From a virus: a stretch of DNA of 53,744 bases. This document shows, piece by piece, positions 1 to 53,744 of this stretch. The position numbers were made by a program, and so were the translations under genes. Position 1 is the first letter of the stretch. Each line of letters opens with the position of its first letter. Under the pieces are notes generated by a model. That model did no database searches. It was not told where the DNA came from and saw nothing but the letters and a program-made list of their open reading frames with translations. The stretch is taken from positions 1-53,744 of IMG/VR virus record IMGVR_UViG_3300025590_000010. One strand, given 5' to 3'.

Positions 1-140
1 CTAAGGTACATGATAACAACAACATTCTATCCTCATACGAGGACAACCATGAGCAGGACATACATGACTTGGTTACAGATATTATCTACGACATAGATGA
101 TGTAGAGATAGAGAACTTAAACGTGAGAGAGAGACAATGA
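1..140 (+). CDS. 3' part of small acidic phage protein (intact copy at 53562-53729)
   Basis: The window opens inside a gene whose codons start at position 3 and whose TGA stop at 138-140 overlaps the MazG start (ATGA). The whole gene is seen at the other end of the window. The product is very acidic, ending in a D/E-rich helix. It differs from the intact copy by one residue (His for Asp near codon 13). No function is recognised. Counted on the closed circle, this and the 3' copy are one gene. Confidence 0.85.
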   Translation, partial: KVHDNNNILSSYEDNHEQDIHDLVTDIIYDIDDVEIENLNVRERQ

Positions 141-155
141 TTACACAGGAAGACA
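1..155. repeat. Left copy of terminal direct repeat
   Basis: Bases 1-155 match 53590-53744 with three mismatches (positions 9, 14 and 29 against 53598, 53603 and 53618). This indicates a circular or terminally redundant genome of about 53,589 bp. All mismatches lie in the first 30 bases. Read in the frame of the gene crossing the junction, two are synonymous and one changes Asp to His, which looks more like strain variation in the assembly than random error. Confidence 0.95.
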
Positions 156-496
156 TAGATGCTTTTGCTGCTATGGCAGACGTTAACCCACAGGATTACT
201 CCTATTGGGTTGAAGGTAAGATCGTAACAGAGGGAGAGACACGGCTAGTAGAGAATACCCTAGGGTTAGTCGGTGAGGCAGGCGAGGTAGCTGAGAAGAT
301 CAAGAAGCTACTACGTGACTCAAGCAAGATTAACCCAGATGATATTATTAAAGAGCTAGGTGACGTTGTATTCTACGCTACTGCCTTGGCTAATTACTTT
401 AACAGTGACCTCACAGAGGTACTGCAGACTAACATGGATAAACTAAACAGCCGTGCAAGACGTGGCGTTATTAAAGGATCAGGAGACAATAGATGA
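137..496 (+). CDS. mazG: MazG-like nucleotide pyrophosphohydrolase
   Basis: A 119-aa single-domain MazG protein. The motif GLVGEAGEVAEKIKK (about residues 43-57) followed by KELGDVVFY (about 90-98) supplies the paired E-x-x-E and E-x-x-D residues that bind Mg2+ in the all-alpha NTP pyrophosphohydrolase fold. Such enzymes hydrolyse (d)NTPs to monophosphates and PPi. In marine phages they are thought to recycle host nucleotides or alter (p)ppGpp levels. GAGAGAGA precedes the ATG. The gene overlaps both neighbours by 4 nt (ATGA) and heads a nucleotide-metabolism run with ribonucleotide reductase and glutaredoxin. Family confident; physiological substrate unknown. Confidence 0.85.
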   Translation: MITQEDIDAFAAMADVNPQDYSYWVEGKIVTEGETRLVENTLGLVGEAGEVAEKIKKLLRDSSKINPDDIIKELGDVVFYATALANYFNSDLTEVLQTNMDKLNSRARRGVIKGSGDNR

Positions 497-2397
497 GCAA
501 TCAATTACCAACAGACTACCAAGCATTCATTCACAAGTCACGTTACGCCAAGTACTTTGATGGCAAGGGCCGTGAGTCATGGGGTGAAACAGTAGGACGT
601 TACATGGATAACGTAGTACGTAAGGCATTGGGTGGCGTAGACAACAGTTACATCAAGGATATTGAGCAGGCTATCGTAGGCCAAGAGATCATGCCCTCCA
701 TGAGAGCTATGATGACAGCTGGCCCAGCCTTAGATCGTGACAACACAGCAGGGTACAACTGTAGCTACCTACCCGTAGATGACCCTAAGTCCTTCGATGA
801 GGCTATGTACATTCTCCTCTGCGGTACTGGTGTCGGGTTCTCTGTCGAGCGCCAGTTTATCAGCAAGCTCCCAGAAGTACCTGAGCTCTTCGAGAGTGAG
901 TCTATCGTTGTCGTTAAGGACAGTAAGGAAGGTTGGGCTAAGGGGTTCCGTCAAGTTCTTGCACTCCTCTGGGCTGGTGAGATCCCTAAGTGGGACGTAT
1001 CACAGGTACGCCCTGCAGGTGCAAGGCTTAAGACGTTTGGCGGTAGAGCGTCAGGCCCAGCGCCACTCGTAGAACTATTTAACTTTGCTGTAGCTACATT
1101 CAAGGCTGCACAGGGACGTAAGCTTAGCTCTATGGAATGTCATGACCTTATGTGTTTCATTGGTCAGATCGTTGTCGTAGGTGGTGTGCGCCGCTCAGCT
1201 ATGATCTCTCTGTCTAACCTGAGTGATGATCGTATGCGTCATGCTAAGTCAGGACAGTGGTGGGAAACAGCTGGGCATCGTGCCTTGGCTAACAACTCTG
1301 TATCATACACTGAGAAGCCAGACATGGAAACATTCATGCGTGAGTGGCTTGCACTGGTTGAGTCTAAGTCTGGTGAGCGTGGTATCTTCAATCGTGAAGC
1401 ATCCAAGAAGCAAGCAGCTAAGTTTGGGCGGCGTGATCCTAACTATGAGTTTGGTACAAACCCTTGTTCTGAAATCATTTTACGTCCATATCAGTTTTGT
1501 AACTTAACGGAGTGTGTAGTACGTGCTACTGATAGCATTGAAGATCTTGAGCGTAAGGTTAAGCTGGCTACCATCTTAGGTACTATTCAGTCTACCATGA
1601 TTAAGTTTCCTTACCTACGCAAGGTATGGCAGAACAACACAGCAGAGGAGCGGTTGCTTGGTGTATCTATGACAGGCATCATGGACAACCCTCTTATGAC
1701 AAACAAGAACGCAGGATTGGAGAAGACACTTGAGCATTTACGATCCATTGCTGTGGCTACTAACGCTGAGTGGGCTGAGTTGCTTGGCATCCCTGCTAGT
1801 GCTGCTATCAGCTGCGTTAAACCTTCGGGTACGGTATCACAACTGGTTGATTCTGCTAGTGGAATTCATGCTCGTCACAGCCCCTATTATATTCGTACTG
1901 TCCGTGGTGATAGCAAAGACCCACTAACACAGTTCATGATTGATAAGGGTATCCCTAACGAGCCTTGCGTTATGAAGCCTGACTCTACTGTAGTGTTCAG
2001 CTTCCCTGTTAAGTCTCCTGAGCAGGCTGTCACACGTAATGATATGACTGCTGTAGAGCAGCTTGAGTTGTGGCTCACCTATCAGCGACACTGGTGTGAG
2101 CATAAGCCAAGCGTAACTATCTCAGTTCGTGACACCGAATGGATGTCTGTAGGTGCATTTGTATATGAACACTTTGATGAGATGTCAGGTGTCTCATTTC
2201 TGCCACATTCTGATCATACTTACCAGCAAGCACCCTATCAGGATTGCACTAAGGAACAGTATGAAGAGATGCTTGAGCTTATGCCAGACAGCATTGACTG
2301 GGAAGAGCTTAATGATTACGAGAGTGAAGATAACACAGTGTCTATGCAGACTATGGCCTGCTCTGGTGACAGCTGTGAGATTGTGGATCTGGTATGA
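493..2397 (+). CDS. nrdJ: Adenosylcobalamin-dependent (class II, monomeric type) ribonucleotide reductase
   Basis: A 634-aa protein reducing ribonucleotides to deoxyribonucleotides for phage DNA synthesis. Visible landmarks: a first redox Cys in GYNCSY (C90), the loop NPCSEI (N323, C325, E327) holding the thiyl-radical Cys and acid/base Glu, the late motif VKPSGTVSQL, and a C-terminal CSGDSC pair (C623/C628) that shuttles electrons to the active site. A single chain with no NrdB-like partner in the window points to the B12-dependent monomeric class II enzyme, which in its best-known members acts on triphosphates and needs cobalamin from the host. The glutaredoxin start overlaps the stop (ATGA), which suggests it is the reductant. 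Confidence 0.93.
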   Translation: MSNQLPTDYQAFIHKSRYAKYFDGKGRESWGETVGRYMDNVVRKALGGVDNSYIKDIEQAIVGQEIMPSMRAMMTAGPALDRDNTAGYNCSYLPVDDPKSFDEAMYILLCGTGVGFSVERQFISKLPEVPELFESESIVVVKDSKEGWAKGFRQVLALLWAGEIPKWDVSQVRPAGARLKTFGGRASGPAPLVELFNFAVATFKAAQGRKLSSMECHDLMCFIGQIVVVGGVRRSAMISLSNLSDDRMRHAKSGQWWETAGHRALANNSVSYTEKPDMETFMREWLALVESKSGERGIFNREASKKQAAKFGRRDPNYEFGTNPCSEIILRPYQFCNLTECVVRATDSIEDLERKVKLATILGTIQSTMIKFPYLRKVWQNNTAEERLLGVSMTGIMDNPLMTNKNAGLEKTLEHLRSIAVATNAEWAELLGIPASAAISCVKPSGTVSQLVDSASGIHARHSPYYIRTVRGDSKDPLTQFMIDKGIPNEPCVMKPDSTVVFSFPVKSPEQAVTRNDMTAVEQLELWLTYQRHWCEHKPSVTISVRDTEWMSVGAFVYEHFDEMSGVSFLPHSDHTYQQAPYQDCTKEQYEEMLELMPDSIDWEELNDYESEDNTVSMQTMACSGDSCEIVDLV

Positions 2398-2624
2398 GTT
2401 ACGTAGTAGTAGGCACAGACAAGTGTGAGTTCTGTACTAAGGCAAAGCACTTGTTACGAGAGAAAGGGGTAGGCTTCACGGCCTACTCACTAAGTTCACA
2501 AAGTAGCAAATGGCTATTGACACTAATTAAACAAGCAGGTATGACTACCGTACCACAAATCTGGGACAACAACGGTGACTACATAGGTGGTTACACAGAA
2601 CTAAAGGAAAAACTAGAATGTTAG
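2394..2624 (+). CDS. grx: Glutaredoxin-like thiol-disulfide oxidoreductase
   Basis: A 76-aa thioredoxin-fold protein with the active-site motif CEFC (residues 11-14) after the first beta strand, the cis-proline loop TVPQIW (about 52-57) and the GGYTEL glycine motif (about 65-70), in the classic glutaredoxin order. It probably re-reduces the C-terminal Cys pair of the ribonucleotide reductase encoded immediately upstream, with which it shares an ATGA overlap. The length is typical of phage glutaredoxins such as T4 NrdC. Confidence 0.9.
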   Translation: MSYVVVGTDKCEFCTKAKHLLREKGVGFTAYSLSSQSSKWLLTLIKQAGMTTVPQIWDNNGDYIGGYTELKEKLEC

Positions 2625-2785
2625 AGTTTGTATTATACTTCTTCACAGTTGTAGCTGTAGTGGAGACTACGGTTGATGTAGGCACTAAGACTTACGATAC
2701 CGTAAGTACTGTAGTGCAGGAAGTCTTGGCTGACGAAGAGCCTGTAGAGTTAGAGGAAGAGCACTCTACAGAGCAGGAATACTAA
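2618..2785 (+). CDS. Small N-terminally anchored acidic protein
   Basis: A 55-aa protein starting with ATG at 2618 inside the end of the glutaredoxin gene (7-nt overlap) and preceded by AAAGGA. Residues 1-16 (MLEFVLYFFTVVAVVE) form one hydrophobic segment. The rest is a Thr/Val-rich linker and a very acidic tail (DEEPVELEEEHSTEQEY). It is followed directly by a terminator, so it is the last gene of the nucleotide-metabolism block. No family recognised. A membrane-tethered acidic peptide is the plain reading. Confidence 0.6.
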   Translation: MLEFVLYFFTVVAVVETTVDVGTKTYDTVSTVVQEVLADEEPVELEEEHSTEQEY

Positions 2786-2790
2786 GAGTA

Positions 2791-2824
2791 AAGGCTCAGC
2801 GTTACGGCGCTGGGCTTTCCTTTA
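2791..2824 (+). terminator. Rho-independent terminator
   Basis: GCTCAGCG (2794-2801) pairs with CGCTGGGC (2808-2815) around a 6-nt loop, with one G-U pair, followed by TTTCCTTT. It lies just after the small acidic gene and before the GIY-YIG gene, so it probably attenuates the early transcript before the GIY-YIG/phoH unit. Confidence 0.8.
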
Positions 2825-2838
2825 ACGTAGGAGTAATC

Positions 2839-3471
2839 ATGGCAATATGTTATAAATGTAATTGCTCATTAGATGCTACAAACTGGATGGCATCTTTTAA
2901 AAAGAGAAACCAACGTATATGTAAGGCTTGTTACCGAAGTAAGTTTAACTCTAAGAATGGGCCTCAACGTTTATACATAAATGGTGAATATATACCTAAG
3001 AGAGATCCACGTCATAAAGTGTTTAAGCCTGGTAATTATAAAAACATAAATGATGCGGTATTCTCACAATCAAGTATTAATCAAATACAAGAGGGCTACG
3101 TCTATGTCATGACTAATAAGGCATGGCCTGACTGGGTAAAGATAGGTATGGCTATTGATGCAGAGGACAGGCTAAACGGTTATCAAACAAGTAGCCCACA
3201 CCGTGACTACGTATTGGAGCACTACGTTGCATCTAATGATCGGCGCAAGTCAGAGAGAGAGGCTCACACTAGGGCTTTACCCTTGGCATCTGACTCTAAG
3301 GGTGAGTGGTTTAAACTATCAGTAGAACAAGCAATAACAATACTGGATAATCTGGATGAACAACATCGAACCGTTATCAAAGCCGACAAGAACCCGCAGG
3401 AAGACGAACTACAAGAACGCCCAAAGCAAACCGACTTCTGGGATCTTACCAAAGACTTCCAACCAAGCTAA
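2839..3471 (+). CDS. GIY-YIG (T5orf172/MUG113-like) endonuclease-like protein with N-terminal zinc finger
   Basis: A 210-aa protein. Residues 4-31 hold two CxxC pairs (C4/C7, C28/C31), a likely zinc knuckle. The segment GYVYVMTN...WVKIGMA (about 86-104) is the GIY-YIG core in its T5orf172 form, followed by a conserved Arg (DRLNGYQTSSP) and Glu (SEREAH). Family members are DNA nucleases, often of mobile or homing character. The gene lies just after a terminator. Its first part is AT-richer than its neighbours, and its last 116 nt overlap the start of phoH in another frame. This arrangement suggests insertion beside phoH. Nuclease activity is inferred. Confidence 0.78.
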   Translation: MAICYKCNCSLDATNWMASFKKRNQRICKACYRSKFNSKNGPQRLYINGEYIPKRDPRHKVFKPGNYKNINDAVFSQSSINQIQEGYVYVMTNKAWPDWVKIGMAIDAEDRLNGYQTSSPHRDYVLEHYVASNDRRKSEREAHTRALPLASDSKGEWFKLSVEQAITILDNLDEQHRTVIKADKNPQEDELQERPKQTDFWDLTKDFQPS

Positions 3472-4066
3472 GCTCATTGAAGCTATTACTAACAGCAAGC
3501 AGGTGCTTATCCTTGGCCCTGCTGGTACTGGTAAGACTTACGTTACAGCTACATGTGCAGCAGACTTGTACACACTCAAAGAGATTGACAAGATTGTTAT
3601 CACACGCCCTCACGTAGCTGTAGGTAAAGACATTGGGTTCCTGCCCGGTACACTAGAAGAGAAGGCACAGCCGTGGGCATTGCCTGTGCTTGACGTACTG
3701 GTGAAACACTTGGGGCGTGGTGCTGTTGATACAGGACTTAAGAACGGTAACATCGAAGTAGCTACTCTGGCGTTGATGCGTGGGCGTAGCTTTGATGATG
3801 CTTTCATTATCGTGGATGAAGCGCAGAACATTGAGATACCAGAGATCAAGATGCTCTTGACACGTGTAGGTGAAGGCAGTACTATTGTACTCAATGGTGA
3901 CATCCAGCAGTCTGACCTTAAGTCTGGTGACGGTCTAAGTAAGATCATTCATCTGGCTAAGAAGCACATGCTTGATGTACCCGTGGTAGAGTTTGGTATT
4001 GATGACATTGTGCGTAGTGGTATCTGCGCTGAGTGGGTCAAAGTATTTATGAAGGAAGGTCTGTGA
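3356..4066 (+). CDS. phoH: PhoH-like P-loop ATPase
   Basis: A 236-aa PhoH-family ATPase. Walker A is GPAGTGKT (residues 54-61) and Walker B is FIIVDEAQN (about 149-157), followed by the sensor-like LNGDIQQSDL. The lead-in SGILPKTSNQAKLIEAI is typical of phage PhoH, so the N-terminus encoded inside the GIY-YIG gene is real. Only a weak ribosome site precedes ATG 3356, and no other ATG exists before Walker A. PhoH is common in marine phages. It has been linked to phosphate stress and RNA metabolism, but its role in infection is unsettled. Confidence 0.87.
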   Translation: MNNIEPLSKPTRTRRKTNYKNAQSKPTSGILPKTSNQAKLIEAITNSKQVLILGPAGTGKTYVTATCAADLYTLKEIDKIVITRPHVAVGKDIGFLPGTLEEKAQPWALPVLDVLVKHLGRGAVDTGLKNGNIEVATLALMRGRSFDDAFIIVDEAQNIEIPEIKMLLTRVGEGSTIVLNGDIQQSDLKSGDGLSKIIHLAKKHMLDVPVVEFGIDDIVRSGICAEWVKVFMKEGL

Positions 4067-4266
4067 AGTTAGAACAAGAAGCCAAAGCGCACGTAGAAGG
4101 CACACGCATTAAGTTCTATGATGAGTTAGCCCAACATGCAGAAGCACTAGAGCAACACATCAAGAATAATCTATGGCAGAGTGACGAAAGGAACAAAGCA
4201 CTAGAGCATCTTATAGCTACAGTACTATGGGCAAGACACTGTGTTAAGAAACATGGTACACAATAA
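4063..4266 (+). CDS. Small helical protein, possible Acb2/Tad1-hairpin-like
   Basis: A 67-aa protein starting at GTG 4063 (overlap GTGA with the phoH stop), chosen because AAGGAAGG lies immediately upstream. An upstream in-frame ATG at 4033 lies inside phoH with no such site. The sequence reads as helix, turn, helix, with a C-terminal segment ERNKALEHLIATVLWARHC. That resembles the 'xxALxHLxxAxxWA' helix of many small phage proteins, including those annotated as Acb2/Tad1 hairpin domains. The resemblance is by eye only. It is the last gene before the convergent terminator. Confidence 0.65.
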   Translation: MKLEQEAKAHVEGTRIKFYDELAQHAEALEQHIKNNLWQSDERNKALEHLIATVLWARHCVKKHGTQ

Positions 4267-4270
4267 AGAA

Positions 4271-4294
4271 AAGGGGAGCTTAGTGGCTCCCCTC
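4271..4294. terminator. Bidirectional terminator between converging transcripts
   Basis: GGGGAGC (4273-4279) pairs perfectly with GCTCCCC (4286-4292), extended by one A-T pair, around a 6-nt loop. On the - strand it is followed by TTTTCTTTATT, a good U-rich tail for the late transcript whose last stop codon is at 4301. On the + strand the tail is weaker (CTCTCGTTTAT). Confidence 0.88.
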
Positions 4295-4300
4295 TCTCGT

Positions 4301-7300
4301 TTATAACTTAGCTGACTCATCGTAGATCTCTTTGAGATACTCAGCGTACTCTATGAAGAGGTCTATCTCAGCGAAGTTGTAGTCCTCTAGCGATCCTGTT
4401 ACACCATGCTGCTCTTTCATTATCCTAGCAGCCTCACGGCGGATCTCTTTATTGCCACCCGCCCTGTTAGCTTTACTTGCTAGGCGTAGACGCATAGTCT
4501 CTGCACCACCGTAGCCTTCTTCCATCAAGCCAGTGATCTCTTTCTTAGCATCCTTCATGACTTGCTTAAGCATACGGCGGCGTCCTGTTAGGTTTGCCTC
4601 CTTAAACATAGCGCTATTGATAAGCTGCTGTGTCTTACGCTCAAGTGCTGGTGCAAGCATACCATTGAGAGCCTTATCATATGCAGGTATCTTGCTACGC
4701 TCATTAGCCTGCCAAGGAAACATCTCAGCCATAGAGTATGCCTTCTCAGATGCTGTGCGTCCTGGCTTTACAGTGATACCAAAGATACGAGCAAAGGGGT
4801 TAGCGTCATAGATCTCACCCTCACGTGTAGCAACACGAAGCTCCTCACCTGTGATAGTGTCTGTCTTATCAATGAATGCCTCAAGGATATTATCCACATA
4901 CTTTGTAGCAGACTGACTTAAGACGTTGATACCCTCTGCCTGACGTACATCCTTAGCAGTGTCCGTACCCATGGCAAAGCCAACGATCTTATTCACTGCA
5001 TCTAATGGGCGTGTAGCACCAGCCAGTAAGTTACCCGCTACCTTATATCCACCCTCAAGTGATGCACCACGTGCGCCCTCATCAGCATTGAACATAATAT
5101 CTAGTAGATTGTTAATGTCATTACCAAACTGTACGTCACGTGCAAGCTGGCCTACAGCTACCTGTGTGCCTAGCTCTTGGAGAAGTTCCCTGGGTACATC
5201 CTCGCCATTACGCTTCATATTAAAGATGCGCCCTGCTGCCAAGAACAGTGAGAAGGGGAAGGTGTTACGAGCGTCTACAATAGTACCACCACCTACTTCG
5301 ATCTCATTGTAGGCTAATCCTTTAGCACGGCGCTCTGTGTCAAACTCTGCTGCTGCATAGATAGCTGCAGTACCCACAGTCATACGAGCAAAGGCTTCAC
5401 GCTCTGTAAGGTCTGTACCTTCCTTCTTAATGGTACGAACCATGAACTTACCAAGCTGTTCAGGTGCAGCCAGAGGTGACCACTGATATGCTGTAGCAAG
5501 TACGTTGTTAAAGAAGCGTCCAAAGGGTAGGATAGTACCTAAGCCTGGTGTGTTAGAGAACTTCTCTGCAAGACCAGCTGTTGTTTCAAGCAACTCACGT
5601 CCTATGCCCTCTTGGTTCTTAGTGTAGTCCTTAGAGAACACAGACCGTAGTGTGCCATCAAGTGCAGCACCCAGTACATCCTCATCAATAGGCTTACCAG
5701 ATACAAGCGCATCCTTGAGTGTAATACCTTTCTCAACACGTAGATACTTATCAAGCTCTGTCATGAACATCTGAGACTTAGTAAAGCTATCCTGTACACG
5801 TACACCAGTGATCTGATTGGCAGCTGTAGTAACAGCCTCAACGTTTTTAAACAGCTTACTGTTAGGGTCAATGCCATAACGCTTAGATGTACCCTCAACA
5901 CCACCAGATAGTGTCTCAAATAAGATCTTCTGAATGTCACTGTTCTTATCCAAGAACTTCATGTACTCATCGTGAGTAGTGAAGGGGTCTAACAGGTTAC
6001 GGATCTTCTGTCCCTGTATTGCAGTTAATGCCCGTGCTTGGCGGAACGTTTTCTCTGCAGCCTTAGGGTTATACGCCATCTGTCCCAGCCCTTTAAGACC
6101 TAGTGTAGATGCGTTAAACAAGTCAGCCATAGTCTGACCTGCATAGTACTGGGAGAAGCCTGCAATGTTCAATGCTGTTGTAGCAGGGGATGAAACAAGC
6201 AAGCGCTTCCACACAGACTGACCATACTTATACTTGTCAGACTTGTTCATCTTCTGTAGTTCTTCACCTACAGCTTCCTTAGCGTCAATGTCTTCTACAG
6301 CTGCGTCAATCTTATCCTTAGATGCAACGATACCAGCGTCTAGGGTTTTACGTACCTGAGACATAACGTTCAGGGTCTTACCTGCCTCGTTAATTCTCTT
6401 GGCAAGCATGTCACCCATCTTAACTTTAGAGCTACCTAATTCACCGAACTGAATACCTGAGTACTTTAACATACCCTCATTGATACGGTTAAGCTCTTCC
6501 TCTGGGATGTAACGCACAACATTTGTGATCACATCTGAGATAGTCTTATTACGATCAATACCATAGCCAGAGTCTTTAAACACTTTAGCTAGACCGCCTG
6601 CACCATCTTCACCTAGCATAATGTTCTTGATAAGATCAGCTGGCATAGCATCTGCTGTGTAGGCACTACCCTTAGCCACCTTCTCATTCCATGAGTCAAC
6701 ACTCTCCATGATAGCCTTGGCTGCTTTACTTGACTGCTCCTTGTTGAGGGTAGGTGCAGCCTCTTCAATCACAGCATTAGATAGCTTCTCTAAAGAAGAT
6801 CCTGTATCCTCTAAGCCAGATGCACCACGGAACTTACCAAAGCCTAACTGTGCAGCACCAGCAACACCACCAAGTAGTGATGCAAAGCCTGTCTGCAGAG
6901 CGCTGTACTCTTCCTGTGCGCCTACTTCAAGCATGACATTCTGTGCCATGACATCCTGTAGTACAGCAGCAGTAGCATCTAGTGCAACAGTCTGCTTTAG
7001 GGCAGTCTTAGCGCCTGCAGCGAACAGTTCTTTCTGTTGCATAAGCATAGCATCTTTAGCTAAGGCACGGCGTCCCTCACTAGCTACACGCTTGGATACT
7101 TCATTGTATGCCTTACCTGCTTGGCGGGTAGTCATACCCTTCTCAACAGCCCTACGTGCAGCCTCAATACCAGCACGTTCACCAGCCTCTTTAGCTGCAG
7201 CCTTAGTAGCACCACTCTTAAGTGCCTCTCTACCAGCCTGACGTACAGATGCCTTGATGAGTTGCTTACCAGTAACACTAAGACCAGCTGCACCAGCACG

Positions 7301-7771
7301 AGCAATACCACCAGTAGCTACACCAATGTAGTTTGTAGGATCAGATGCTGCAGCAAATACGTAGTCTTTAATACCATCTACTGCACCCATGATACCATCA
7401 TTGACAAATACGTTGCCTAGCTGGTCATACAGCTGGTATGCCTTAGCAGCCTTAGCCTTACGTCTATCATCTGCTTTACTAATGAAGCGTACCTCACCAG
7501 CTGTCGATACAGTGTTAGCGTTGAAGTAACGCATATGATCTACGAAGTCTTCTACAAGAGTGTCTTCATCTGTCTCTTGGTAGTCCACACCCTTACGCTC
7601 TACCATGTAGTCACGAATGGCTGTGGTGTATTCGTAGTTCTTCTTAAGGTCATCCTTCTTTAGAGTGACACTTGGATCTAGCGAGAATGTACTAGGTGTC
7701 TCTATCTCTGGTGTCAGAGGAGCAGAAGACTTAAAAGCATTAAGCCGTGCAAGGGATTCTTCGTAGCTCAT
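4301..7771 (-). CDS. Very large internal virion protein (ejectosome candidate)
   Basis: An 1156-aa protein, the largest in the genome and last in the late transcript, where T7-like phages encode the gp16 ejection protein. Residues about 155-270 are an Ala/Gly/Lys/Arg-rich helical stretch with several amphipathic or hydrophobic runs. Further hydrophobic helices occur in the middle. No lysozyme or transglycosylase motif is visible, although the genome has a separate GH19 lysozyme. The start ATG overlaps the upstream stop as TAATG. Position, size and composition suggest a protein expelled into the host envelope at infection. The function is inferred from position only. Confidence 0.72.
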   Translation of the reverse strand: MSYEESLARLNAFKSSAPLTPEIETPSTFSLDPSVTLKKDDLKKNYEYTTAIRDYMVERKGVDYQETDEDTLVEDFVDHMRYFNANTVSTAGEVRFISKADDRRKAKAAKAYQLYDQLGNVFVNDGIMGAVDGIKDYVFAAASDPTNYIGVATGGIARAGAAGLSVTGKQLIKASVRQAGREALKSGATKAAAKEAGERAGIEAARRAVEKGMTTRQAGKAYNEVSKRVASEGRRALAKDAMLMQQKELFAAGAKTALKQTVALDATAAVLQDVMAQNVMLEVGAQEEYSALQTGFASLLGGVAGAAQLGFGKFRGASGLEDTGSSLEKLSNAVIEEAAPTLNKEQSSKAAKAIMESVDSWNEKVAKGSAYTADAMPADLIKNIMLGEDGAGGLAKVFKDSGYGIDRNKTISDVITNVVRYIPEEELNRINEGMLKYSGIQFGELGSSKVKMGDMLAKRINEAGKTLNVMSQVRKTLDAGIVASKDKIDAAVEDIDAKEAVGEELQKMNKSDKYKYGQSVWKRLLVSSPATTALNIAGFSQYYAGQTMADLFNASTLGLKGLGQMAYNPKAAEKTFRQARALTAIQGQKIRNLLDPFTTHDEYMKFLDKNSDIQKILFETLSGGVEGTSKRYGIDPNSKLFKNVEAVTTAANQITGVRVQDSFTKSQMFMTELDKYLRVEKGITLKDALVSGKPIDEDVLGAALDGTLRSVFSKDYTKNQEGIGRELLETTAGLAEKFSNTPGLGTILPFGRFFNNVLATAYQWSPLAAPEQLGKFMVRTIKKEGTDLTEREAFARMTVGTAAIYAAAEFDTERRAKGLAYNEIEVGGGTIVDARNTFPFSLFLAAGRIFNMKRNGEDVPRELLQELGTQVAVGQLARDVQFGNDINNLLDIMFNADEGARGASLEGGYKVAGNLLAGATRPLDAVNKIVGFAMGTDTAKDVRQAEGINVLSQSATKYVDNILEAFIDKTDTITGEELRVATREGEIYDANPFARIFGITVKPGRTASEKAYSMAEMFPWQANERSKIPAYDKALNGMLAPALERKTQQLINSAMFKEANLTGRRRMLKQVMKDAKKEITGLMEEGYGGAETMRLRLASKANRAGGNKEIRREAARIMKEQHGVTGSLEDYNFAEIDLFIEYAEYLKEIYDESAKL

Positions 7772-9339
7772 TAGCCTGCTCCGAAAGTAGTTAAGTCTTT
7801 TTGGGATAAGCTTTTTCTTACCTTATCCTCACCCTCATCATACTCCTCTATAGTAATCTGTGGATTAGATCCAATAAAGTTAGACTCATCCAACATCTTT
7901 AGTTGCTCAGCAGTTACATTGAATGTACCTAGCTTACCTCTAATCTTGACTTTGTAATTAGGTTTATCTGCGTTACGTACAATGTTCAGTGTCTTAACAG
8001 CTGGTGCTACCAATTCGTCAAGCTCATCACGGAAGTAGAAGTTTAAAAAGCCACCAGCAGGAGACTCAGGCAAGCCTCTCTCCCTACGTTCTGCCCTACT
8101 CATCTCATCCCATTGCGCACGGGTGTACTTATCTGAGTAGTTACCATCAAAGAACTGACCTTCCATAGCCTGTTCTACTAACTTGATACCTGTCTCATCA
8201 AAGGGAGCAGCAGTAGGATACTTCTCATCTTGTTCTGCATCCTCAGGCTTAGGTTCAGTAAGCGTCACAGGTTCTGGAACCACAGGATCATCTGCAGCGA
8301 CTGGCCCAGTAGGCTCTACTGCATTTCCCTCAGTCTCTGTATCCTCTACACCATCAGGTGCTTCAATAGAGTACTGCTCTTTAAGAGTACTTACATAGCC
8401 CTCACCCATAACACCTGTGATAGTCTGTAATGCAAGCCTATTCTCAAAGAACTTACCAGTGTGATATACATCAGCATAGTAATCAATGAGAGGCTTAGCA
8501 GCTACTATTTGTAGGTCTTTAATAGCCTGTGCTTCTGCTCTGTTCATAGCAGCCACCTGTTCAGCAGATGACATACCCGGCTTCATAGCTTCCTGTTTAG
8601 CTGCTTTAATATAAGCCTCTGCCTGATCACCCTCAATAGCATCTGCTGTAACCTCTGTGATCTTCTTAGAGAAGTCAAAGGCTTTGTCTGTGTCAAACAT
8701 GTTACGCTCAGTGAACACCATAGTAGCACCAGGAATGAGTGAGGTGTACTCTTCCTGTCTAGCTAGTTGGTTGATCTCAGCTACAGTCATGCCACTACCA
8801 AAGTCCTGCTCAGCAAGTTGTTGCTTAACACGAGCCTTAGCACCAAAGCCAAACAGTTGTCCTACAGAGCTTGTATCGTCTTCTGGTGCAGCATACTGTG
8901 TAGTAGGGCTAACACCGTATGTCTTCTTAGCGTACTCTTCTAAGCTCATGTCCATAAGAGACTGATCTACAGCGGGGATACTAGGCATATTAATGATAGC
9001 TTCAATATCATCTACACCCAACCTACCGTTCTGGCCTGGTGCATTAGCAGCCTTGTTTAACTTCTCATACAACTCCTGTACTGTACCCATACCAGATGCC
9101 ATAGCTTGACGCACGAGAGCCTTACCCTGAGGGTATGCACCCATAAGTGTTTCAGCTTGGCGTCCGTACTGTGCAGCCTGTCTAGCCCTAGAGTTACGCT
9201 GTGTGATTAAACTCTGGTTACGCTCAGCTGCAGCTTCCTGCTGCTCTTTATACTTCTTAGCTTCCTCACCACGCTCTTGAATACCTTCTGTGACTTCACC
9301 CAAGAAGGCTGCGCCGAATGCTTTCCAATCAAATGCCAT
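7771..9339 (-). CDS. Internal virion protein, gp15-like position
   Basis: A 522-aa protein. It begins with a short hydrophobic/amphipathic segment (MAFDWKAFGAAFLGEV), then a highly charged Gln/Glu/Lys/Arg coiled-coil region (about 18-75). A Pro/Glu/Thr-rich acidic linker follows (about 330-375: repeated P-V, T-E-P and E-D-A-E units), then a globular C-terminus. It lies between a 184-aa structural candidate and the 1156-aa protein, with 1-nt and 3-nt junctions, so co-translation is likely. No family recognised. Assigned as virion-internal from gene order. Confidence 0.62.
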   Translation of the reverse strand: MAFDWKAFGAAFLGEVTEGIQERGEEAKKYKEQQEAAAERNQSLITQRNSRARQAAQYGRQAETLMGAYPQGKALVRQAMASGMGTVQELYEKLNKAANAPGQNGRLGVDDIEAIINMPSIPAVDQSLMDMSLEEYAKKTYGVSPTTQYAAPEDDTSSVGQLFGFGAKARVKQQLAEQDFGSGMTVAEINQLARQEEYTSLIPGATMVFTERNMFDTDKAFDFSKKITEVTADAIEGDQAEAYIKAAKQEAMKPGMSSAEQVAAMNRAEAQAIKDLQIVAAKPLIDYYADVYHTGKFFENRLALQTITGVMGEGYVSTLKEQYSIEAPDGVEDTETEGNAVEPTGPVAADDPVVPEPVTLTEPKPEDAEQDEKYPTAAPFDETGIKLVEQAMEGQFFDGNYSDKYTRAQWDEMSRAERRERGLPESPAGGFLNFYFRDELDELVAPAVKTLNIVRNADKPNYKVKIRGKLGTFNVTAEQLKMLDESNFIGSNPQITIEEYDEGEDKVRKSLSQKDLTTFGAG

Positions 9340-9342
9340 GTC

Positions 9343-9897
9343 TTAGCCCCTTGCCATCAAACCCGTAGGTTCTTCTTCTACAGTTTCTACAGGAGCCATG
9401 TCATCCATAGACTCTTCTTCTACAGGCTCTTCCTGATCTACTAACTCACGTAGCATTGCCTTACCGGGGTCACTTGTATCGTCACCCTCTTCAAGCAGAT
9501 ACTTGTTAGCCAACAGAAGGAAGCGTTGCTTCTCTTTCTCCTCAGCCTTCTTCTTAGGATCAGCATTGGTATCCTTAGCTGTGATACCCATCGAACCCAG
9601 TGCCTGCTTTAGAAAGGTGTGAATGACAGGTGCTACCAGCATACCTGCATCAACTGTGTGGAGACCACGAGTTACACCCTGTAAGTAGATACTCTCTACG
9701 ATAGGGGCTAGGGGTACACCCGCCTCACACAATGCACCAAAGTCATCAAGTACTTCTTGGTTAGCTAGCTTGTTAATGTAAAACTTTGTAACATCCTCAA
9801 TGTCAGCCATCTCTGGTGGCTGCTCCCACGGAACATTACCAGGCTCCATAGTTAGAGACTGTCCGGGAATAGGTCTATCGAAAAAGTCTTGTTCCAT
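9343..9897 (-). CDS. Conserved phage structural protein with acidic tail
   Basis: A 184-aa protein. The N-terminus is Pro-rich, the middle (about 35-115) is a helical domain, a Lys/Glu-rich helix covers about 118-135, and the C-terminal 45 residues are acidic (EEPVEEESMDD) ending GLMARG. The sequence type is familiar from marine phage structural clusters, but no function is known to me. It sits 3 nt before the next gene in the internal-virion-protein block. Confidence 0.6.
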   Translation of the reverse strand: MEQDFFDRPIPGQSLTMEPGNVPWEQPPEMADIEDVTKFYINKLANQEVLDDFGALCEAGVPLAPIVESIYLQGVTRGLHTVDAGMLVAPVIHTFLKQALGSMGITAKDTNADPKKKAEEKEKQRFLLLANKYLLEEGDDTSDPGKAMLRELVDQEEPVEEESMDDMAPVETVEEEPTGLMARG

Positions 9898-9906
9898 AAT
9901 TATACC

Positions 9907-10329
9907 TTACTTAGTGAAACCTGCGCCAAAGTAGAGACCTACGATAGCGGATACGATGTGTGTGTCTAGGGGTGTGATAACAAAGCCACGTGCTGCCTGC
10001 CATTGTACTGTACCGTCACCGCCAAACAGCCAGTTAAATAAGCCACCATGTACCTCAGTGTAGCCTACGATAACGCTGACCTCAGGATACCACACAGCAA
10101 CTAGCTTTGGCAAGACTATAATAGCAAAGATTGAGGATAAGGCTATGAGCCTACGTGTCCAAGCGAAGTGTGTGTCAGTCTTGCCATGCTCTCTGGCTTG
10201 CTGCATACCACTGATCATCATCTCTTGCTGCTTAGCTTTGTTCTTAGTGTTCTGCCCCCAGATAGACATGACTGCGCCTAGCACGGTGGAGAAGAGCATT
10301 GTGATAAGTTCTAGGGGGAGACCAAACAT
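9907..10329 (-). CDS. Membrane protein, candidate holin or virion membrane protein
   Basis: A 140-aa protein with about three hydrophobic segments: residues 5-24, 58-80 (LIALSSIFAIIVLPKLVAVWY) and 118-138 near the C-terminus, separated by charged loops. The start overlaps the lysozyme stop (TAATG). Coupling to a peptidoglycan hydrolase and several membrane segments make a holin plausible, but a virion-membrane role beside the internal proteins fits equally well. Confidence 0.6.
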   Translation of the reverse strand: MFGLPLELITMLFSTVLGAVMSIWGQNTKNKAKQQEMMISGMQQAREHGKTDTHFAWTRRLIALSSIFAIIVLPKLVAVWYPEVSVIVGYTEVHGGLFNWLFGGDGTVQWQAARGFVITPLDTHIVSAIVGLYFGAGFTK

Positions 10330-12104
10330 TAGGAGTTCTCGTTGACAAAGATAGCGAGTTTAAGCTTGTCTGCAGGTGAATATGTTTGATAGCTATTTCC
10401 TGTTCGATTCGACACTTTGGTTATCTCTGTAACAGCAGGTGGTGTTAAACCCTTAGAAGCGGCCCACGCATCAATACGTGCTTTAGTGCCTGTTCCTATA
10501 TCTCCATCTACACCCCTACCTGTTAAACCTACTTCTATCTGTGCAGCATATTCGTCACGTAGTTCAAGCTCCGCTCTCTCTGCAGGAGAGGCAGCGTTTA
10601 GTACATTCTCCCAGCGCTCTTGTGCAGTTTCCCTATCTGCACCGCTGTTGATAGCGTTGTTTAGTGTCTTTGCCGACATGGTATCAGCACTGGAAGAGTC
10701 TACCCCTAGTATATCCATCATAGCAAGTGTGGCAGGTAAAGCGTATCTCTCATCATTAACTAACTCAGGGTTTGCCATTAAGTCTATGTTTAGACCTGTC
10801 TCTGCTAGTCTATCTTGAACTGCTTGATAATTAGCTCTTCCTGTTATCTGTACTAAACCACGGCCTTTGTATGTAGACCCATCGCCACTCGCAATATCTC
10901 CATTACCATTTCTACCAGCATATTGAACATCAAAGATGGTATCTCCCAAGCGACCTTCTGAGTTAAGCTGATTCGCTAAGGGTGTTGCATTTCCGTTTCT
11001 GTCTAGTAGACCCGCATCAATAGATCTTTGACGCCAAGTACCTGTAAAGTCTTCTAAGTTTGAAAGGCTATAAGGATCTTCTGTTCTAGGGCCATCAGTT
11101 CCTACTTCTGTTTTTACTGCACCTTTAAGTAGTGCTGATTCTTTACCTACTAAACCGGAATCTTCAAGGCTTTTCTCCATAGTAGGCTTGTCAAAAGAAC
11201 CATCCTTATTGATAGGGAGTCCTTGAGACTTTTGCCAAGACGGGCCTCTATCTGACAAAGCTGTACGCTCTTCTGCAGTAAGAGGTCTACTCATAAGACC
11301 TGCATCTTTAGCAGGAGGCGCAGTACCTCTTTCAACAGCAGACGGTATTTCTACAGGTGTATCTTCTACAGGTGTATCTTCTACAGGTGTATCTTCTGCT
11401 GTTGTATCCGTAGGTGTGACTGTGCTATCTGACAATCGTGGGCTATCTGGTACACCACGTGGTTTAGGCACACCTTCAAAGCGTGGGTCTGGTACAGTAA
11501 CCTTCTCACCTGGGCGAATCAAGTCAGGGTTCTTGATCTGTGGATTAGCATCAATGACATCCTGTACAGGTACACCCTTCTCTTCTGCAATAGCAGTTAG
11601 AGTGTCACCAGCCTTAACTTCAATCTCTTCTACAGTGATAGGCTCAGGCTGTAGTGCATCCTGCAGTACATCCATATCAAGGTTAGGCTCTGGTTCTTCC
11701 TCACCCATCTTACCTGTGTATACCTCTGGTACATCAACACCTAGCGCTTCGTACAATGCACGATCTGCTGCTGTAGTCTCAAAGGGTAGACCTCCCTGTG
11801 GCGCAGTGTCATTGTCAGAGCCACCATCATAGGGTGCAAACATAGGGCTATCATAGAAAGATACACCTGAGTCACCATCATCATCCTTACGATCACTAGG
11901 TAAGTCTGCACCAGCACCAGAGAACAGATTAGCTATACTCTCAAAGAATCCTGGCTCATCCTTATCATCATCTTTAGCTGTAGCATTAGAGGTGTTACTC
12001 ATAAGCCCTGATGAGCTAGAAGCACTAGGATTGCCGTAGCCCTCTGAGCCACCTAAGTTGCGAGGATCAGCACTTGTAATACCTTGTGTGTTATAATTGG
12101 GCAT
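10329..12104 (-). CDS. LysM / GH19-type / peptidoglycan-binding lysozyme
   Basis: A 591-aa protein from ATG 12104, chosen because AAGGA precedes it and it follows the upstream stop by 10 nt. An upstream in-frame extension to 12212 lies inside the upstream gene. In order: a disordered Ser/Asp-rich region (1-160), a LysM domain (about 162-205; AGDTLTAIAEEKGV...IRPGEKVTVP), a Pro/Thr/Glu linker with three VEDTP repeats, a GH19 chitinase/lysozyme-like domain (about 325-470; candidate catalytic Glu in KTEVG, substrate motif YAGRNGNGD...YKGRGLVQITGRANY), and a C-terminal GVDGDIGTGTKARIDAW segment like PG_binding_1. It probably cleaves peptidoglycan as a virion-associated enzyme or as the endolysin. 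Its place among internal virion proteins favours the virion. Confidence 0.82.
   Translation of the reverse strand: MPNYNTQGITSADPRNLGGSEGYGNPSASSSSGLMSNTSNATAKDDDKDEPGFFESIANLFSGAGADLPSDRKDDDGDSGVSFYDSPMFAPYDGGSDNDTAPQGGLPFETTAADRALYEALGVDVPEVYTGKMGEEEPEPNLDMDVLQDALQPEPITVEEIEVKAGDTLTAIAEEKGVPVQDVIDANPQIKNPDLIRPGEKVTVPDPRFEGVPKPRGVPDSPRLSDSTVTPTDTTAEDTPVEDTPVEDTPVEIPSAVERGTAPPAKDAGLMSRPLTAEERTALSDRGPSWQKSQGLPINKDGSFDKPTMEKSLEDSGLVGKESALLKGAVKTEVGTDGPRTEDPYSLSNLEDFTGTWRQRSIDAGLLDRNGNATPLANQLNSEGRLGDTIFDVQYAGRNGNGDIASGDGSTYKGRGLVQITGRANYQAVQDRLAETGLNIDLMANPELVNDERYALPATLAMMDILGVDSSSADTMSAKTLNNAINSGADRETAQERWENVLNAASPAERAELELRDEYAAQIEVGLTGRGVDGDIGTGTKARIDAWAASKGLTPPAVTEITKVSNRTGNSYQTYSPADKLKLAIFVNENS
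11350..11394 (-). repeat. 15-bp tandem repeat (x3) in the lysozyme linker
   Basis: Three exact copies of TCTACAGGTGTATCT (+ strand) encode consecutive VEDTP units in the Pro/Thr/Glu linker between the LysM and GH19 domains. Repeat number is likely to vary by slippage, changing linker length. Confidence 0.85.
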
Positions 12105-12114
12105 GTCTTTATCC

Positions 12115-15051
12115 TTACTTACCAAACATGATGTCTGCAGCGTTAGAAGCAATAGCACCCATGAACGTACCTGCAGCAGCGCTAAGAGCCGAACCACTTT
12201 CATCCTCTGCACTCTCGGTTATCTTAGCTACAGTAATCTTAGCATCCCTATCACTAGCATTCTCTGCAGACTGCCAAGCCCAAGCCAGAGTATCACGCTC
12301 ACGCTGAATAGCGTTGTTATACCCTGTTGTGGTGAAGTTATTAGCTGCTATTGCTTCATCACGGTTTGCTTGGTTTAATGCAGCGTTATCCATGGTAGTA
12401 ATAGCCTGTGACCACTGTGCGTTAGCCTGTGCTACAACTAGCTGGTTCTGTGCATTGAACTGATCACGAGTATTCTGCTGTACTGCATTGAACTGAGACA
12501 GTGCATTAGCCTCACCAGCGTTAAACTTCTCCATAGCATTATACTGTTCATTGTTAAACTGATTAATGTTATTCTGTAAGTTAGAGAAGAACATACCAAC
12601 CTGATCATCACTAGAAGCGTTGAACTGTCTAGCAGCATTAGCAGCTGCAGTATCAGAGGTATACACACTAGCTAGGCTCTGCGCTTTAAACATAGCCACT
12701 TGCTGTTGGTTACTCATGCTAGTCATATCAAAGTCTAGGAAAGCCTGAGCACGTTGTACGTTAGCCTGCTGTCTATTGTTTAGGTTAGCCATGTCTAACT
12801 GTGACATAGCTGCAGCATCTGCCATAACCTTAGCATTCCTAGCATCTAGGTTAGCAATGTCTACAGTCTGAGCCATACGAGCATTCTCTAGGGCTACCTG
12901 CTGTTCAGCTGTGAAGTTAATCTTAGCTACGTCAGCGATACGTGCAGCATTCTGTACACGTGACTGGAACTCTTGGTCAAACTCCATACCCAAGAACTTA
13001 GCACGTTGCTCTGCAGCAAATACAGCAGCCTGTTGACGGTTAGATAAGTTCTGCGCCTCAAAGCTTGCACGTGTCTGTGCATCTGCCATAGCGATAGGTA
13101 GTGCAGACTCCATAGCAGCCTGTACAATAGCCTGACCAGCCATGCTTGATGCACCTAGACCACGAGAAGCTAGAGCAGATGTAGCAGCCCTCATAGCTCC
13201 TGCTGCCCATGCTGGTGTGTCACCACCCTCAAACTGTTCTAGCAGTCCTGTAAGTTGTCCCTGTACAGTAGCCTCAGTAGATGGTACACCTGTAGCTGCA
13301 GCAAAGTTAGTCTCTGCTTTAGCACGTTCAAAGTCTACAGCACTAGTTACCTGCATCTCAGGTGTAACTTCTAGGGGTGCTACAGCCTCTACACGTTGAG
13401 CACGACTTAGCTGTTCAGCAGTTAAGCCTAGCTGTGCTAACTCAGAGGTAGACATTGTAGCTGCATCAGCCAATGCCTGAGCACTAGGCTTACCAGTTAC
13501 AGCAGTAAGCTTAGACATGACACTAGCTACTTCTGCAGCAGCCTCTTTAGGTGTCATACCTGCAGCTTCAAACTCTTTTGCTAGAGGCACATCAGCAGCA
13601 ATGTTAGCCTCTGTCTGTGTAGCAGTAGCAGCTACTGCAGGAGCCTGACCTGTACCCTCAGCAATCATACCAGCATCTGCTTGTGCTTGAGAAGTAGTTA
13701 CTACATCAGCCTTAGTAGTCAAGGATGCAGGATCTGTAAGAGCAGCAGACTGTAGCTCTGTTGTGCTAGGTGTACCTATACGTGCTACGTTTGCACTAGC
13801 CTGTGTTAGTCTAGCCTTAGCTTGAGTAACCTTGATCTGCTGATCATCTACAAGCTTCTGCATTACCTCTCGTTGAGGATCATCAGCTGGAAGGTCAGAC
13901 AGTTGCTGTTGCAAGGCGGTTAGTGCACCCTGCTCCTGAGATACAGCAGTCTGTGCCGTGTCTAATGAAGCCCCTACATCAGTAAGTGCTTCGCCTGCTT
14001 GGGTGTACTGGTTCTGTCTATACAAGTCTAGCTGTTGAGTGTATTGTTCTTGAGCAGCACCATAGGCTTTGAAAGGCTCAGATTCTTTATACTGCTGCAG
14101 AACATTAGCTATATTAGCTGCTTCGGCCTCTATGCTTGCACGTTTTCTGTAGGGAGACTTTAGTGTAGTACCATCAGCATACGTGATAGTCCAGTTTTTA
14201 CTGCTACCAGTTATCTCATAGTCTGTAGGGTTTTCTGGTAGATTACCTGTAGCAAACATAGTGTCTATGCCTGTAACATTACTCTCAGTACCGCCTGCTA
14301 TCTGCGATCTAAAAGGTGCATAATCAGCTTCTGTTACACCCTCAGGTGCAGTAGGTAGACCTTGTGATGGATCATAAAAGCCTCCCGCATCTGTACCCTC
14401 TGATACTGTACCTCCTGCTACACCTACTTTCCCTGCCTGTAAAGCATCGTCTGACGTGATCTTACCGTCTCTGTTGAAATCATATTGTAAGTCTACAGGA
14501 GTAATACCAGTAGACATCTTCATAATATCCTGTAGAGTTTGGTTTGTTACGTCACCTGAGTACAGAGAAGATGGTTCTACAGCACGTTCATTTACACCTG
14601 TATAACGTTCCTGAAATACTTCTTGGCCTGTAGTATAAGTTGGGCCTTGTTGCCCTGCACCCGTAGCAAACCCACCAGTAGTATTAGGCGTGTTAGTATT
14701 AAGGAAGTCCTGCGCAGATGTTATACCAGCATTCGCATAAGGCTGTCCTAGATTGGGAGAGTTTATTCTATTGTTAATCTGGAAAGGGGTAAGGTTTTTA
14801 CCTGAGATAGGATCAAACACTTTAGTTGTAGTATCAGCCATACCACCATCAGCGTAACCCTGCTTCTTAGCATAGCCACCAGCAGCCATACCAATGCGTT
14901 GCTGTGCTAGTTCAGCCATACGGCCTACACGTGCAGCTGCACCTGGTTGTGAAGCTAAGAACTTAGTCTGCTCATCAGCCTGCATACCCTGCATCTCAGG
15001 TATAATCTTACCCATCTGTTCAGGTGTAAACCCACCAAACCGTTTAGCCAT
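12115..15051 (-). CDS. Large helical internal virion protein with EF-hand/dockerin-like loop
   Basis: A 978-aa protein. The N-terminal 70 residues contain GG-rich motifs (AAGGYAKKQGYADGG) shared in style with other structural genes here. Residues 191-202 (DFNRDGKITSDD) form a textbook Ca2+-binding DxNxDGxIxxxD loop. Residues about 330-900 are long Ala/Gln-rich helices. The stretch from about 690 to 890 repeats N-A/F-N-A-x-x-Q-type units (QFNA, QFNN, KFNAGEANALSQFNA), like a long coiled rod. The C-terminus (SALSAAAGTFMGAIASNAADIMF) is hydrophobic. The setting suggests an ejection or internal core protein. Confidence 0.68.
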   Translation of the reverse strand: MAKRFGGFTPEQMGKIIPEMQGMQADEQTKFLASQPGAAARVGRMAELAQQRIGMAAGGYAKKQGYADGGMADTTTKVFDPISGKNLTPFQINNRINSPNLGQPYANAGITSAQDFLNTNTPNTTGGFATGAGQQGPTYTTGQEVFQERYTGVNERAVEPSSLYSGDVTNQTLQDIMKMSTGITPVDLQYDFNRDGKITSDDALQAGKVGVAGGTVSEGTDAGGFYDPSQGLPTAPEGVTEADYAPFRSQIAGGTESNVTGIDTMFATGNLPENPTDYEITGSSKNWTITYADGTTLKSPYRKRASIEAEAANIANVLQQYKESEPFKAYGAAQEQYTQQLDLYRQNQYTQAGEALTDVGASLDTAQTAVSQEQGALTALQQQLSDLPADDPQREVMQKLVDDQQIKVTQAKARLTQASANVARIGTPSTTELQSAALTDPASLTTKADVVTTSQAQADAGMIAEGTGQAPAVAATATQTEANIAADVPLAKEFEAAGMTPKEAAAEVASVMSKLTAVTGKPSAQALADAATMSTSELAQLGLTAEQLSRAQRVEAVAPLEVTPEMQVTSAVDFERAKAETNFAAATGVPSTEATVQGQLTGLLEQFEGGDTPAWAAGAMRAATSALASRGLGASSMAGQAIVQAAMESALPIAMADAQTRASFEAQNLSNRQQAAVFAAEQRAKFLGMEFDQEFQSRVQNAARIADVAKINFTAEQQVALENARMAQTVDIANLDARNAKVMADAAAMSQLDMANLNNRQQANVQRAQAFLDFDMTSMSNQQQVAMFKAQSLASVYTSDTAAANAARQFNASSDDQVGMFFSNLQNNINQFNNEQYNAMEKFNAGEANALSQFNAVQQNTRDQFNAQNQLVVAQANAQWSQAITTMDNAALNQANRDEAIAANNFTTTGYNNAIQRERDTLAWAWQSAENASDRDAKITVAKITESAEDESGSALSAAAGTFMGAIASNAADIMFGK

Positions 15052-15065
15052 TATAATAGTCCTTA

Positions 15066-15320
15066 TTAATTACCTAGCTTCATCCAGATTGCAGCCGCAA
15101 TGAAGGTAAACACAGCAATGGTAGTTATCTTTATGAAGGTGTTCCATATGCTTTGACGGGTCTGACGCCACGTTTCAAGCAAGCTACGTATCTCACGTAT
15201 GTCTACAGCAGCTGTTTCGTCCTGTAAGCCAAGCTCACGCAGGACTAGCTTAGCCCCACGCTTAGCAGACCTGTCTAGCATTTCCTCTAGCTCTTCTGTT
15301 GTTAGCTTAATGTCAGACAT
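15066..15320 (-). CDS. DUF6127-like small membrane protein
   Basis: An 84-aa protein with an amphipathic, charged N-terminal half including DIREIRSLLETWRQTRQSIW (about 40-59), then one transmembrane helix (about 60-80, TFIKITTIAVFTFIAAAIWM) and a short Lys tail. The 'DIRELRxLLxxWRxxKxxxWxT' signature before a C-terminal membrane helix is what I remember of DUF6127 proteins, which are frequent in alphaproteobacteria and their phages. Function unknown; holin-like topology. Confidence 0.68.
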   Translation of the reverse strand: MSDIKLTTEELEEMLDRSAKRGAKLVLRELGLQDETAAVDIREIRSLLETWRQTRQSIWNTFIKITTIAVFTFIAAAIWMKLGN

Positions 15321-15330
15321 AGCCTACGTC

Positions 15331-15834
15331 CTATGGCTTAGTAGGCCAGTCAGCCTCATCCAAGTGAGGCCAGTTAGCGTGGCTTGTGATGTTACGCAGT
15401 GCTTGACGATATGCTGTTTGTTCAGCTGTCATAGTCAAGTCAGAAGATGCCCACCAGTCTGTTTCACCAATCAAGCGGTCACGCTGTGTGCGATTACTCT
15501 CTGCTGCATTGCTGTCTAGCTGTGCTTGGTATGCTGCCTCATGTTCAGCCTTGGTGGTTGTTACACCATCCTCAGTTGTGTCACTAAACATGTCAGCAAC
15601 TTCCCATGCCTCAACCCAGTTGCCTTTAGCATCCTGTGTAACACCATTGCGGCGTACTGATTGGTATGCACCAATGCCTTCTGTAGGCTTAGGCGCACGT
15701 AGAACAGGGTCTACACTGAGTGCGTCAAACACATTGCTTGTCCACACTTTAGGCATGGACATGTTAGGGTTTTCTTTGCGTAACTGGCCTTGAGATTTAA
15801 GCTCACCAGTTGTGCGATCACGATATTCAGTCAT
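15331..15834 (-). CDS. Tail fibre assembly chaperone-like protein
   Basis: A 167-aa protein whose C-terminal part (about 115-165) contains RDRLIGETDWWASSDLTM, then AYRQALRNITSHANWP and ends in WPTKP. This is the standard C-terminal domain of phage tail assembly chaperones (Phage_tail_APC type), which help fold or trimerise tail fibres. The gene lies directly downstream of the 650-aa fibre gene in the same transcript, the usual chaperone position. The N-terminal half is variable, as usual. Confidence 0.75.
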   Translation of the reverse strand: MTEYRDRTTGELKSQGQLRKENPNMSMPKVWTSNVFDALSVDPVLRAPKPTEGIGAYQSVRRNGVTQDAKGNWVEAWEVADMFSDTTEDGVTTTKAEHEAAYQAQLDSNAAESNRTQRDRLIGETDWWASSDLTMTAEQTAYRQALRNITSHANWPHLDEADWPTKP

Positions 15835-15891
15835 TAGTTGATACTCCTTGTATGACCTTGAGTATTAGCACGTGAGTGCGTTGCGTATGCG

Positions 15892-17844
15892 TTATGCGAC
15901 TGCGTAGAAGATGTATTCAGCCCCAGATGTATTTATTGATGCGCCAGTATTAACTGTAAAGCCGCTATTGTTAGGGTCAATGATGTCAGTGTTTGTCACG
16001 GCGTTAGCAGTGCTAGACATATCAAAATAAGGGTCATCTCCAGCTACAATGCCACGCACAGAATCCCATACAAGCCAGCCGCTACTTGCTGATGTTGCAG
16101 ACTTGATGAGAATAAACCTAGCCCCAGATGAAAAACCGCAGTCTATAGTTTGGCTGGCCCCATTTCCCGAAAACGATCCTACTTTGCTAACACCACTAAG
16201 GGTGGCAAAAAGGTATGCAATGTATCTGCTCCCGTTTCCATTGACATTAAGTGAATTGCCAAGAGAAAAAACCTCATCGGTTGGTGCTGTGTCGTTCCAG
16301 TAGACGGAAGATGTAGTCTCATTGCTTGCGGTGTCCAACACCAAGTTTTTAGTAGCCCCCCTAGACGCATGATAAACAGACCAAGAACCAGCTTGGTTGA
16401 GCCTTTTTACCCATATCATCTCAGGAGCAACCCCAAGTCCGTGGGTTACAGTGTTTCCAGACGAACCGTCTCCTTCATAGTTGACTATGTCCAAGTAGTG
16501 AGGAGCACGCTTCCACATCCAACCAAAGTAAGCAGAATAACCGTACCGATAACCGTCCTGATAACCAAAGTGCGCCAAACTATCACCTGTCTGCGCACTG
16601 GATCCATCTGTTGTTACATACTGAGGTCCACGCAACCTGTCATTAACTCTACGGGGGTCACCATCCCTTGTAACAATAGCCATGTCCACAGTAAATCCAG
16701 CCGTGAAAGAAGGTGGGTCGTAATATGTTGCGCCCGATTGCTGGTAGGCAGCGGCAAAAACATCTGCCCCACTTTCAGGTATTTTAGTCCCTCTACGGAT
16801 AGCCATGTAGATGTAATCTGAGCCGCCTGAATTAAGTGCTGAACTACTGCCATTAACCCTAAAACCTGTAGCTGTTAACTCAAAAGTGTCACCTAAAGAG
16901 GTGTAGGTGGTGCTGGATGAATTAGGGCGCAAAAGGGGGTCAGTCCCAAACTCAGCTACAATGCCACGCATAGAGTCAGCTATGAACCAATCACCATTGC
17001 CATCCGCTTTCTTGACAAGCAAAAACTGAGGCTGGAAACCTAATTCTACCTCTTTATACCCGTCTGGATAACCATTGTTACCTGTGTAGTTGCCACACTT
17101 AATGATGTCTTGATCCCCTGTAGGGCCGAACTCACCGTCACCATCGTTGTGGGCGAATAGGTAGGCGACATAACTATCGTTATTGATGTTATTACTGCCT
17201 CCTAAAGTAAACACGCTGTCTGTTGGAGCCGTGTCATTCCAAGCACTAGAATCATCTAGCGCAGCGTCACTAACATGTAGTCGAAGATAATCTGTCTCAG
17301 GCGATGCGCCTGGAGATGTGGCTGCTGTGCTGAGCATGCGGTGATAAACATTCCAACCAAAGCTACTATCTAAATTCTTAACGATAATCATACCAGGAAC
17401 ACTACCAAGATTGTGGCTGACTGTACGACTAGAAGTACCATTCCCAGTGTAAGTCACCACATCAAAGAACTTAGGGGCTTTGCGGAATGTCCAAGAGACG
17501 TAGTCTAAATCACTATTAGTGAACCCACTAAATGCACCAAGGGTAAAACCATCTGTGTTGAAGGAGGTCATATAGGTACTAGAATAGTTCTTCGCAGCGG
17601 TGCTGGCTGTCTCCAAGTAATTCCCTGCACCCATCTCCGTATCTGTAATAGTTGAAGAAGAGAACGCATTCCTTGCCTTAAACCACACCATGCCTCCCTC
17701 AGTAGCTAAGTCTATATTATTAGTTATAGTCTGACCGCCTACCTGAGTTTGAGTCCCGTGATACAAATAAGTGCTGAACACATCCTCTACGTTCAGGGCT
17801 TCATCACCAGCGGCAGACATCATTAGCTTTTTAATATTGCTCAT
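15892..17844 (-). CDS. Tail fibre/receptor-binding protein with duplicated beta domain
   Basis: A 650-aa protein rich in Ser, Thr, Gly, Asn and aromatic residues. An N-terminal unit contains YHGTQTQ...WFKARN. Two related units follow. The first (about 125-250) reads FDVVTYTGNGTSSRTVSHNL...MIIVKN...WNDTAPTDSVFTLG...YVAYLFAH. The second (about 455-570) reads LDIVNYEGDGSSGNTVTHGL...MIWVKR...WNDTAPTDEVFSLG...YIAYLFAT. The shared WNDTAPTD and LG..VP/AP motifs show an internal duplication. This domain type is common in marine phage tail proteins. With the chaperone gene next to it, this is the best candidate for the host-recognition tip. Confidence 0.75.
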   Translation of the reverse strand: MSNIKKLMMSAAGDEALNVEDVFSTYLYHGTQTQVGGQTITNNIDLATEGGMVWFKARNAFSSSTITDTEMGAGNYLETASTAAKNYSSTYMTSFNTDGFTLGAFSGFTNSDLDYVSWTFRKAPKFFDVVTYTGNGTSSRTVSHNLGSVPGMIIVKNLDSSFGWNVYHRMLSTAATSPGASPETDYLRLHVSDAALDDSSAWNDTAPTDSVFTLGGSNNINNDSYVAYLFAHNDGDGEFGPTGDQDIIKCGNYTGNNGYPDGYKEVELGFQPQFLLVKKADGNGDWFIADSMRGIVAEFGTDPLLRPNSSSTTYTSLGDTFELTATGFRVNGSSSALNSGGSDYIYMAIRRGTKIPESGADVFAAAYQQSGATYYDPPSFTAGFTVDMAIVTRDGDPRRVNDRLRGPQYVTTDGSSAQTGDSLAHFGYQDGYRYGYSAYFGWMWKRAPHYLDIVNYEGDGSSGNTVTHGLGVAPEMIWVKRLNQAGSWSVYHASRGATKNLVLDTASNETTSSVYWNDTAPTDEVFSLGNSLNVNGNGSRYIAYLFATLSGVSKVGSFSGNGASQTIDCGFSSGARFILIKSATSASSGWLVWDSVRGIVAGDDPYFDMSSTANAVTNTDIIDPNNSGFTVNTGASINTSGAEYIFYAVA

Positions 17845-17850
17845 TCTATA

Positions 17851-19335
17851 TTACCCTAAGTTTAACCCTGCTGTGAAGCCCTGCCAAGTAGTGCCACCAT
17901 CATATGTGTAGAACACAAACTGATCTACTGCAGATGCTGTACTTGTAAGTTGTGGCGCACCTGATGCTGCATACTGATCTAAGCTAGGCCACACTACAGC
18001 AGCAGGCCATGTTACAGTATAACCACTAGCACTTGCATCCTGTACAATCTTTAGTGAGAAGCCATAGGCTGTACCGCTTGATGGTGGATTACTGAATGTA
18101 AACGTAGTGTTTTCACTTAGTGTGTGGCTGAATACGTTACCTGCTTCACAGTTAATTGTTGTGCTACCACCTGATGACGTTACAGCTTGATAGGTTTCAT
18201 TGTAGGATGATACTATAAGTTCGCCATCAATGTCAACATCACCAGTGTAAGTTTCTAGTGAAAAACTTGTAAGTTTTGTATCAAGCTGTGTTTGGATGTT
18301 AGAAGTTACACCGTCTACAAAGTTTAACTCTGCTGTAGAGGCTGTTACACCATCCAGAATGTTAAGCTCTGCTGTAGAGGCTGTTACGCCATCCAGAATG
18401 TTAAGCTCTGCAGTTGTAGCAGTAACACCATCTAGGATGTTTAGCTCTGCAGAAAGTGCTGTAACGCCTAGATCACTTAACCCATCTGGTTTAGAATCTA
18501 GTGCAGCCTCTAGCCCATCTACGTTAGCGATAGTGTGGTTGTGGCTATCATCAGCAATGACTGTAGTAATAGTGATGTTAGAGGAGCCATCAAAGTTAGC
18601 TGCACCCGATACGTCACCGCCTAGGGTGATAGTACGTGCTGTTGTAAGAGCATCTGCTGTTGCTGCCACACCAGAGATAGATGCATTAATGCTACCTGTA
18701 ACAGTAAGGTCACCGTCTACATCAGCATTACCTGTAACATTTAAAGTACCTACATTAGCAGTGTCTACTGCAGCAGTGTCAATGTTAGCTGTACCATCAA
18801 TGTACAGGTTACGCCACTCAGAACCTACAGCACCTAAGTCATACGTATCATCTGTAGCAGGTAGTACATTAGAGCTTACATCAGCAGCAAAGCTAACGGT
18901 GTCAGTGGCTGCATCACCAAAGGTAAGGTTACCTGCGATAGTAGCATTGCCAGTTACAGTGAGGTTACCACCAATAGTAGCGTTGCTTGTTACAGCTAAG
19001 GTGTCCTGTAGTGTAGTAGCACCCTGTACGTTTACTGTGCCATCTACATCAGCGTTACCTTCAAGGAACAGATCTTTATAGCGAACTGCATCAGTACCCA
19101 AACTAATTACATTTGTAGTCTTAGGGCGTAGCAGAGTAGCTGTAGCTATAATATCTTGTACAGGGCCAAGCCTTGTAATAGGCGCACCATTCTCAGCCGT
19201 ACCATCATGTACATGTCCTGTAGAATTATTGAACGCTGCATCAATAGCGTTAAACTCATTATCAAAGTCATCAGCATCAATTACGTTGCCGTTAGCAATG
19301 TTATTAGCTGTGTCTTGGCGTGTATAACCTGCCAT
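17851..19335 (-). CDS. Tail fibre with LDGVTA repeat ladder and C-terminal beta domain
   Basis: A 494-aa protein. The N-terminus (MAGYTRQDTANNIANGNVID...GHVHDG) is typical of podophage fibre or needle adaptor proteins. Residues about 90-220 are V/T-rich beta repeats (GNLTVTGNATIAGNLTFGD). Residues about 300-355 hold four units of AELNILDGVTASTAEL-type 13-mers. The C-terminal 110 residues (TFTFSNPP...VTWPAAVVWP...YTYDGGTTWQGF) match the end of the 826-aa fibre. Probably a trimeric fibre shaft with a beta-sandwich tip. Confidence 0.78.
   Translation of the reverse strand: MAGYTRQDTANNIANGNVIDADDFDNEFNAIDAAFNNSTGHVHDGTAENGAPITRLGPVQDIIATATLLRPKTTNVISLGTDAVRYKDLFLEGNADVDGTVNVQGATTLQDTLAVTSNATIGGNLTVTGNATIAGNLTFGDAATDTVSFAADVSSNVLPATDDTYDLGAVGSEWRNLYIDGTANIDTAAVDTANVGTLNVTGNADVDGDLTVTGSINASISGVAATADALTTARTITLGGDVSGAANFDGSSNITITTVIADDSHNHTIANVDGLEAALDSKPDGLSDLGVTALSAELNILDGVTATTAELNILDGVTASTAELNILDGVTASTAELNFVDGVTSNIQTQLDTKLTSFSLETYTGDVDIDGELIVSSYNETYQAVTSSGGSTTINCEAGNVFSHTLSENTTFTFSNPPSSGTAYGFSLKIVQDASASGYTVTWPAAVVWPSLDQYAASGAPQLTSTASAVDQFVFYTYDGGTTWQGFTAGLNLG
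18303..18455 (-). repeat. 39-bp tandem repeat ladder in a fibre gene
   Basis: Four imperfect 39-bp units each encode 13 residues around the core AELNILDGVTA(S/T)T. The two central units differ at a single base over most of their length, which indicates recent duplication or homogenisation. Confidence 0.88.
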
Positions 19336-19346
19336 ATCAGTTTTCC

Positions 19347-20894
19347 TTACTGTCTATCATCTGTAGCATACTCAAAGAGTGCTGTGTCTAATAGGAATGC
19401 TGCATCATCACTATTATCTTCAATACGTATCGCTACTGTTTCACCAGAGCCAATAACTTGGTTAAGGTAATTCTGAGTTCTAGGCGCACCAAACACAGCA
19501 GTGCCAAAAGTAGACGTGTTATCACTATAGATGCCGACCGCACCACCCGTCTGTACAATCTGAAACGAAGGTGGCTGAATATACCCTGTTCTGCCTTGAT
19601 TAAACTTAATACCTGCAGTTATATTGATAGCACCAAAAGGCTTAATGTAAAAGTTCAACTTATAGAAAGTCTTACGTACTTGAGGGTCATTAATAGGCAT
19701 ATAAGGTGATTCATAGATAGCATCAATAGCAGAGCCATTACGGCTAGTGCCTACATCTAAGTTATACACGTAGCCATCATTATTAGCAAAGATACGATAC
19801 TCATCCTCACCAATAAACTGAGAGTCTGCAATGTATACTTTAAAGCCTTTAAGCTCAGCCCACTGAAAGCCTTGACCCCCTTGGTCAATAAACTTAGTAC
19901 CTAGCACACCCTTAGCAACACCATCCCGTTCACTGTCTACATAAGCAAACAATCTGTACTGAGCTTTACTACGAATAACAGTACTGCTAAAACTAGCAGC
20001 GTAGTCCTGTAGTTTAGTTACTGTAGGTCTAATGTTCTTAGATGCAACATCAATACCAAAGTCACCAATACGGTCTGTAGAACTTAGTGTACGCAAACCG
20101 TCAGGGCCAAGGAACATAACATCTGCGCCTACCTCTTGGATAGTATCAGCACTTAAGCATCCCAAGTCTTCTGTCACAGCACTCATAGAAAAGTCTGCTG
20201 CGCTAGTACCTGTGATACGCATGATCTTATCTACAGCAAAGATGATAAGCTGATCACGGAATACAATAAGACCTGTTATCTCTGAACCAATACTTATACT
20301 ACCAGCACCGTTAGCTGGGTCTAAGTCATCTGCACTATAGGGTGCTGTAAAGACTAGCTCTGTACCTACACCAAAGAAGAGCGTACTCTTAAACATACAA
20401 ACATGACTAGCACCCTCTACAGCATCATTAGTTGCTGAACTTGTCATGTGCGTCAATGTACCCGCAGTGCGATCATAGTATGCAGGGAAGTTTACACCAT
20501 CAACAAAGCATATCTGGTATACGTTATTGAAGTTGTATCGTGCCTGTCTTACCTTAGTGAAGGTAGTGTTAGGTGCTGTAGCAAGAGAAGTCCATGTAGG
20601 TGTAGCATCAATGGCGTTGCCTATGTAGTATACGCCATTACGTGCAGCAATGACCTTTTGGTTGTTAGCCTGCTGCACTAACGCTAGAGCCTGTACTACA
20701 CCAGAGCCAGGAAGCTCAGCATCAATAAACTTTGTGTAGCCTGCTACCTTACGGTAACCACCATCAAGTGAAGGCTCAAAGTTCTGCAGTTGAAATGCTG
20801 AACCTACGTTATTAATACCTTGTTGTAGTGGGCTGATGTTTGTAATCAACCCACCAGTAAAAGGTACAGGAAATGTTTGCCACTGTGTAGCCAT
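19347..20894 (-). CDS. Tail nozzle / tail tubular protein B-like
   Basis: A 515-aa beta-rich protein beginning with a short N-terminal arm (FTGGLITNISPLQQG) typical of podophage tail hub or nozzle proteins. The GGY..V.GY..F motif (about 45-57) and repeated blade-like segments (FRDQLIIFAVDKIMRITG, DVMFLGPDGLRTLSS) suggest a beta-propeller like that of T7 gp12 or P22 gp10. It follows the gp11-like adaptor by 2 nt in transcription order. The role is assigned from order, length and beta-propeller style. Confidence 0.68.
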   Translation of the reverse strand: MATQWQTFPVPFTGGLITNISPLQQGINNVGSAFQLQNFEPSLDGGYRKVAGYTKFIDAELPGSGVVQALALVQQANNQKVIAARNGVYYIGNAIDATPTWTSLATAPNTTFTKVRQARYNFNNVYQICFVDGVNFPAYYDRTAGTLTHMTSSATNDAVEGASHVCMFKSTLFFGVGTELVFTAPYSADDLDPANGAGSISIGSEITGLIVFRDQLIIFAVDKIMRITGTSAADFSMSAVTEDLGCLSADTIQEVGADVMFLGPDGLRTLSSTDRIGDFGIDVASKNIRPTVTKLQDYAASFSSTVIRSKAQYRLFAYVDSERDGVAKGVLGTKFIDQGGQGFQWAELKGFKVYIADSQFIGEDEYRIFANNDGYVYNLDVGTSRNGSAIDAIYESPYMPINDPQVRKTFYKLNFYIKPFGAINITAGIKFNQGRTGYIQPPSFQIVQTGGAVGIYSDNTSTFGTAVFGAPRTQNYLNQVIGSGETVAIRIEDNSDDAAFLLDTALFEYATDDRQ

Positions 20895-20896
20895 TA

Positions 20897-21607
20897 TTAA
20901 GCTCTCAGGCTAGGTCTATTGCGTGTAATAACTGTAGAACGTATGTAGTCATAACGGTTTATGTACAAACTACGCATGTACTTAATACCTGATTCAAACT
21001 TACCCTGTGCAATCTGAGATGCCTGTGTATCAGCACGGAACTGATAAGCGTAGAACATAGCACCATCTACAATAGTATGCTTAAACTCAATAGGAACGTT
21101 AGGTACATCATCATACAACTCAAGTGATACCTGATTGCGGTAGTACTCATATACTATTTCATATGCTTTGTCTGGGGTAGGTATTATGAGAAACTCTTGA
21201 CTAGGTGCTCGTGAAACATGACGGGGAATATCTTGTAAATCGCTACTAGAGTTATACTCATAATCAACGTATCTGTCAAGGTATTCTTGATAATCCATTG
21301 ATTTAAGTTTAGTAGTGCTTACATTTAATGCGTCACTTTTCTTTATGCGAAAGCTTTGCATATCAATTAGTTTAGCATCAGTAGGATAATCGTAACGTGT
21401 TACACCAGGAGTAAGAGTCTCTTCTTCTAGGATGTGATTCCAAGGCCAGTTATACTCTTCATGGTTGATATGTCTTAGTGAGGCATTTACAGCATCCTTA
21501 GCTGAACTATAGAAACCTCCAGCAGTATCAAAGTTAGAACTTGTTAGCTCTACTTCATTAAGCCTGCGATTTACCTCGTTTACTAGCCCTAAATAGTTAT
21601 ATGCCAT
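20897..21607 (-). CDS. Tail adaptor / tail tubular protein A-like
   Basis: A 236-aa helical protein starting MAYNYLGLVNEVNRRLNEVEL, the usual opening of the short-tail adaptor family (T7 gp11 / P22 gp4 functional class) that bridges portal and nozzle. Other typical features are W-rich IN.EEYNWPWNH (about 45-56), YDYPTDAKLIDMQSF and a late Y.YQFRADTQASQIA helix. The start overlaps the stop of the fibre-tail adaptor gene (TAATG). Confidence 0.72.
   Translation of the reverse strand: MAYNYLGLVNEVNRRLNEVELTSSNFDTAGGFYSSAKDAVNASLRHINHEEYNWPWNHILEEETLTPGVTRYDYPTDAKLIDMQSFRIKKSDALNVSTTKLKSMDYQEYLDRYVDYEYNSSSDLQDIPRHVSRAPSQEFLIIPTPDKAYEIVYEYYRNQVSLELYDDVPNVPIEFKHTIVDGAMFYAYQFRADTQASQIAQGKFESGIKYMRSLYINRYDYIRSTVITRNRPSLRA
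21251..21279 (-). promoter_or_regulatory. Possible internal sigma70-like promoter
   Basis: On the - strand, TTGACA (21279-21274), a 17-nt spacer and TATAAC (21256-21251) lie inside the tail adaptor gene. The match is excellent, but it is embedded in codons for Asp/Tyr/Arg/Val and may be chance. If active it would boost the nozzle, fibre and lysozyme genes downstream. Confidence 0.3.
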
Positions 21608-21927
21608 TATTTATTCCTTACACGTAAACGAACCTTACGTTCTACTACTAACCCATTCGTGTCGGCTATACGGCAGTAGAACTGATACTCTATATTATTA
21701 TCACCAGAGCCTAAACGTGCAGTTGCTACTTTGTCTGTGTTAGTAGCAGAGATAAGCTGTATGCCCTTCACAAGCTGCCCACTAGGGATAAGCTGAGTCT
21801 TTACACCATCAGCATCATCAACAAACCAAGTAACACTACTAAGTGTTGCACCGCTAAGAAAGCGTGACCAGTCAATGCTATAGTCTAGTATTTCATCAGG
21901 GTCTTTGTTGGGCCATTTAAGAGACAT
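21607..21927 (-). CDS. Phage fibre-tail adaptor-like protein
   Basis: A 106-aa beta-rich protein. The opening WPNKDPDEILDYSIDWSRFL followed by a TWFV strand is the signature I associate with phage fibre-tail adaptor proteins, which join fibres to the tail. It sits between the Ig-like repeat protein and the tail adaptor, overlapping the latter by 1 nt. Confidence 0.65.
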   Translation of the reverse strand: MSLKWPNKDPDEILDYSIDWSRFLSGATLSSVTWFVDDADGVKTQLIPSGQLVKGIQLISATNTDKVATARLGSGDNNIEYQFYCRIADTNGLVVERKVRLRVRNK

Positions 21928-21938
21928 TATTATTATTC

Positions 21939-22751
21939 CTATGCTGCACGAACATACGCTGTGTTACCTAGTGTACTATACTCACCAATGTAAGCAGTAC
22001 GATCTCTGCTGTAGTTATCTTTAATTGCTTCATAGTCAAACTGTACTACATTGACTGTCTCATCTCCTACAGTAAATGTACCTTGTACGCCTGTTGGTAC
22101 TACTACAGCTTTACAGTCTAGTGTGACAGTATTCAGTGCTGTTGTACCTGCGACACCCGTTAGCGCTACATCAGCCTCAGCATCAATGACAACCTCATCC
22201 CCGTCAACCAGAATAGAGTCAGTGATAATGTCACCTTCTACCCCTACAGGAAGTACAACAGACTTAGCTGCTACAGTTACAGTATTTGCCGCACCAGTGC
22301 CTGCAACACCTGTAACGCTAAACACTGCTTCTGCATCGATGATGATCTCATCGCCAGACACGAGTGGGTCATCCGTGATTACATCAGCTTCTACACCAGT
22401 CGGTGCAACTACAGCCTTAGCTACTACTGTTACATCATCTACTGCACCAGTACCTGATACACTGTTTGTAGTAAAGACAACACCTGTACCGCCTGTGGCT
22501 GTAACTGTGTTAGCTGTTCCTGTAGCAGATACACTTGCTGGTGTAAGAACTGCCTCAGCTTGGGGGGTAGGTACACCTATAGCACCATCACCCTGTGTGC
22601 CTACAAGATCAACATTAGTACGTGAGCTAACGTCAATCCCTGTATCTACTGCACCTGTGCCTACTACACCAGTAAGTAAGACTGTAGGGCTGGCCTGCTC
22701 ATAGCTCTCACCAAAGGTAGCTACGGAGAAAGGATTAGTTGAGTAGGCCAT
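21939..22751 (-). CDS. Repetitive Ig-like beta structural protein
   Basis: A 270-aa protein of low-complexity beta repeats. About three consecutive units of roughly 47-50 residues (about 85-230) share the pattern TGV.GTGA.NTVTV.AK.VV.P.GVE, then an acidic DGDEVVIDAEA strand. The C-terminus changes to a conserved non-repetitive tail (FDYEAIKDNYSRDRTAYIGE...TAYVRAA). The composition (V/T/G/A/D, no Cys except one, few aromatics) fits a fibrous virion component lying between fibre genes. Exact role unknown. Confidence 0.65.
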   Translation of the reverse strand: MAYSTNPFSVATFGESYEQASPTVLLTGVVGTGAVDTGIDVSSRTNVDLVGTQGDGAIGVPTPQAEAVLTPASVSATGTANTVTATGGTGVVFTTNSVSGTGAVDDVTVVAKAVVAPTGVEADVITDDPLVSGDEIIIDAEAVFSVTGVAGTGAANTVTVAAKSVVLPVGVEGDIITDSILVDGDEVVIDAEADVALTGVAGTTALNTVTLDCKAVVVPTGVQGTFTVGDETVNVVQFDYEAIKDNYSRDRTAYIGEYSTLGNTAYVRAA

Positions 22752-22761
22752 GCTTTACTCC

Positions 22762-25242
22762 TTATGCAGCAGCATCACTTGAGAGTACACCGTACCAGTT
22801 TGTACCACCATCACGTGTATGGAAGACCAACACATCAGTTTCACCACTTGCAGGAGCATCTGGTGCAGTACCACCTGCCCACTTAACTGAGCTAGGCCAT
22901 GTGACTGTTGAGCCGTTGCCTGTTAGCTGTAGGACAAAACCAACAGAACGTCCTGACGTTACACTACCAAAGGTAAAGGTTGTGTTACCTGACATGGTAA
23001 GGCTAAATGCACCTGCATTATCTGCATCAGGTGCGGGAGAAGTGCCAGACAGACTATCATAATCCTCTTGCAAACTCTCCGCTAAAACAACACCAGAAAA
23101 AGTAGGGGATGAGGAAACATTAAGCGTAACTGAACCGGACGATCCTCCACCAGTTAAGTTAGTACCAGCCGTGACGCCAGTGATATCTCCAGTGTTTGTG
23201 GTATAGCCAGCACCGTTAGTAAGCTGGTTATTATTTGTAATGTAGTTAGCATTGGTTGCACCAGTGTAACCTAAATCACCAAGAGTTAAAGTACGAGTAC
23301 CCATGCTGGTAATAACACCGTCTGTGACGAAGATATTATCAATAATAGTTGAGCCAGAAGTATTGATGTCGCTGTCAGTGCCGATTACAGTGTTGTATGT
23401 ACCAGACGCTTGCTTACCATCCAGCGCAGTCTGCAACCCATCTACATTTGAGATAACGTGGTTGTGGCTATCGTCTGCTACAGTAACAGTGAGTGTAGCA
23501 TTGCCAAGGTTAGTGAATGTAGCGCTACCAGACGCATCACCAGAAAGCGTCAATGTAGGGTCAGCCGTGGCTGTGGTAGCAATGGACACGTTGCCCAAGT
23601 TAGTCATTGTGCCTGAGCCAGTAACTGCACCTGTGAGTGTAACTGTCGGGTCAGATGTAGCAGTAGTAGCAATACTGATATTACCAGAGCCATCAAAGTT
23701 GGCATTACCTGTGACAGCACCTGTGACAGCAATATTACGTGCGGTTGCTAATGTGCTTGCCGTACTTGCGTTGCCACTAAGAGCAGCAGTAACTGTACCA
23801 GCACTAAAGTTACCAGAAGCATCACGGGCTACAACTTTAGATGCCGTATTGTTAGGGGTAGCATCTACGTTAAGCGTAGGTGTAGAACCCTCACCAGATG
23901 TACCACCTGTAAGGTAGTTTCCTGATGTAACAGTAGATACGTAATCACCTGTAGTGTCAGTACCAAGTGCTACAGAGTTAGGCTGGATAGTAGTAGCAAT
24001 AGAAGCATTACCTGTACCGTCAACACCAGTAACGCTACCAGTGACATCACCTGTCAAACTAATAGTGCGACCTGTCTCCCAAGCTGTTGCAGTAGCTGCA
24101 TTGCCTGTTGTGTCTTGGTTACCTGCAGTGTTAACACCGGGAAGGTTAATGCTTGCTGTACCATCAAATGATACACCACCAATGTTACGTGCTGTCTCAA
24201 GGGCAGTAGCTGTATCAGCATTACCTGTTACATCCCCAGCGACATTACCTGTTACATTACCTGTTAAGGCTGCTGCCACACTATTAAATGTTACATCAGA
24301 AGATGTTTCTACAGCCTGACCAATGTTAATGCCAGAGCCATCTACAGTAACACCTGTACCTGCATCAGCAGAGAATGTAGTACCTGTGAGTGTTACACCG
24401 TTACCTGCACTGTATACAGCAGTCTCAGCGATTACAGAGAAAGTAATGTTAGTAGTACCGAATGTAATCGTACCACTTGTGTTCATCACATAGAGTTCAC
24501 CTGCACCTGTGTCACCTTCTTTAACGAAGAATGCGTCACCTTCACCAAACGCATTAGGGTCTGATACACCATAAGAGTCAGCATCTGTAGAACGAGTAAG
24601 TACCCAGTTAGTAGAGCCATCACCTACAGTAGTAACAGTATAAATACCATTGTGTGCAGCATTAGTTTGGTTATAAATAAGTACACGATCTGCAGAGCTA
24701 AGAGCTACGCCATCAATAGTAATAGCTGCTTGTGTACCTGCATTAGTAAGTGTAGCACCTACGCCAGATGTACCATTGTCATATGTAGCGTTTAGGTTAG
24801 TTGGTGATTCTACACGTACTGGGTCATGATAGTGAATACCTGCAGCAGCAATAGTGTCAACGTACTGCTTTGTAGCTGCGTGTAATGCACTCTGAGGATC
24901 ACGATTAAGTTCAAGATCACCTGCAGCATTAAAGAATGCAGCTTTAGTAGCAGGCTGTGTAATGAACACCTCAGACTGTGCTGTAAGACTAACGGCACTT
25001 CCTGAGTTAGAACTTGCTAAAATGGTAGTACGAGCTAGGAGTGATGAACCTTCTGTCCATGTACCTAGCCCGACTTCCCATTCATTAGTGCTAGGCTCTA
25101 GTAAGGCATAGTACGTAGTATCGCCATCAGACAAAGCAGCAGCAAAAGTCTGAAAGCCATCCACTGTACCATTGAGGGTAAGTGTACCCGTACCTGTAGT
25201 GGTACTTGTTTGTTTTACTCTGTCTTTAATTACTAGAGCCAT
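22762..25242 (-). CDS. Long tail fibre protein
   Basis: An 826-aa fibre. The N-terminal 135 residues (MALVIKDRVKQTSTTTGTG...LLARTTILASSNSG...LHAATKQYVD) form the conserved fibre head found in many marine podo- and myophages. The shaft (about 290-640) is built of GNVTGNVAGDVTGNADTAT-type repeats. The C-terminal 105 residues (TFTFGSVTSGRSVGF...VTWPSSVKWAGG...FHTRDGGTNWYGV) match the end of the 494-aa fibre. Codon-level repeats make this region prone to recombination. Confidence 0.82.
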   Translation of the reverse strand: MALVIKDRVKQTSTTTGTGTLTLNGTVDGFQTFAAALSDGDTTYYALLEPSTNEWEVGLGTWTEGSSLLARTTILASSNSGSAVSLTAQSEVFITQPATKAAFFNAAGDLELNRDPQSALHAATKQYVDTIAAAGIHYHDPVRVESPTNLNATYDNGTSGVGATLTNAGTQAAITIDGVALSSADRVLIYNQTNAAHNGIYTVTTVGDGSTNWVLTRSTDADSYGVSDPNAFGEGDAFFVKEGDTGAGELYVMNTSGTITFGTTNITFSVIAETAVYSAGNGVTLTGTTFSADAGTGVTVDGSGINIGQAVETSSDVTFNSVAAALTGNVTGNVAGDVTGNADTATALETARNIGGVSFDGTASINLPGVNTAGNQDTTGNAATATAWETGRTISLTGDVTGSVTGVDGTGNASIATTIQPNSVALGTDTTGDYVSTVTSGNYLTGGTSGEGSTPTLNVDATPNNTASKVVARDASGNFSAGTVTAALSGNASTASTLATARNIAVTGAVTGNANFDGSGNISIATTATSDPTVTLTGAVTGSGTMTNLGNVSIATTATADPTLTLSGDASGSATFTNLGNATLTVTVADDSHNHVISNVDGLQTALDGKQASGTYNTVIGTDSDINTSGSTIIDNIFVTDGVITSMGTRTLTLGDLGYTGATNANYITNNNQLTNGAGYTTNTGDITGVTAGTNLTGGGSSGSVTLNVSSSPTFSGVVLAESLQEDYDSLSGTSPAPDADNAGAFSLTMSGNTTFTFGSVTSGRSVGFVLQLTGNGSTVTWPSSVKWAGGTAPDAPASGETDVLVFHTRDGGTNWYGVLSSDAAA

Positions 25243-25256
25243 AGTCTATGCTCCTA

Positions 25257-25694
25257 TTAAGCGATACGAATGATAGCGTTTGATGCGTCTGCAGCAGGGA
25301 ACTGAATAGTGTAGTCACCATTTGTAGAAGTTTTAGTACCACCAAAGTCAATCACTGCGATTGCTGCATTAGAAGCATTAGTATTATAAATAATACAACC
25401 GTCTGCAGAGATAGTAGAAGATGTGAATACTTCATCATCAATGTCAATGATAGCAGTTGTGCCATCTACTGAGATAGTAACGTTGTCTAGTACTTGACCA
25501 CCAGCTGTATAACCAGTGCCTGTAGCTTCGTCAGAGTTACCAGTTACGTCAGAGTAGTTAGTAGTTGCAGCACCATAAGTGCCTGAAGGTGTAGCTTTAA
25601 TCAGAGCCAGTTTGATAGAGTGGGTATCCAAATCATGAGTACCACCCAGTAGTTCCGACTTAAAGCTTGTACACATTGCTGTTGTGATAGCCAT
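25257..25694 (-). CDS. Conserved beta-structured virion protein next to capsid
   Basis: A 145-aa protein with the opening MAITTAMCTSFKSELLGGTHD, then IKLALIK...GTYGAATTNYSDVTGNSDE and a C-terminal FGGTKTSTNGDYTIQFPAADA. I recognise the sequence type from many marine phages, where it lies beside capsid or tail genes; decoration or tail-sheath-like roles have been guessed. It follows the capsid gene across a terminator, so it may be expressed at a lower level. Confidence 0.68.
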   Translation of the reverse strand: MAITTAMCTSFKSELLGGTHDLDTHSIKLALIKATPSGTYGAATTNYSDVTGNSDEATGTGYTAGGQVLDNVTISVDGTTAIIDIDDEVFTSSTISADGCIIYNTNASNAAIAVIDFGGTKTSTNGDYTIQFPAADASNAIIRIA

Positions 25695-25720
25695 TATTGG
25701 AGTCCTTTGTAAGAGTATAA

Positions 25721-25755
25721 CGTACTAAAGGGCCAGCCTCAGAAGAGACCAGCCC
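25721..25755 (-). terminator. Post-capsid terminator or attenuator hairpin
   Basis: On the - strand GGGCTGGTCTC (25755-25745) can pair with GAGGCTGGCCC (25740-25730) over 11 positions, three of them G-U, around a TTCT loop, followed by TTTAGT. It lies between the capsid stop and the next gene, where phages often terminate partially to make capsid protein in excess. Confidence 0.7.
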
Positions 25756-25771
25756 AATAGGTTACGCAAGA

Positions 25772-26836
25772 TTAGGCAGCGTTGTAACGTGCTGTGATAA
25801 GTGCCTCGGGGCGCAAGATTTTGCGTCCGTAAAGGTGCATACCACGTACAATGTCAGCAAAGCTGTCTGGGTCACGGTAGTTCTCAACTTTGTTGATCTG
25901 CTCAGCAGAAGCAACAGCATCGTCCTGACCAGCTACGATAACACCGTAGTTAGCGTCTTGTGCAGTTGTACCAGAAGTACCAGCACCAGTGCCTTTAGCA
26001 GGCAAAGCATTGGACACATAAACACGGAAGCCGTGAATGTTGTTCAACACCAGACCGTTTTGCAAGCCTGAGCCACCAAAGTCGCCATTCAACATACGTG
26101 AATCTTCGTCTTTGAGCATCTCTACGAACACGGGGTCAAGAACGACCCAACGTCCACGTGCATCTACATTTGCTGTGTCCATCTTACGAGCCATACGTGC
26201 AAGTACAGTCAAAGGGGATACAGTTGTAGCTGACAGGGCTGTTGCACCTGGCAAACGTGGAGCCAATGGTACGGAGTCACCTGCAGTCGCTGTACCAGCA
26301 ATAGTCAAGTTACCGAAGTCAGTTGCGTCTAGGTGATTAGCTGCAAGATATTCACCTTCTACTGCAGCATTGTCTAATGCTGTGCCGTGCTGTGCATCAC
26401 CACTAGAGGTAGCAATAAATGCACCTGCAGATGTGTGACCTGAGAGGTAAGACAATACGTCTGCATCCATTGCATCAGCCATCTTATATGCAGCACGATC
26501 AGCAGCCAAGCTGGTGAAGTCTACGTTTGCAAACTGCTCTTCAATGTCATCCATTTTGAAAGCAAAGTAGTTAGCTTTGTCAATGGTGAGCGAGAAGTCA
26601 GAGTCATCAAGCTTCTCTACTGAGATACCTGTGTGACGCTGCAGAGCGTTGACTGTTACGTCTGGCTCTTTTTGAATGCGAACTGTGTCGCCTTGGTTTG
26701 CAATCTCACCAAAGTAAGAGTTGTTAGTGATTGCGTTAGTTACAGCTGCACGGCGAAGTGCAATCTGTGCTTGTTTGGAGTAAATAATCGGGGAGAAGTT
26801 CCCGTCAAATCCACCACTAGCGGAAGTAATAGCCAT
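25772..26836 (-). CDS. Major capsid protein (HK97 fold expected)
   Basis: A 354-aa protein following the scaffold gene. It has the usual features: N-terminal arm, an SYFGEIANQGDTVRIQKEPDV segment (about 40-61), acidic IDKANYFAFKMDDIEEQFANV spine-like region, ARGRWVVLDP...MLKDEDSRML, and YGRKILRPEALI near the C-terminus. The short length and order (portal, scaffold, capsid) match podophage capsid proteins. A structured 237-nt leader and its own promoter precede it, and a terminator follows. Confidence 0.88.
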   Translation of the reverse strand: MAITSASGGFDGNFSPIIYSKQAQIALRRAAVTNAITNNSYFGEIANQGDTVRIQKEPDVTVNALQRHTGISVEKLDDSDFSLTIDKANYFAFKMDDIEEQFANVDFTSLAADRAAYKMADAMDADVLSYLSGHTSAGAFIATSSGDAQHGTALDNAAVEGEYLAANHLDATDFGNLTIAGTATAGDSVPLAPRLPGATALSATTVSPLTVLARMARKMDTANVDARGRWVVLDPVFVEMLKDEDSRMLNGDFGGSGLQNGLVLNNIHGFRVYVSNALPAKGTGAGTSGTTAQDANYGVIVAGQDDAVASAEQINKVENYRDPDSFADIVRGMHLYGRKILRPEALITARYNAA

Positions 26837-27066
26837 GATTGATTCCTTTCAAAGATATGGCGTGAAGATAGACACTACATACCCACTTGAAAGAGGCTCG
26901 TCTTAGTAGGGTGGTCAGCGTTGCTCTAAGGATGGCCGTCCGTTGAGCGCTGGGCCTATAATCTGAGGTAGTTCTTTTGGTGTGGCTAGTGCTTATTGAA
27001 AAGCATGTACAGGCAGTTTATGCCTGACACTGTACATACCTATAGTTTTATCTACTAATGAGAGTT
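26837..27066 (-). promoter_or_regulatory. Long structured leader of the capsid mRNA
   Basis: A non-coding gap before the capsid gene. On the - strand, CAGGCA-TAAAC-TGCCTG (27027-27011) makes a perfect 6-bp hairpin, extended by flanking TACA/TGTA, and is followed by CTTTTC. A second, bulged stem joins CAGCG-CTC (26965-26950) and GAG..CGCTG (about 26929-26919). AAAGGAATC precedes the ATG. It may set capsid mRNA stability or work as an attenuator. Confidence 0.5.
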
Positions 27067-27072
27067 TGTCAA
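27045..27072 (-). promoter_or_regulatory. Capsid gene promoter
   Basis: On the - strand, TTGACA (27072-27067), a 16-nt spacer and TAAAAC (27050-27045), continuing TAAAACTATAGG. It begins right after the scaffold stop codon. The same layout occurs at 39260-39233 and on the + strand at 50984-51011. Confidence 0.65.
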
Positions 27073-27073
27073 C

Positions 27074-28003
27074 TTATTTCTTACTCATATCGTAAATAAA
27101 CTTACCAGAGCGCTGAGCATCAAAGATCTCATCCATGCGCTTCTCGTATTCCTTAATAGACATCTTAGCTACCTGTGACTCAGTGATGTACTTAGATGAA
27201 TCATCTGTGTCTGGTGTAGCACGTCCTTTAGCTTTAATCGAGGACGCTGCTGCCTTATCTGAACTAGAAGAGGCTTTAGTCTTAATGCCTTGATCTGCCT
27301 TATAAAGATCAATAACACGTGCAACTGACTTAGCGTCTTCACTGTTCTCATACAGAGCATCCTGTACGACTTTAGGTTGTTTCTCTGCCCAAGAGTGGAA
27401 CGCATCATCTGCACGAATCTCTTGGAAGTCGGGGTGAAAAGAGAGTAACTCTGCTTCTGCCTTCTCACGCTTAGCTGTAGAACGTAAAGATTCAATCTCT
27501 TTTAAACGTCCATCAAGCTCAGAGGAGCGCTCACTAGCTTTCTTATCAGCGATAGCCTCAACGATACCTGCTACATCTGGATACTTCTTAGCCCAAGCCT
27601 CTACTTCGTCTTCTGACTTAGGTAGTACAAGCTCATTCTTTGTAGCTGCATCTAGCTGTGCTGTAAGCTTATCTAGTTGTGCCTGAAACGCTTTCTCTTT
27701 CTCTTGAGTGTGTCGCCGTAGATCACCATAACGTTTCTTGAAGTTCTTTTCCTCAGGGCTTAGATCTTCATCTTGTGCTTTGGCTTGTGGTTCTTCTTCT
27801 TGTTTGGTACTACTCTCTGCCTGAACTTGGGGTTCGCTAGGCTCTGAGCTATAGGGTTGCGCTTCAACAGCTTCTTCTTCTGTTTCATCTTGTGTTACGC
27901 CTGCCTGTTTAAGCAGTTCCCGTAGCTCAGCCTCATCACGTTCTACACGAGAAAGGTTACGTTTGTGGGACTTTGAGTCCGTTTGAATTAGGGCTTCCGA
28001 CAT
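27074..28003 (-). CDS. Capsid assembly scaffold protein
   Basis: A 309-aa, highly charged, Cys-free protein rich in Glu, Lys, Gln, Ser and Ala. The acidic N-terminal half (about 35-85) is disordered. Coiled-coil segments lie at about 85-120 and 155-190, a Ser/Ala/Lys stretch at about 245-265, and a basic C-terminal helix (MSIKEYEKRMDEIFDAQRSGKF...MSKK) is of the kind that docks on the shell. Position between portal and capsid genes and composition are those of podophage scaffolds. Confidence 0.8.
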   Translation of the reverse strand: MSEALIQTDSKSHKRNLSRVERDEAELRELLKQAGVTQDETEEEAVEAQPYSSEPSEPQVQAESSTKQEEEPQAKAQDEDLSPEEKNFKKRYGDLRRHTQEKEKAFQAQLDKLTAQLDAATKNELVLPKSEDEVEAWAKKYPDVAGIVEAIADKKASERSSELDGRLKEIESLRSTAKREKAEAELLSFHPDFQEIRADDAFHSWAEKQPKVVQDALYENSEDAKSVARVIDLYKADQGIKTKASSSSDKAAASSIKAKGRATPDTDDSSKYITESQVAKMSIKEYEKRMDEIFDAQRSGKFIYDMSKK

Positions 28004-28070
28004 TTATTACTCCTTATGTTGGGGCCAGCCTTAGCTGGGTAGCCTTATAGTTTTATGGGTAGTCTAGTAG

Positions 28071-30680
28071 TTACTTCTTTTTCTTCTTCATCAGGCCGCC
28101 TTTGTTCATGCCTCGCTGACCGCCTGCACCACGAGTTGCACCTGCTTCCTCCGCTGCTTTATCATCCTCTGACTGAGGAGCAGTAGAGGGTGCTGACTCA
28201 CGACCAATCTCTGCAATACTCTTACCTGTATCCTCAGATTCTTTTTGAATATCTCTAGACCTAGATATAGCGCTTTTTGTTGCGGAGAACGTATCATCTT
28301 CCTTGTCTTTGCGTAACTGCGCAGTGGTACGTGGTACTGGACTTGCTTTGAGAGCATCATTAGCAGCTTTAACTTCTGCTGTTTCTGCAGCTGTTGCAGC
28401 AGGAGTGTAACCTGCCTCAGGTGTATAAGTATACGGTTCTGTTACACCAGGGGTATCAGTCATAGCTGCTTCTACTGCCTCAGGCGTCATTACAGGAGGT
28501 GGTGCTGTAGGTGCTACCTCAGGCTTCTTAGCTTCTTCTGTCTTACCAAACAGACGCTCAAACAAACCAGGCTGATCTGCAGTCATAGTCTCTGTAAGAT
28601 CTGTATAGAAAGCCTTTTGTTTAGCATCCAAGGAAGGATCTTCCATACGTCTCGCAAGCTCTTTAGTGACCTGCTTAGATTGATGCCACGTAGCTGCTTT
28701 GAAGGCCATACCAATAAGAGGATTAACCATACCTAAACCTAATGCAATAGTGGTTCTATTTGTATCTTTCTGTGCATCAACTAGGTCACGTAACTCTGCT
28801 GCTGACAAGCCTTTGTAGTCAATAGGCTCTGGATCAGATGCACTTGGGTCAAACGAACTATCATCGTCACTAGTTGCAGTTTCTTTAGCTTCACTAGGTA
28901 CAGCATCAGGAGTGTAGGGAGAATACCCATCAGGCACTGCACTCATAGGCATACCGTTGAAGAACAGAATAGTAATGATATTACCTGCAGCATTGCTATA
29001 CTGGCGCTGCTCCATGCCTGTGCCTTGGTAGTTCTCTTCTGTCAGAGGGATGTCACCTGTATCGACTAACCCACCAGGAGCATAACCAGAGATGTAACCA
29101 CCCTTGTTCATCATAGGTTGTTCTGGCTCACCATCGTCAACTATCTGTAGCTCAGAGATGTCAAAGGGTAGTTCATCACCACCCATCTCCATACCAATAG
29201 GCTCACCACCAATACGTCCATTAGCTTCCATAGCATTGAAGCCTGTCTTAGCTTCTGTACGTAGATCCTCAAAGAACTTGACACCAAAGAAACGAACTAC
29301 ATCAGCAGGTACAACATACTCACCCTCACTTAGTTGAGCAGGGATGTCATCACGTACTTCTTCTGGTAAGGAGCCTGTAGGGACTTCATTGCCTGACACG
29401 GGATCTACCTCTGGCTGGTCACCAAAGGCCATTTGCATCTGTTCATCCATTACTGCTCCACCCTCGTTAAATAATCTAAGTTTGCCATCTTTAGTTCTAA
29501 CAGCAAGCTCTTTTAGTTGTGTTTTAGTGGGTTTCTTTACACCCTTAGCCAATACTAATGGCCCTACCTGAATAACCTCATCAGCCTCAAATACGGGAAG
29601 ACCAGTATTCTTATCATAGAAGTTACTCTGCCTGTAAGGGTTCATACCTACTTGTGTCCACTCAGGGTCAGATAAAAGCTTACGTGCTTGTTCTTGTAAA
29701 GAATAAGGGTCTTCTGGAACATAGTCACCATACACACGAGCAATAGTAGCCTTACCCATAGGTTTCTCTGGAGTATCAGTCCCTGCTTTAGCGCCCCTTA
29801 ATCGTGCTTTACCTCTAGCTATATCCAAGGCATCCTGTGACTCAGATCCAAACTTAATGTTCTTAAGACGAACAGCTTGACCATAACCTAATACAGAACC
29901 TTTTGTATCATTCTTACCGTCATGTATAGATACAACCCAAGTGTCGTAGTTGTTATATGCAGGTATATCTAACCTAGAGCCTACACGAGTGCCTGCAGGG
30001 ATGTCAAAGCCCTTCACACCTACAACACCTGTCTTCTGTACCTTCTTTCCTAAAGACCCTGCGACCTGTGCAACAGTAGGCATTAATGGCATAGTCTCTT
30101 CTGTGTATATAGAAGTAACAGGTAGGTCTTCTTTTATTATATTACGAGCTTCTTTGGAGGTGATGTTACCTTGGTATAAATCTTCTGCAGCAGCTTTAGA
30201 AGCTTCTGTATTTGCTTGACGTTTATTCTCTGGTATTTTATTAGCCTGTTGCCACGCTGAAAGAGCATCATCACTCTCTAAAATAGCAGCGGCTTCTTCT
30301 ACATCATCCTGTTTAGGTTTTAATTGTACATTACCAAGACCAGAACCCATAGCATTAGGGTCTACCTCTACACGCTTGGCTACATCAAATACTTCTTTAG
30401 CACCCTTTTTAATGGCTTTAGCAGCAACATCGCCTAAGCCTGGTACAAGTCCTACAAGAGCAGCCCCGCCCAGCGCACCCGCTAAGTAGTAATTAGGCTC
30501 ATCTTTTTGTAGTTCGTCATAGACATCTTTAGCAGCCATAGCGTCACCAATGATAGGTGTAGCACTAGCAACAAAGGTAGCAGCATCTTTAAAAGACACC
30601 TCTGGAATGTCTACAGCAAGTTTCTTACCTTCTGCAGCCCAACCTAAAGCTTCCTCTGTCTGCTTATCTAAGTCAGCCAT
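28071..30680 (-). CDS. Large modular phage protein (head-region, unknown function)
   Basis: An 869-aa multi-part protein. Residues 1-105 hold a glycine-zipper-like hydrophobic hairpin (VASATPIIGDAM..., YYLAGALGGAALVGLVPGLGDVAAKAIKKG). Residues about 240-425 contain a globular unit with YNNYDTWVVSIHDG, ARVYGDYVPEDPYSLQEQA, VGMNPYRQSNFYDKNTG and EADEVIQVGPLVLAKGVKKP, a combination I know from polyvalent or 'capsid-associated' proteins of marine phages. From about 425, NEGG/NKGG spacers separate segments, including the widespread SEGEYVVPADVVRFFGVKFF motif (about 480-499). The tail is disordered, ending GGLMKKKKK. It lies between portal and scaffold. It may be packaged and co-injected; no catalytic motif was assigned. 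Confidence 0.7.
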   Translation of the reverse strand: MADLDKQTEEALGWAAEGKKLAVDIPEVSFKDAATFVASATPIIGDAMAAKDVYDELQKDEPNYYLAGALGGAALVGLVPGLGDVAAKAIKKGAKEVFDVAKRVEVDPNAMGSGLGNVQLKPKQDDVEEAAAILESDDALSAWQQANKIPENKRQANTEASKAAAEDLYQGNITSKEARNIIKEDLPVTSIYTEETMPLMPTVAQVAGSLGKKVQKTGVVGVKGFDIPAGTRVGSRLDIPAYNNYDTWVVSIHDGKNDTKGSVLGYGQAVRLKNIKFGSESQDALDIARGKARLRGAKAGTDTPEKPMGKATIARVYGDYVPEDPYSLQEQARKLLSDPEWTQVGMNPYRQSNFYDKNTGLPVFEADEVIQVGPLVLAKGVKKPTKTQLKELAVRTKDGKLRLFNEGGAVMDEQMQMAFGDQPEVDPVSGNEVPTGSLPEEVRDDIPAQLSEGEYVVPADVVRFFGVKFFEDLRTEAKTGFNAMEANGRIGGEPIGMEMGGDELPFDISELQIVDDGEPEQPMMNKGGYISGYAPGGLVDTGDIPLTEENYQGTGMEQRQYSNAAGNIITILFFNGMPMSAVPDGYSPYTPDAVPSEAKETATSDDDSSFDPSASDPEPIDYKGLSAAELRDLVDAQKDTNRTTIALGLGMVNPLIGMAFKAATWHQSKQVTKELARRMEDPSLDAKQKAFYTDLTETMTADQPGLFERLFGKTEEAKKPEVAPTAPPPVMTPEAVEAAMTDTPGVTEPYTYTPEAGYTPAATAAETAEVKAANDALKASPVPRTTAQLRKDKEDDTFSATKSAISRSRDIQKESEDTGKSIAEIGRESAPSTAPQSEDDKAAEEAGATRGAGGQRGMNKGGLMKKKKK

Positions 30681-30861
30681 TCACTTTGTCCCTCAAGTAC
30701 TTTAGTTGTCTCAGCGCTTTGATAGCACCCTGATGTCGGTATAGCTCTGCAGTATCAGAGATGTTTTCCATACTTCTATGTGTGGAAGAGATGCACCCAT
30801 CAAGCTCCTCAATGAACGCATCCCATATCTGTTTATCGTTAACTAGCTTCTTAAGCGACAT
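30673..30861 (-). CDS. Small helical portal-associated protein
   Basis: A 62-aa protein. The start at ATG 30861 is preferred over an upstream in-frame start deep inside the portal gene, because the product MSLKKLVNDKQIWDAFIEEL... begins like a widespread family of about 60-70-aa phage proteins next to portals. It overlaps the portal stop by 11 nt and the next gene by 8 nt. It is all-helical and ends QGAIKALRQLKYLRDKVNG. Function unknown. Confidence 0.7.
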   Translation of the reverse strand: MSLKKLVNDKQIWDAFIEELDGCISSTHRSMENISDTAELYRHQGAIKALRQLKYLRDKVNG

Positions 30862-32980
30862 TACCAGTAAACCCTTGCTCACCCGGTGTAGGTGCTGTGC
30901 CAATGCCTATCTGAGAGCCACCACCACCTGAGGTGTCCTGTACGCCCTGTGGAGCCTGTCCTTCTGGTGCTGGGCTACCCTGAGGCATGTTAACGCCTTC
31001 TGGCCCTGCAGGAGGCTGTACGGGAGCCTGGAAGCCTTTTAGGATCTCAGCTTGGATAGCCGCATCCTGCATGGAGTTAGTAACCTTGTCTGGGTCAAGA
31101 TCCATAGACTTAGCAATCTCACGGATGATGTAGTCCATCTTAGCAAAGGGAGCTAGTACTGGGTTCTGTGCAACTTGCAGGAACTGCATCAAGCGTTGTG
31201 ACCGTACTTCGTTAGCCATCAAGCTTTCTGTACCAGAGGCATGTACCTCTAAGTCACCTCGAATCTTCTCATCAAAGTCAAACTGCATGTTGAATGAGAA
31301 GAATGCTTTACCTAGTGGGCGAATCAAGTAGTCATCTACGTTCTTAACTACCGTCCGAATAGAACCGTTAGCAGCACTCATAAGCATGGAGATACCAGAA
31401 GCTGTACGCCCAACGCCTGATACTCCGGTTTGTCCATGAGCAAAGCTAGGAAATCCAGTACTCTCATCAGCTAGAACTCGTGCCTTATCAAAGAGTTGCA
31501 TGTTCTCTTGTGCTACGTTAGGGAACTTAGTACCAAAGATTCCTTGCCCTGGAGCACCACCCTGACGCCGGAACACCTTGCCTGGGTACACAGATAAGTC
31601 TTGACCCGGAACCATGTTGGTCTCATCTACTTCAATGATAAGATTACCAGACAGTGCAGCATTGTCAATAGCCATACGCATAAAGCCATTCATCAATGTC
31701 TGAGTATCATCCATGTTCTCAGCAATACCTACACCAAAGAAGGAGTAAGGGTTATGCTCATAGGGTACGGAGTAGTAAGGGATACGTGTAGGTTTGAATG
31801 GATTAAGTACAAAGCGAAGTACCTCACCATTACAGATCCAAACGTTACAGTTTACTTCATCTAAATCTTTAAGTGCCTTGGGGATAGCAACACCATGCTG
31901 TTCAAGTACAGACGTATCAACAAAGCCCCAGAACTCTAATACTTCCCAGCGCTCAGAGGCTGGCTGTGTATCGTCATCCTCCATAGTCATTTCCCAGTAC
32001 TTCTGAATGTAGCTGGGGCCTTTATCAATAGCCATGCCGATTGAGTCTGACATAAAGTAAGGGCGAGACTTGAGTGAGCGTAGCTGTGTGCGGGACATCT
32101 TATGACGTTGAACAACATACTCTGCATCATTCATAGACTTAGCTTCTGGGTCAGGATAGAAGTCCCATATAGAAACGTGGCTACACTCAGGTACGGTCTT
32201 TACAATAGGGTCATACTCACCCTCATCATCCCAGTTAGGATACTCCTTATCTACAGCAAACGGGCCTTTCATGACACCTGTGCCAAGTAGAGCCATCTCA
32301 AATGCCATAGAGCGTAGATGCGTAGAAGCACCAGACTCTTGAAGCTGGTCATGTATCTTCTTTTCCATCTTCTTAGCTGCAACCATGGCAGGATGGAATG
32401 TAACGGTAGTTGGTGTAGTACCGTCACCCTCAATGATCTTATCTGATACTGCTTCTAGCTTGCTAGACAGGGGGCCAAGACGCCTAGAGAGATCTGCTAG
32501 TGTCTCACCAGGTTCTAACTTATTGTTACCATCAAGTAGGTATGGCTGTGCTTTGCCTTGCTGTGTTACAGGCTTTAGTGCATCACCAGCAGCAGCAGCA
32601 TTAGGATCGACATTAATGTGTACCGACTCAGCTACACCATCAGGGAGCACAGAAGGGTTTACAGAAAGAGGAAACTTGTTGTTACCGAATAATACGTCTA
32701 CGATCTGACCGTATGCTGCAAGTGTTTTAGTCTTAGTGACCTTAACAAATACACGAGACTTCTCAGTGTCAGTGAACTGTACATCCTTGCCATACAAGCC
32801 ACGATAGTTACGATAAGCACGTAGCCAACGTTCCTCATCCGCAAAGCGAGAATCCTCAGCACGTTTGTAGCGCTCTTCAATAAAAGATACTACACTTGAT
32901 TTAGTCTCAAAGATACTGTCAGTACTGTCTTCTGCAGCTACGACTTCATCTGTTTCAAACATTTCTTCTTGTTCTGCCAT
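30851..32980 (-). CDS. Portal protein
   Basis: A 709-aa protein in the head-tail connector position after terminase. It has an acidic N-terminus, an early arginine-rich WLRAYRNYRGLYG segment, the wing/stem region with Y.SVPYEHNPYSFFGVGIAENM (about 410-431), an AHGQTGVSGVGRTASGISML loop, and a Pro/Gly/Gln-rich C-terminus. The length is typical of the larger podophage portals. The start is taken as ATG 32980; a TTG two codons upstream would overlap the terminase stop. It forms the dodecameric DNA channel and nucleates head assembly. Confidence 0.85.
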   Translation of the reverse strand: MAEQEEMFETDEVVAAEDSTDSIFETKSSVVSFIEERYKRAEDSRFADEERWLRAYRNYRGLYGKDVQFTDTEKSRVFVKVTKTKTLAAYGQIVDVLFGNNKFPLSVNPSVLPDGVAESVHINVDPNAAAAGDALKPVTQQGKAQPYLLDGNNKLEPGETLADLSRRLGPLSSKLEAVSDKIIEGDGTTPTTVTFHPAMVAAKKMEKKIHDQLQESGASTHLRSMAFEMALLGTGVMKGPFAVDKEYPNWDDEGEYDPIVKTVPECSHVSIWDFYPDPEAKSMNDAEYVVQRHKMSRTQLRSLKSRPYFMSDSIGMAIDKGPSYIQKYWEMTMEDDDTQPASERWEVLEFWGFVDTSVLEQHGVAIPKALKDLDEVNCNVWICNGEVLRFVLNPFKPTRIPYYSVPYEHNPYSFFGVGIAENMDDTQTLMNGFMRMAIDNAALSGNLIIEVDETNMVPGQDLSVYPGKVFRRQGGAPGQGIFGTKFPNVAQENMQLFDKARVLADESTGFPSFAHGQTGVSGVGRTASGISMLMSAANGSIRTVVKNVDDYLIRPLGKAFFSFNMQFDFDEKIRGDLEVHASGTESLMANEVRSQRLMQFLQVAQNPVLAPFAKMDYIIREIAKSMDLDPDKVTNSMQDAAIQAEILKGFQAPVQPPAGPEGVNMPQGSPAPEGQAPQGVQDTSGGGGSQIGIGTAPTPGEQGFTGNVA

Positions 32981-32982
32981 TA

Positions 32983-34584
32983 TCAATACCCGAATGATGG
33001 ATCACTAGCCTGAAAGCCAGTGCGTTGTTTTGCTGGGTTGTAATCCCATATGCTGCTACGTGGACGTGTCATAATACCATATCTTAGAGCGTCATATAAG
33101 TGATCCTCTGCATGAGTATCAACATCTTCTGGGTTTCGCTTGTCCAGAGGAATACTAGGTATCTGTGCAATAGTGTTTGTACAGTTATCCATGAATACAA
33201 GTTGAGGCTTCTCAGTGAACTCATCCACCTTTAACCGTCTATGTATCTCGTTCTTACCTGCGACACGTGAGCCTCTTGACCTGTCAGACGGACGCCAACG
33301 ACACCCTTTTTGATTCATCTGCTCTGCCAAGCTAGGCCCAGTGTCGCCACGGTTGTGCCATAAAGAACTATCTAGCACCCCGTATCGTATTGTACCATCT
33401 TTTGCTTCTGCTTCAAGTATTAAATCTGCTAAATCAGAAGCTGTAACTTTAGAGACGTACATCTCACGGTACACAATGACTTGCTCATCAGGTGCTACAG
33501 CAAACCACAGAACACCAGTGTAGCTACCATAACCGTAATCGCAAGACCTAAACTTTGCCCAAGAGTCAGGTACATCGAATGCGTCCACGACATGTATCTT
33601 TCGGTCAAACTCTGGAAAAGCTGCACCCTCGTTAATGTCCCAGTTACCTTCAAGTAACTGCTTGCGCTGATGCTCTGGAAGCGAGAGAAGCATTGCTTCA
33701 TAGTCGCCAGCGTCAGCCAAGTACGGATTGTCGAATAGAGAGGCTGGAATAAAGCGTCTTTTAAATAGAGGCATACCTTCTTTACTATGCCCTTTAGGGA
33801 AAGTAATCGTGTCGCCTGTTTCAATATTAGTTGCCCAGAACGGCTTACCACCGATTGCAGGGTCAATAAACATCTTTTTAACCCAAGCATGTCCTGCTCC
33901 TCCGGGGTTTGTTGTTGCTCTCATGTATAGGCCAAGATTGGAAGCATGTGCAGATCTCAAGCGAGACCTCATATAATCCCAAGCGTAAGGGCTAGACCAT
34001 TGCGTAAGCTCATCGAATCCAATCCAGTTAAAAGCCTGACCTTGATACCGTGTGACATCCGTGTCTTTATCAAGATAAGACATCCAAAGTCTGCCACCCT
34101 GAGGAGAAGTCCATTGCGATTTACGTTCCGACCACTTAATACCAGGTATTGCACGGGGGTATAACTCCTGACTCTTTTGTATAAGTTCTCTTAGTTCTTC
34201 CGTAGTATGTCGGACTAGCAACCCTGAGAAGTTAGGGTCATTCAGTCCATGTAGAGGGTCAGCCAACATGGCGTAGCTCTTACCTCCACCAGCTGCTCCA
34301 CCATAAAGTACCTCACGTTCTGACGCACTCAAGAAGGATGTCTGAGGGCCAGGGTTAGGTTTGAATACTACCTGCTGAGCTTCCTCAACATCATACTCAG
34401 GCGCTTTAACTTGTGCAGGTATACTCTCTACAACAGTAGCAACAGGCTCCTCAATACTTTTCGTTAGGGTCTGTGTAGGCTCCTGCGCCTTTCCTTTCGA
34501 GCTTTTCGATTTGGTCAAGCGTTTCTTCGAGCCACTTGGCAAGCTTACGTTTAATTGTAATTGCTTTTCTACGTTTTTGCTCAA
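32983..34584 (-). CDS. terL: Terminase large subunit
   Basis: A 533-aa packaging motor. Walker A is GGAAGGGKS (residues 95-103), Walker B is NWIGFDE (186-192, catalytic Glu 192), and TTNPGG (about 224-229) is the coupling motif. The C-terminal RNase H-like nuclease shows CDYGYG (D349), GVLDSS (D405) and a late THAEDHLYDALRYG Asp. The first 70 residues are a Lys/Ser/Thr-rich extension that begins at TTG 34584 and overlaps the HTH gene by 134 nt. The next in-frame ATG lies within Walker A, so a non-ATG start is required somewhere in this extension. Confidence 0.92.
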   Translation of the reverse strand: MSKNVEKQLQLNVSLPSGSKKRLTKSKSSKGKAQEPTQTLTKSIEEPVATVVESIPAQVKAPEYDVEEAQQVVFKPNPGPQTSFLSASEREVLYGGAAGGGKSYAMLADPLHGLNDPNFSGLLVRHTTEELRELIQKSQELYPRAIPGIKWSERKSQWTSPQGGRLWMSYLDKDTDVTRYQGQAFNWIGFDELTQWSSPYAWDYMRSRLRSAHASNLGLYMRATTNPGGAGHAWVKKMFIDPAIGGKPFWATNIETGDTITFPKGHSKEGMPLFKRRFIPASLFDNPYLADAGDYEAMLLSLPEHQRKQLLEGNWDINEGAAFPEFDRKIHVVDAFDVPDSWAKFRSCDYGYGSYTGVLWFAVAPDEQVIVYREMYVSKVTASDLADLILEAEAKDGTIRYGVLDSSLWHNRGDTGPSLAEQMNQKGCRWRPSDRSRGSRVAGKNEIHRRLKVDEFTEKPQLVFMDNCTNTIAQIPSIPLDKRNPEDVDTHAEDHLYDALRYGIMTRPRSSIWDYNPAKQRTGFQASDPSFGY

Positions 34585-34867
34585 CTTCGATTCTTTTCTT
34601 TAGGCCTGTAAAAGATATAGTTCTACCTGTCTCTTTACTTAGCCAGGCTGCTACCGCACGATAACTATACTGCTTAAGGTGACGCTTTGCAAGCTCTAAA
34701 GCCTCAAGTTCTGACTCAATAGGTAAAAGCACCCTATCGTTCTCTGGATCTACCCTGTAGCCAAACGGTACTTTCTTAGCAATCTTAACTATAGGATGCC
34801 ATTCTTTTGTGTGGTTCTTGGGTGGTAACGGTAACTGCCAGAACCCTAAGTCTCTATCAGGTATTAT
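34451..34867 (-). CDS. HTH-type packaging-region protein, apparent AUA start
   Basis: The frame encodes about 138 aa: IPDRDLGFWQLPLPPKNHTK..., then WHPIVKIAKKVPFGYRVDPE, then a helix-turn-helix region (AKRHLKQYSYRAVAAWLSKE...SFTGLKKRI) and a Lys/Arg coiled coil. I recognise the whole as a conserved phage family encoded before the terminase large subunit. No ATG, GTG or TTG exists upstream of GTG 34732, which would discard about 45 conserved residues. AGAAGG lies 9 nt before ATA ATA at 34867-34862, overlapping the upstream stop. Initiation at AUA, or -1 slippage from the upstream gene at CCAAAAG, are the options. Coding assignment firm; start uncertain. Confidence 0.72.
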   Translation of the reverse strand: MIPDRDLGFWQLPLPPKNHTKEWHPIVKIAKKVPFGYRVDPENDRVLLPIESELEALELAKRHLKQYSYRAVAAWLSKETGRTISFTGLKKRIEVEQKRRKAITIKRKLAKWLEETLDQIEKLERKGAGAYTDPNEKY

Positions 34868-35232
34868 TCGTTTGAACCTTCTTTTGGTGGCAGATAGAAG
34901 ATGCCTCCACCAGATGTTACGTCTATTTTGTCTACCTTACCAAGTCCTGCACGATCTAGCAAGTCCTTAGCTGCAATCATCTTCTCTTTTATGCCTAGCT
35001 CAGTAGGGTCATACAGAGCACCTACCATAGACATAGCAGCTTTAGGAGCAACACGTGCAAAGTAAGTACGTGTCTTCTCACCGATCTCATCCTTGAGAGC
35101 TTCAACAATAGCCGAAGTGCTAGATGCAGGGTCATAACCTGCAAGCTTCTTAGCTGCTACTGCATCACCGTTAGCCTCATCAAAGAGTACCTCTAGGAAG
35201 CGCTGTTGCTTTTCTGTTAGTGCTCTAGCCAT
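34864..35232 (-). CDS. terS: Terminase small subunit-like protein
   Basis: A 122-aa protein. The N-terminus LTEKQQRFLEVLFDEANGDAVAAKKLAG is the helix-turn-helix opening of many phage small terminases, followed by KDEIGEKTRTYFARVAPKAA and a KEKMIAAKDLLDRAGLGK helix. The C-terminal GGGIFYLPPKEG tail is also typical. It recognises phage DNA and regulates the large subunit. It lies upstream of the HTH protein and terminase large subunit in the same transcript. Confidence 0.8.
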   Translation of the reverse strand: MARALTEKQQRFLEVLFDEANGDAVAAKKLAGYDPASSTSAIVEALKDEIGEKTRTYFARVAPKAAMSMVGALYDPTELGIKEKMIAAKDLLDRAGLGKVDKIDVTSGGGIFYLPPKEGSNE

Positions 35233-35241
35233 GTTATTTCC

Positions 35242-35715
35242 TTACCACTTGCCTTGTTTTACGCCTAGGAAGTACATCCCTATTATTAAAGCACCCACAC
35301 CCGCTAATGCTACTGCAATACCTACAGCCCAGTTAATACAGTTGTCTATGAACTCTTGCTTCTTATAGACTAACTCACGTTGTTCTTTGCGTTGCTGTGC
35401 TTCTATTCGTACTATCTCATCCCAGGCACTAGGGCCATACGTCCAAGAGATGTGTGCCTTAAGCTCTTCTCGCATCTCTTTGAGCTTCTGCTTTTGTGAC
35501 CATATGTCTAATGCAGTAGCTTGGTTGTCATTAAACATCTTGTACATTGGAGGGTTCTTAGCTTTTTCCTCCAAGAAGTCTAGGTCACTTACAGCCTTAG
35601 ACCATTGAGATACTGCACCTGCCATACCACTGATTTCTCTGCCTACAGATACAGCTTTCTTGATGCCATTGTAAGCCGTAGTAGCTGCCGCCATAGCTGT
35701 AAAAGGATCAATCAT
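35242..35715 (-). CDS. Conserved phage protein with C-terminal membrane helix
   Basis: A 157-aa protein. It has an N-terminal amphipathic segment (MIDPFTAMAAATTAYNGIKK), a long charged coiled-coil core (about 70-125, with SWTYGPSAWDEIVRIEAQQRKEQ), and one transmembrane helix (about 128-149). The opening and the W.E..R motif occur in many marine phage genomes near terminase. Function unknown. The start overlaps the upstream small gene (ATGA). Confidence 0.68.
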   Translation of the reverse strand: MIDPFTAMAAATTAYNGIKKAVSVGREISGMAGAVSQWSKAVSDLDFLEEKAKNPPMYKMFNDNQATALDIWSQKQKLKEMREELKAHISWTYGPSAWDEIVRIEAQQRKEQRELVYKKQEFIDNCINWAVGIAVALAGVGALIIGMYFLGVKQGKW

Positions 35716-35885
35716 TTGAACTTAACCTCTACTGGACATACATAGTTATAACTTACTCTGTACACTCTGTCATACCAGAGACCATTCTTAGGTAAGCCAC
35801 AGTCGTAGTAACAATACTGAAATAACCTATTACCACTGTCAGTCCATGCGTGATTGAATGATATAAAGGCTAGTACGCATAGCAA
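35712..35885 (-). CDS. 57-aa Cys/Tyr-rich exported protein with TTG start
   Basis: Too short for usual gene-length cut-offs. The frame opens after a stop and the best start is TTG 35885, with AAGGG 9 nt upstream; its TGA stop overlaps the next ATG as ATGA. The product has a hydrophobic N-terminus (MLCVLAFISF) ending near HAW, like a signal peptide. A compact region follows with QYCYYDCGLP, LWYDRVYRV and YNYVCPVEV. Three Cys (C25, C29, C50) lie in the predicted mature part. No family recognised. Confidence 0.6.
   Translation of the reverse strand: MLCVLAFISFNHAWTDSGNRLFQYCYYDCGLPKNGLWYDRVYRVSYNYVCPVEVKFK
35745..35773 (-). promoter_or_regulatory. Possible promoter ahead of the terminase block
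   Basis: On the - strand, ATGACA (35773-35768), 17 nt and TATAAC (35750-35745), continuing TATAACTATG. Each hexamer has one mismatch to consensus, and the tail resembles the TATAACTA promoters elsewhere in the genome. It lies inside a small coding gene, so chance is possible. Confidence 0.35.
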
Positions 35886-35887
35886 AA

Positions 35888-36247
35888 CTACTTGCCCTTT
35901 TTATCTAGCATACTTTCGTGGTCACGACCAATGTACTTTAGCTCATTCTCAATAATAGCTACTCGTTGTTGCAGTTCAGTGATCCTAGAGATAGTACGGG
36001 TTAAAGCGTCTAACTCCTCCCATAACTCTTCTACATCATCCCATACGTATTGTATTTCTACACCATTACCTGCAACATCACGTTTAAGGTTAACGTTATC
36101 TTCAATAGCCATACGGGAGCCAAGCTGGCTTACTGTTTCTTCTAGGCTTGCTATTGTGGAGGCTTGTTGAGATACCCACCACACACCACCAGCAAGCTGT
36201 ACAGCCATAGCAGCTACAAGTGCTAAAGGTATCTTAACGTTTTCCAC
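35888..36247 (-). CDS. Membrane-anchored coiled-coil protein (holin- or spanin-like topology)
   Basis: A 119-aa protein. The start is GTG 36247 because GGAGAG lies 5 nt upstream and 14 nt after the DUF1127 stop; a longer reading would overlap that gene. One transmembrane helix (about 5-26, PLALVAAMAVQLAGGVWWVS) is followed by a long charged coiled coil (TIASLEETVSQLG..., ITELQQRVAIIENELKYI). This topology is typical of phage lysis accessory proteins, but no spanin or holin family is certain. Confidence 0.65.
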   Translation of the reverse strand: MENVKIPLALVAAMAVQLAGGVWWVSQQASTIASLEETVSQLGSRMAIEDNVNLKRDVAGNGVEIQYVWDDVEELWEELDALTRTISRITELQQRVAIIENELKYIGRDHESMLDKKGK

Positions 36248-36261
36248 AATAGCTCTCCTAA

Positions 36262-36432
36262 CTATTTGAAACTTTCTGCTATGACATTGCGTATCTCTCC
36301 ACGAGCAATGCCAATATCGTGTAACTCTTTGTCTGACATGTTGGTTAGAATCCAATAGTCAGCACGGGCTTGTTGTGCTTTCTGTAAACTTGCGAGAAAG
36401 TTTGTGAATGTTTTAACGATTAGTGCGTACAT
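36262..36432 (-). CDS. DUF1127 (YjiS-like) small protein
   Basis: A 56-aa protein from ATG 36432 with AGGAA 6 nt upstream. The second half, TNMSDKELHDIGIARGEIRN, is the DUF1127 signature (L/MxDxxLxDIGIxRxxI). The N-terminal half is an amphipathic helix. These proteins are abundant in alphaproteobacteria, where small Arg-rich members influence RNA-level regulation of phosphate, carbon and stress responses; phage copies are less known. This copy is less Arg-rich than typical bacterial ones. It is the first gene of the lysis/terminase run after a 102-nt gap. Family call good; phage role unknown. Confidence 0.82.
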   Translation of the reverse strand: MYALIVKTFTNFLASLQKAQQARADYWILTNMSDKELHDIGIARGEIRNVIAESFK

Positions 36433-36534
36433 GGTATGTTCCTATGTGTTTAGCCTAGCTCCACTGCTAGACTTACATAGTTATACTCATGTTAGCGCTA
36501 TTTACCTCTACTAAGTTTGCATACCCGCTATGTG

Positions 36535-36894
36535 TTATCCAACAGGTACAAACGTTTCAGTTACAGTAAGGATAGTGTCAATATGACCAGCAGTAGTGGG
36601 AACGTTTTGTATCTTGTCACCAGGCTGTAGTACTAGGTCAATGTTTGTGAAGGAAACGTAATCACCAGCATTCAAACTCTTGCCTGACAGAAAGTGAGAC
36701 GTATAAGAATCAGCTGCTACATACCATTCTACATCTACAGAGTTTGTACTGCCACCACCGTTGACTACATGGATAAACGTAACCTCAGCTACACAGTTAG
36801 CAGGGCATGTATATACAACCTCTGTAGTATTGGTACTGTTGTGACCATACACAGAACGCATACGTGATGGCTTGCCCTGATTAACTAAACTCAT
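36535..36894 (-). CDS. Beta-structured protein, possible virion component
   Basis: A 119-aa protein with alternating beta strands (TEVVYTCPANCVAEVTFIHVVNG, VDVEWYVAAD, GDYVSFTNIDLVLQPGDKI) and a C-terminal TVTETFVPVG. The CPANC pair and jelly-roll-like spacing resemble small phage head-decoration or fibre proteins, but I do not recognise a named family. It is followed after 40 nt by a TATAAC-containing gap leading to DUF1127. Confidence 0.55.
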   Translation of the reverse strand: MSLVNQGKPSRMRSVYGHNSTNTTEVVYTCPANCVAEVTFIHVVNGGGSTNSVDVEWYVAADSYTSHFLSGKSLNAGDYVSFTNIDLVLQPGDKIQNVPTTAGHIDTILTVTETFVPVG

Positions 36895-37196
36895 TACTCG
36901 TCAACCCACGCTTCATTCTCTGGTGTGCTAGGATCATCTGCTATGTAGTGACCCTTAGATGTACGAGCACGTTTCTTACCCTTAGGTGCTGCAGCCTTCT
37001 TAGCCTTCTTAGGCTGTGTAGCTGCAATGTCAGCTGCTTCACAGATAGCATTAACGTTAGGGTCTTTGCTCTGTACGTTACCGTAGTTGTCTTCACCAGC
37101 TGACTGGTTACCCATGGAGTCCCACACGTAGCCATGCTCATCTACACGGTAACCCTTAGCTTCCAGTGCTTCTTGGTACTTGTGATAATACTTCAT
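36894..37196 (-). CDS. Lys-rich hypothetical protein
   Basis: A 100-aa protein. The N-terminal half (YHKYQEALEAKGYRVDEHGYVWDSMGN) is a small alpha/beta segment. The C-terminal half is basic (QPKKAKKAAAPKGKKRARTSKG), probably nucleic-acid binding or disordered, ending acidic. It overlaps both neighbours by 1 nt. No family recognised. Confidence 0.55.
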   Translation of the reverse strand: MKYYHKYQEALEAKGYRVDEHGYVWDSMGNQSAGEDNYGNVQSKDPNVNAICEAADIAATQPKKAKKAAAPKGKKRARTSKGHYIADDPSTPENEAWVDE

Positions 37197-37396
37197 TACT
37201 TCATCTTCTTCATAGGACGTTCTGCTGGATTAGATGCACCACAAGCTAAGCCACCTTCCTTGTAGCCCATCTTCTTCTTAGTCATACCACCCATACCGTA
37301 GCCTGACTTCTTAGCCATACCGCCACCCATGTAACCCATCTTCTTAGCTACTTCTGGTGCTTCCTTCTTAAGAGCCTTCATACCTTTGTTCATCAT
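37196..37396 (-). CDS. Met/Gly/Lys-rich repeat peptide
   Basis: A 66-aa protein from ATG 37396, with GAGG about 9 nt upstream; the ORF can be extended but would overlap the previous gene. The core repeats G-x-GGM-x-KK units: MGYMGGGMAKKSGYGMGGMTKKKMGYKEGG. It ends CGASNPAERPMKKMK. Similar GG/KK peptides end the 869-aa protein (GGLMKKKKK) and appear in the 978-aa virion protein. Possibly a disordered capsid-linked or DNA-binding peptide. Confidence 0.6.
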   Translation of the reverse strand: MMNKGMKALKKEAPEVAKKMGYMGGGMAKKSGYGMGGMTKKKMGYKEGGLACGASNPAERPMKKMK

Positions 37397-37397
37397 T

Positions 37398-37706
37398 TTA
37401 GTATTCCTCATCCATGTGTTGATCTTTACAGTCCCACCCTTGGCAGGACTTCTCTTGGCTACAAACAAACTTAAACTTACTACAAGCACCTAAGCCAGAC
37501 TCAATGTTCAATGACTTGAGAGTACGAGCACGGTTGTCAAAGTAATCACAGTTACCACAGGTCTTTAGCTCAGCCATCTCTGTAGGCTTATCCCAAGCCT
37601 TGCCTAGCTCCTCAGCAGTAGCACCATACATCCAGTATGTCTCTGCACGGTCACGGTTCTTAGGGTCAACCTCAGGTGGCTCCCCTAACATCAAACTCAT
37701 CATCAT
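37398..37706 (-). CDS. Cys-rich small protein, putative metal-binding
   Basis: A 102-aa protein. ATG 37706 is chosen because it overlaps the preceding TGA as ATGA. The Cys pattern CGNCDYFDN...GACSKFKFVCSQEKSCQGWDC gives seven Cys in about 45 residues, arranged CxxC-x(n)-C-x6-C-x5-C-x4-C, recalling HiPIP-like or zinc-binding phage proteins. It starts MMMSLMLGEPPEVDPKNRDR. Function unknown. Confidence 0.6.
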   Translation of the reverse strand: MMMSLMLGEPPEVDPKNRDRAETYWMYGATAEELGKAWDKPTEMAELKTCGNCDYFDNRARTLKSLNIESGLGACSKFKFVCSQEKSCQGWDCKDQHMDEEY

Positions 37707-37975
37707 GTTCGTTTCTTCCCTGATGCTGTAGTAGACCACTTAACTTTCTTTGGTCCTGTTTTCTTTGCTGCTTCTTTCTTACTAATCTTAGAAGCTACTG
37801 CCTTTGGTCTACAAGCTGGGTAGTCCCTACCGTCACCCTTAGACCTACCACAAGGCTTACCTGTCTTAACGTCTGTCCACTCTTCACCAAACCACTTACC
37901 TAAGCCACCAGCGGCATAACCACGAGCATTAGGCAGTACGTGTTGGCTATTTAACTTTGTTGGCTTTCGTGCCAC
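37703..37975 (-). CDS. DUF5872-like basic protein (C-terminal type)
   Basis: A 90-aa protein starting at GTG 37975, with a strong GGAGG 8 nt upstream that lies inside the preceding small gene. The core GLGKWFGEEWTDVKTGKPCG...DYPACRP is well known in marine phages and giant viruses as part of DUF5872-type proteins. The tail is Lys-rich (SKKEAAKKTGPKKVKWS). Probably nucleic-acid associated; no activity known. Confidence 0.68.
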   Translation of the reverse strand: MARKPTKLNSQHVLPNARGYAAGGLGKWFGEEWTDVKTGKPCGRSKGDGRDYPACRPKAVASKISKKEAAKKTGPKKVKWSTTASGKKRT

Positions 37976-38114
37976 TGTACTTACCTCCACGTGCTTTGTA
38001 AGTCTTAGTAAGCCAAGCAGACGCATAAGCGCTGGGCCATACGTCAAACTTCTTCTTAGCCTCAGCCTTGACCTTGTTATACAGTTTCGTGTTAGTCGGC
38101 TTAGGTGCTGCCAT
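37947..38114 (-). CDS. DUF5872-like basic protein (N-terminal type)
   Basis: A 55-aa protein that common length cut-offs miss. It starts at ATG 38114 in a TAATG junction with the previous gene and overlaps the next by 29 nt. The sequence KPTNTKLYNKVKAEAKKKFD then WPSAYASAWLTKTYKARGGK is the N-terminal half of DUF5872-type proteins. The other half is encoded immediately downstream in another frame, so the domain seems split over two coupled genes. Confidence 0.75.
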   Translation of the reverse strand: MAAPKPTNTKLYNKVKAEAKKKFDVWPSAYASAWLTKTYKARGGKYSGTKANKVK

Positions 38115-38326
38115 TACGCTGGCTCCCCATTGTAGCTTAGAGCTACACAGTTAGGCACTATCGTTGCGTGACTGTACTGCTCTTTAATCTTACGTGCTTC
38201 AGCTACGATAGAAGCCTGACACTCCTCTACACTGCTAAACACATACGGACTAGTCAATACCTGGCAATGCTCAGCTAAGGCAGACATACATACCATCATA
38301 ACACCAAGAGTACCTATGCTCACCAT
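38114..38326 (-). CDS. Small exported protein with signal peptide
   Basis: A 70-aa protein. Residues 1-18 (MVSIGTLGVMMVCMSALA) form a signal peptide with an ALA-type cleavage site. The mature part carries three Cys (EHCQVL, EECQAS, PNCVAL), so at least one disulphide is possible in the periplasm. It overlaps the preceding gene by 7 nt. No family recognised. Confidence 0.62.
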   Translation of the reverse strand: MVSIGTLGVMMVCMSALAEHCQVLTSPYVFSSVEECQASIVAEARKIKEQYSHATIVPNCVALSYNGEPA

Positions 38327-38598
38327 TTTACTTTATCAGCCCAGTACGCAGCAGAGAGCTTACCCTTCTTGATATTCTTAGCATGTCTAGCTTTGAAGGA
38401 TGCACGTTTCTTCTTCATGCGATCAGATTCACCTGCTTTAGGCTTACCTGCTGTGGACGCTCCCTGTTCACCGAAGCGGATGAGCTTAATGGTGTCACCT
38501 TCTTTGGCAAGGACAGCGTGGGACTTGGTAGGGTGCTTGGGAGTACGCTTGGGTTTGTTGTAACCTTCAAACTTCTCACCTCTATACTCAATCGCCAT
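38320..38598 (-). CDS. Conserved basic phage protein
   Basis: A 92-aa protein, strongly basic. The motifs NKPKRTPKHPTKSHAVLAKE, IKLIRFGEQGA, GKPKAGESDRMKKKRASFKA and RHAKNIKKGKLSAAYWADKVKW are highly conserved in many marine phage and prophage genomes. RHxxN and the basic helices suggest nucleic-acid binding. I recall no experimentally known role. The gene is second in the late - strand transcript. Confidence 0.7.
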   Translation of the reverse strand: MAIEYRGEKFEGYNKPKRTPKHPTKSHAVLAKEGDTIKLIRFGEQGASTAGKPKAGESDRMKKKRASFKARHAKNIKKGKLSAAYWADKVKW

Positions 38599-38848
38599 AA
38601 GGTCTCTTCCTGTCAGGGTCTAACACATCACTACGAGATAACATGCCCTCTAAGTACATAGCCCTCTCTACGTGATCCAGAGAGTACCTAACCCCTGTGT
38701 CAGCCTCTATAGCTGCACGTGCATAGAACACGTCACTACGAGGGATATGAATACGGCGTATACGCTTGGCACTACCGTCAGCTAAAGCAGAGTAAAACTC
38801 TTCTAGTATGTTATCATCTGCATATAGTTGTACGGGTTTAACAGGCAT
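38588..38848 (-). CDS. First late gene, hypothetical protein
   Basis: An 86-aa protein. ATG 38848 is chosen over an upstream in-frame ATG because the product then begins MPVKPVQLYADDNILEEFYS. It is mixed alpha/beta with a basic HIPRSDVFYARAAIEADTG segment and a helix HVERAMYLEGML. The sequence type looks phage-conserved, but I cannot name it. As the first gene after the divergent region it could be regulatory. Confidence 0.6.
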   Translation of the reverse strand: MPVKPVQLYADDNILEEFYSALADGSAKRIRRIHIPRSDVFYARAAIEADTGVRYSLDHVERAMYLEGMLSRSDVLDPDRKRPYGD

Positions 38849-38873
38849 TGTCAACACTTTTCTTAATAAAAAA

Positions 38874-38948
38874 GGTACGTGTCGCAAACTACATGTTAGG
38901 AGAGAGGAGACATGAGGAGAGTATACACATATGTTTGTGACACGTACC
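38874..38948. repeat. 16-bp inverted repeat in the late 5' leader
   Basis: GGTACGTGTCGCAAAC (38874-38889) is the inverse of GTTTGTGACACGTACC (38933-38948) with one mismatch, around a 43-nt purine-rich centre (GGAGAGAGGAGA on the + strand). It lies just before the first - strand gene, so the mRNA leader could form a long hairpin, or the arms could bind a regulator. Confidence 0.75.
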
Positions 38949-38952
38949 AGGA

Positions 38953-38992
38953 ATGTAACACTTATGTTTATACAAGTTTATGTGTGTTACAT
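38953..38992. repeat. 9-bp inverted repeat downstream of late promoter
   Basis: ATGTAACAC (38953-38961) and GTGTTACAT (38984-38992) form a perfect inverted repeat overlapping the expected transcript start of the promoter at 38999-39027. A third copy, GTGTTACAT, stands at 39318-39326. Operator-like. Confidence 0.65.
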
Positions 38993-38998
38993 ATGGAT

Positions 38999-39027
38999 AG
39001 TGTACAAACTATTAAGAAGGGTGTCAA
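38999..39027 (-). promoter_or_regulatory. Late promoter, proximal
   Basis: On the - strand, TTGACA (39027-39022), a 17-nt spacer and TACACT (39004-38999) make a good sigma70-type promoter reading into the late genes. Iteron-like AGTTTAACT motifs start 7 nt upstream of the -35. Confidence 0.72.
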
Positions 39028-39033
39028 CCCTAT

Positions 39034-39212
39034 AGTTAAACTATCTAAGTTAAACTTACTATTAATTATTACTTATATAAAGTTATAAGTGTATAGTTAA
39101 ACTCTGTAAGTTAAACTCTTCCTATGTCCAGTAACTTTATTAACACACTCTTTATATAGTTTAACTATTTATTATTTATTACTTGTATTAAGTTTAACTT
39201 AAATGTTTAACT
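39034..39212. repeat. Iteron-like array of AGTTAAACT / AGTTTAACT
   Basis: Four direct AGTTAAACT copies at 39034, 39048, 39095 and 39109 form two pairs with identical 14-bp spacing, followed by inverted copies AGTTTAACT at 39158 and 39191 and a one-mismatch copy at 39204. The array lies between the two - strand promoters in very AT-rich DNA. This is the layout of a repressor/activator operator set or of replication-origin iterons. Confidence 0.82.
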
Positions 39213-39232
39213 CTGTCTACTACTACTACGTA

Positions 39233-39260
39233 GTTATACTCCACAGAACACCCCTGTCAA
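39233..39260 (-). promoter_or_regulatory. Late promoter, distal
   Basis: On the - strand, TTGACA (39260-39255), 16 nt and TATAAC (39238-39233), continuing TATAACTACG. It has the same spacing and -10 as the + strand promoter at 50984-51011. Transcripts from here would cross the iteron-like array. Confidence 0.72.
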
Positions 39261-39579
39261 TCCCTAAAATACGCATACTCGTAAGAAAGTTTTACTAATG
39301 AGCGGATCTTTGCCTATGTGTTACATAAATGCACCACTTATATGCTTATGTGTTTGGAATGTGGCAACAATAAGGCAATCTAAAATACCCGTGCGTGTAG
39401 TTGTACATATATACGTAACCCCATACCCGCCCGTGGCCCTCGCACCCCCCCTCTTTTAGCATGGCATAGGGCGAATCGTGGTGGTTTGACTTGGTAAGTT
39501 ACTGTAAATGCTGTACTCTTTAACTGATGTGTCGTCAGACTATTCAAGAAAAGCGTGTGTTTTCAAGGAGTTTCAAAAG

Positions 39580-39646
39580 TGTGATCACAAATCAAAGAGG
39601 GATGCACAAAACACCAAACCACACCCCCTATTATGTGATCACAAAT
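39580..39646. repeat. Paired TGTGATCACAAAT palindromes
   Basis: TGTGATCACAAAT occurs at 39580-39592 and 39634-39646, 54 bp apart (about five helical turns). The core TGTGATCACA is a perfect 10-bp palindrome, so each copy is a plausible dimer-binding site on the early-gene side of the control region. Confidence 0.7.
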
Positions 39647-39886
39647 AGGCCACCCCCTCAAAGTAATGGCTGACTATATAATGGCACAAAAGAAAAACAT
39701 TCCTGCCAAGCCACAATGCGACAACATTATCCAACAAAAACACAGACTTATAAAATAATTAGGATAAAACGCAAAATAATTCTGGACAATCACAAAACAT
39801 TCGGGCCATAGTGAATACATCGAAAGCGACAAGGTTCAACCGCTAGCAGCGTAGCTCTACAAAAGAATCAGCGTCCTAGGCGATCA

Positions 39887-39945
39887 AGCCGCATAGAAGA
39901 GCCGCATAGAATACCAAGACCGAATAAAAGTAAGACCGAATAAAA
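39887..39945. repeat. Two adjacent short tandem repeats
   Basis: AGCCGCATAGAA occurs at 39887-39898 and again at 39900-39911 (13-bp period). AAGACCGAATAAAA occurs at 39916-39929 and 39932-39945 (16-bp period). They lie upstream of the first early gene in non-coding DNA. Confidence 0.75.
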
Positions 39946-40200
39946 CGATTGACTAACTAAACCGAATATGCAGACTGAATAGCAACAGAAGTAACGGCAC
40001 ATAGACTAGCTTAAGGACAGCGTCCAAGATACGGGGCGGTAGTACGGTGACTTGAATCAGCCCGTCAAAGGTCTGAGCTAGTGTGTCTAACAGATATAGC
40101 TAGGATAGGCTTTCCAGGTTACCGCTTGGCTTGTGCCTATCTCATGGTGTATCTAACCAATCACCTTAACCAATTAAATCTAACACAAGGAATGACCCCC

Positions 40201-40467
40201 ATGTATGTAATCGAAAAGAACATCCCAATGCCAAACGCAACTCGCAATGGCGTGGCTTACTATAAATACCCCTTCTTCACCATGAATGTTGGTGACAGTT
40301 TTGCTGTGCCTGTAGATCCAAGTACCACGTTAGGATACATCCGTACCCGTAGTCGTGTGGCTAATTGTGTATATAAACAACACCAGCGTCCCAATAACAA
40401 CAACATGAAATTCTGCTACCGCACAGATAAGGTGAACCGTGTGATCCGTGTCTGGCGCACAGCATAA
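40201..40467 (+). CDS. First early gene, small DUF7303-like protein
   Basis: An 88-aa protein. ATG 40201 is chosen because AAGGA lies 9 nt upstream; a longer reading from 40081 has no ribosome site. Features: a KYPFFTMNVGDSFAVPVDPS core, Arg/Lys-rich middle and a C-terminal RVIRVWRTA. The 'YPF..M.VGDSF.VP......RVWR' pattern is that of short phage proteins I associate with DUF7303. Early position and basic charge suggest a host-takeover or DNA-binding role, unproven. Confidence 0.65.
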   Translation: MYVIEKNIPMPNATRNGVAYYKYPFFTMNVGDSFAVPVDPSTTLGYIRTRSRVANCVYKQHQRPNNNNMKFCYRTDKVNRVIRVWRTA

Positions 40468-40537
40468 AAACTAACTTGACAGGTAGGCGCTTGATGTGCC
40501 TACTCTCTGGATAGTTTAACCCCGAAAGGATGACCAG

Positions 40538-41128
40538 ATGACCCAATATGTTCGCAACATTCTTAAACTCTACCGCCAAGCTTCCAATGATGACACGCTA
40601 AATGGTGTGGAATGGTACGCTAGGGCAGAACGTGTGGCGGTACAAATAGCTGACACTCACAAGCTTCCTATCAATACAGTGATTGGTGTCATGGCGGCAC
40701 TATCGCCTAACAATAGGTGGGAGCGTAACTGTAAAGACACTGACACCATGTGCGCTGCATGGCAGAGTGGCGACAGCTTGGATGACTTCAAGGTGTCATG
40801 CTATAACACGATGAAACAGAAGGCGTGGTCTATTCTACAGGATGACTTGATTGATGATGATGACATTCTGACACGCTTGAACGGGCAGAAGATCCGCTCT
40901 TTCTACTCTAACATTCGTGGACTGGATGAAGTGACTATTGACGGTCACGCTCTTAACATTGCCCGTGGTCAGCGTGAGGGCTTGACCTCTGATAAGACTA
41001 ACATGGGCAAGCGCCAATATCGTGAGTTACAGGTGGCGTATGTCACAGCAGCCAAGCGTGTGAAGGTCAAGCCTCATGTGCTACAGGCTATCACTTGGAC
41101 TACATGGAAACGTATTCATAATATCTGA
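40538..41128 (+). CDS. DUF7178-like, possible HhH DNA glycosylase-fold protein
   Basis: A 196-aa protein from ATG 40538 with GAAAGGATG upstream. Typical motifs: VIGVMAALSPNNRWERNCKDTD (about 48-69), KAWSIL, LNGQKIRSFYSNIRG, VTIDGHALNIARG (about 131-143) and a C-terminal KPHVLQAITWTTWKRIHN. I remember this combination from phage proteins of the DUF7178 type. The helical layout with a conserved VDxHA-like loop recalls HhH-GPD glycosylases, but a catalytic Lys/Asp pair is not assured. Confidence 0.62.
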   Translation: MTQYVRNILKLYRQASNDDTLNGVEWYARAERVAVQIADTHKLPINTVIGVMAALSPNNRWERNCKDTDTMCAAWQSGDSLDDFKVSCYNTMKQKAWSILQDDLIDDDDILTRLNGQKIRSFYSNIRGLDEVTIDGHALNIARGQREGLTSDKTNMGKRQYRELQVAYVTAAKRVKVKPHVLQAITWTTWKRIHNI

Positions 41129-41139
41129 GGAGATGTAGC

Positions 41140-41241
41140 ATGATGGCAACACTTTTAATCTTTGCCCTATGCTTGGGCTTCTCAATCGCTGGGGCTGCGT
41201 TTATGTATTTCCCATTAGATGACAACAAAGAGGATGAATGA
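41140..41241 (+). CDS. 33-aa membrane peptide
   Basis: A very short gene with a strong GAGGAG 7 nt before ATG 41140. The product is one transmembrane helix (MMATLLIFALCLGFSIAGAA) followed by an acidic tail. Its stop overlaps the next start (ATGA), so it is translationally coupled. Possible membrane-acting early peptide. Confidence 0.5.
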   Translation: MMATLLIFALCLGFSIAGAAFMYFPLDDNKEDE

Positions 41242-41411
41242 CAATGCAAAACAGCACCAAGAACATAGACGAGATACTTATAAAGATGAAATCTGATCAT
41301 CCTGGAGACATCATTGCTGACATCCTGCACTGGTGTGACCACTACAAAGAAGACTTTGGTGATCTGCTGAGACGAGGCACAGACTTTTATCACGATGAAG
41401 TAGGAGACTAA
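41238..41411 (+). CDS. 57-aa acidic early protein
   Basis: A 57-aa helical protein overlapping the previous gene (ATGA), with GAGG upstream. It contains IDEILIKMKSDHPGDIIADI and HWCDHYKEDFGDLLRRG. No family recognised. Coupled to the next gene by a 1-nt gap. Confidence 0.55.
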   Translation: MTMQNSTKNIDEILIKMKSDHPGDIIADILHWCDHYKEDFGDLLRRGTDFYHDEVGD

Positions 41412-41412
41412 T

Positions 41413-41703
41413 ATGCAAACGATTATGACAAAATACCTTGGCCCTACTGACACCAAAGCACCACGGGTCAAAGCAATGACATCCAGCGGTCACAGAGGAT
41501 CAACCTACACTGTGGAATGGGATGACAGCCTAAACATAGAGGGCAACCATGCTGACGCAGCACAGAAACTATTGGACAGGCTGGGCTGGCGTGGTGAGTG
41601 GCGCATGGGTGCAATGGACAGGGGTTATGTATTCGTGAACGTAAATGATATCAACTCGCCTAAGCTTATGGCAAAACAACATGATTGGAGGGTAAGCCAA
41701 TGA
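41413..41703 (+). CDS. Conserved small early protein
   Basis: A 96-aa protein with GGAG upstream. The pattern TKYLGPTDTKAPRVKAMTSS, VEWDDSLNIEGNHADAAQKL and GWRGEW is one I recognise from proteins of phages and mobile elements (a 'TKxxxPTxTRGxRIKA...NHxxAA' family), function unknown. It overlaps the next gene by ATGA. Confidence 0.65.
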   Translation: MQTIMTKYLGPTDTKAPRVKAMTSSGHRGSTYTVEWDDSLNIEGNHADAAQKLLDRLGWRGEWRMGAMDRGYVFVNVNDINSPKLMAKQHDWRVSQ

Positions 41704-42017
41704 TCTACGCAATCGCTGACGTACCGCACAAAGACTATGACAATTATGACACACTCAATAAGTTGTTTCACGCAATCATGCCACATGGCTGGCGTGTTAG
41801 TATATGGAAGAAAGGTGAGCTACCTTCACTCTATAAGAAGGAGAAGCATGGCAACATCTGCAGGATATTCGTGGACTATAGCAGCACTGCCATGCGTCAA
41901 CATCCAGATGATTCAGTTCTGTCATACCAATGCCATGATGCAGAGGGTTGCCTGACATTCCATGAGGTGTTTGACAATGTGGACAAGCTCATAATCTATC
42001 TGACAGGGAAGGTATAA
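41700..42017 (+). CDS. Hypothetical early protein
   Basis: A 105-aa protein from ATG 41700 with GGAGGG upstream and an ATGA overlap. Mixed alpha/beta with MIYAIADVPHKDYDNYDTLN, HGWRVSIWKKGELPSLY and FVDYSSTAM segments. I recognise no family. Confidence 0.55.
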   Translation: MIYAIADVPHKDYDNYDTLNKLFHAIMPHGWRVSIWKKGELPSLYKKEKHGNICRIFVDYSSTAMRQHPDDSVLSYQCHDAEGCLTFHEVFDNVDKLIIYLTGKV

Positions 42018-42021
42018 GACA

Positions 42022-42339
42022 ATGACACTAAAAGTATATGATCACACACACCGCTGGCCTGAGAAGGTTTTTGATATGCCAGAAGCCAATGCTGTCCGTG
42101 ATGGCGGTAATGAGATTACAGTTATGGGTAACGACTATCGTGATGGCTTGAACATAAGCATAAAGAATGACGATTTCAGTGTGGATATTACACACAAAAC
42201 AGCAGAAATGTTAATAGAAGCCTTGCTTAGTAATGGAGAAGCAGAATATCTTTTGCAAGATAGCGTAAGGAGCAGGCTTCAATGGGGCGGGGTCAATTAC
42301 CCTAACCTATGGCAAAGCCTTGTAGAGGAGATGGCATAA
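42022..42339 (+). CDS. Hypothetical early protein
   Basis: A 105-aa protein with two beta-rich segments (EITVMGNDYRDGLNISIKND, FSVDITHKTAEMLIEALL) and a C-terminal W-containing helix. It starts 4 nt after the previous stop. After it, 88 nt hold only a 12-codon frame before the next gene. No family recognised. Confidence 0.52.
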   Translation: MTLKVYDHTHRWPEKVFDMPEANAVRDGGNEITVMGNDYRDGLNISIKNDDFSVDITHKTAEMLIEALLSNGEAEYLLQDSVRSRLQWGGVNYPNLWQSLVEEMA

Positions 42340-42427
42340 ATGTCACACTTCCAGGATTACTTATTAAACTTATTGTAACGCACAACTAATAGGCCTAGGT
42401 ATGGGTCACACACAAAGGAGAGTAACA

Positions 42428-42613
42428 ATGCTAGACGCTAAAGCTAAGGATAGGATCATCGCTATCGTAGAGGATTACGTTAAAGTTCCTGATCATATGC
42501 GTGACCACTTATGTGAGACACTATACAAGGCCTATGTTGAGGCTAGAGAAGAACTGGAGAGAGACACTCCCTATACTAGTAACGGTAAGAACAGGAGAGA
42601 AAACAATGACTAA
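42428..42613 (+). CDS. Small helical early protein
   Basis: A 61-aa protein. ATG 42428 is preferred to an upstream ATG because AAAGGAG lies just before it. The content is helical (DRIIAIVEDYVKVPDHMRDH, YKAYVEAREELERD). It overlaps the next gene by 8 nt. Unknown. Confidence 0.52.
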   Translation: MLDAKAKDRIIAIVEDYVKVPDHMRDHLCETLYKAYVEAREELERDTPYTSNGKNRRENND

Positions 42614-42779
42614 CCTAGAACTAAGCACAAACGAACTGTTGATGCTCAAGGATCTACTTGAGGGTGACATGGAGCAGACCTCATGGGGTGATGTTGAATA
42701 TGATGACGTTGAACTGATGCAGTATTACCTTGATCGTGCCGTGGTGCTGGTCAAAGTAAGAGAGGAGCTAGGCGCATGA
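42606..42779 (+). CDS. Small acidic early protein
   Basis: A 57-aa protein from ATG 42606, preceded by AGGAGAG within the previous gene. Acidic and helical: LSTNELLMLKDLLEGDMEQT, VEYDDVELMQYYLDRAVVLV. The stop overlaps the next start (ATGA). Unknown. Confidence 0.52.
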   Translation: MTNLELSTNELLMLKDLLEGDMEQTSWGDVEYDDVELMQYYLDRAVVLVKVREELGA

Positions 42780-42925
42780 TAATCGTTAGAGTTTTCAGTG
42801 AGGTTTCAGGCAAAGAGACGTGCTGGGAAACAATCCTGTCTGGCTGCATGGCTGAGGCAGAGAGCAAGGCAAGGTGGTTCAACAGAATGAAGAACACAAA
42901 AGCAGAGATAGAGGTAACAGAATGA
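42776..42925 (+). CDS. 49-aa early protein
   Basis: A short gene joined to both neighbours by ATGA overlaps, with GAGGAG upstream. Product: a beta strand (MIIVRVFSEVSG) followed by a W-containing amphipathic helix (EAESKARWFNRMKNTKAEIE). Unknown. Confidence 0.5.
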   Translation: MIIVRVFSEVSGKETCWETILSGCMAEAESKARWFNRMKNTKAEIEVTE

Positions 42926-43173
42926 AGAAGAATTATCGTACCGCATATGATCAACTTAAGAAGCTAGGCGTCACAGTCTATGAGGATGACGATGGCTTTC
43001 GTATCTCAGGAGAGGACAACTATCCAGAGGTGTGGGCTGACTACTACTGTGAGTTTGGTGGCACTGTCCTAGATGACTTTGGTGTCAACCACAAGATCAA
43101 TGCCATCCTAGAAAAGCAGGGGCTATTCGCTGAGTGGGAGAACACTGGCGTCCTAGGTGTTGCAGAAATGTAA
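42922..43173 (+). CDS. Hypothetical early protein
   Basis: An 83-aa protein starting MKKNYRTAYDQLKKLG at ATG 42922. It contains VTVYEDDDGFRISGEDNYPE and WADYYCEFGGTVLDDFGVN, then a helix to the C-terminus. Acidic, alpha/beta. No family recognised. Confidence 0.55.
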   Translation: MKKNYRTAYDQLKKLGVTVYEDDDGFRISGEDNYPEVWADYYCEFGGTVLDDFGVNHKINAILEKQGLFAEWENTGVLGVAEM

Positions 43174-43175
43174 CG

Positions 43176-43184
43176 TGATATAAT
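43176..43184 (+). promoter_or_regulatory. Extended -10 promoter candidate
   Basis: TGATATAAT (TGn-TATAAT) at 43176-43184 is a perfect extended -10 element in the 75-nt gap before the HTH_39-like gene. No good -35 is present, which extended -10 promoters can tolerate. Confidence 0.5.
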
Positions 43185-43248
43185 GGTAACATTGACGCAG
43201 GCAAACACAACGACTAACCTATAAATGTCTAACACAGGAGAAACAGAC

Positions 43249-43470
43249 ATGACTAACACACAAAACTCTAAGATCATCACACACCTTCGTGCAACCAAGG
43301 GTCTGACCCAGCGTGAGGCTATGCTGGACTACAGCATCCAGTCATTCACTAAGCGTATCTCTGAGCTACGCAAGTCAGGCTACCGCATTGATGGCGTGAA
43401 GGGTAAGCACCCTGTGACAGGTCAGCAGTACACACGCTATGTTTTGATTGATGAAACTAGTGGAGCGTAA
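43249..43470 (+). CDS. HTH_39-like DNA-binding protein
   Basis: A 73-aa protein from ATG 43249 with GGAG upstream. LRATKGLTQREAMLDYSIQS then FTKRISELRKSGYRIDGVKG and a C-terminal YTRYVL strand give the helix-turn-helix/wing layout of HTH_39-type proteins of phages. Its own gap and promoter candidate, and closeness to the integrase, make it the most likely transcription factor in the window. Confidence 0.7.
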   Translation: MTNTQNSKIITHLRATKGLTQREAMLDYSIQSFTKRISELRKSGYRIDGVKGKHPVTGQQYTRYVLIDETSGA

Positions 43471-43567
43471 GGGTAAGTACATAGGGTATGATGGTGATGG
43501 TAAAGTTATCATCATATCCACTAACAAAAGTATTGTAATGCAATACATGAAGGAGAGAGACAAATGA
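43451..43567 (+). CDS. 38-aa early peptide
   Basis: An open frame from ATG 43451 (or GTG 43460) to a TGA overlapping the next ATG. The product is a small beta/helix peptide (KGKYIGYDGDGKVIIIST...). The overlap with both neighbours favours a real gene, but no good ribosome site precedes either start. Confidence 0.4.
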   Translation: MKLVERKGKYIGYDGDGKVIIISTNKSIVMQYMKERDK

Positions 43568-43764
43568 TTGCAAGTCGTGCCATAAAAGTATACGCAAGTG
43601 TAGGTCAGCCTGATGGTGAGTATGTCACCACAGTGTTTACCCCACATGATGCTAACCAGGCTCGTATCAAACTGTTCAAGCGCACGGGTGTACGCCGTGT
43701 TATCTTCAAGACGTTAGCAGGTAATGAGCTATCATTCAGTAATGACAGAGTAGAAAAACTATGA
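43564..43764 (+). CDS. Small basic early protein
   Basis: A 66-aa protein, GGAGAGAGA upstream, ATGA overlaps on both sides. Beta/alpha with HDANQARIKLFKRTGVRRVI and a terminal FSNDRVEKL. Unknown. Confidence 0.52.
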   Translation: MIASRAIKVYASVGQPDGEYVTTVFTPHDANQARIKLFKRTGVRRVIFKTLAGNELSFSNDRVEKL

Positions 43765-43940
43765 CAGTATATCCCTTCAACACAACTAACTTGATGCCTG
43801 CCTCAGACTACTATCACAAACTGTTGAAGCAGATTGATGATGCGTACTGGAACGGTGGAACGGCTAAGGCATTGGAGCTTACAGCTATGGACGTTAAGGA
43901 ACACATAGAGAGAGGAGACGCATGGTATCCCAACTTCTAA
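43761..43940 (+). CDS. 59-aa early protein
   Basis: A short gene starting in an ATGA overlap at 43761. The product is helical, MTVYPFNTTNLMPASDYYHK then IDDAYWNGGTAKALELTAMD, ending WYPNF. Unknown family. It overlaps the next gene by 19 nt. Confidence 0.52.
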   Translation: MTVYPFNTTNLMPASDYYHKLLKQIDDAYWNGGTAKALELTAMDVKEHIERGDAWYPNF

Positions 43941-44023
43941 TGCACTCACTGCCACTAGCTGTAGCACTTGCTTATTTTGGTGGCTTACTTTATCTCTGGT
44001 ATAAACACGTGAAAGGAAAGTAA
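43922..44023 (+). CDS. 33-aa membrane peptide
   Basis: ATG 43922 has a strong GAGAGGAG upstream. One transmembrane helix (HSLPLAVALAYFGGLLYLWY) followed by a basic tail. The stop lies 1 nt before the integrase start; GAAAGGAAAG in its last codons serves as the integrase ribosome site. Confidence 0.5.
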   Translation: MVSQLLMHSLPLAVALAYFGGLLYLWYKHVKGK

Positions 44024-44024
44024 C

Positions 44025-44942
44025 ATGAAGATCCCCAAGGCTTCTTCCACACTACAGGAAGTCATTGATTTCTATAGTAAGTCTGCTGCATTTTGTCGGC
44101 TATCAGGCTCTACACAGAAAGACTATGACATCCACTTGGCTGCAATATGCAGTACTGTAGTTGAGGGCAAGGCACTTGGGGCTTATCGCCATAAGTCTAT
44201 CAAGGTACGTCACCTCACTCAGGCTTACGAGGATTGGTTATCCTCTGGTGTTCGCACAGCGAATTACCGCAAGTCTGTGTTATCTATTGCGTGGAAATAT
44301 GCGATGAGGCATGACGTAATGACGCACGATCCAGTAGCTCTAGTACAAACCAGGTCTGGTCAACCACGGCGTGTACTATGGAGCCGAGATCAAGTGCAGA
44401 CATTCCTTGCTACAGCTTATGGCGACTTCCGTTGGCGCAGCATTGGTCTGATCGTCCACATGGCATATGATTGGGGGCAGCGTGTTGGTGATATGCGTGT
44501 TCTCACTTGGGATAAGCTAGACTTAACTCAGTGCCGCTTGGACTTAACTCAGAGCAAACGCAACGCAGAGGTACACCTCCCTATCTCATCAGGGTTGTGT
44601 GATATGCTGCGCCAGCAGAAGGAAGACTTTAAGTTTCAGGAGTATGTAGCACCCCGTGTTAAGCCACGAGCAGGTGCATACACACCCTATGATAAACTAG
44701 AAATAAGCTATCTTATCAATGACGTACTGAAAGAAGCTAACCTACCTACCACCCTGACAGCCATGGACTTACGGCGCACGGCAGTGACAGAAATGATGGA
44801 GGGTGGGGTAGACTTAGCAGGTATCATGCAGGTGACAGGACACAAGAACATAACGTCCATCAAACCCTACATGGTCAACACATTCAGCGGTGCATCGAAA
44901 GCATTAGCAGCTAGAGGAAACGATGACGATGAACATTCGTAG
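44025..44942 (+). CDS. int: Tyrosine recombinase / integrase (His-to-Met variant)
   Basis: A 305-aa tyrosine recombinase with an N-terminal core-binding domain (about 10-105) and a C-terminal catalytic domain. Catalytic residues: R153 (GQRVGDMR), K178 (QSKRNAEVHL), R250 (MDLRRTA), H273 (VTGHKNI) and nucleophile Y282 (IKPYMV). The normally conserved His of the HxxR box is Met (M247). The overlap with primase (20 nt) puts it in the replication operon. Related marine podophages often carry an integrase although lysogeny is rarely shown. An attP site was not identified. It could also act in genome resolution. Confidence 0.85.
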   Translation: MKIPKASSTLQEVIDFYSKSAAFCRLSGSTQKDYDIHLAAICSTVVEGKALGAYRHKSIKVRHLTQAYEDWLSSGVRTANYRKSVLSIAWKYAMRHDVMTHDPVALVQTRSGQPRRVLWSRDQVQTFLATAYGDFRWRSIGLIVHMAYDWGQRVGDMRVLTWDKLDLTQCRLDLTQSKRNAEVHLPISSGLCDMLRQQKEDFKFQEYVAPRVKPRAGAYTPYDKLEISYLINDVLKEANLPTTLTAMDLRRTAVTEMMEGGVDLAGIMQVTGHKNITSIKPYMVNTFSGASKALAARGNDDDEHS

Positions 44943-45714
44943 TTACGTTGAGGCGCTCAACCTACAGGATGGTGACACCTATCGCAGCAACTGTCCTCAG
45001 TGTAAGGGTAGAGGTACATTCACAGCCATGAATGATGGTGGCACAATGAAGTACAACTGCTACAAGCTAGGCTGTCGGGTTGGCGGCATCTATGAGACAG
45101 ACATGACAGCGGCAGAGATCATCATGCGTATGAGACCACCCCCTGAGAAGGCCATAGAGGAGGCTGAGACCATGGAGATCCCCGCTTACCTAGTGTCCCC
45201 TACCTTTGAGCATAAGAAGCACACAGCCTTTGTTCTGCGCTGGGGTATTAGTGACTATCCTGGCTTGATGTATGACGTTAAACAGGAGCGAACTGTCTTT
45301 CCGATACACTACAGAGGAAGGCTCATTGATGCAGTAGGTAGGGCCGTGGGTAAGAGAGCGCAACCCAAGTGGTATCGTTACACTGGTGCAGCTGATTACT
45401 TCACAGCAGGTAATGGTGATGTCGTTTTACTTGTAGAGGATGTCGTATCTGCCATCGTTGCCACCCAGCTAGTGCCTAACGTCACAGCCTTGGCTATCCT
45501 TGGCACTTCACTATCCAAGAAACACATGGATAAGGTAGGCACATACCGCAAGGCTGTGGTTGCACTTGACCCTGACGCCATGGATAAAACTTTACAGTTC
45601 AGCAGAGACATAAGGCTCTGGACAGGAATAGAAACAGTTGCTATGAAGTTATTTGATGACATCAAGTACAAAGTTAGCGATGACGTTAAACAATTAAAGG
45701 AGATATGTAGATGA
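44923..45714 (+). CDS. DNA primase (zinc finger + TOPRIM)
   Basis: A 263-aa primase. N-terminal zinc ribbon: CPQC (C24/C27) and C46/C51 (NCYKLGC). TOPRIM domain: LLVEDVVSAI (E172) and VVALDPDAM (D216, D218), the metal-binding Glu and DxD residues. It corresponds to the primase half of T7 gp4, encoded here separately from the helicase at 47725. It lays down RNA primers for lagging-strand synthesis. The start overlaps the integrase; the stop overlaps the next ATG (ATGA). Confidence 0.88.
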   Translation: MTMNIRSYVEALNLQDGDTYRSNCPQCKGRGTFTAMNDGGTMKYNCYKLGCRVGGIYETDMTAAEIIMRMRPPPEKAIEEAETMEIPAYLVSPTFEHKKHTAFVLRWGISDYPGLMYDVKQERTVFPIHYRGRLIDAVGRAVGKRAQPKWYRYTGAADYFTAGNGDVVLLVEDVVSAIVATQLVPNVTALAILGTSLSKKHMDKVGTYRKAVVALDPDAMDKTLQFSRDIRLWTGIETVAMKLFDDIKYKVSDDVKQLKEICR

Positions 45715-45890
45715 AACTAATGTTCTTACTTATATGGTTCTATGCAATACCAGAACAAGATATTAGGTATCACCATCTAGGTTCATTCGAGAATGAGACA
45801 AAGTGTATGACAGAACTTAGACATGCTTCTGTTCTTGTCAACAACAAACTAGAAACTATAGCATGTATTGAGGTACAGGTAGATGATTAA
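45711..45890 (+). CDS. 59-aa exported small protein
   Basis: ATG 45711 with AAAGGAGATAT upstream, ATGA overlap with primase, and 8-nt overlap with thyX. The N-terminus MKLMFLLIWFYAIPEQD reads as a short signal peptide. The rest has two Cys ([20 protein letters not shown]) that could form a disulphide. Similar 'exported, two-Cys' peptides are frequent in phages, unnamed. Confidence 0.6.
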   Translation: MKLMFLLIWFYAIPEQDIRYHHLGSFENETKCMTELRHASVLVNNKLETIACIEVQVDD

Positions 45891-46533
45891 AGCAACATAC
45901 ATAGACCGCATGGGTACTGACCTTACTGTAGCTAACGCTGCCCGTGTGTCATTCGGTAAGACAAGCGAGATGGAAGACGATCCGTGGGGGCCACCTAAGC
46001 TCAAGGCTAAGGATGCTAAGCTGATTCGTTACCTTGCCAAGCATAAACATATCAGTCCCTTTGGGCATTGCTTCGCAAGCTTCCACGTCAAGGCTCCTAT
46101 CTTTGTGGCACGACAGTTAGTCAAGCATAAGTTCTTGAGATGGAACGAGATTTCTAGGCGCTACGTTGATGATGAGCCTGAGTTCTACACTCCTTATGCG
46201 TGGCGTGGGCGTAGTGCCGACAAGAAGCAAGGCTCTGAGGGTGTAGTAAATGTAGGTGACTGGGGTAGCTCAGGATGGGCAGCACTTAAAGCCTACAAAG
46301 ATCTACTAGCTCACGGTGTAGCACCTGAGCAAGCCCGTATGGAACTGCCACAGTCTACTATGACAGAGTGGTACTGGTCAGGTTCACTAGATGCCTTCGC
46401 TGACATGTGTAACCTGCGTTGCAAGGATGACACACAGGCAGAGACACGAGAGGTAGCACGACAGATTGACCACAAGATGATTGAACTATTCCCTGTATCG
46501 TGGGATGCATTAACGGAGAATGAAGATGCCTAA
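45883..46533 (+). CDS. thyX: Flavin-dependent thymidylate synthase
   Basis: A 216-aa ThyX, which makes dTMP from dUMP using methylene-tetrahydrofolate, NAD(P)H and FAD. The signature RHRxxSxNxxSxRY appears as [14 protein letters not shown] (81-94), keeping the N-E-x-S-x-R-Y core but with both leading Arg/His positions read as K-H-K. Other typical parts: [22 protein letters not shown] and [15 protein letters not shown] near the C-terminal helix. Part of the nucleotide supply with ribonucleotide reductase and MazG. Confidence 0.93.
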
Positions 46534-46738
46534 ACTATATGACTTAGAGCCTATGATTATGGACTGCTGGCATGTATGCGATGACCTACAGGTAGTGTTC
46601 AGACAGATAGGTGACGGTGAACGTGAGCCTACTCACGATGAAATGATGAACACCTTGATGGGTATGCAACAGCTATACCAGTGGAAGTTCGAGCAGTTGT
46701 TCTTCAAGTATGAGGAGGTACTACGTGACAGACAATGA
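46526..46738 (+). CDS. Conserved small phage protein
   Basis: A 70-aa protein. ATG 46526 is chosen with GGAG 8 nt upstream (ATG 46520 is the alternative). The sequence [20 protein letters not shown] then [20 protein letters not shown] is a widespread helical phage family of unknown function. Overlaps ThyX by 8 nt. Confidence 0.68.
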
Positions 46739-46898
46739 GTGGCCCTTAGAGGCAGACTTTAGTGACATCAGACCTATGACACCAGAGGAACGTAAGGCAT
46801 CTAAAGATCGTGACGAAAAGAATAAGTGGCGCAAGTGTGTTAGTTGTGGTAATGCTAGTAGAGACACGTGGTGTGGCTTTTGTCTGGAGGAAGAGTAA
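46725..46898 (+). CDS. Zinc-ribbon small protein
   Basis: A 57-aa protein. GTG 46725 is preferred because GAGGAGG lies 6 nt upstream. The C-terminal half is a CxxC...CxxC ribbon ([16 protein letters not shown]), and the N-terminal half is acidic ([18 protein letters not shown]). The metal site suggests nucleic-acid or protein binding. It joins the next gene as TAATG. Confidence 0.65.
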
Positions 46899-47194
46899 TG
46901 ATAAACAGTGAGTGGCGAAGATTAATAAAAGAACAAGAAGACTTTAAGGAGACAGTAATGGCAGAGCATACATCAGACAACGTGAACAACCCGCCACACT
47001 ACGGTAAGGGTAAGATAGAATGTATTGATTACATTGAAGACTTCCTAACCAAGGAGGAATACATTGGTTATCTGCGTGGTAACATAGCTAAGTATCTGCA
47101 CCGCTGGCGTTACAAGAACAAGCAAGAAGATCTACTCAAGGCGCAGTGGTACTTGGATCGTCTGGTACATATGGATGGAAAGGATACAGCATGA
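46898..47194 (+). CDS. DUF3310 / T7 gp1.7-like protein
   Basis: A 98-aa protein. NPPHYGKGKIECIDYIEDFL then GYLRGNIAKYLHRWRYKNK and DLLKAQWYLDRLV is the DUF3310 signature. T7 gp1.7, which carries this domain, has nucleotide kinase activity on dTMP/dGMP, so a role in dNTP supply next to ThyX is reasonable. GGAGGAAGAG precedes ATG 46898. Confidence 0.85.
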   Translation: MINSEWRRLIKEQEDFKETVMAEHTSDNVNNPPHYGKGKIECIDYIEDFLTKEEYIGYLRGNIAKYLHRWRYKNKQEDLLKAQWYLDRLVHMDGKDTA

Positions 47195-47319
47195 TACCTG
47201 TAGGCCAACTACGTTTGTTACTCACCAAGGCAGGGCTAGACTTTGTTATCACTCGTGTTGAGGGTAACGTAGCACACGTCAACATACTTGTAGCGGAGGG
47301 GTCAGATGTTCACAGTTGA
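47191..47319 (+). CDS. 42-aa early peptide
   Basis: ATG 47191, preceded by GGAAAGGA and overlapping the previous stop (ATGA). The product, IPVGQLRLLLTKAGLDFVIT then a short beta strand pair, looks like a tiny folded domain or leader. It overlaps the next gene by 14 nt. Unknown. Confidence 0.48.
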   Translation: MIPVGQLRLLLTKAGLDFVITRVEGNVAHVNILVAEGSDVHS

Positions 47320-47542
47320 GTTTGAATCAGATGCAGCTGTTATCACAACTCTAGATCAGAGTAACTTACATGAGGATGTAGAGGTTATCTTTGGTGACGA
47401 TGGTGATGTCTACATGAGACAGTTTGAACCAGAGATGGATTCCTACCAGATGTTAATCATGAGCGCTCAACAGTGGCTAGACCTTATGGCTGCATACAAG
47501 AGCAGTGAGGGGTCATACTACTTGGAGGTGAAACATGAGTGA
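47306..47542 (+). CDS. Conserved acidic phage protein
   Basis: A 78-aa protein: VEFESDAAVITTLDQSNLHE, VEVIFGDDGDVYMRQFEPEM, then IMSAQQWLDLMAAYKSSEGS. The order of an acidic beta sheet and a terminal helix is common in marine phage early regions, function unknown. It starts after GGAGGGG in the preceding gene. Confidence 0.6.
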   Translation: MFTVEFESDAAVITTLDQSNLHEDVEVIFGDDGDVYMRQFEPEMDSYQMLIMSAQQWLDLMAAYKSSEGSYYLEVKHE

Positions 47543-47747
47543 TGAAGGAATGTATTTCCTGGGTGGTGCTTTCGCAATGTATGTGCTAGCACTGCCCTTA
47601 CTATACCATATGGTAGAGCCAGAGGATGAGGAGATGGACAACTCTGGCCCTATCAAGTTTACTTTCCTGTGGCCTCTGATTGCCTTGGAAGTAATATACC
47701 GTATCTTTGTAGGAGAGAAAGACAATGATGGAACTGGCCCTAATTAA
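47535..47747 (+). CDS. Two-helix membrane protein
   Basis: A 70-aa protein with transmembrane segments at about 7-26 (YFLGGAFAMYVLALPLLYHM) and 43-61 (FTFLWPLIALEVIYRIFVG) joined by an acidic loop (VEPEDEEMDNSG). Overlaps both neighbours. Early position and no lysis context suggest a membrane effector rather than a holin. Unknown. Confidence 0.58.
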   Translation: MSDEGMYFLGGAFAMYVLALPLLYHMVEPEDEEMDNSGPIKFTFLWPLIALEVIYRIFVGEKDNDGTGPN

Positions 47748-48945
47748 AACATTACTAGACCGTGACTTTTATGAACAACACAAGGGCATCCGCTGCCCCG
47801 ATAAGATCTTTAGTAAGGATGTACGCAAGATCAAGCAGGCACTAGATAGTGCAATGGAAACCTATGATGGTAACATGAATGTGCAGGACTTACAGGCTGT
47901 GTTCAACCGCATGAACCAGAGCATGACCACTGCCACACGTACAGCATACGATGCACTCTTCCGCCGTATTGAGGTTGCTGAACCTATCAAGGAAGAGATA
48001 GCACAGGATACACTATCACACCTGTTTCAGCAGCACGTTGGTGATGTGGTTGCCAACCTTGGCTTCGACTATGTGAATGGCACAGAGAATAGCCTTGAGC
48101 CTTTGCGCATGTTACTTGAGGAATATAAGAATGACTTCACCCCTAACTTGCGTGTAGACTGGGAGGATGATGACCTTGATACGATCCTAGATGCTACCGC
48201 TCTTGAGTCACGCTGGTCATTCAACATACCTAGCCTAGCTCGTAAGGTTGAGGGTGTCAGTGGTGGACATCTTGTTGTTGTAGGCGCACGTCCCAACACA
48301 GGCAAGACATCCTTCCATGCCTCACTTATCGCAGCGGATGGTGGCTTTGCTCATCAGGGTGCACGTTGTATTGTGTTGTGTAATGAGGAGGCATACACAC
48401 GGGTGGCATCACGCTACGTCAGCGCCTCTGCTAACATGACCATGAAGGAGGTACGAGAGAACCAAGCCCTAGCACGTATGCGCTATGAGCCTGTGCGTAA
48501 GAACGTCATGTTCAAGGAGAGCACAGGTAAGGGCATGGCATGGGTTGAGTCTGTAGTTAAACAGGAGAAGCCTGACGTTGTTGTGTTGGACATGGGTGAC
48601 AAGTTCTCTGACATCAAGAGTGAGCGCAGTGACATCACGCTCAAGGCTGCAGCTATCCATGCTCGTAACATTGCCAAGCAGTATGACTGTTGTGTGATAT
48701 GGATGTCACAGTTGAGTGCTGAGGCAGAGGGTAAGGCAGATCTTAATCAGTCTATGATGGAAGGCAGTAAGACAGGCAAGGCTGCTGAGGCTGACCTAAT
48801 GCTGCTCATTGGCAAGACTATGCAGGTAGAGGGGCAGGATGAAGATCCAGTACGCTATCTTAACCTTGCCAAGAACAAACTAAACGGGTATCAGGGTAAG
48901 ATTACTTGTGTGCTAGATGGATCACGTTCTATCTACACAGCTTAG
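47725..48945 (+). CDS. DnaB-like replicative helicase
   Basis: A 406-aa helicase. N-terminal helical domain (1-150), then a RecA-type core with Walker A GARPNTGKT (187-195), Walker B-like VVVLDMGDKF (about 275-284), the sensor MSQLSAEAEG and an Arg-finger-like C-terminus (NLAKNKLNGYQGKI). It unwinds DNA as a hexamer ahead of the polymerase. The primase function is on a separate gene upstream. AGGAGAGAAAG precedes the ATG. Confidence 0.88.
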   Translation: MMELALIKTLLDRDFYEQHKGIRCPDKIFSKDVRKIKQALDSAMETYDGNMNVQDLQAVFNRMNQSMTTATRTAYDALFRRIEVAEPIKEEIAQDTLSHLFQQHVGDVVANLGFDYVNGTENSLEPLRMLLEEYKNDFTPNLRVDWEDDDLDTILDATALESRWSFNIPSLARKVEGVSGGHLVVVGARPNTGKTSFHASLIAADGGFAHQGARCIVLCNEEAYTRVASRYVSASANMTMKEVRENQALARMRYEPVRKNVMFKESTGKGMAWVESVVKQEKPDVVVLDMGDKFSDIKSERSDITLKAAAIHARNIAKQYDCCVIWMSQLSAEAEGKADLNQSMMEGSKTGKAAEADLMLLIGKTMQVEGQDEDPVRYLNLAKNKLNGYQGKITCVLDGSRSIYTA

Positions 48946-48954
48946 GAGATAGAC

Positions 48955-51003
48955 ATGAGACTAGTATTAGACGTTGAGAACAGTGTGACTTGGAGGGATG
49001 GCAAGATCTTTAATGATCCCTTTGAGCCTACCAACACACTAACTCAGGTTGGCATGGTAAATGCTGACAATCACGAAGAGTTACATATTGTAAACTTAGA
49101 TCACAATGAAGCTAAGGATACGTCAGGTGCAGGCCGTGCATTGATACAGAGTGTGCTGGACATGACAACCCTGCTCATTATGCACAATGCTAGGCATGAC
49201 TTGATGTGGCTGTGGGAGAGCGGCTTCACCTATGACGGTGCAATCTATGACACAATGCTGGCTGAGTACCTACTTCTACGTGGACAGAAGGATGCTATAT
49301 CCCTTAGCGCCTGTGCTATACGCCGTAACCTAGCTGAGCAGAAGGAAGACTACCTATCTACGTGCATCAAGAAAGGTATCAACACCAATGAGACTGATCT
49401 CAGTAAGCTTAGCCTTTATACTAGGGCTGACCTGCTCACAACTAGTGAGTTGTTCCACAGTATCGAAGCAGACTACGCAACCCCAGAGAGTAAGTCCCTA
49501 CACACCGTCAGAGAAGTTACCTTCGATACCTGTAAGACCCTCACCAGAATGTACATGTCAGGAATCAGGGTGGATCTTGAAGAACTAGAACGGGTGCGTG
49601 AACAGTTTGAGGATGAACGCTCTGAGTTAGAGACACGACTACAGCAACGTGTTCGTGAACTAATGGGTGACACACCTATCAATATAGGCTCACCAGAGCA
49701 GATGTCACAGGTTGTGTTCAGTGTTCGTATGAATAACAAGAAGGAATGGGATGGACTATTTGAGTTCACTAATGACTCGGCGGAATTCCGCTCAGCAGTA
49801 AAGGCTAACAGCCACCCTATCTATCGCACCAAGGCATTCACCTGCCCTACATGCGAGGGTGAAGGCAAGACATACAAGACCAAGAAGGATGGCACTAGGT
49901 TTGCTAAGCCTAATAAGTGCAAGGACTGTGATGCACGTGGCTTTCAACTAACACATACAGATCAGATTGCTGGCTTGCGTTTCTCTGCACCTAACAAAAA
50001 GTGGGTAAGTGCTAATGGTTTCAGCACAAGCAAGGACAAGATACAACAGCTAATAGGTACAGCAAAGACACACAACAAGGATGATGCTGTCTCCTTCCTG
50101 CAAGACTATCTGCGTTACTCAGCTATCCGCAGCTACCTGTCTACGTTTGTGGATGGTATAGGTATCTACTCAAAGGATGATGGCTTCCTACATGCTACGC
50201 TCACTCAGAGCGTGACAGCTACTGGACGTTTCAGTGGTAAGGAACCTAACATGCAGAACATGCCACGTGGGGGTACATTCCCTGTTAAGCGTGTGTTTGT
50301 GTCACGCTGGAAGGGTGGTCAGATATGTGAGGCTGACTTTGCCCAGCTTGAGTTTAGAACGGCTGCATACCTAGCCCAGGATGAGATTGCTATGGAGGAG
50401 ATTAACACAGGGTTCGATGTTCACAGCTACACAGCCAAGGTTATCTCTGATGCAGGTCAACCTACGACACGGCAACAAGCAAAGGAACACACCTTCGCAC
50501 CCCTCTTTGGGGCTACAGGTTATGGCAGAAGTAAGGCAGAGGAGGCGTACTACATTCAGTTCATTGATAAGTATAAGGGGATTGCAGCATGGCATAAGAA
50601 CTTAGGAGAGGAGGCAATGCGCTTCAATAAGATTACCAATGTTTCGGGTAGGCAGTACGCTTTCCCTGACATATCTCGTAGGTCAAACGGGAGTGTAACA
50701 CACTTCACGATGATCAAGAACTATCCAGTGCAGGGGTTTGCAACAGGTGATGTCGTACCTGTCGTACTCAATGAGATGTACAAGCGTCTTGAACCTATGC
50801 AATCCTGTCTGGTTAATACCGTGCATGACTCAACAGTGATTGACATACACCCTGACGAAGTAGATCAGGTACTAGGTATGGTAAATGATATGAATGAGGG
50901 CTTGACTGATCTAGTTGAGTCAGTGTATGGAATAAGAATGAATGTGCCTCTACTATTAGAAGCTAAAATCGGCCCCAACTGGCTTGACACAGTGGATGTT
51001 TGA
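48955..51003 (+). CDS. polA: Family A DNA polymerase with inserted DnaJ-type zinc module
   Basis: A 682-aa polymerase. The N-terminal 3'-5' exonuclease shows LVLDVEN (D/E pair, about 4-8), MHNARHDLMW (76-85) and YTRADL (155-160). A zinc module CPTCEGEG...CKDCDARG (C297, C300, C322, C325) is inserted between exonuclease and polymerase parts; its CxxCxGxG form is that of the DnaJ central domain. Polymerase motifs: A = EADFAQLEFR (459-468), B/O-helix RQQAKEHTFAPLFG (R506, K510, F514) and C = VHDS (623-626). Position 514 corresponds to E. coli Pol I Phe762. The DnaJ-like insert is, from memory, the hallmark of HMO-2011-type phages. Confidence 0.93.
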   Translation: MRLVLDVENSVTWRDGKIFNDPFEPTNTLTQVGMVNADNHEELHIVNLDHNEAKDTSGAGRALIQSVLDMTTLLIMHNARHDLMWLWESGFTYDGAIYDTMLAEYLLLRGQKDAISLSACAIRRNLAEQKEDYLSTCIKKGINTNETDLSKLSLYTRADLLTTSELFHSIEADYATPESKSLHTVREVTFDTCKTLTRMYMSGIRVDLEELERVREQFEDERSELETRLQQRVRELMGDTPINIGSPEQMSQVVFSVRMNNKKEWDGLFEFTNDSAEFRSAVKANSHPIYRTKAFTCPTCEGEGKTYKTKKDGTRFAKPNKCKDCDARGFQLTHTDQIAGLRFSAPNKKWVSANGFSTSKDKIQQLIGTAKTHNKDDAVSFLQDYLRYSAIRSYLSTFVDGIGIYSKDDGFLHATLTQSVTATGRFSGKEPNMQNMPRGGTFPVKRVFVSRWKGGQICEADFAQLEFRTAAYLAQDEIAMEEINTGFDVHSYTAKVISDAGQPTTRQQAKEHTFAPLFGATGYGRSKAEEAYYIQFIDKYKGIAAWHKNLGEEAMRFNKITNVSGRQYAFPDISRRSNGSVTHFTMIKNYPVQGFATGDVVPVVLNEMYKRLEPMQSCLVNTVHDSTVIDIHPDEVDQVLGMVNDMNEGLTDLVESVYGIRMNVPLLLEAKIGPNWLDTVDV

Positions 51004-51011
51004 GGTATAAC
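50984..51011 (+). promoter_or_regulatory. Promoter for the SSB/nuclease/nucleotide block
   Basis: TTGACA (50984-50989), 16-nt spacer and TATAAC (51006-51011), continuing TATAACTAGG. It straddles the polymerase stop codon and would start transcripts about 30 nt before the next gene. Five of six -10 bases and all six -35 bases match sigma70. Confidence 0.78.
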
Positions 51012-51046
51012 TAGGTACTCTTTGACTCTATTAAAAGGATATAGAA

Positions 51047-51922
51047 ATGAGCAATGAACTACAAATCGCAACAGATCGTGGGCAGTCTATGGCTGAGCTT
51101 ATGGGTGTGTCTTCCGCACCAGCACAGCAGGCTACACCATCTATTGCACGTGTCGGTATGATCCACCAGCCTATCATGGGTGAGGTTGAGTTCAACGGCA
51201 AGACAATCAAGACAGAGGTTGTTCCCATAGGTGCATTCACCCTAACACAGGGCGAGGATAAGGTGTACAGCAATGGCATTACCTTTCGTGTCTTTGCCCA
51301 GCGCCAGCAGTGGCAGCGTTGGAACAGTGAGACAGAAGAGATGGAGAAGTCTGTCCTGTCTAACTCCCTTAATGGTGACATGAAGGATAGCATTGGTGGC
51401 TTTAACCTTGGGCGTCCTACTGGATACATCGAAGACTTCCAGTCACTACCTGAGGCTACCAAACAGATCATGCGTTCAGTCAAGCGTGTTAAGGTATTCT
51501 TTGGTACGGTAACACTAGACAACCCTATCAATGACAAGGGTGAACCAGTGACAGGCAACTACACTGATATACCTGTGGTCATGGATGTTAAGAACCGTGA
51601 ATCACTCAAGAGTATTGATGCTGTACTGAACGGTTTGAACCGTAAGAACCTACTACCTATCATGTCTACCATTAAAATGTCTGGTGTAGAGGATAGCATT
51701 CCTACTGGTGCTAAGTTTGGTAAGATTGAAGCCAAGCTAGGTAGCAGCGTTGATCTGTCAGACAGTGACAATGAGACACTCAAGGACTTCATTGAACTTG
51801 TTGAGTACATGAATGGTAAGGTGCTTGATCTACACAATGAGCGTAATGATAAGAGCATGTCAGCAGCTGATGAGGCTGTGGTCAAGGACATTCTTAACAA
51901 CGACTTCATTGAGGTGGAGTAA
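51047..51922 (+). CDS. Putative single-stranded DNA-binding protein
   Basis: A 291-aa acidic protein between DNA polymerase and exonuclease, the place of T7 gp2.5. The centre is beta-rich (IKTEVVPIGAFTLTQGEDKV, ITFRVFAQRQQWQRW, VKVFFGTVTLDNP), consistent with an OB-like fold. The C-terminus is acidic (ILNNDFIEVE), as in many SSBs. AAAGGATATAG precedes the ATG. No SSB family motif is clear, so the name rests on position and composition. Confidence 0.55.
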   Translation: MSNELQIATDRGQSMAELMGVSSAPAQQATPSIARVGMIHQPIMGEVEFNGKTIKTEVVPIGAFTLTQGEDKVYSNGITFRVFAQRQQWQRWNSETEEMEKSVLSNSLNGDMKDSIGGFNLGRPTGYIEDFQSLPEATKQIMRSVKRVKVFFGTVTLDNPINDKGEPVTGNYTDIPVVMDVKNRESLKSIDAVLNGLNRKNLLPIMSTIKMSGVEDSIPTGAKFGKIEAKLGSSVDLSDSDNETLKDFIELVEYMNGKVLDLHNERNDKSMSAADEAVVKDILNNDFIEVE

Positions 51923-52791
51923 TGAATCATCCCGCTGAGTTAAAAGTCTTCAACTTCTTACAGAAGGCTATGGCTGGCGAGAGTACTATGACAGAGGAGG
52001 TGGCTAAACAAGTCGCCTCCGATGTTGAGGCTGCATTGTATAAGCAGTTTGATAGTGGCCCTCGTGATAAGTTTCGCTTACGTATGTCTAACATTGGCAA
52101 GCCTAAGTGTCAGCTGTGGTTTGAGAAGAACGATCCAGAAGACAAGACACCCTTCCCTCCTGCGTTCCTGATGAACATGATCCTTGGAGATATTGTTGAG
52201 GCTGTGTTCAAGGGAGTACTACGCTCTGCTGGTGTAGAGTTCAAGGACAACGATAAGGTTACACTCAAGTTACCTCACGGTCAGGAGATCAAGGGTGAGT
52301 ATGACATGGAGATGGATGGGCGCATTGATGATGTTAAGTCTGCATCCCCATGGTCATACGATAACAAGTTCGCTTCCTTCGATACGCTTGCACGAGGTGA
52401 TAGCTTTGGGTACGTGGCACAGCTTGTGGGCTACGCAGAGGGCGCTGGAAAGGATGTAGGTGGCTGGTGGGTAGTCAACAAAGCAAACGGACAGTTCAAG
52501 TATGTAGACGCCTCTGAGGGAGTGGACAAGGAAGCAGTACTCGCTGACATCCAAGCTCTCGTAGACTACATAGATAATGATGAACCCTTTGAGCGTTGCT
52601 TTGAGCCAGTAGAGGAAACATTCTACCGTAAGAAGACAGGCAACTGGGTACTGCCATCAGGGTGTAAGTTCTGTAGCTTCAAGCACAAGTGTCACACTAA
52701 CTTGCAGCCACGTCCTAGCATCCCTAGTAAGTCTAAGAACCCACAAGAGGTTGACTATACTTACATAGCACCTGAGTATAAGTATGGCTAG
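51922..52791 (+). CDS. Cas4/RecB-like PD-(D/E)XK exonuclease with Fe-S cysteines
   Basis: A 289-aa nuclease. The catalytic core GEYDMEMDGRIDDVKSAS (about 125-142) provides the D...(D/E)xK residues (D132, D137, K139), followed by a YVAQLVGYAEG motif (about 164-174) like the RecB Q-x-x-x-Y box. One Cys near the N-terminus (C63) and three near the C-terminus (C248, C251, C257) form the 4Fe-4S layout of Cas4/AddB. It probably degrades host DNA or resects phage DNA for recombination. Overlaps the SSB stop by 1 nt. Confidence 0.8.
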   Translation: MNHPAELKVFNFLQKAMAGESTMTEEVAKQVASDVEAALYKQFDSGPRDKFRLRMSNIGKPKCQLWFEKNDPEDKTPFPPAFLMNMILGDIVEAVFKGVLRSAGVEFKDNDKVTLKLPHGQEIKGEYDMEMDGRIDDVKSASPWSYDNKFASFDTLARGDSFGYVAQLVGYAEGAGKDVGGWWVVNKANGQFKYVDASEGVDKEAVLADIQALVDYIDNDEPFERCFEPVEETFYRKKTGNWVLPSGCKFCSFKHKCHTNLQPRPSIPSKSKNPQEVDYTYIAPEYKYG

Positions 52792-53212
52792 AAGACATAA
52801 CTCACGCTTGTATCGCAGTGGTCTTGAAGTAGAGGCTGCTGCGTACCTCAAGGATAGGCAGAAGATCGTAGCCTATGAAAAGCTAAAGATCGAATGGGAA
52901 GACCTAAAGTATCGCACCTACACGCCTGACTTTGAGTTAGACAATGGCATAATAATTGAGATGAAGGGGTTGTTTTCTGCTGCAGACAGACGTAAACATA
53001 TAGAGATACAGCGTCAGCATCCTACACTAGATATTCGTTTTGTATTTAGTAATGCTAATTCAAGGCTTTACAAGGGAGCCAAGAGTAGGTACTGCGACTG
53101 GTGTGATCAGAAGGGCTTCAAGTGGGCGCATCGTGTGATACCAGAAGAGTGGCTCAAAGAGAAGGGCAAGCGAATGAAAGAGCAACGTGTCAAAGTTAAG
53201 AGGAGAGAGTAG
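52784..53212 (+). CDS. T7-type endonuclease I (Holliday junction resolvase)
   Basis: A 142-aa enzyme. Catalytic set: E15 (SGLEVEAA), D49 (YTPDFEL), E59 and K61 (IIEMKG), as in T7 gp3. The C-terminal KSRYCDWCDQKGFKWAHR contains a CxxC pair. It resolves branched DNA before packaging and helps break host DNA. Overlaps the exonuclease gene by 8 nt. Confidence 0.9.
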   Translation: MARRHNSRLYRSGLEVEAAAYLKDRQKIVAYEKLKIEWEDLKYRTYTPDFELDNGIIIEMKGLFSAADRRKHIEIQRQHPTLDIRFVFSNANSRLYKGAKSRYCDWCDQKGFKWAHRVIPEEWLKEKGKRMKEQRVKVKRRE

Positions 53213-53565
53213 TGGCTTACGAGATTAAACCTGGTGATGTAGCTATTGTGTTGTCACCTGTTATTGAGGAAGGCGAATGGAACGGTAACATCAAGACAGG
53301 TATGGTGTTTGGTTCTGCTGGCTCTGAGGATGGCATGAGGGCTGCTCTTGATGAAGCACTAACTATGTCAGCAGCACAGAAGTTCTTAGAGATATACCCT
53401 GATGCTTGGGAAGACTTCTCTGATATAAGGGCTGACATAATGCAGGAAATGTTTCCTGATGAGTTTCATGAAGCAGAGGTAGAGCTAGAAGAGTTAGAGG
53501 AAGTCAATGTAGAGGGTAACGTTTACACGCTAGGACGCTGGACTAAGACAGAGGGTAGTGCATGA
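53212..53565 (+). CDS. Acidic hypothetical protein
   Basis: A 117-aa protein starting at GTG 53212 with AGGAGAG upstream, overlapping the endonuclease stop by 1 nt. It opens with a beta segment (YEIKPGDVAIVLSPVIEEGE), then IKTGMVFGSAGSEDGMRA and an acidic helical tail (FHEAEVELEELEEVNVEGNV). Conserved in appearance but unnamed. Overlaps the next gene by ATGA. Confidence 0.6.
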   Translation: MAYEIKPGDVAIVLSPVIEEGEWNGNIKTGMVFGSAGSEDGMRAALDEALTMSAAQKFLEIYPDAWEDFSDIRADIMQEMFPDEFHEAEVELEELEEVNVEGNVYTLGRWTKTEGSA

Positions 53566-53729
53566 AAAAGTTTAGCGTGACGTTTGTTGCTAAGGTAGAT
53601 GACAACAACAACATTCTTTCCTCATACGAGGACAACCATGAGCAGGACATACATGACTTGGTTACAGATATTATCTACGACATAGATGATGTAGAGATAG
53701 AGAACTTAAACGTGAGAGAGAGACAATGA
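53562..53729 (+). CDS. Small acidic phage protein (junction gene)
   Basis: A 55-aa protein, MKKFSVTFVAKVDDNNNILS then a very acidic helix (IIYDIDDVEIENLNVRERQ). Its stop overlaps the MazG start (ATGA), whose gene is complete at the left end. This is the whole copy of the gene truncated at position 1. No function known. Confidence 0.75.
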   Translation: MKKFSVTFVAKVDDNNNILSSYEDNHEQDIHDLVTDIIYDIDDVEIENLNVRERQ

Positions 53730-53744
53730 TTACACAGGAAGACA
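53590..53744. repeat. Right copy of terminal direct repeat
   Basis: Repeats bases 1-155 (152/155 identical). It ends within mazG. See the left copy for the mismatches. Confidence 0.95.

Follow-up and report, generated by a model that had tools for sequence, protein, structure and literature searches.

Start codons of the AUA type are usually regarded as isolated oddities, and infC of E. coli starts with AUU. AUA starts as such are already known from infC and ccpN of S. aureus; conserved AUA or AUU starts were described for these genes and for cvfC1, and an AUA reporter reached about 10-30% of the AUG level (PMC13009471). Near-cognate starts are weak in E. coli, with ATT at about 0.3% of ATG according to the value of Hecht 2017 as cited in PMC10666635. 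This weakness counts against initiation at AUA as proposed here, despite the higher level in S. aureus. For gene pairs overlapping by four nucleotides (-4 nt, ATGA), coupling of termination and reinitiation is well described (PMC10666635).

The window, i.e. the whole stretch of DNA analysed, is an IMG/VR virus record of 53,744 bases with the packaging cluster on the minus strand (Table 1). The genes are ordered TerS-HTH-TerL-portal and have homologues in HMO-2011 and CRP phages. This packaging region assigns the window to a marine phage of the HMO-2011 type. An earlier note on this DNA had located an HTH gene between the terminase subunits, which was supported by PHROGs matches of the upstream and the downstream neighbour. 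Its coordinates and description of the HTH frame, 138 open codons and a stop, were also right: codons 1-45 contain no ATG, GTG or TTG, and the first standard start is GTG 34732 (codon 46). The AGAAGG-type site reported upstream was found as AAAGAAGG, whose duplex with the anti-Shine-Dalgarno sequence has about -5.6 kcal/mol. It precedes a tandem ATA-ATA, the first ATA of which shares its TA with the TerS stop. The TTG start of TerL lies inside the HTH gene. No phage-encoded tRNA was found in the window. Apart from the HTH gene, one further start-less AUAA junction was seen in the window, an apparent chance frame at 4304. The stops of the late cluster are mostly TAA; outside it, the genome also contains TGA stops and genuine ATGA junctions.

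Table 1 Features around the TerS-HTH junction of the window
Feature	Position	Strand	Remarks
TerS (terminase small subunit)	34864..35232	-	ATG start, TAA stop; phrog_2538, E 3.5e-5 (PHROGs); ORF list
CCAAAAG, proposed -1 slip site	34881..34887	-	unconserved
Shine-Dalgarno-like AAAGAAGG	34877..34884	-	within TerS codons K-E-G; 9 nt 5' of the AUA
AUA, proposed start codon of the HTH gene	34865..34867	-	-1 relative to the TerS stop (AUAA, -4 nt overlap)
TerS stop TAA	34864..34866	-	overlaps the AUA
HTH packaging-region gene	34451..34867	-	138 aa with the proposed AUA start
TerL (terminase large subunit)	32983..34584	-	TTG start, TGA stop; phrog_979, E 3.9e-58

The HTH gene very probably starts at the AUA, with initiation probably coupled to the termination of TerS and a low yield of a packaging protein. 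Relatives were collected by tblastn (HMO-2011-type phages) and by IMG/VR scans, yielding several hundred loci, 453 of which were classified. One contig may recur among loci from different scans; hence distinct haplotypes were counted as well (148 ATA-type, 186 standard-type). A standard start close to the TerS stop is lacking in 186 loci (148 haplotypes, including the isolate CRP-207), and ATA was found at position -1 in all of them, so that the non-canonical codon is invariant among the start-less relatives. This strongly supports AUA initiation, one of the options of the earlier note. The TerS stop of these loci is TAA (169) or TAG (17) and never TGA, giving the overlaps ATAA or ATAG. In each of the other 267 loci, an ATG, GTG or TTG lies no more than about 30 nt from the TerS stop. 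In the whole set of 453 loci the HTH start thus lies within about 30 nt of this stop, a proximity as in coupled pairs, and exactly at -1 in the ATA-type. As read from these loci, the family rule for the HTH gene is to start at the TerS stop. Comparison of the start region further revealed that the ATA is lineage-wide: of the 159 loci from the window and CRP-207 clades whose TerS stop was usable, every one has ATA at -1 and lacks ATG, GTG and TTG in the following five codons. Where codons are inserted 3' of the TerS stop (L050, L058, L109, L140 and CRP-207 type), the ATA remains at the stop. Two loci (L402/L403) have ATG at exactly the -1 position together with a TGA stop (ATGA).

A single G to A exchange would turn ATGA into ATAA, and a sequencing or consensus error, as considered in the earlier note, or a recent loss of the start in a decaying gene could produce the same picture. 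Against this, ATA occurs in 148 distinct haplotypes, in nearly identical copies recovered from many different metagenomes, and in the complete genome of the cultured phage CRP-207. Among the listed HTH-bearing matches to AAAGAAGGNNNNAACGAATRA (scan ending in GAATRA), ATAA was read in 112 of 112, i.e. in at least 112 copies, and ATGA in none. A scan for a hidden ATG version with ...ATGNTNCC gave 85 matches, none of them with the HTH gene beside it. No relative was confirmed among host-genome copies. As the HTH gene is also under purifying selection, which argues against decay, the probability of error or decay is negligible.

For codons 2-45, pN/pS was 0.195 (35 representatives), as for a translated region under purifying selection, and the ATG-started homologues have the same N-terminus. 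Counted from the AUA, a conserved Trp is residue 9-11 in 26 of the 28 representatives, compared with mostly 8-10 when counted from the ATG of the homologues. These results bear on a start at GTG 34732 or another internal standard start, with the N-terminal third unmade. GTG 34732 is the first standard start in frame, and GenBank calls an ORF of 52 aa in CRP-207 at an internal ATG. However, most relatives lack this GTG, at which the earlier note had seen a possible normal start, and the preceding 45 codons are the ones under selection and shared with the ATG-started homologues. An internal start is therefore extremely improbable.

The sequence in front of the AUA is conserved as well. In 28 ATA-type representatives the TerS codons AAA GAA GGN NNN AAC xxA are synonymously frozen, with K=AAA and E=GAA of the Shine-Dalgarno codons in 28/28; elsewhere in TerS, Glu is encoded by GAA and GAG at 99 : 72. 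Mean Shine-Dalgarno pairing, uncorrected for relatedness, was -6.0 kcal/mol in the ATA-type and -4.0 kcal/mol in the ATG-type. Local RNA folding around the start gave no clear common feature. Two bases of the ATA are set by the TerS stop, which leaves its first base, together with the lack of TGA, as free evidence. Because of the ATA in 186/186 loci, the frozen flanking TerS codons and the pN/pS of codons 2-45, the arrangement at the TerS stop is, on comparative grounds, not due to chance.

It was also considered whether a near-cognate neighbour is used (the second ATA of the window, ATT in CRP-207, or GTA) and not the AUA overlapping the stop. In the window and CRP-207 clades the codon before a conserved Pro is ATA, ATT, ATC or GTA, and CRP-2 has ATG there. 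But this codon varies synonymously and between Ile and Val like an internal residue, and no near-cognate is present at this place in L376-L382 and L362/L547. Furthermore, codon insertions shift it away from the Shine-Dalgarno site, whereas the stop-overlapping ATA never shifts. In the L378-L382 and L362/L547 types the AUA is the only AUN or NUG near-cognate between an in-frame stop and the conserved protein; the AUA of L376/L377 has a single AGG before it in this interval. A start at the neighbouring codon is thus very improbable.

As a further option, programmed -1 slippage close to the TerS 3' end, at CCAAAAG, would fuse a minor share of TerS to the HTH protein, which would then lack a separate start codon. 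The HTH frame of the window is -1 to TerS and free of stops in the 23 codons 5' of the ATA, and a Shine-Dalgarno-like motif lies upstream, as at known -1 frameshift sites. In the relatives this arrangement is not kept. The heptamer is replaced in many of them by CCTAAAG, CCCAAAG, GCTAAAG or TCGAAAG, and in 51 of the 186 loci (44 haplotypes) an in-frame stop lies 3 (32 loci) or 6 codons (19 loci) 5' of the ATA, so that a slip at CCAAAAG would terminate and a slip upstream is excluded for these loci. With the stop at -3, only AAC or AAT followed by GAA, CAA, GTA or TTA remain before UAA, and none of these is slippery. The ATA-type loci as a whole therefore show neither a conserved slippery heptamer nor a destination frame free of stops 3' of the slip site. 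In addition, the HTH gene of the homologues is in frame 0, +1 or -1 to TerS, each time with its own start; judged by these frames, HTH is an independently started gene, and independent initiation is the state of the family. The frameshift proposed by the earlier note is thus very improbable.

Under AUA initiation, translation from AUA 34867-34865 would yield the HTH protein as a separate product. Ribosomes ending TerS would halt at UAA, in a register that differs from that of the AUA by one base, and, aided by AAAGAAGG, the same ribosomes or new 30S subunits would restart at the AUA. The initiator tRNA would read this codon inefficiently, and little HTH protein relative to TerS would be formed.

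The history of the ATA was examined with an unrooted tree of 117 representatives. Parsimony gave four changes for the ATA state, at least two of which are forced by well-supported branches. The four ATA groups are the window and CRP-207 clade, L376/L382, L547 and L246/L248/L249. ATA-type sequences are nested among ATG-type sequences, and hence AUA has probably replaced ATG and not the reverse. By kinship, the 186 ATA loci represent about four independent events, and an independent-pairs test contains too few pairs to reach significance. In the CRP-2-like group, members with an ATG two or three codons downstream mostly have GAG-TAA at the stop, giving GTA, while those that lost the ATG have GAA-TAA, giving ATA; the difference is synonymous for TerS. 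In the whole set, the Glu codon before the TerS stop is GAA 176 : GAG 0 in the ATA-type and GAA 26 : GAG 154 with standard starts. Two loci (L217 and L219) have ATA at the TerS stop plus an ATG two codons later and are possible evolutionary intermediates. A sister of the window and CRP-207 ATA clade (L375) has GTA at the stop and appears to use a TTG two codons later.

Canonical starts are NTG, so that such a start can form a -4 nt overlap with a UGA stop only. Among the near-cognates of AUG, AUA alone allows this overlap with UAA or UAG. Thus, if the AUA is used, it lets the phage retain a UAA or UAG stop and yet restart at -1. ATGA is only one transition away and is absent from all ATA-type loci of the sample, which suggests selection keeping the HTH start weak or, alternatively, that TerS resists UGA. 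The comparison makes a case that weakness of the start is under selection. More tentatively, AUAA and AUAG may form a distinct, recurrently evolved overlap, a weak termination-coupled and perhaps IF3-sensitive start setting the ratio of packaging proteins.

The TTG start of TerL (34584) is conserved in the window clade and the CRP-2 clade and aligned with the ATG of HMO-2011, CRP-1 and ctYwJ313. With the AUA of the HTH gene, two successive packaging genes after TerS thus have weak starts, consistent with a lower need for HTH protein and TerL than for TerS.

For the HTH protein, an AlphaFold model built without rows from phage records (pLDDT 83) has a beta hairpin, two helices and a long C-terminal helix. 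The model supports the HTH label of the earlier note, although its fold matches, to serine-recombinase DNA-binding domains, are weak (PDB E about 0.5 or worse). No PHROGs family and, by sequence profile, no PDB relative was found for the protein, and Pfam PF11985 (phage Mu Gp27) scored 17 bits at a curated cut-off of 28 bits. In CRP-3 (L675 1965-3824) a homologous HTH domain (profile match, residues 12-93) is fused N-terminally to TerL, whose residues 108-619 are 54% identical to the TerL of the window. CRP-738 and CRP-235 gave weak tblastn matches to HTH inside TerL. The fusion in CRP-3 and the gene order point to the HTH protein as a partner of TerL in packaging, where it would most likely act as DNA-binding accessory of the motor.

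Among the isolates, HTH homologues are located between TerS and TerL in HMO-2011, CRP-1, CRP-2, CRP-9, CRP-13, CRP-207, CRP-345, CRP-603 and ctYwJ313. Except for CRP-207, the gene of all these HMO-2011 and CRP phages starts with ATG, located at or next to the TerS stop in HMO-2011 ATGACTAG, CRP-9 ATGAGTAA, CRP-13 ATGCCTAA and CRP-2 TAAGAATG. The GenBank annotation of CRP-207 contains merely 52 aa of the HTH gene, from an internal ATG. A gene kept without ordinary start codon in more than 100 distinct sequences is missed or truncated by standard gene finders, and an AUA start would explain its omission or truncation by annotators. Several further observations concern annotation. In ctYwJ313 (L086, 2984-3380) the HTH gene has a normal ATG after the TerS stop, and GenBank has a short internal ORF. 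The TerL annotation of CRP-207 looks too short. In the pelagiphages HTVC115P (L676 1247-1504) and HTVC103P (L677 1222-1491), short HTH homologues between TerS and TerL are annotated as hypothetical (gp79 and gp85, respectively).

Across a deep clade of an abundant group of marine phages, a conserved gene thus seems to depend on AUA, having switched from standard starts on separate occasions. If this is general, gene callers limited to ATG, GTG and TTG overlook such genes in other genomes. As CRP-207 is in culture, the AUA start is directly testable.

In the open-access literature, to which the search was largely confined, no phage gene with an AUA start was found described. A recurrent, family-wide phage AUA start with AUAA overlap therefore appears to be undescribed in the literature searched. 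The packaging region corresponds to that of HMO-2011-type phages (PMC9038755; CRP-207, CRP-2, HMO-2011) in the order TerS-HTH-TerL-portal and in homologous proteins. HMO-2011, CRP-1, CRP-2, CRP-9, CRP-13, CRP-345 and CRP-603 use ATG for the HTH gene, whereas the window has ATA. The HTH match lies within TerL in CRP-3, CRP-235 and CRP-738 (fusion confirmed for CRP-3), in contrast to the separate gene of the window. The likeness to phage Mu Gp27 and serine-recombinase DNA-binding domains is weak in profile and fold and serves as a lead. As in ATGA pairs (PMC10666635), the start is at -1 of the upstream stop and the neighbours probably belong to one complex. ATGA pairs need UGA, whereas the AUA overlaps UAA or UAG, and the coupling proposed here is read from this geometry. 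With the S. aureus starts the locus shares the conserved non-canonical codon, a good Shine-Dalgarno site and a yield thought to be kept low (PMC13009471). The cases of S. aureus and E. coli are bacterial chromosomal genes, whereas a phage packaging gene is concerned here. Unlike in those cases, the phage AUA shares bases with the stop of the gene before it, and it seems to have taken the place of ATG on more than one occasion.
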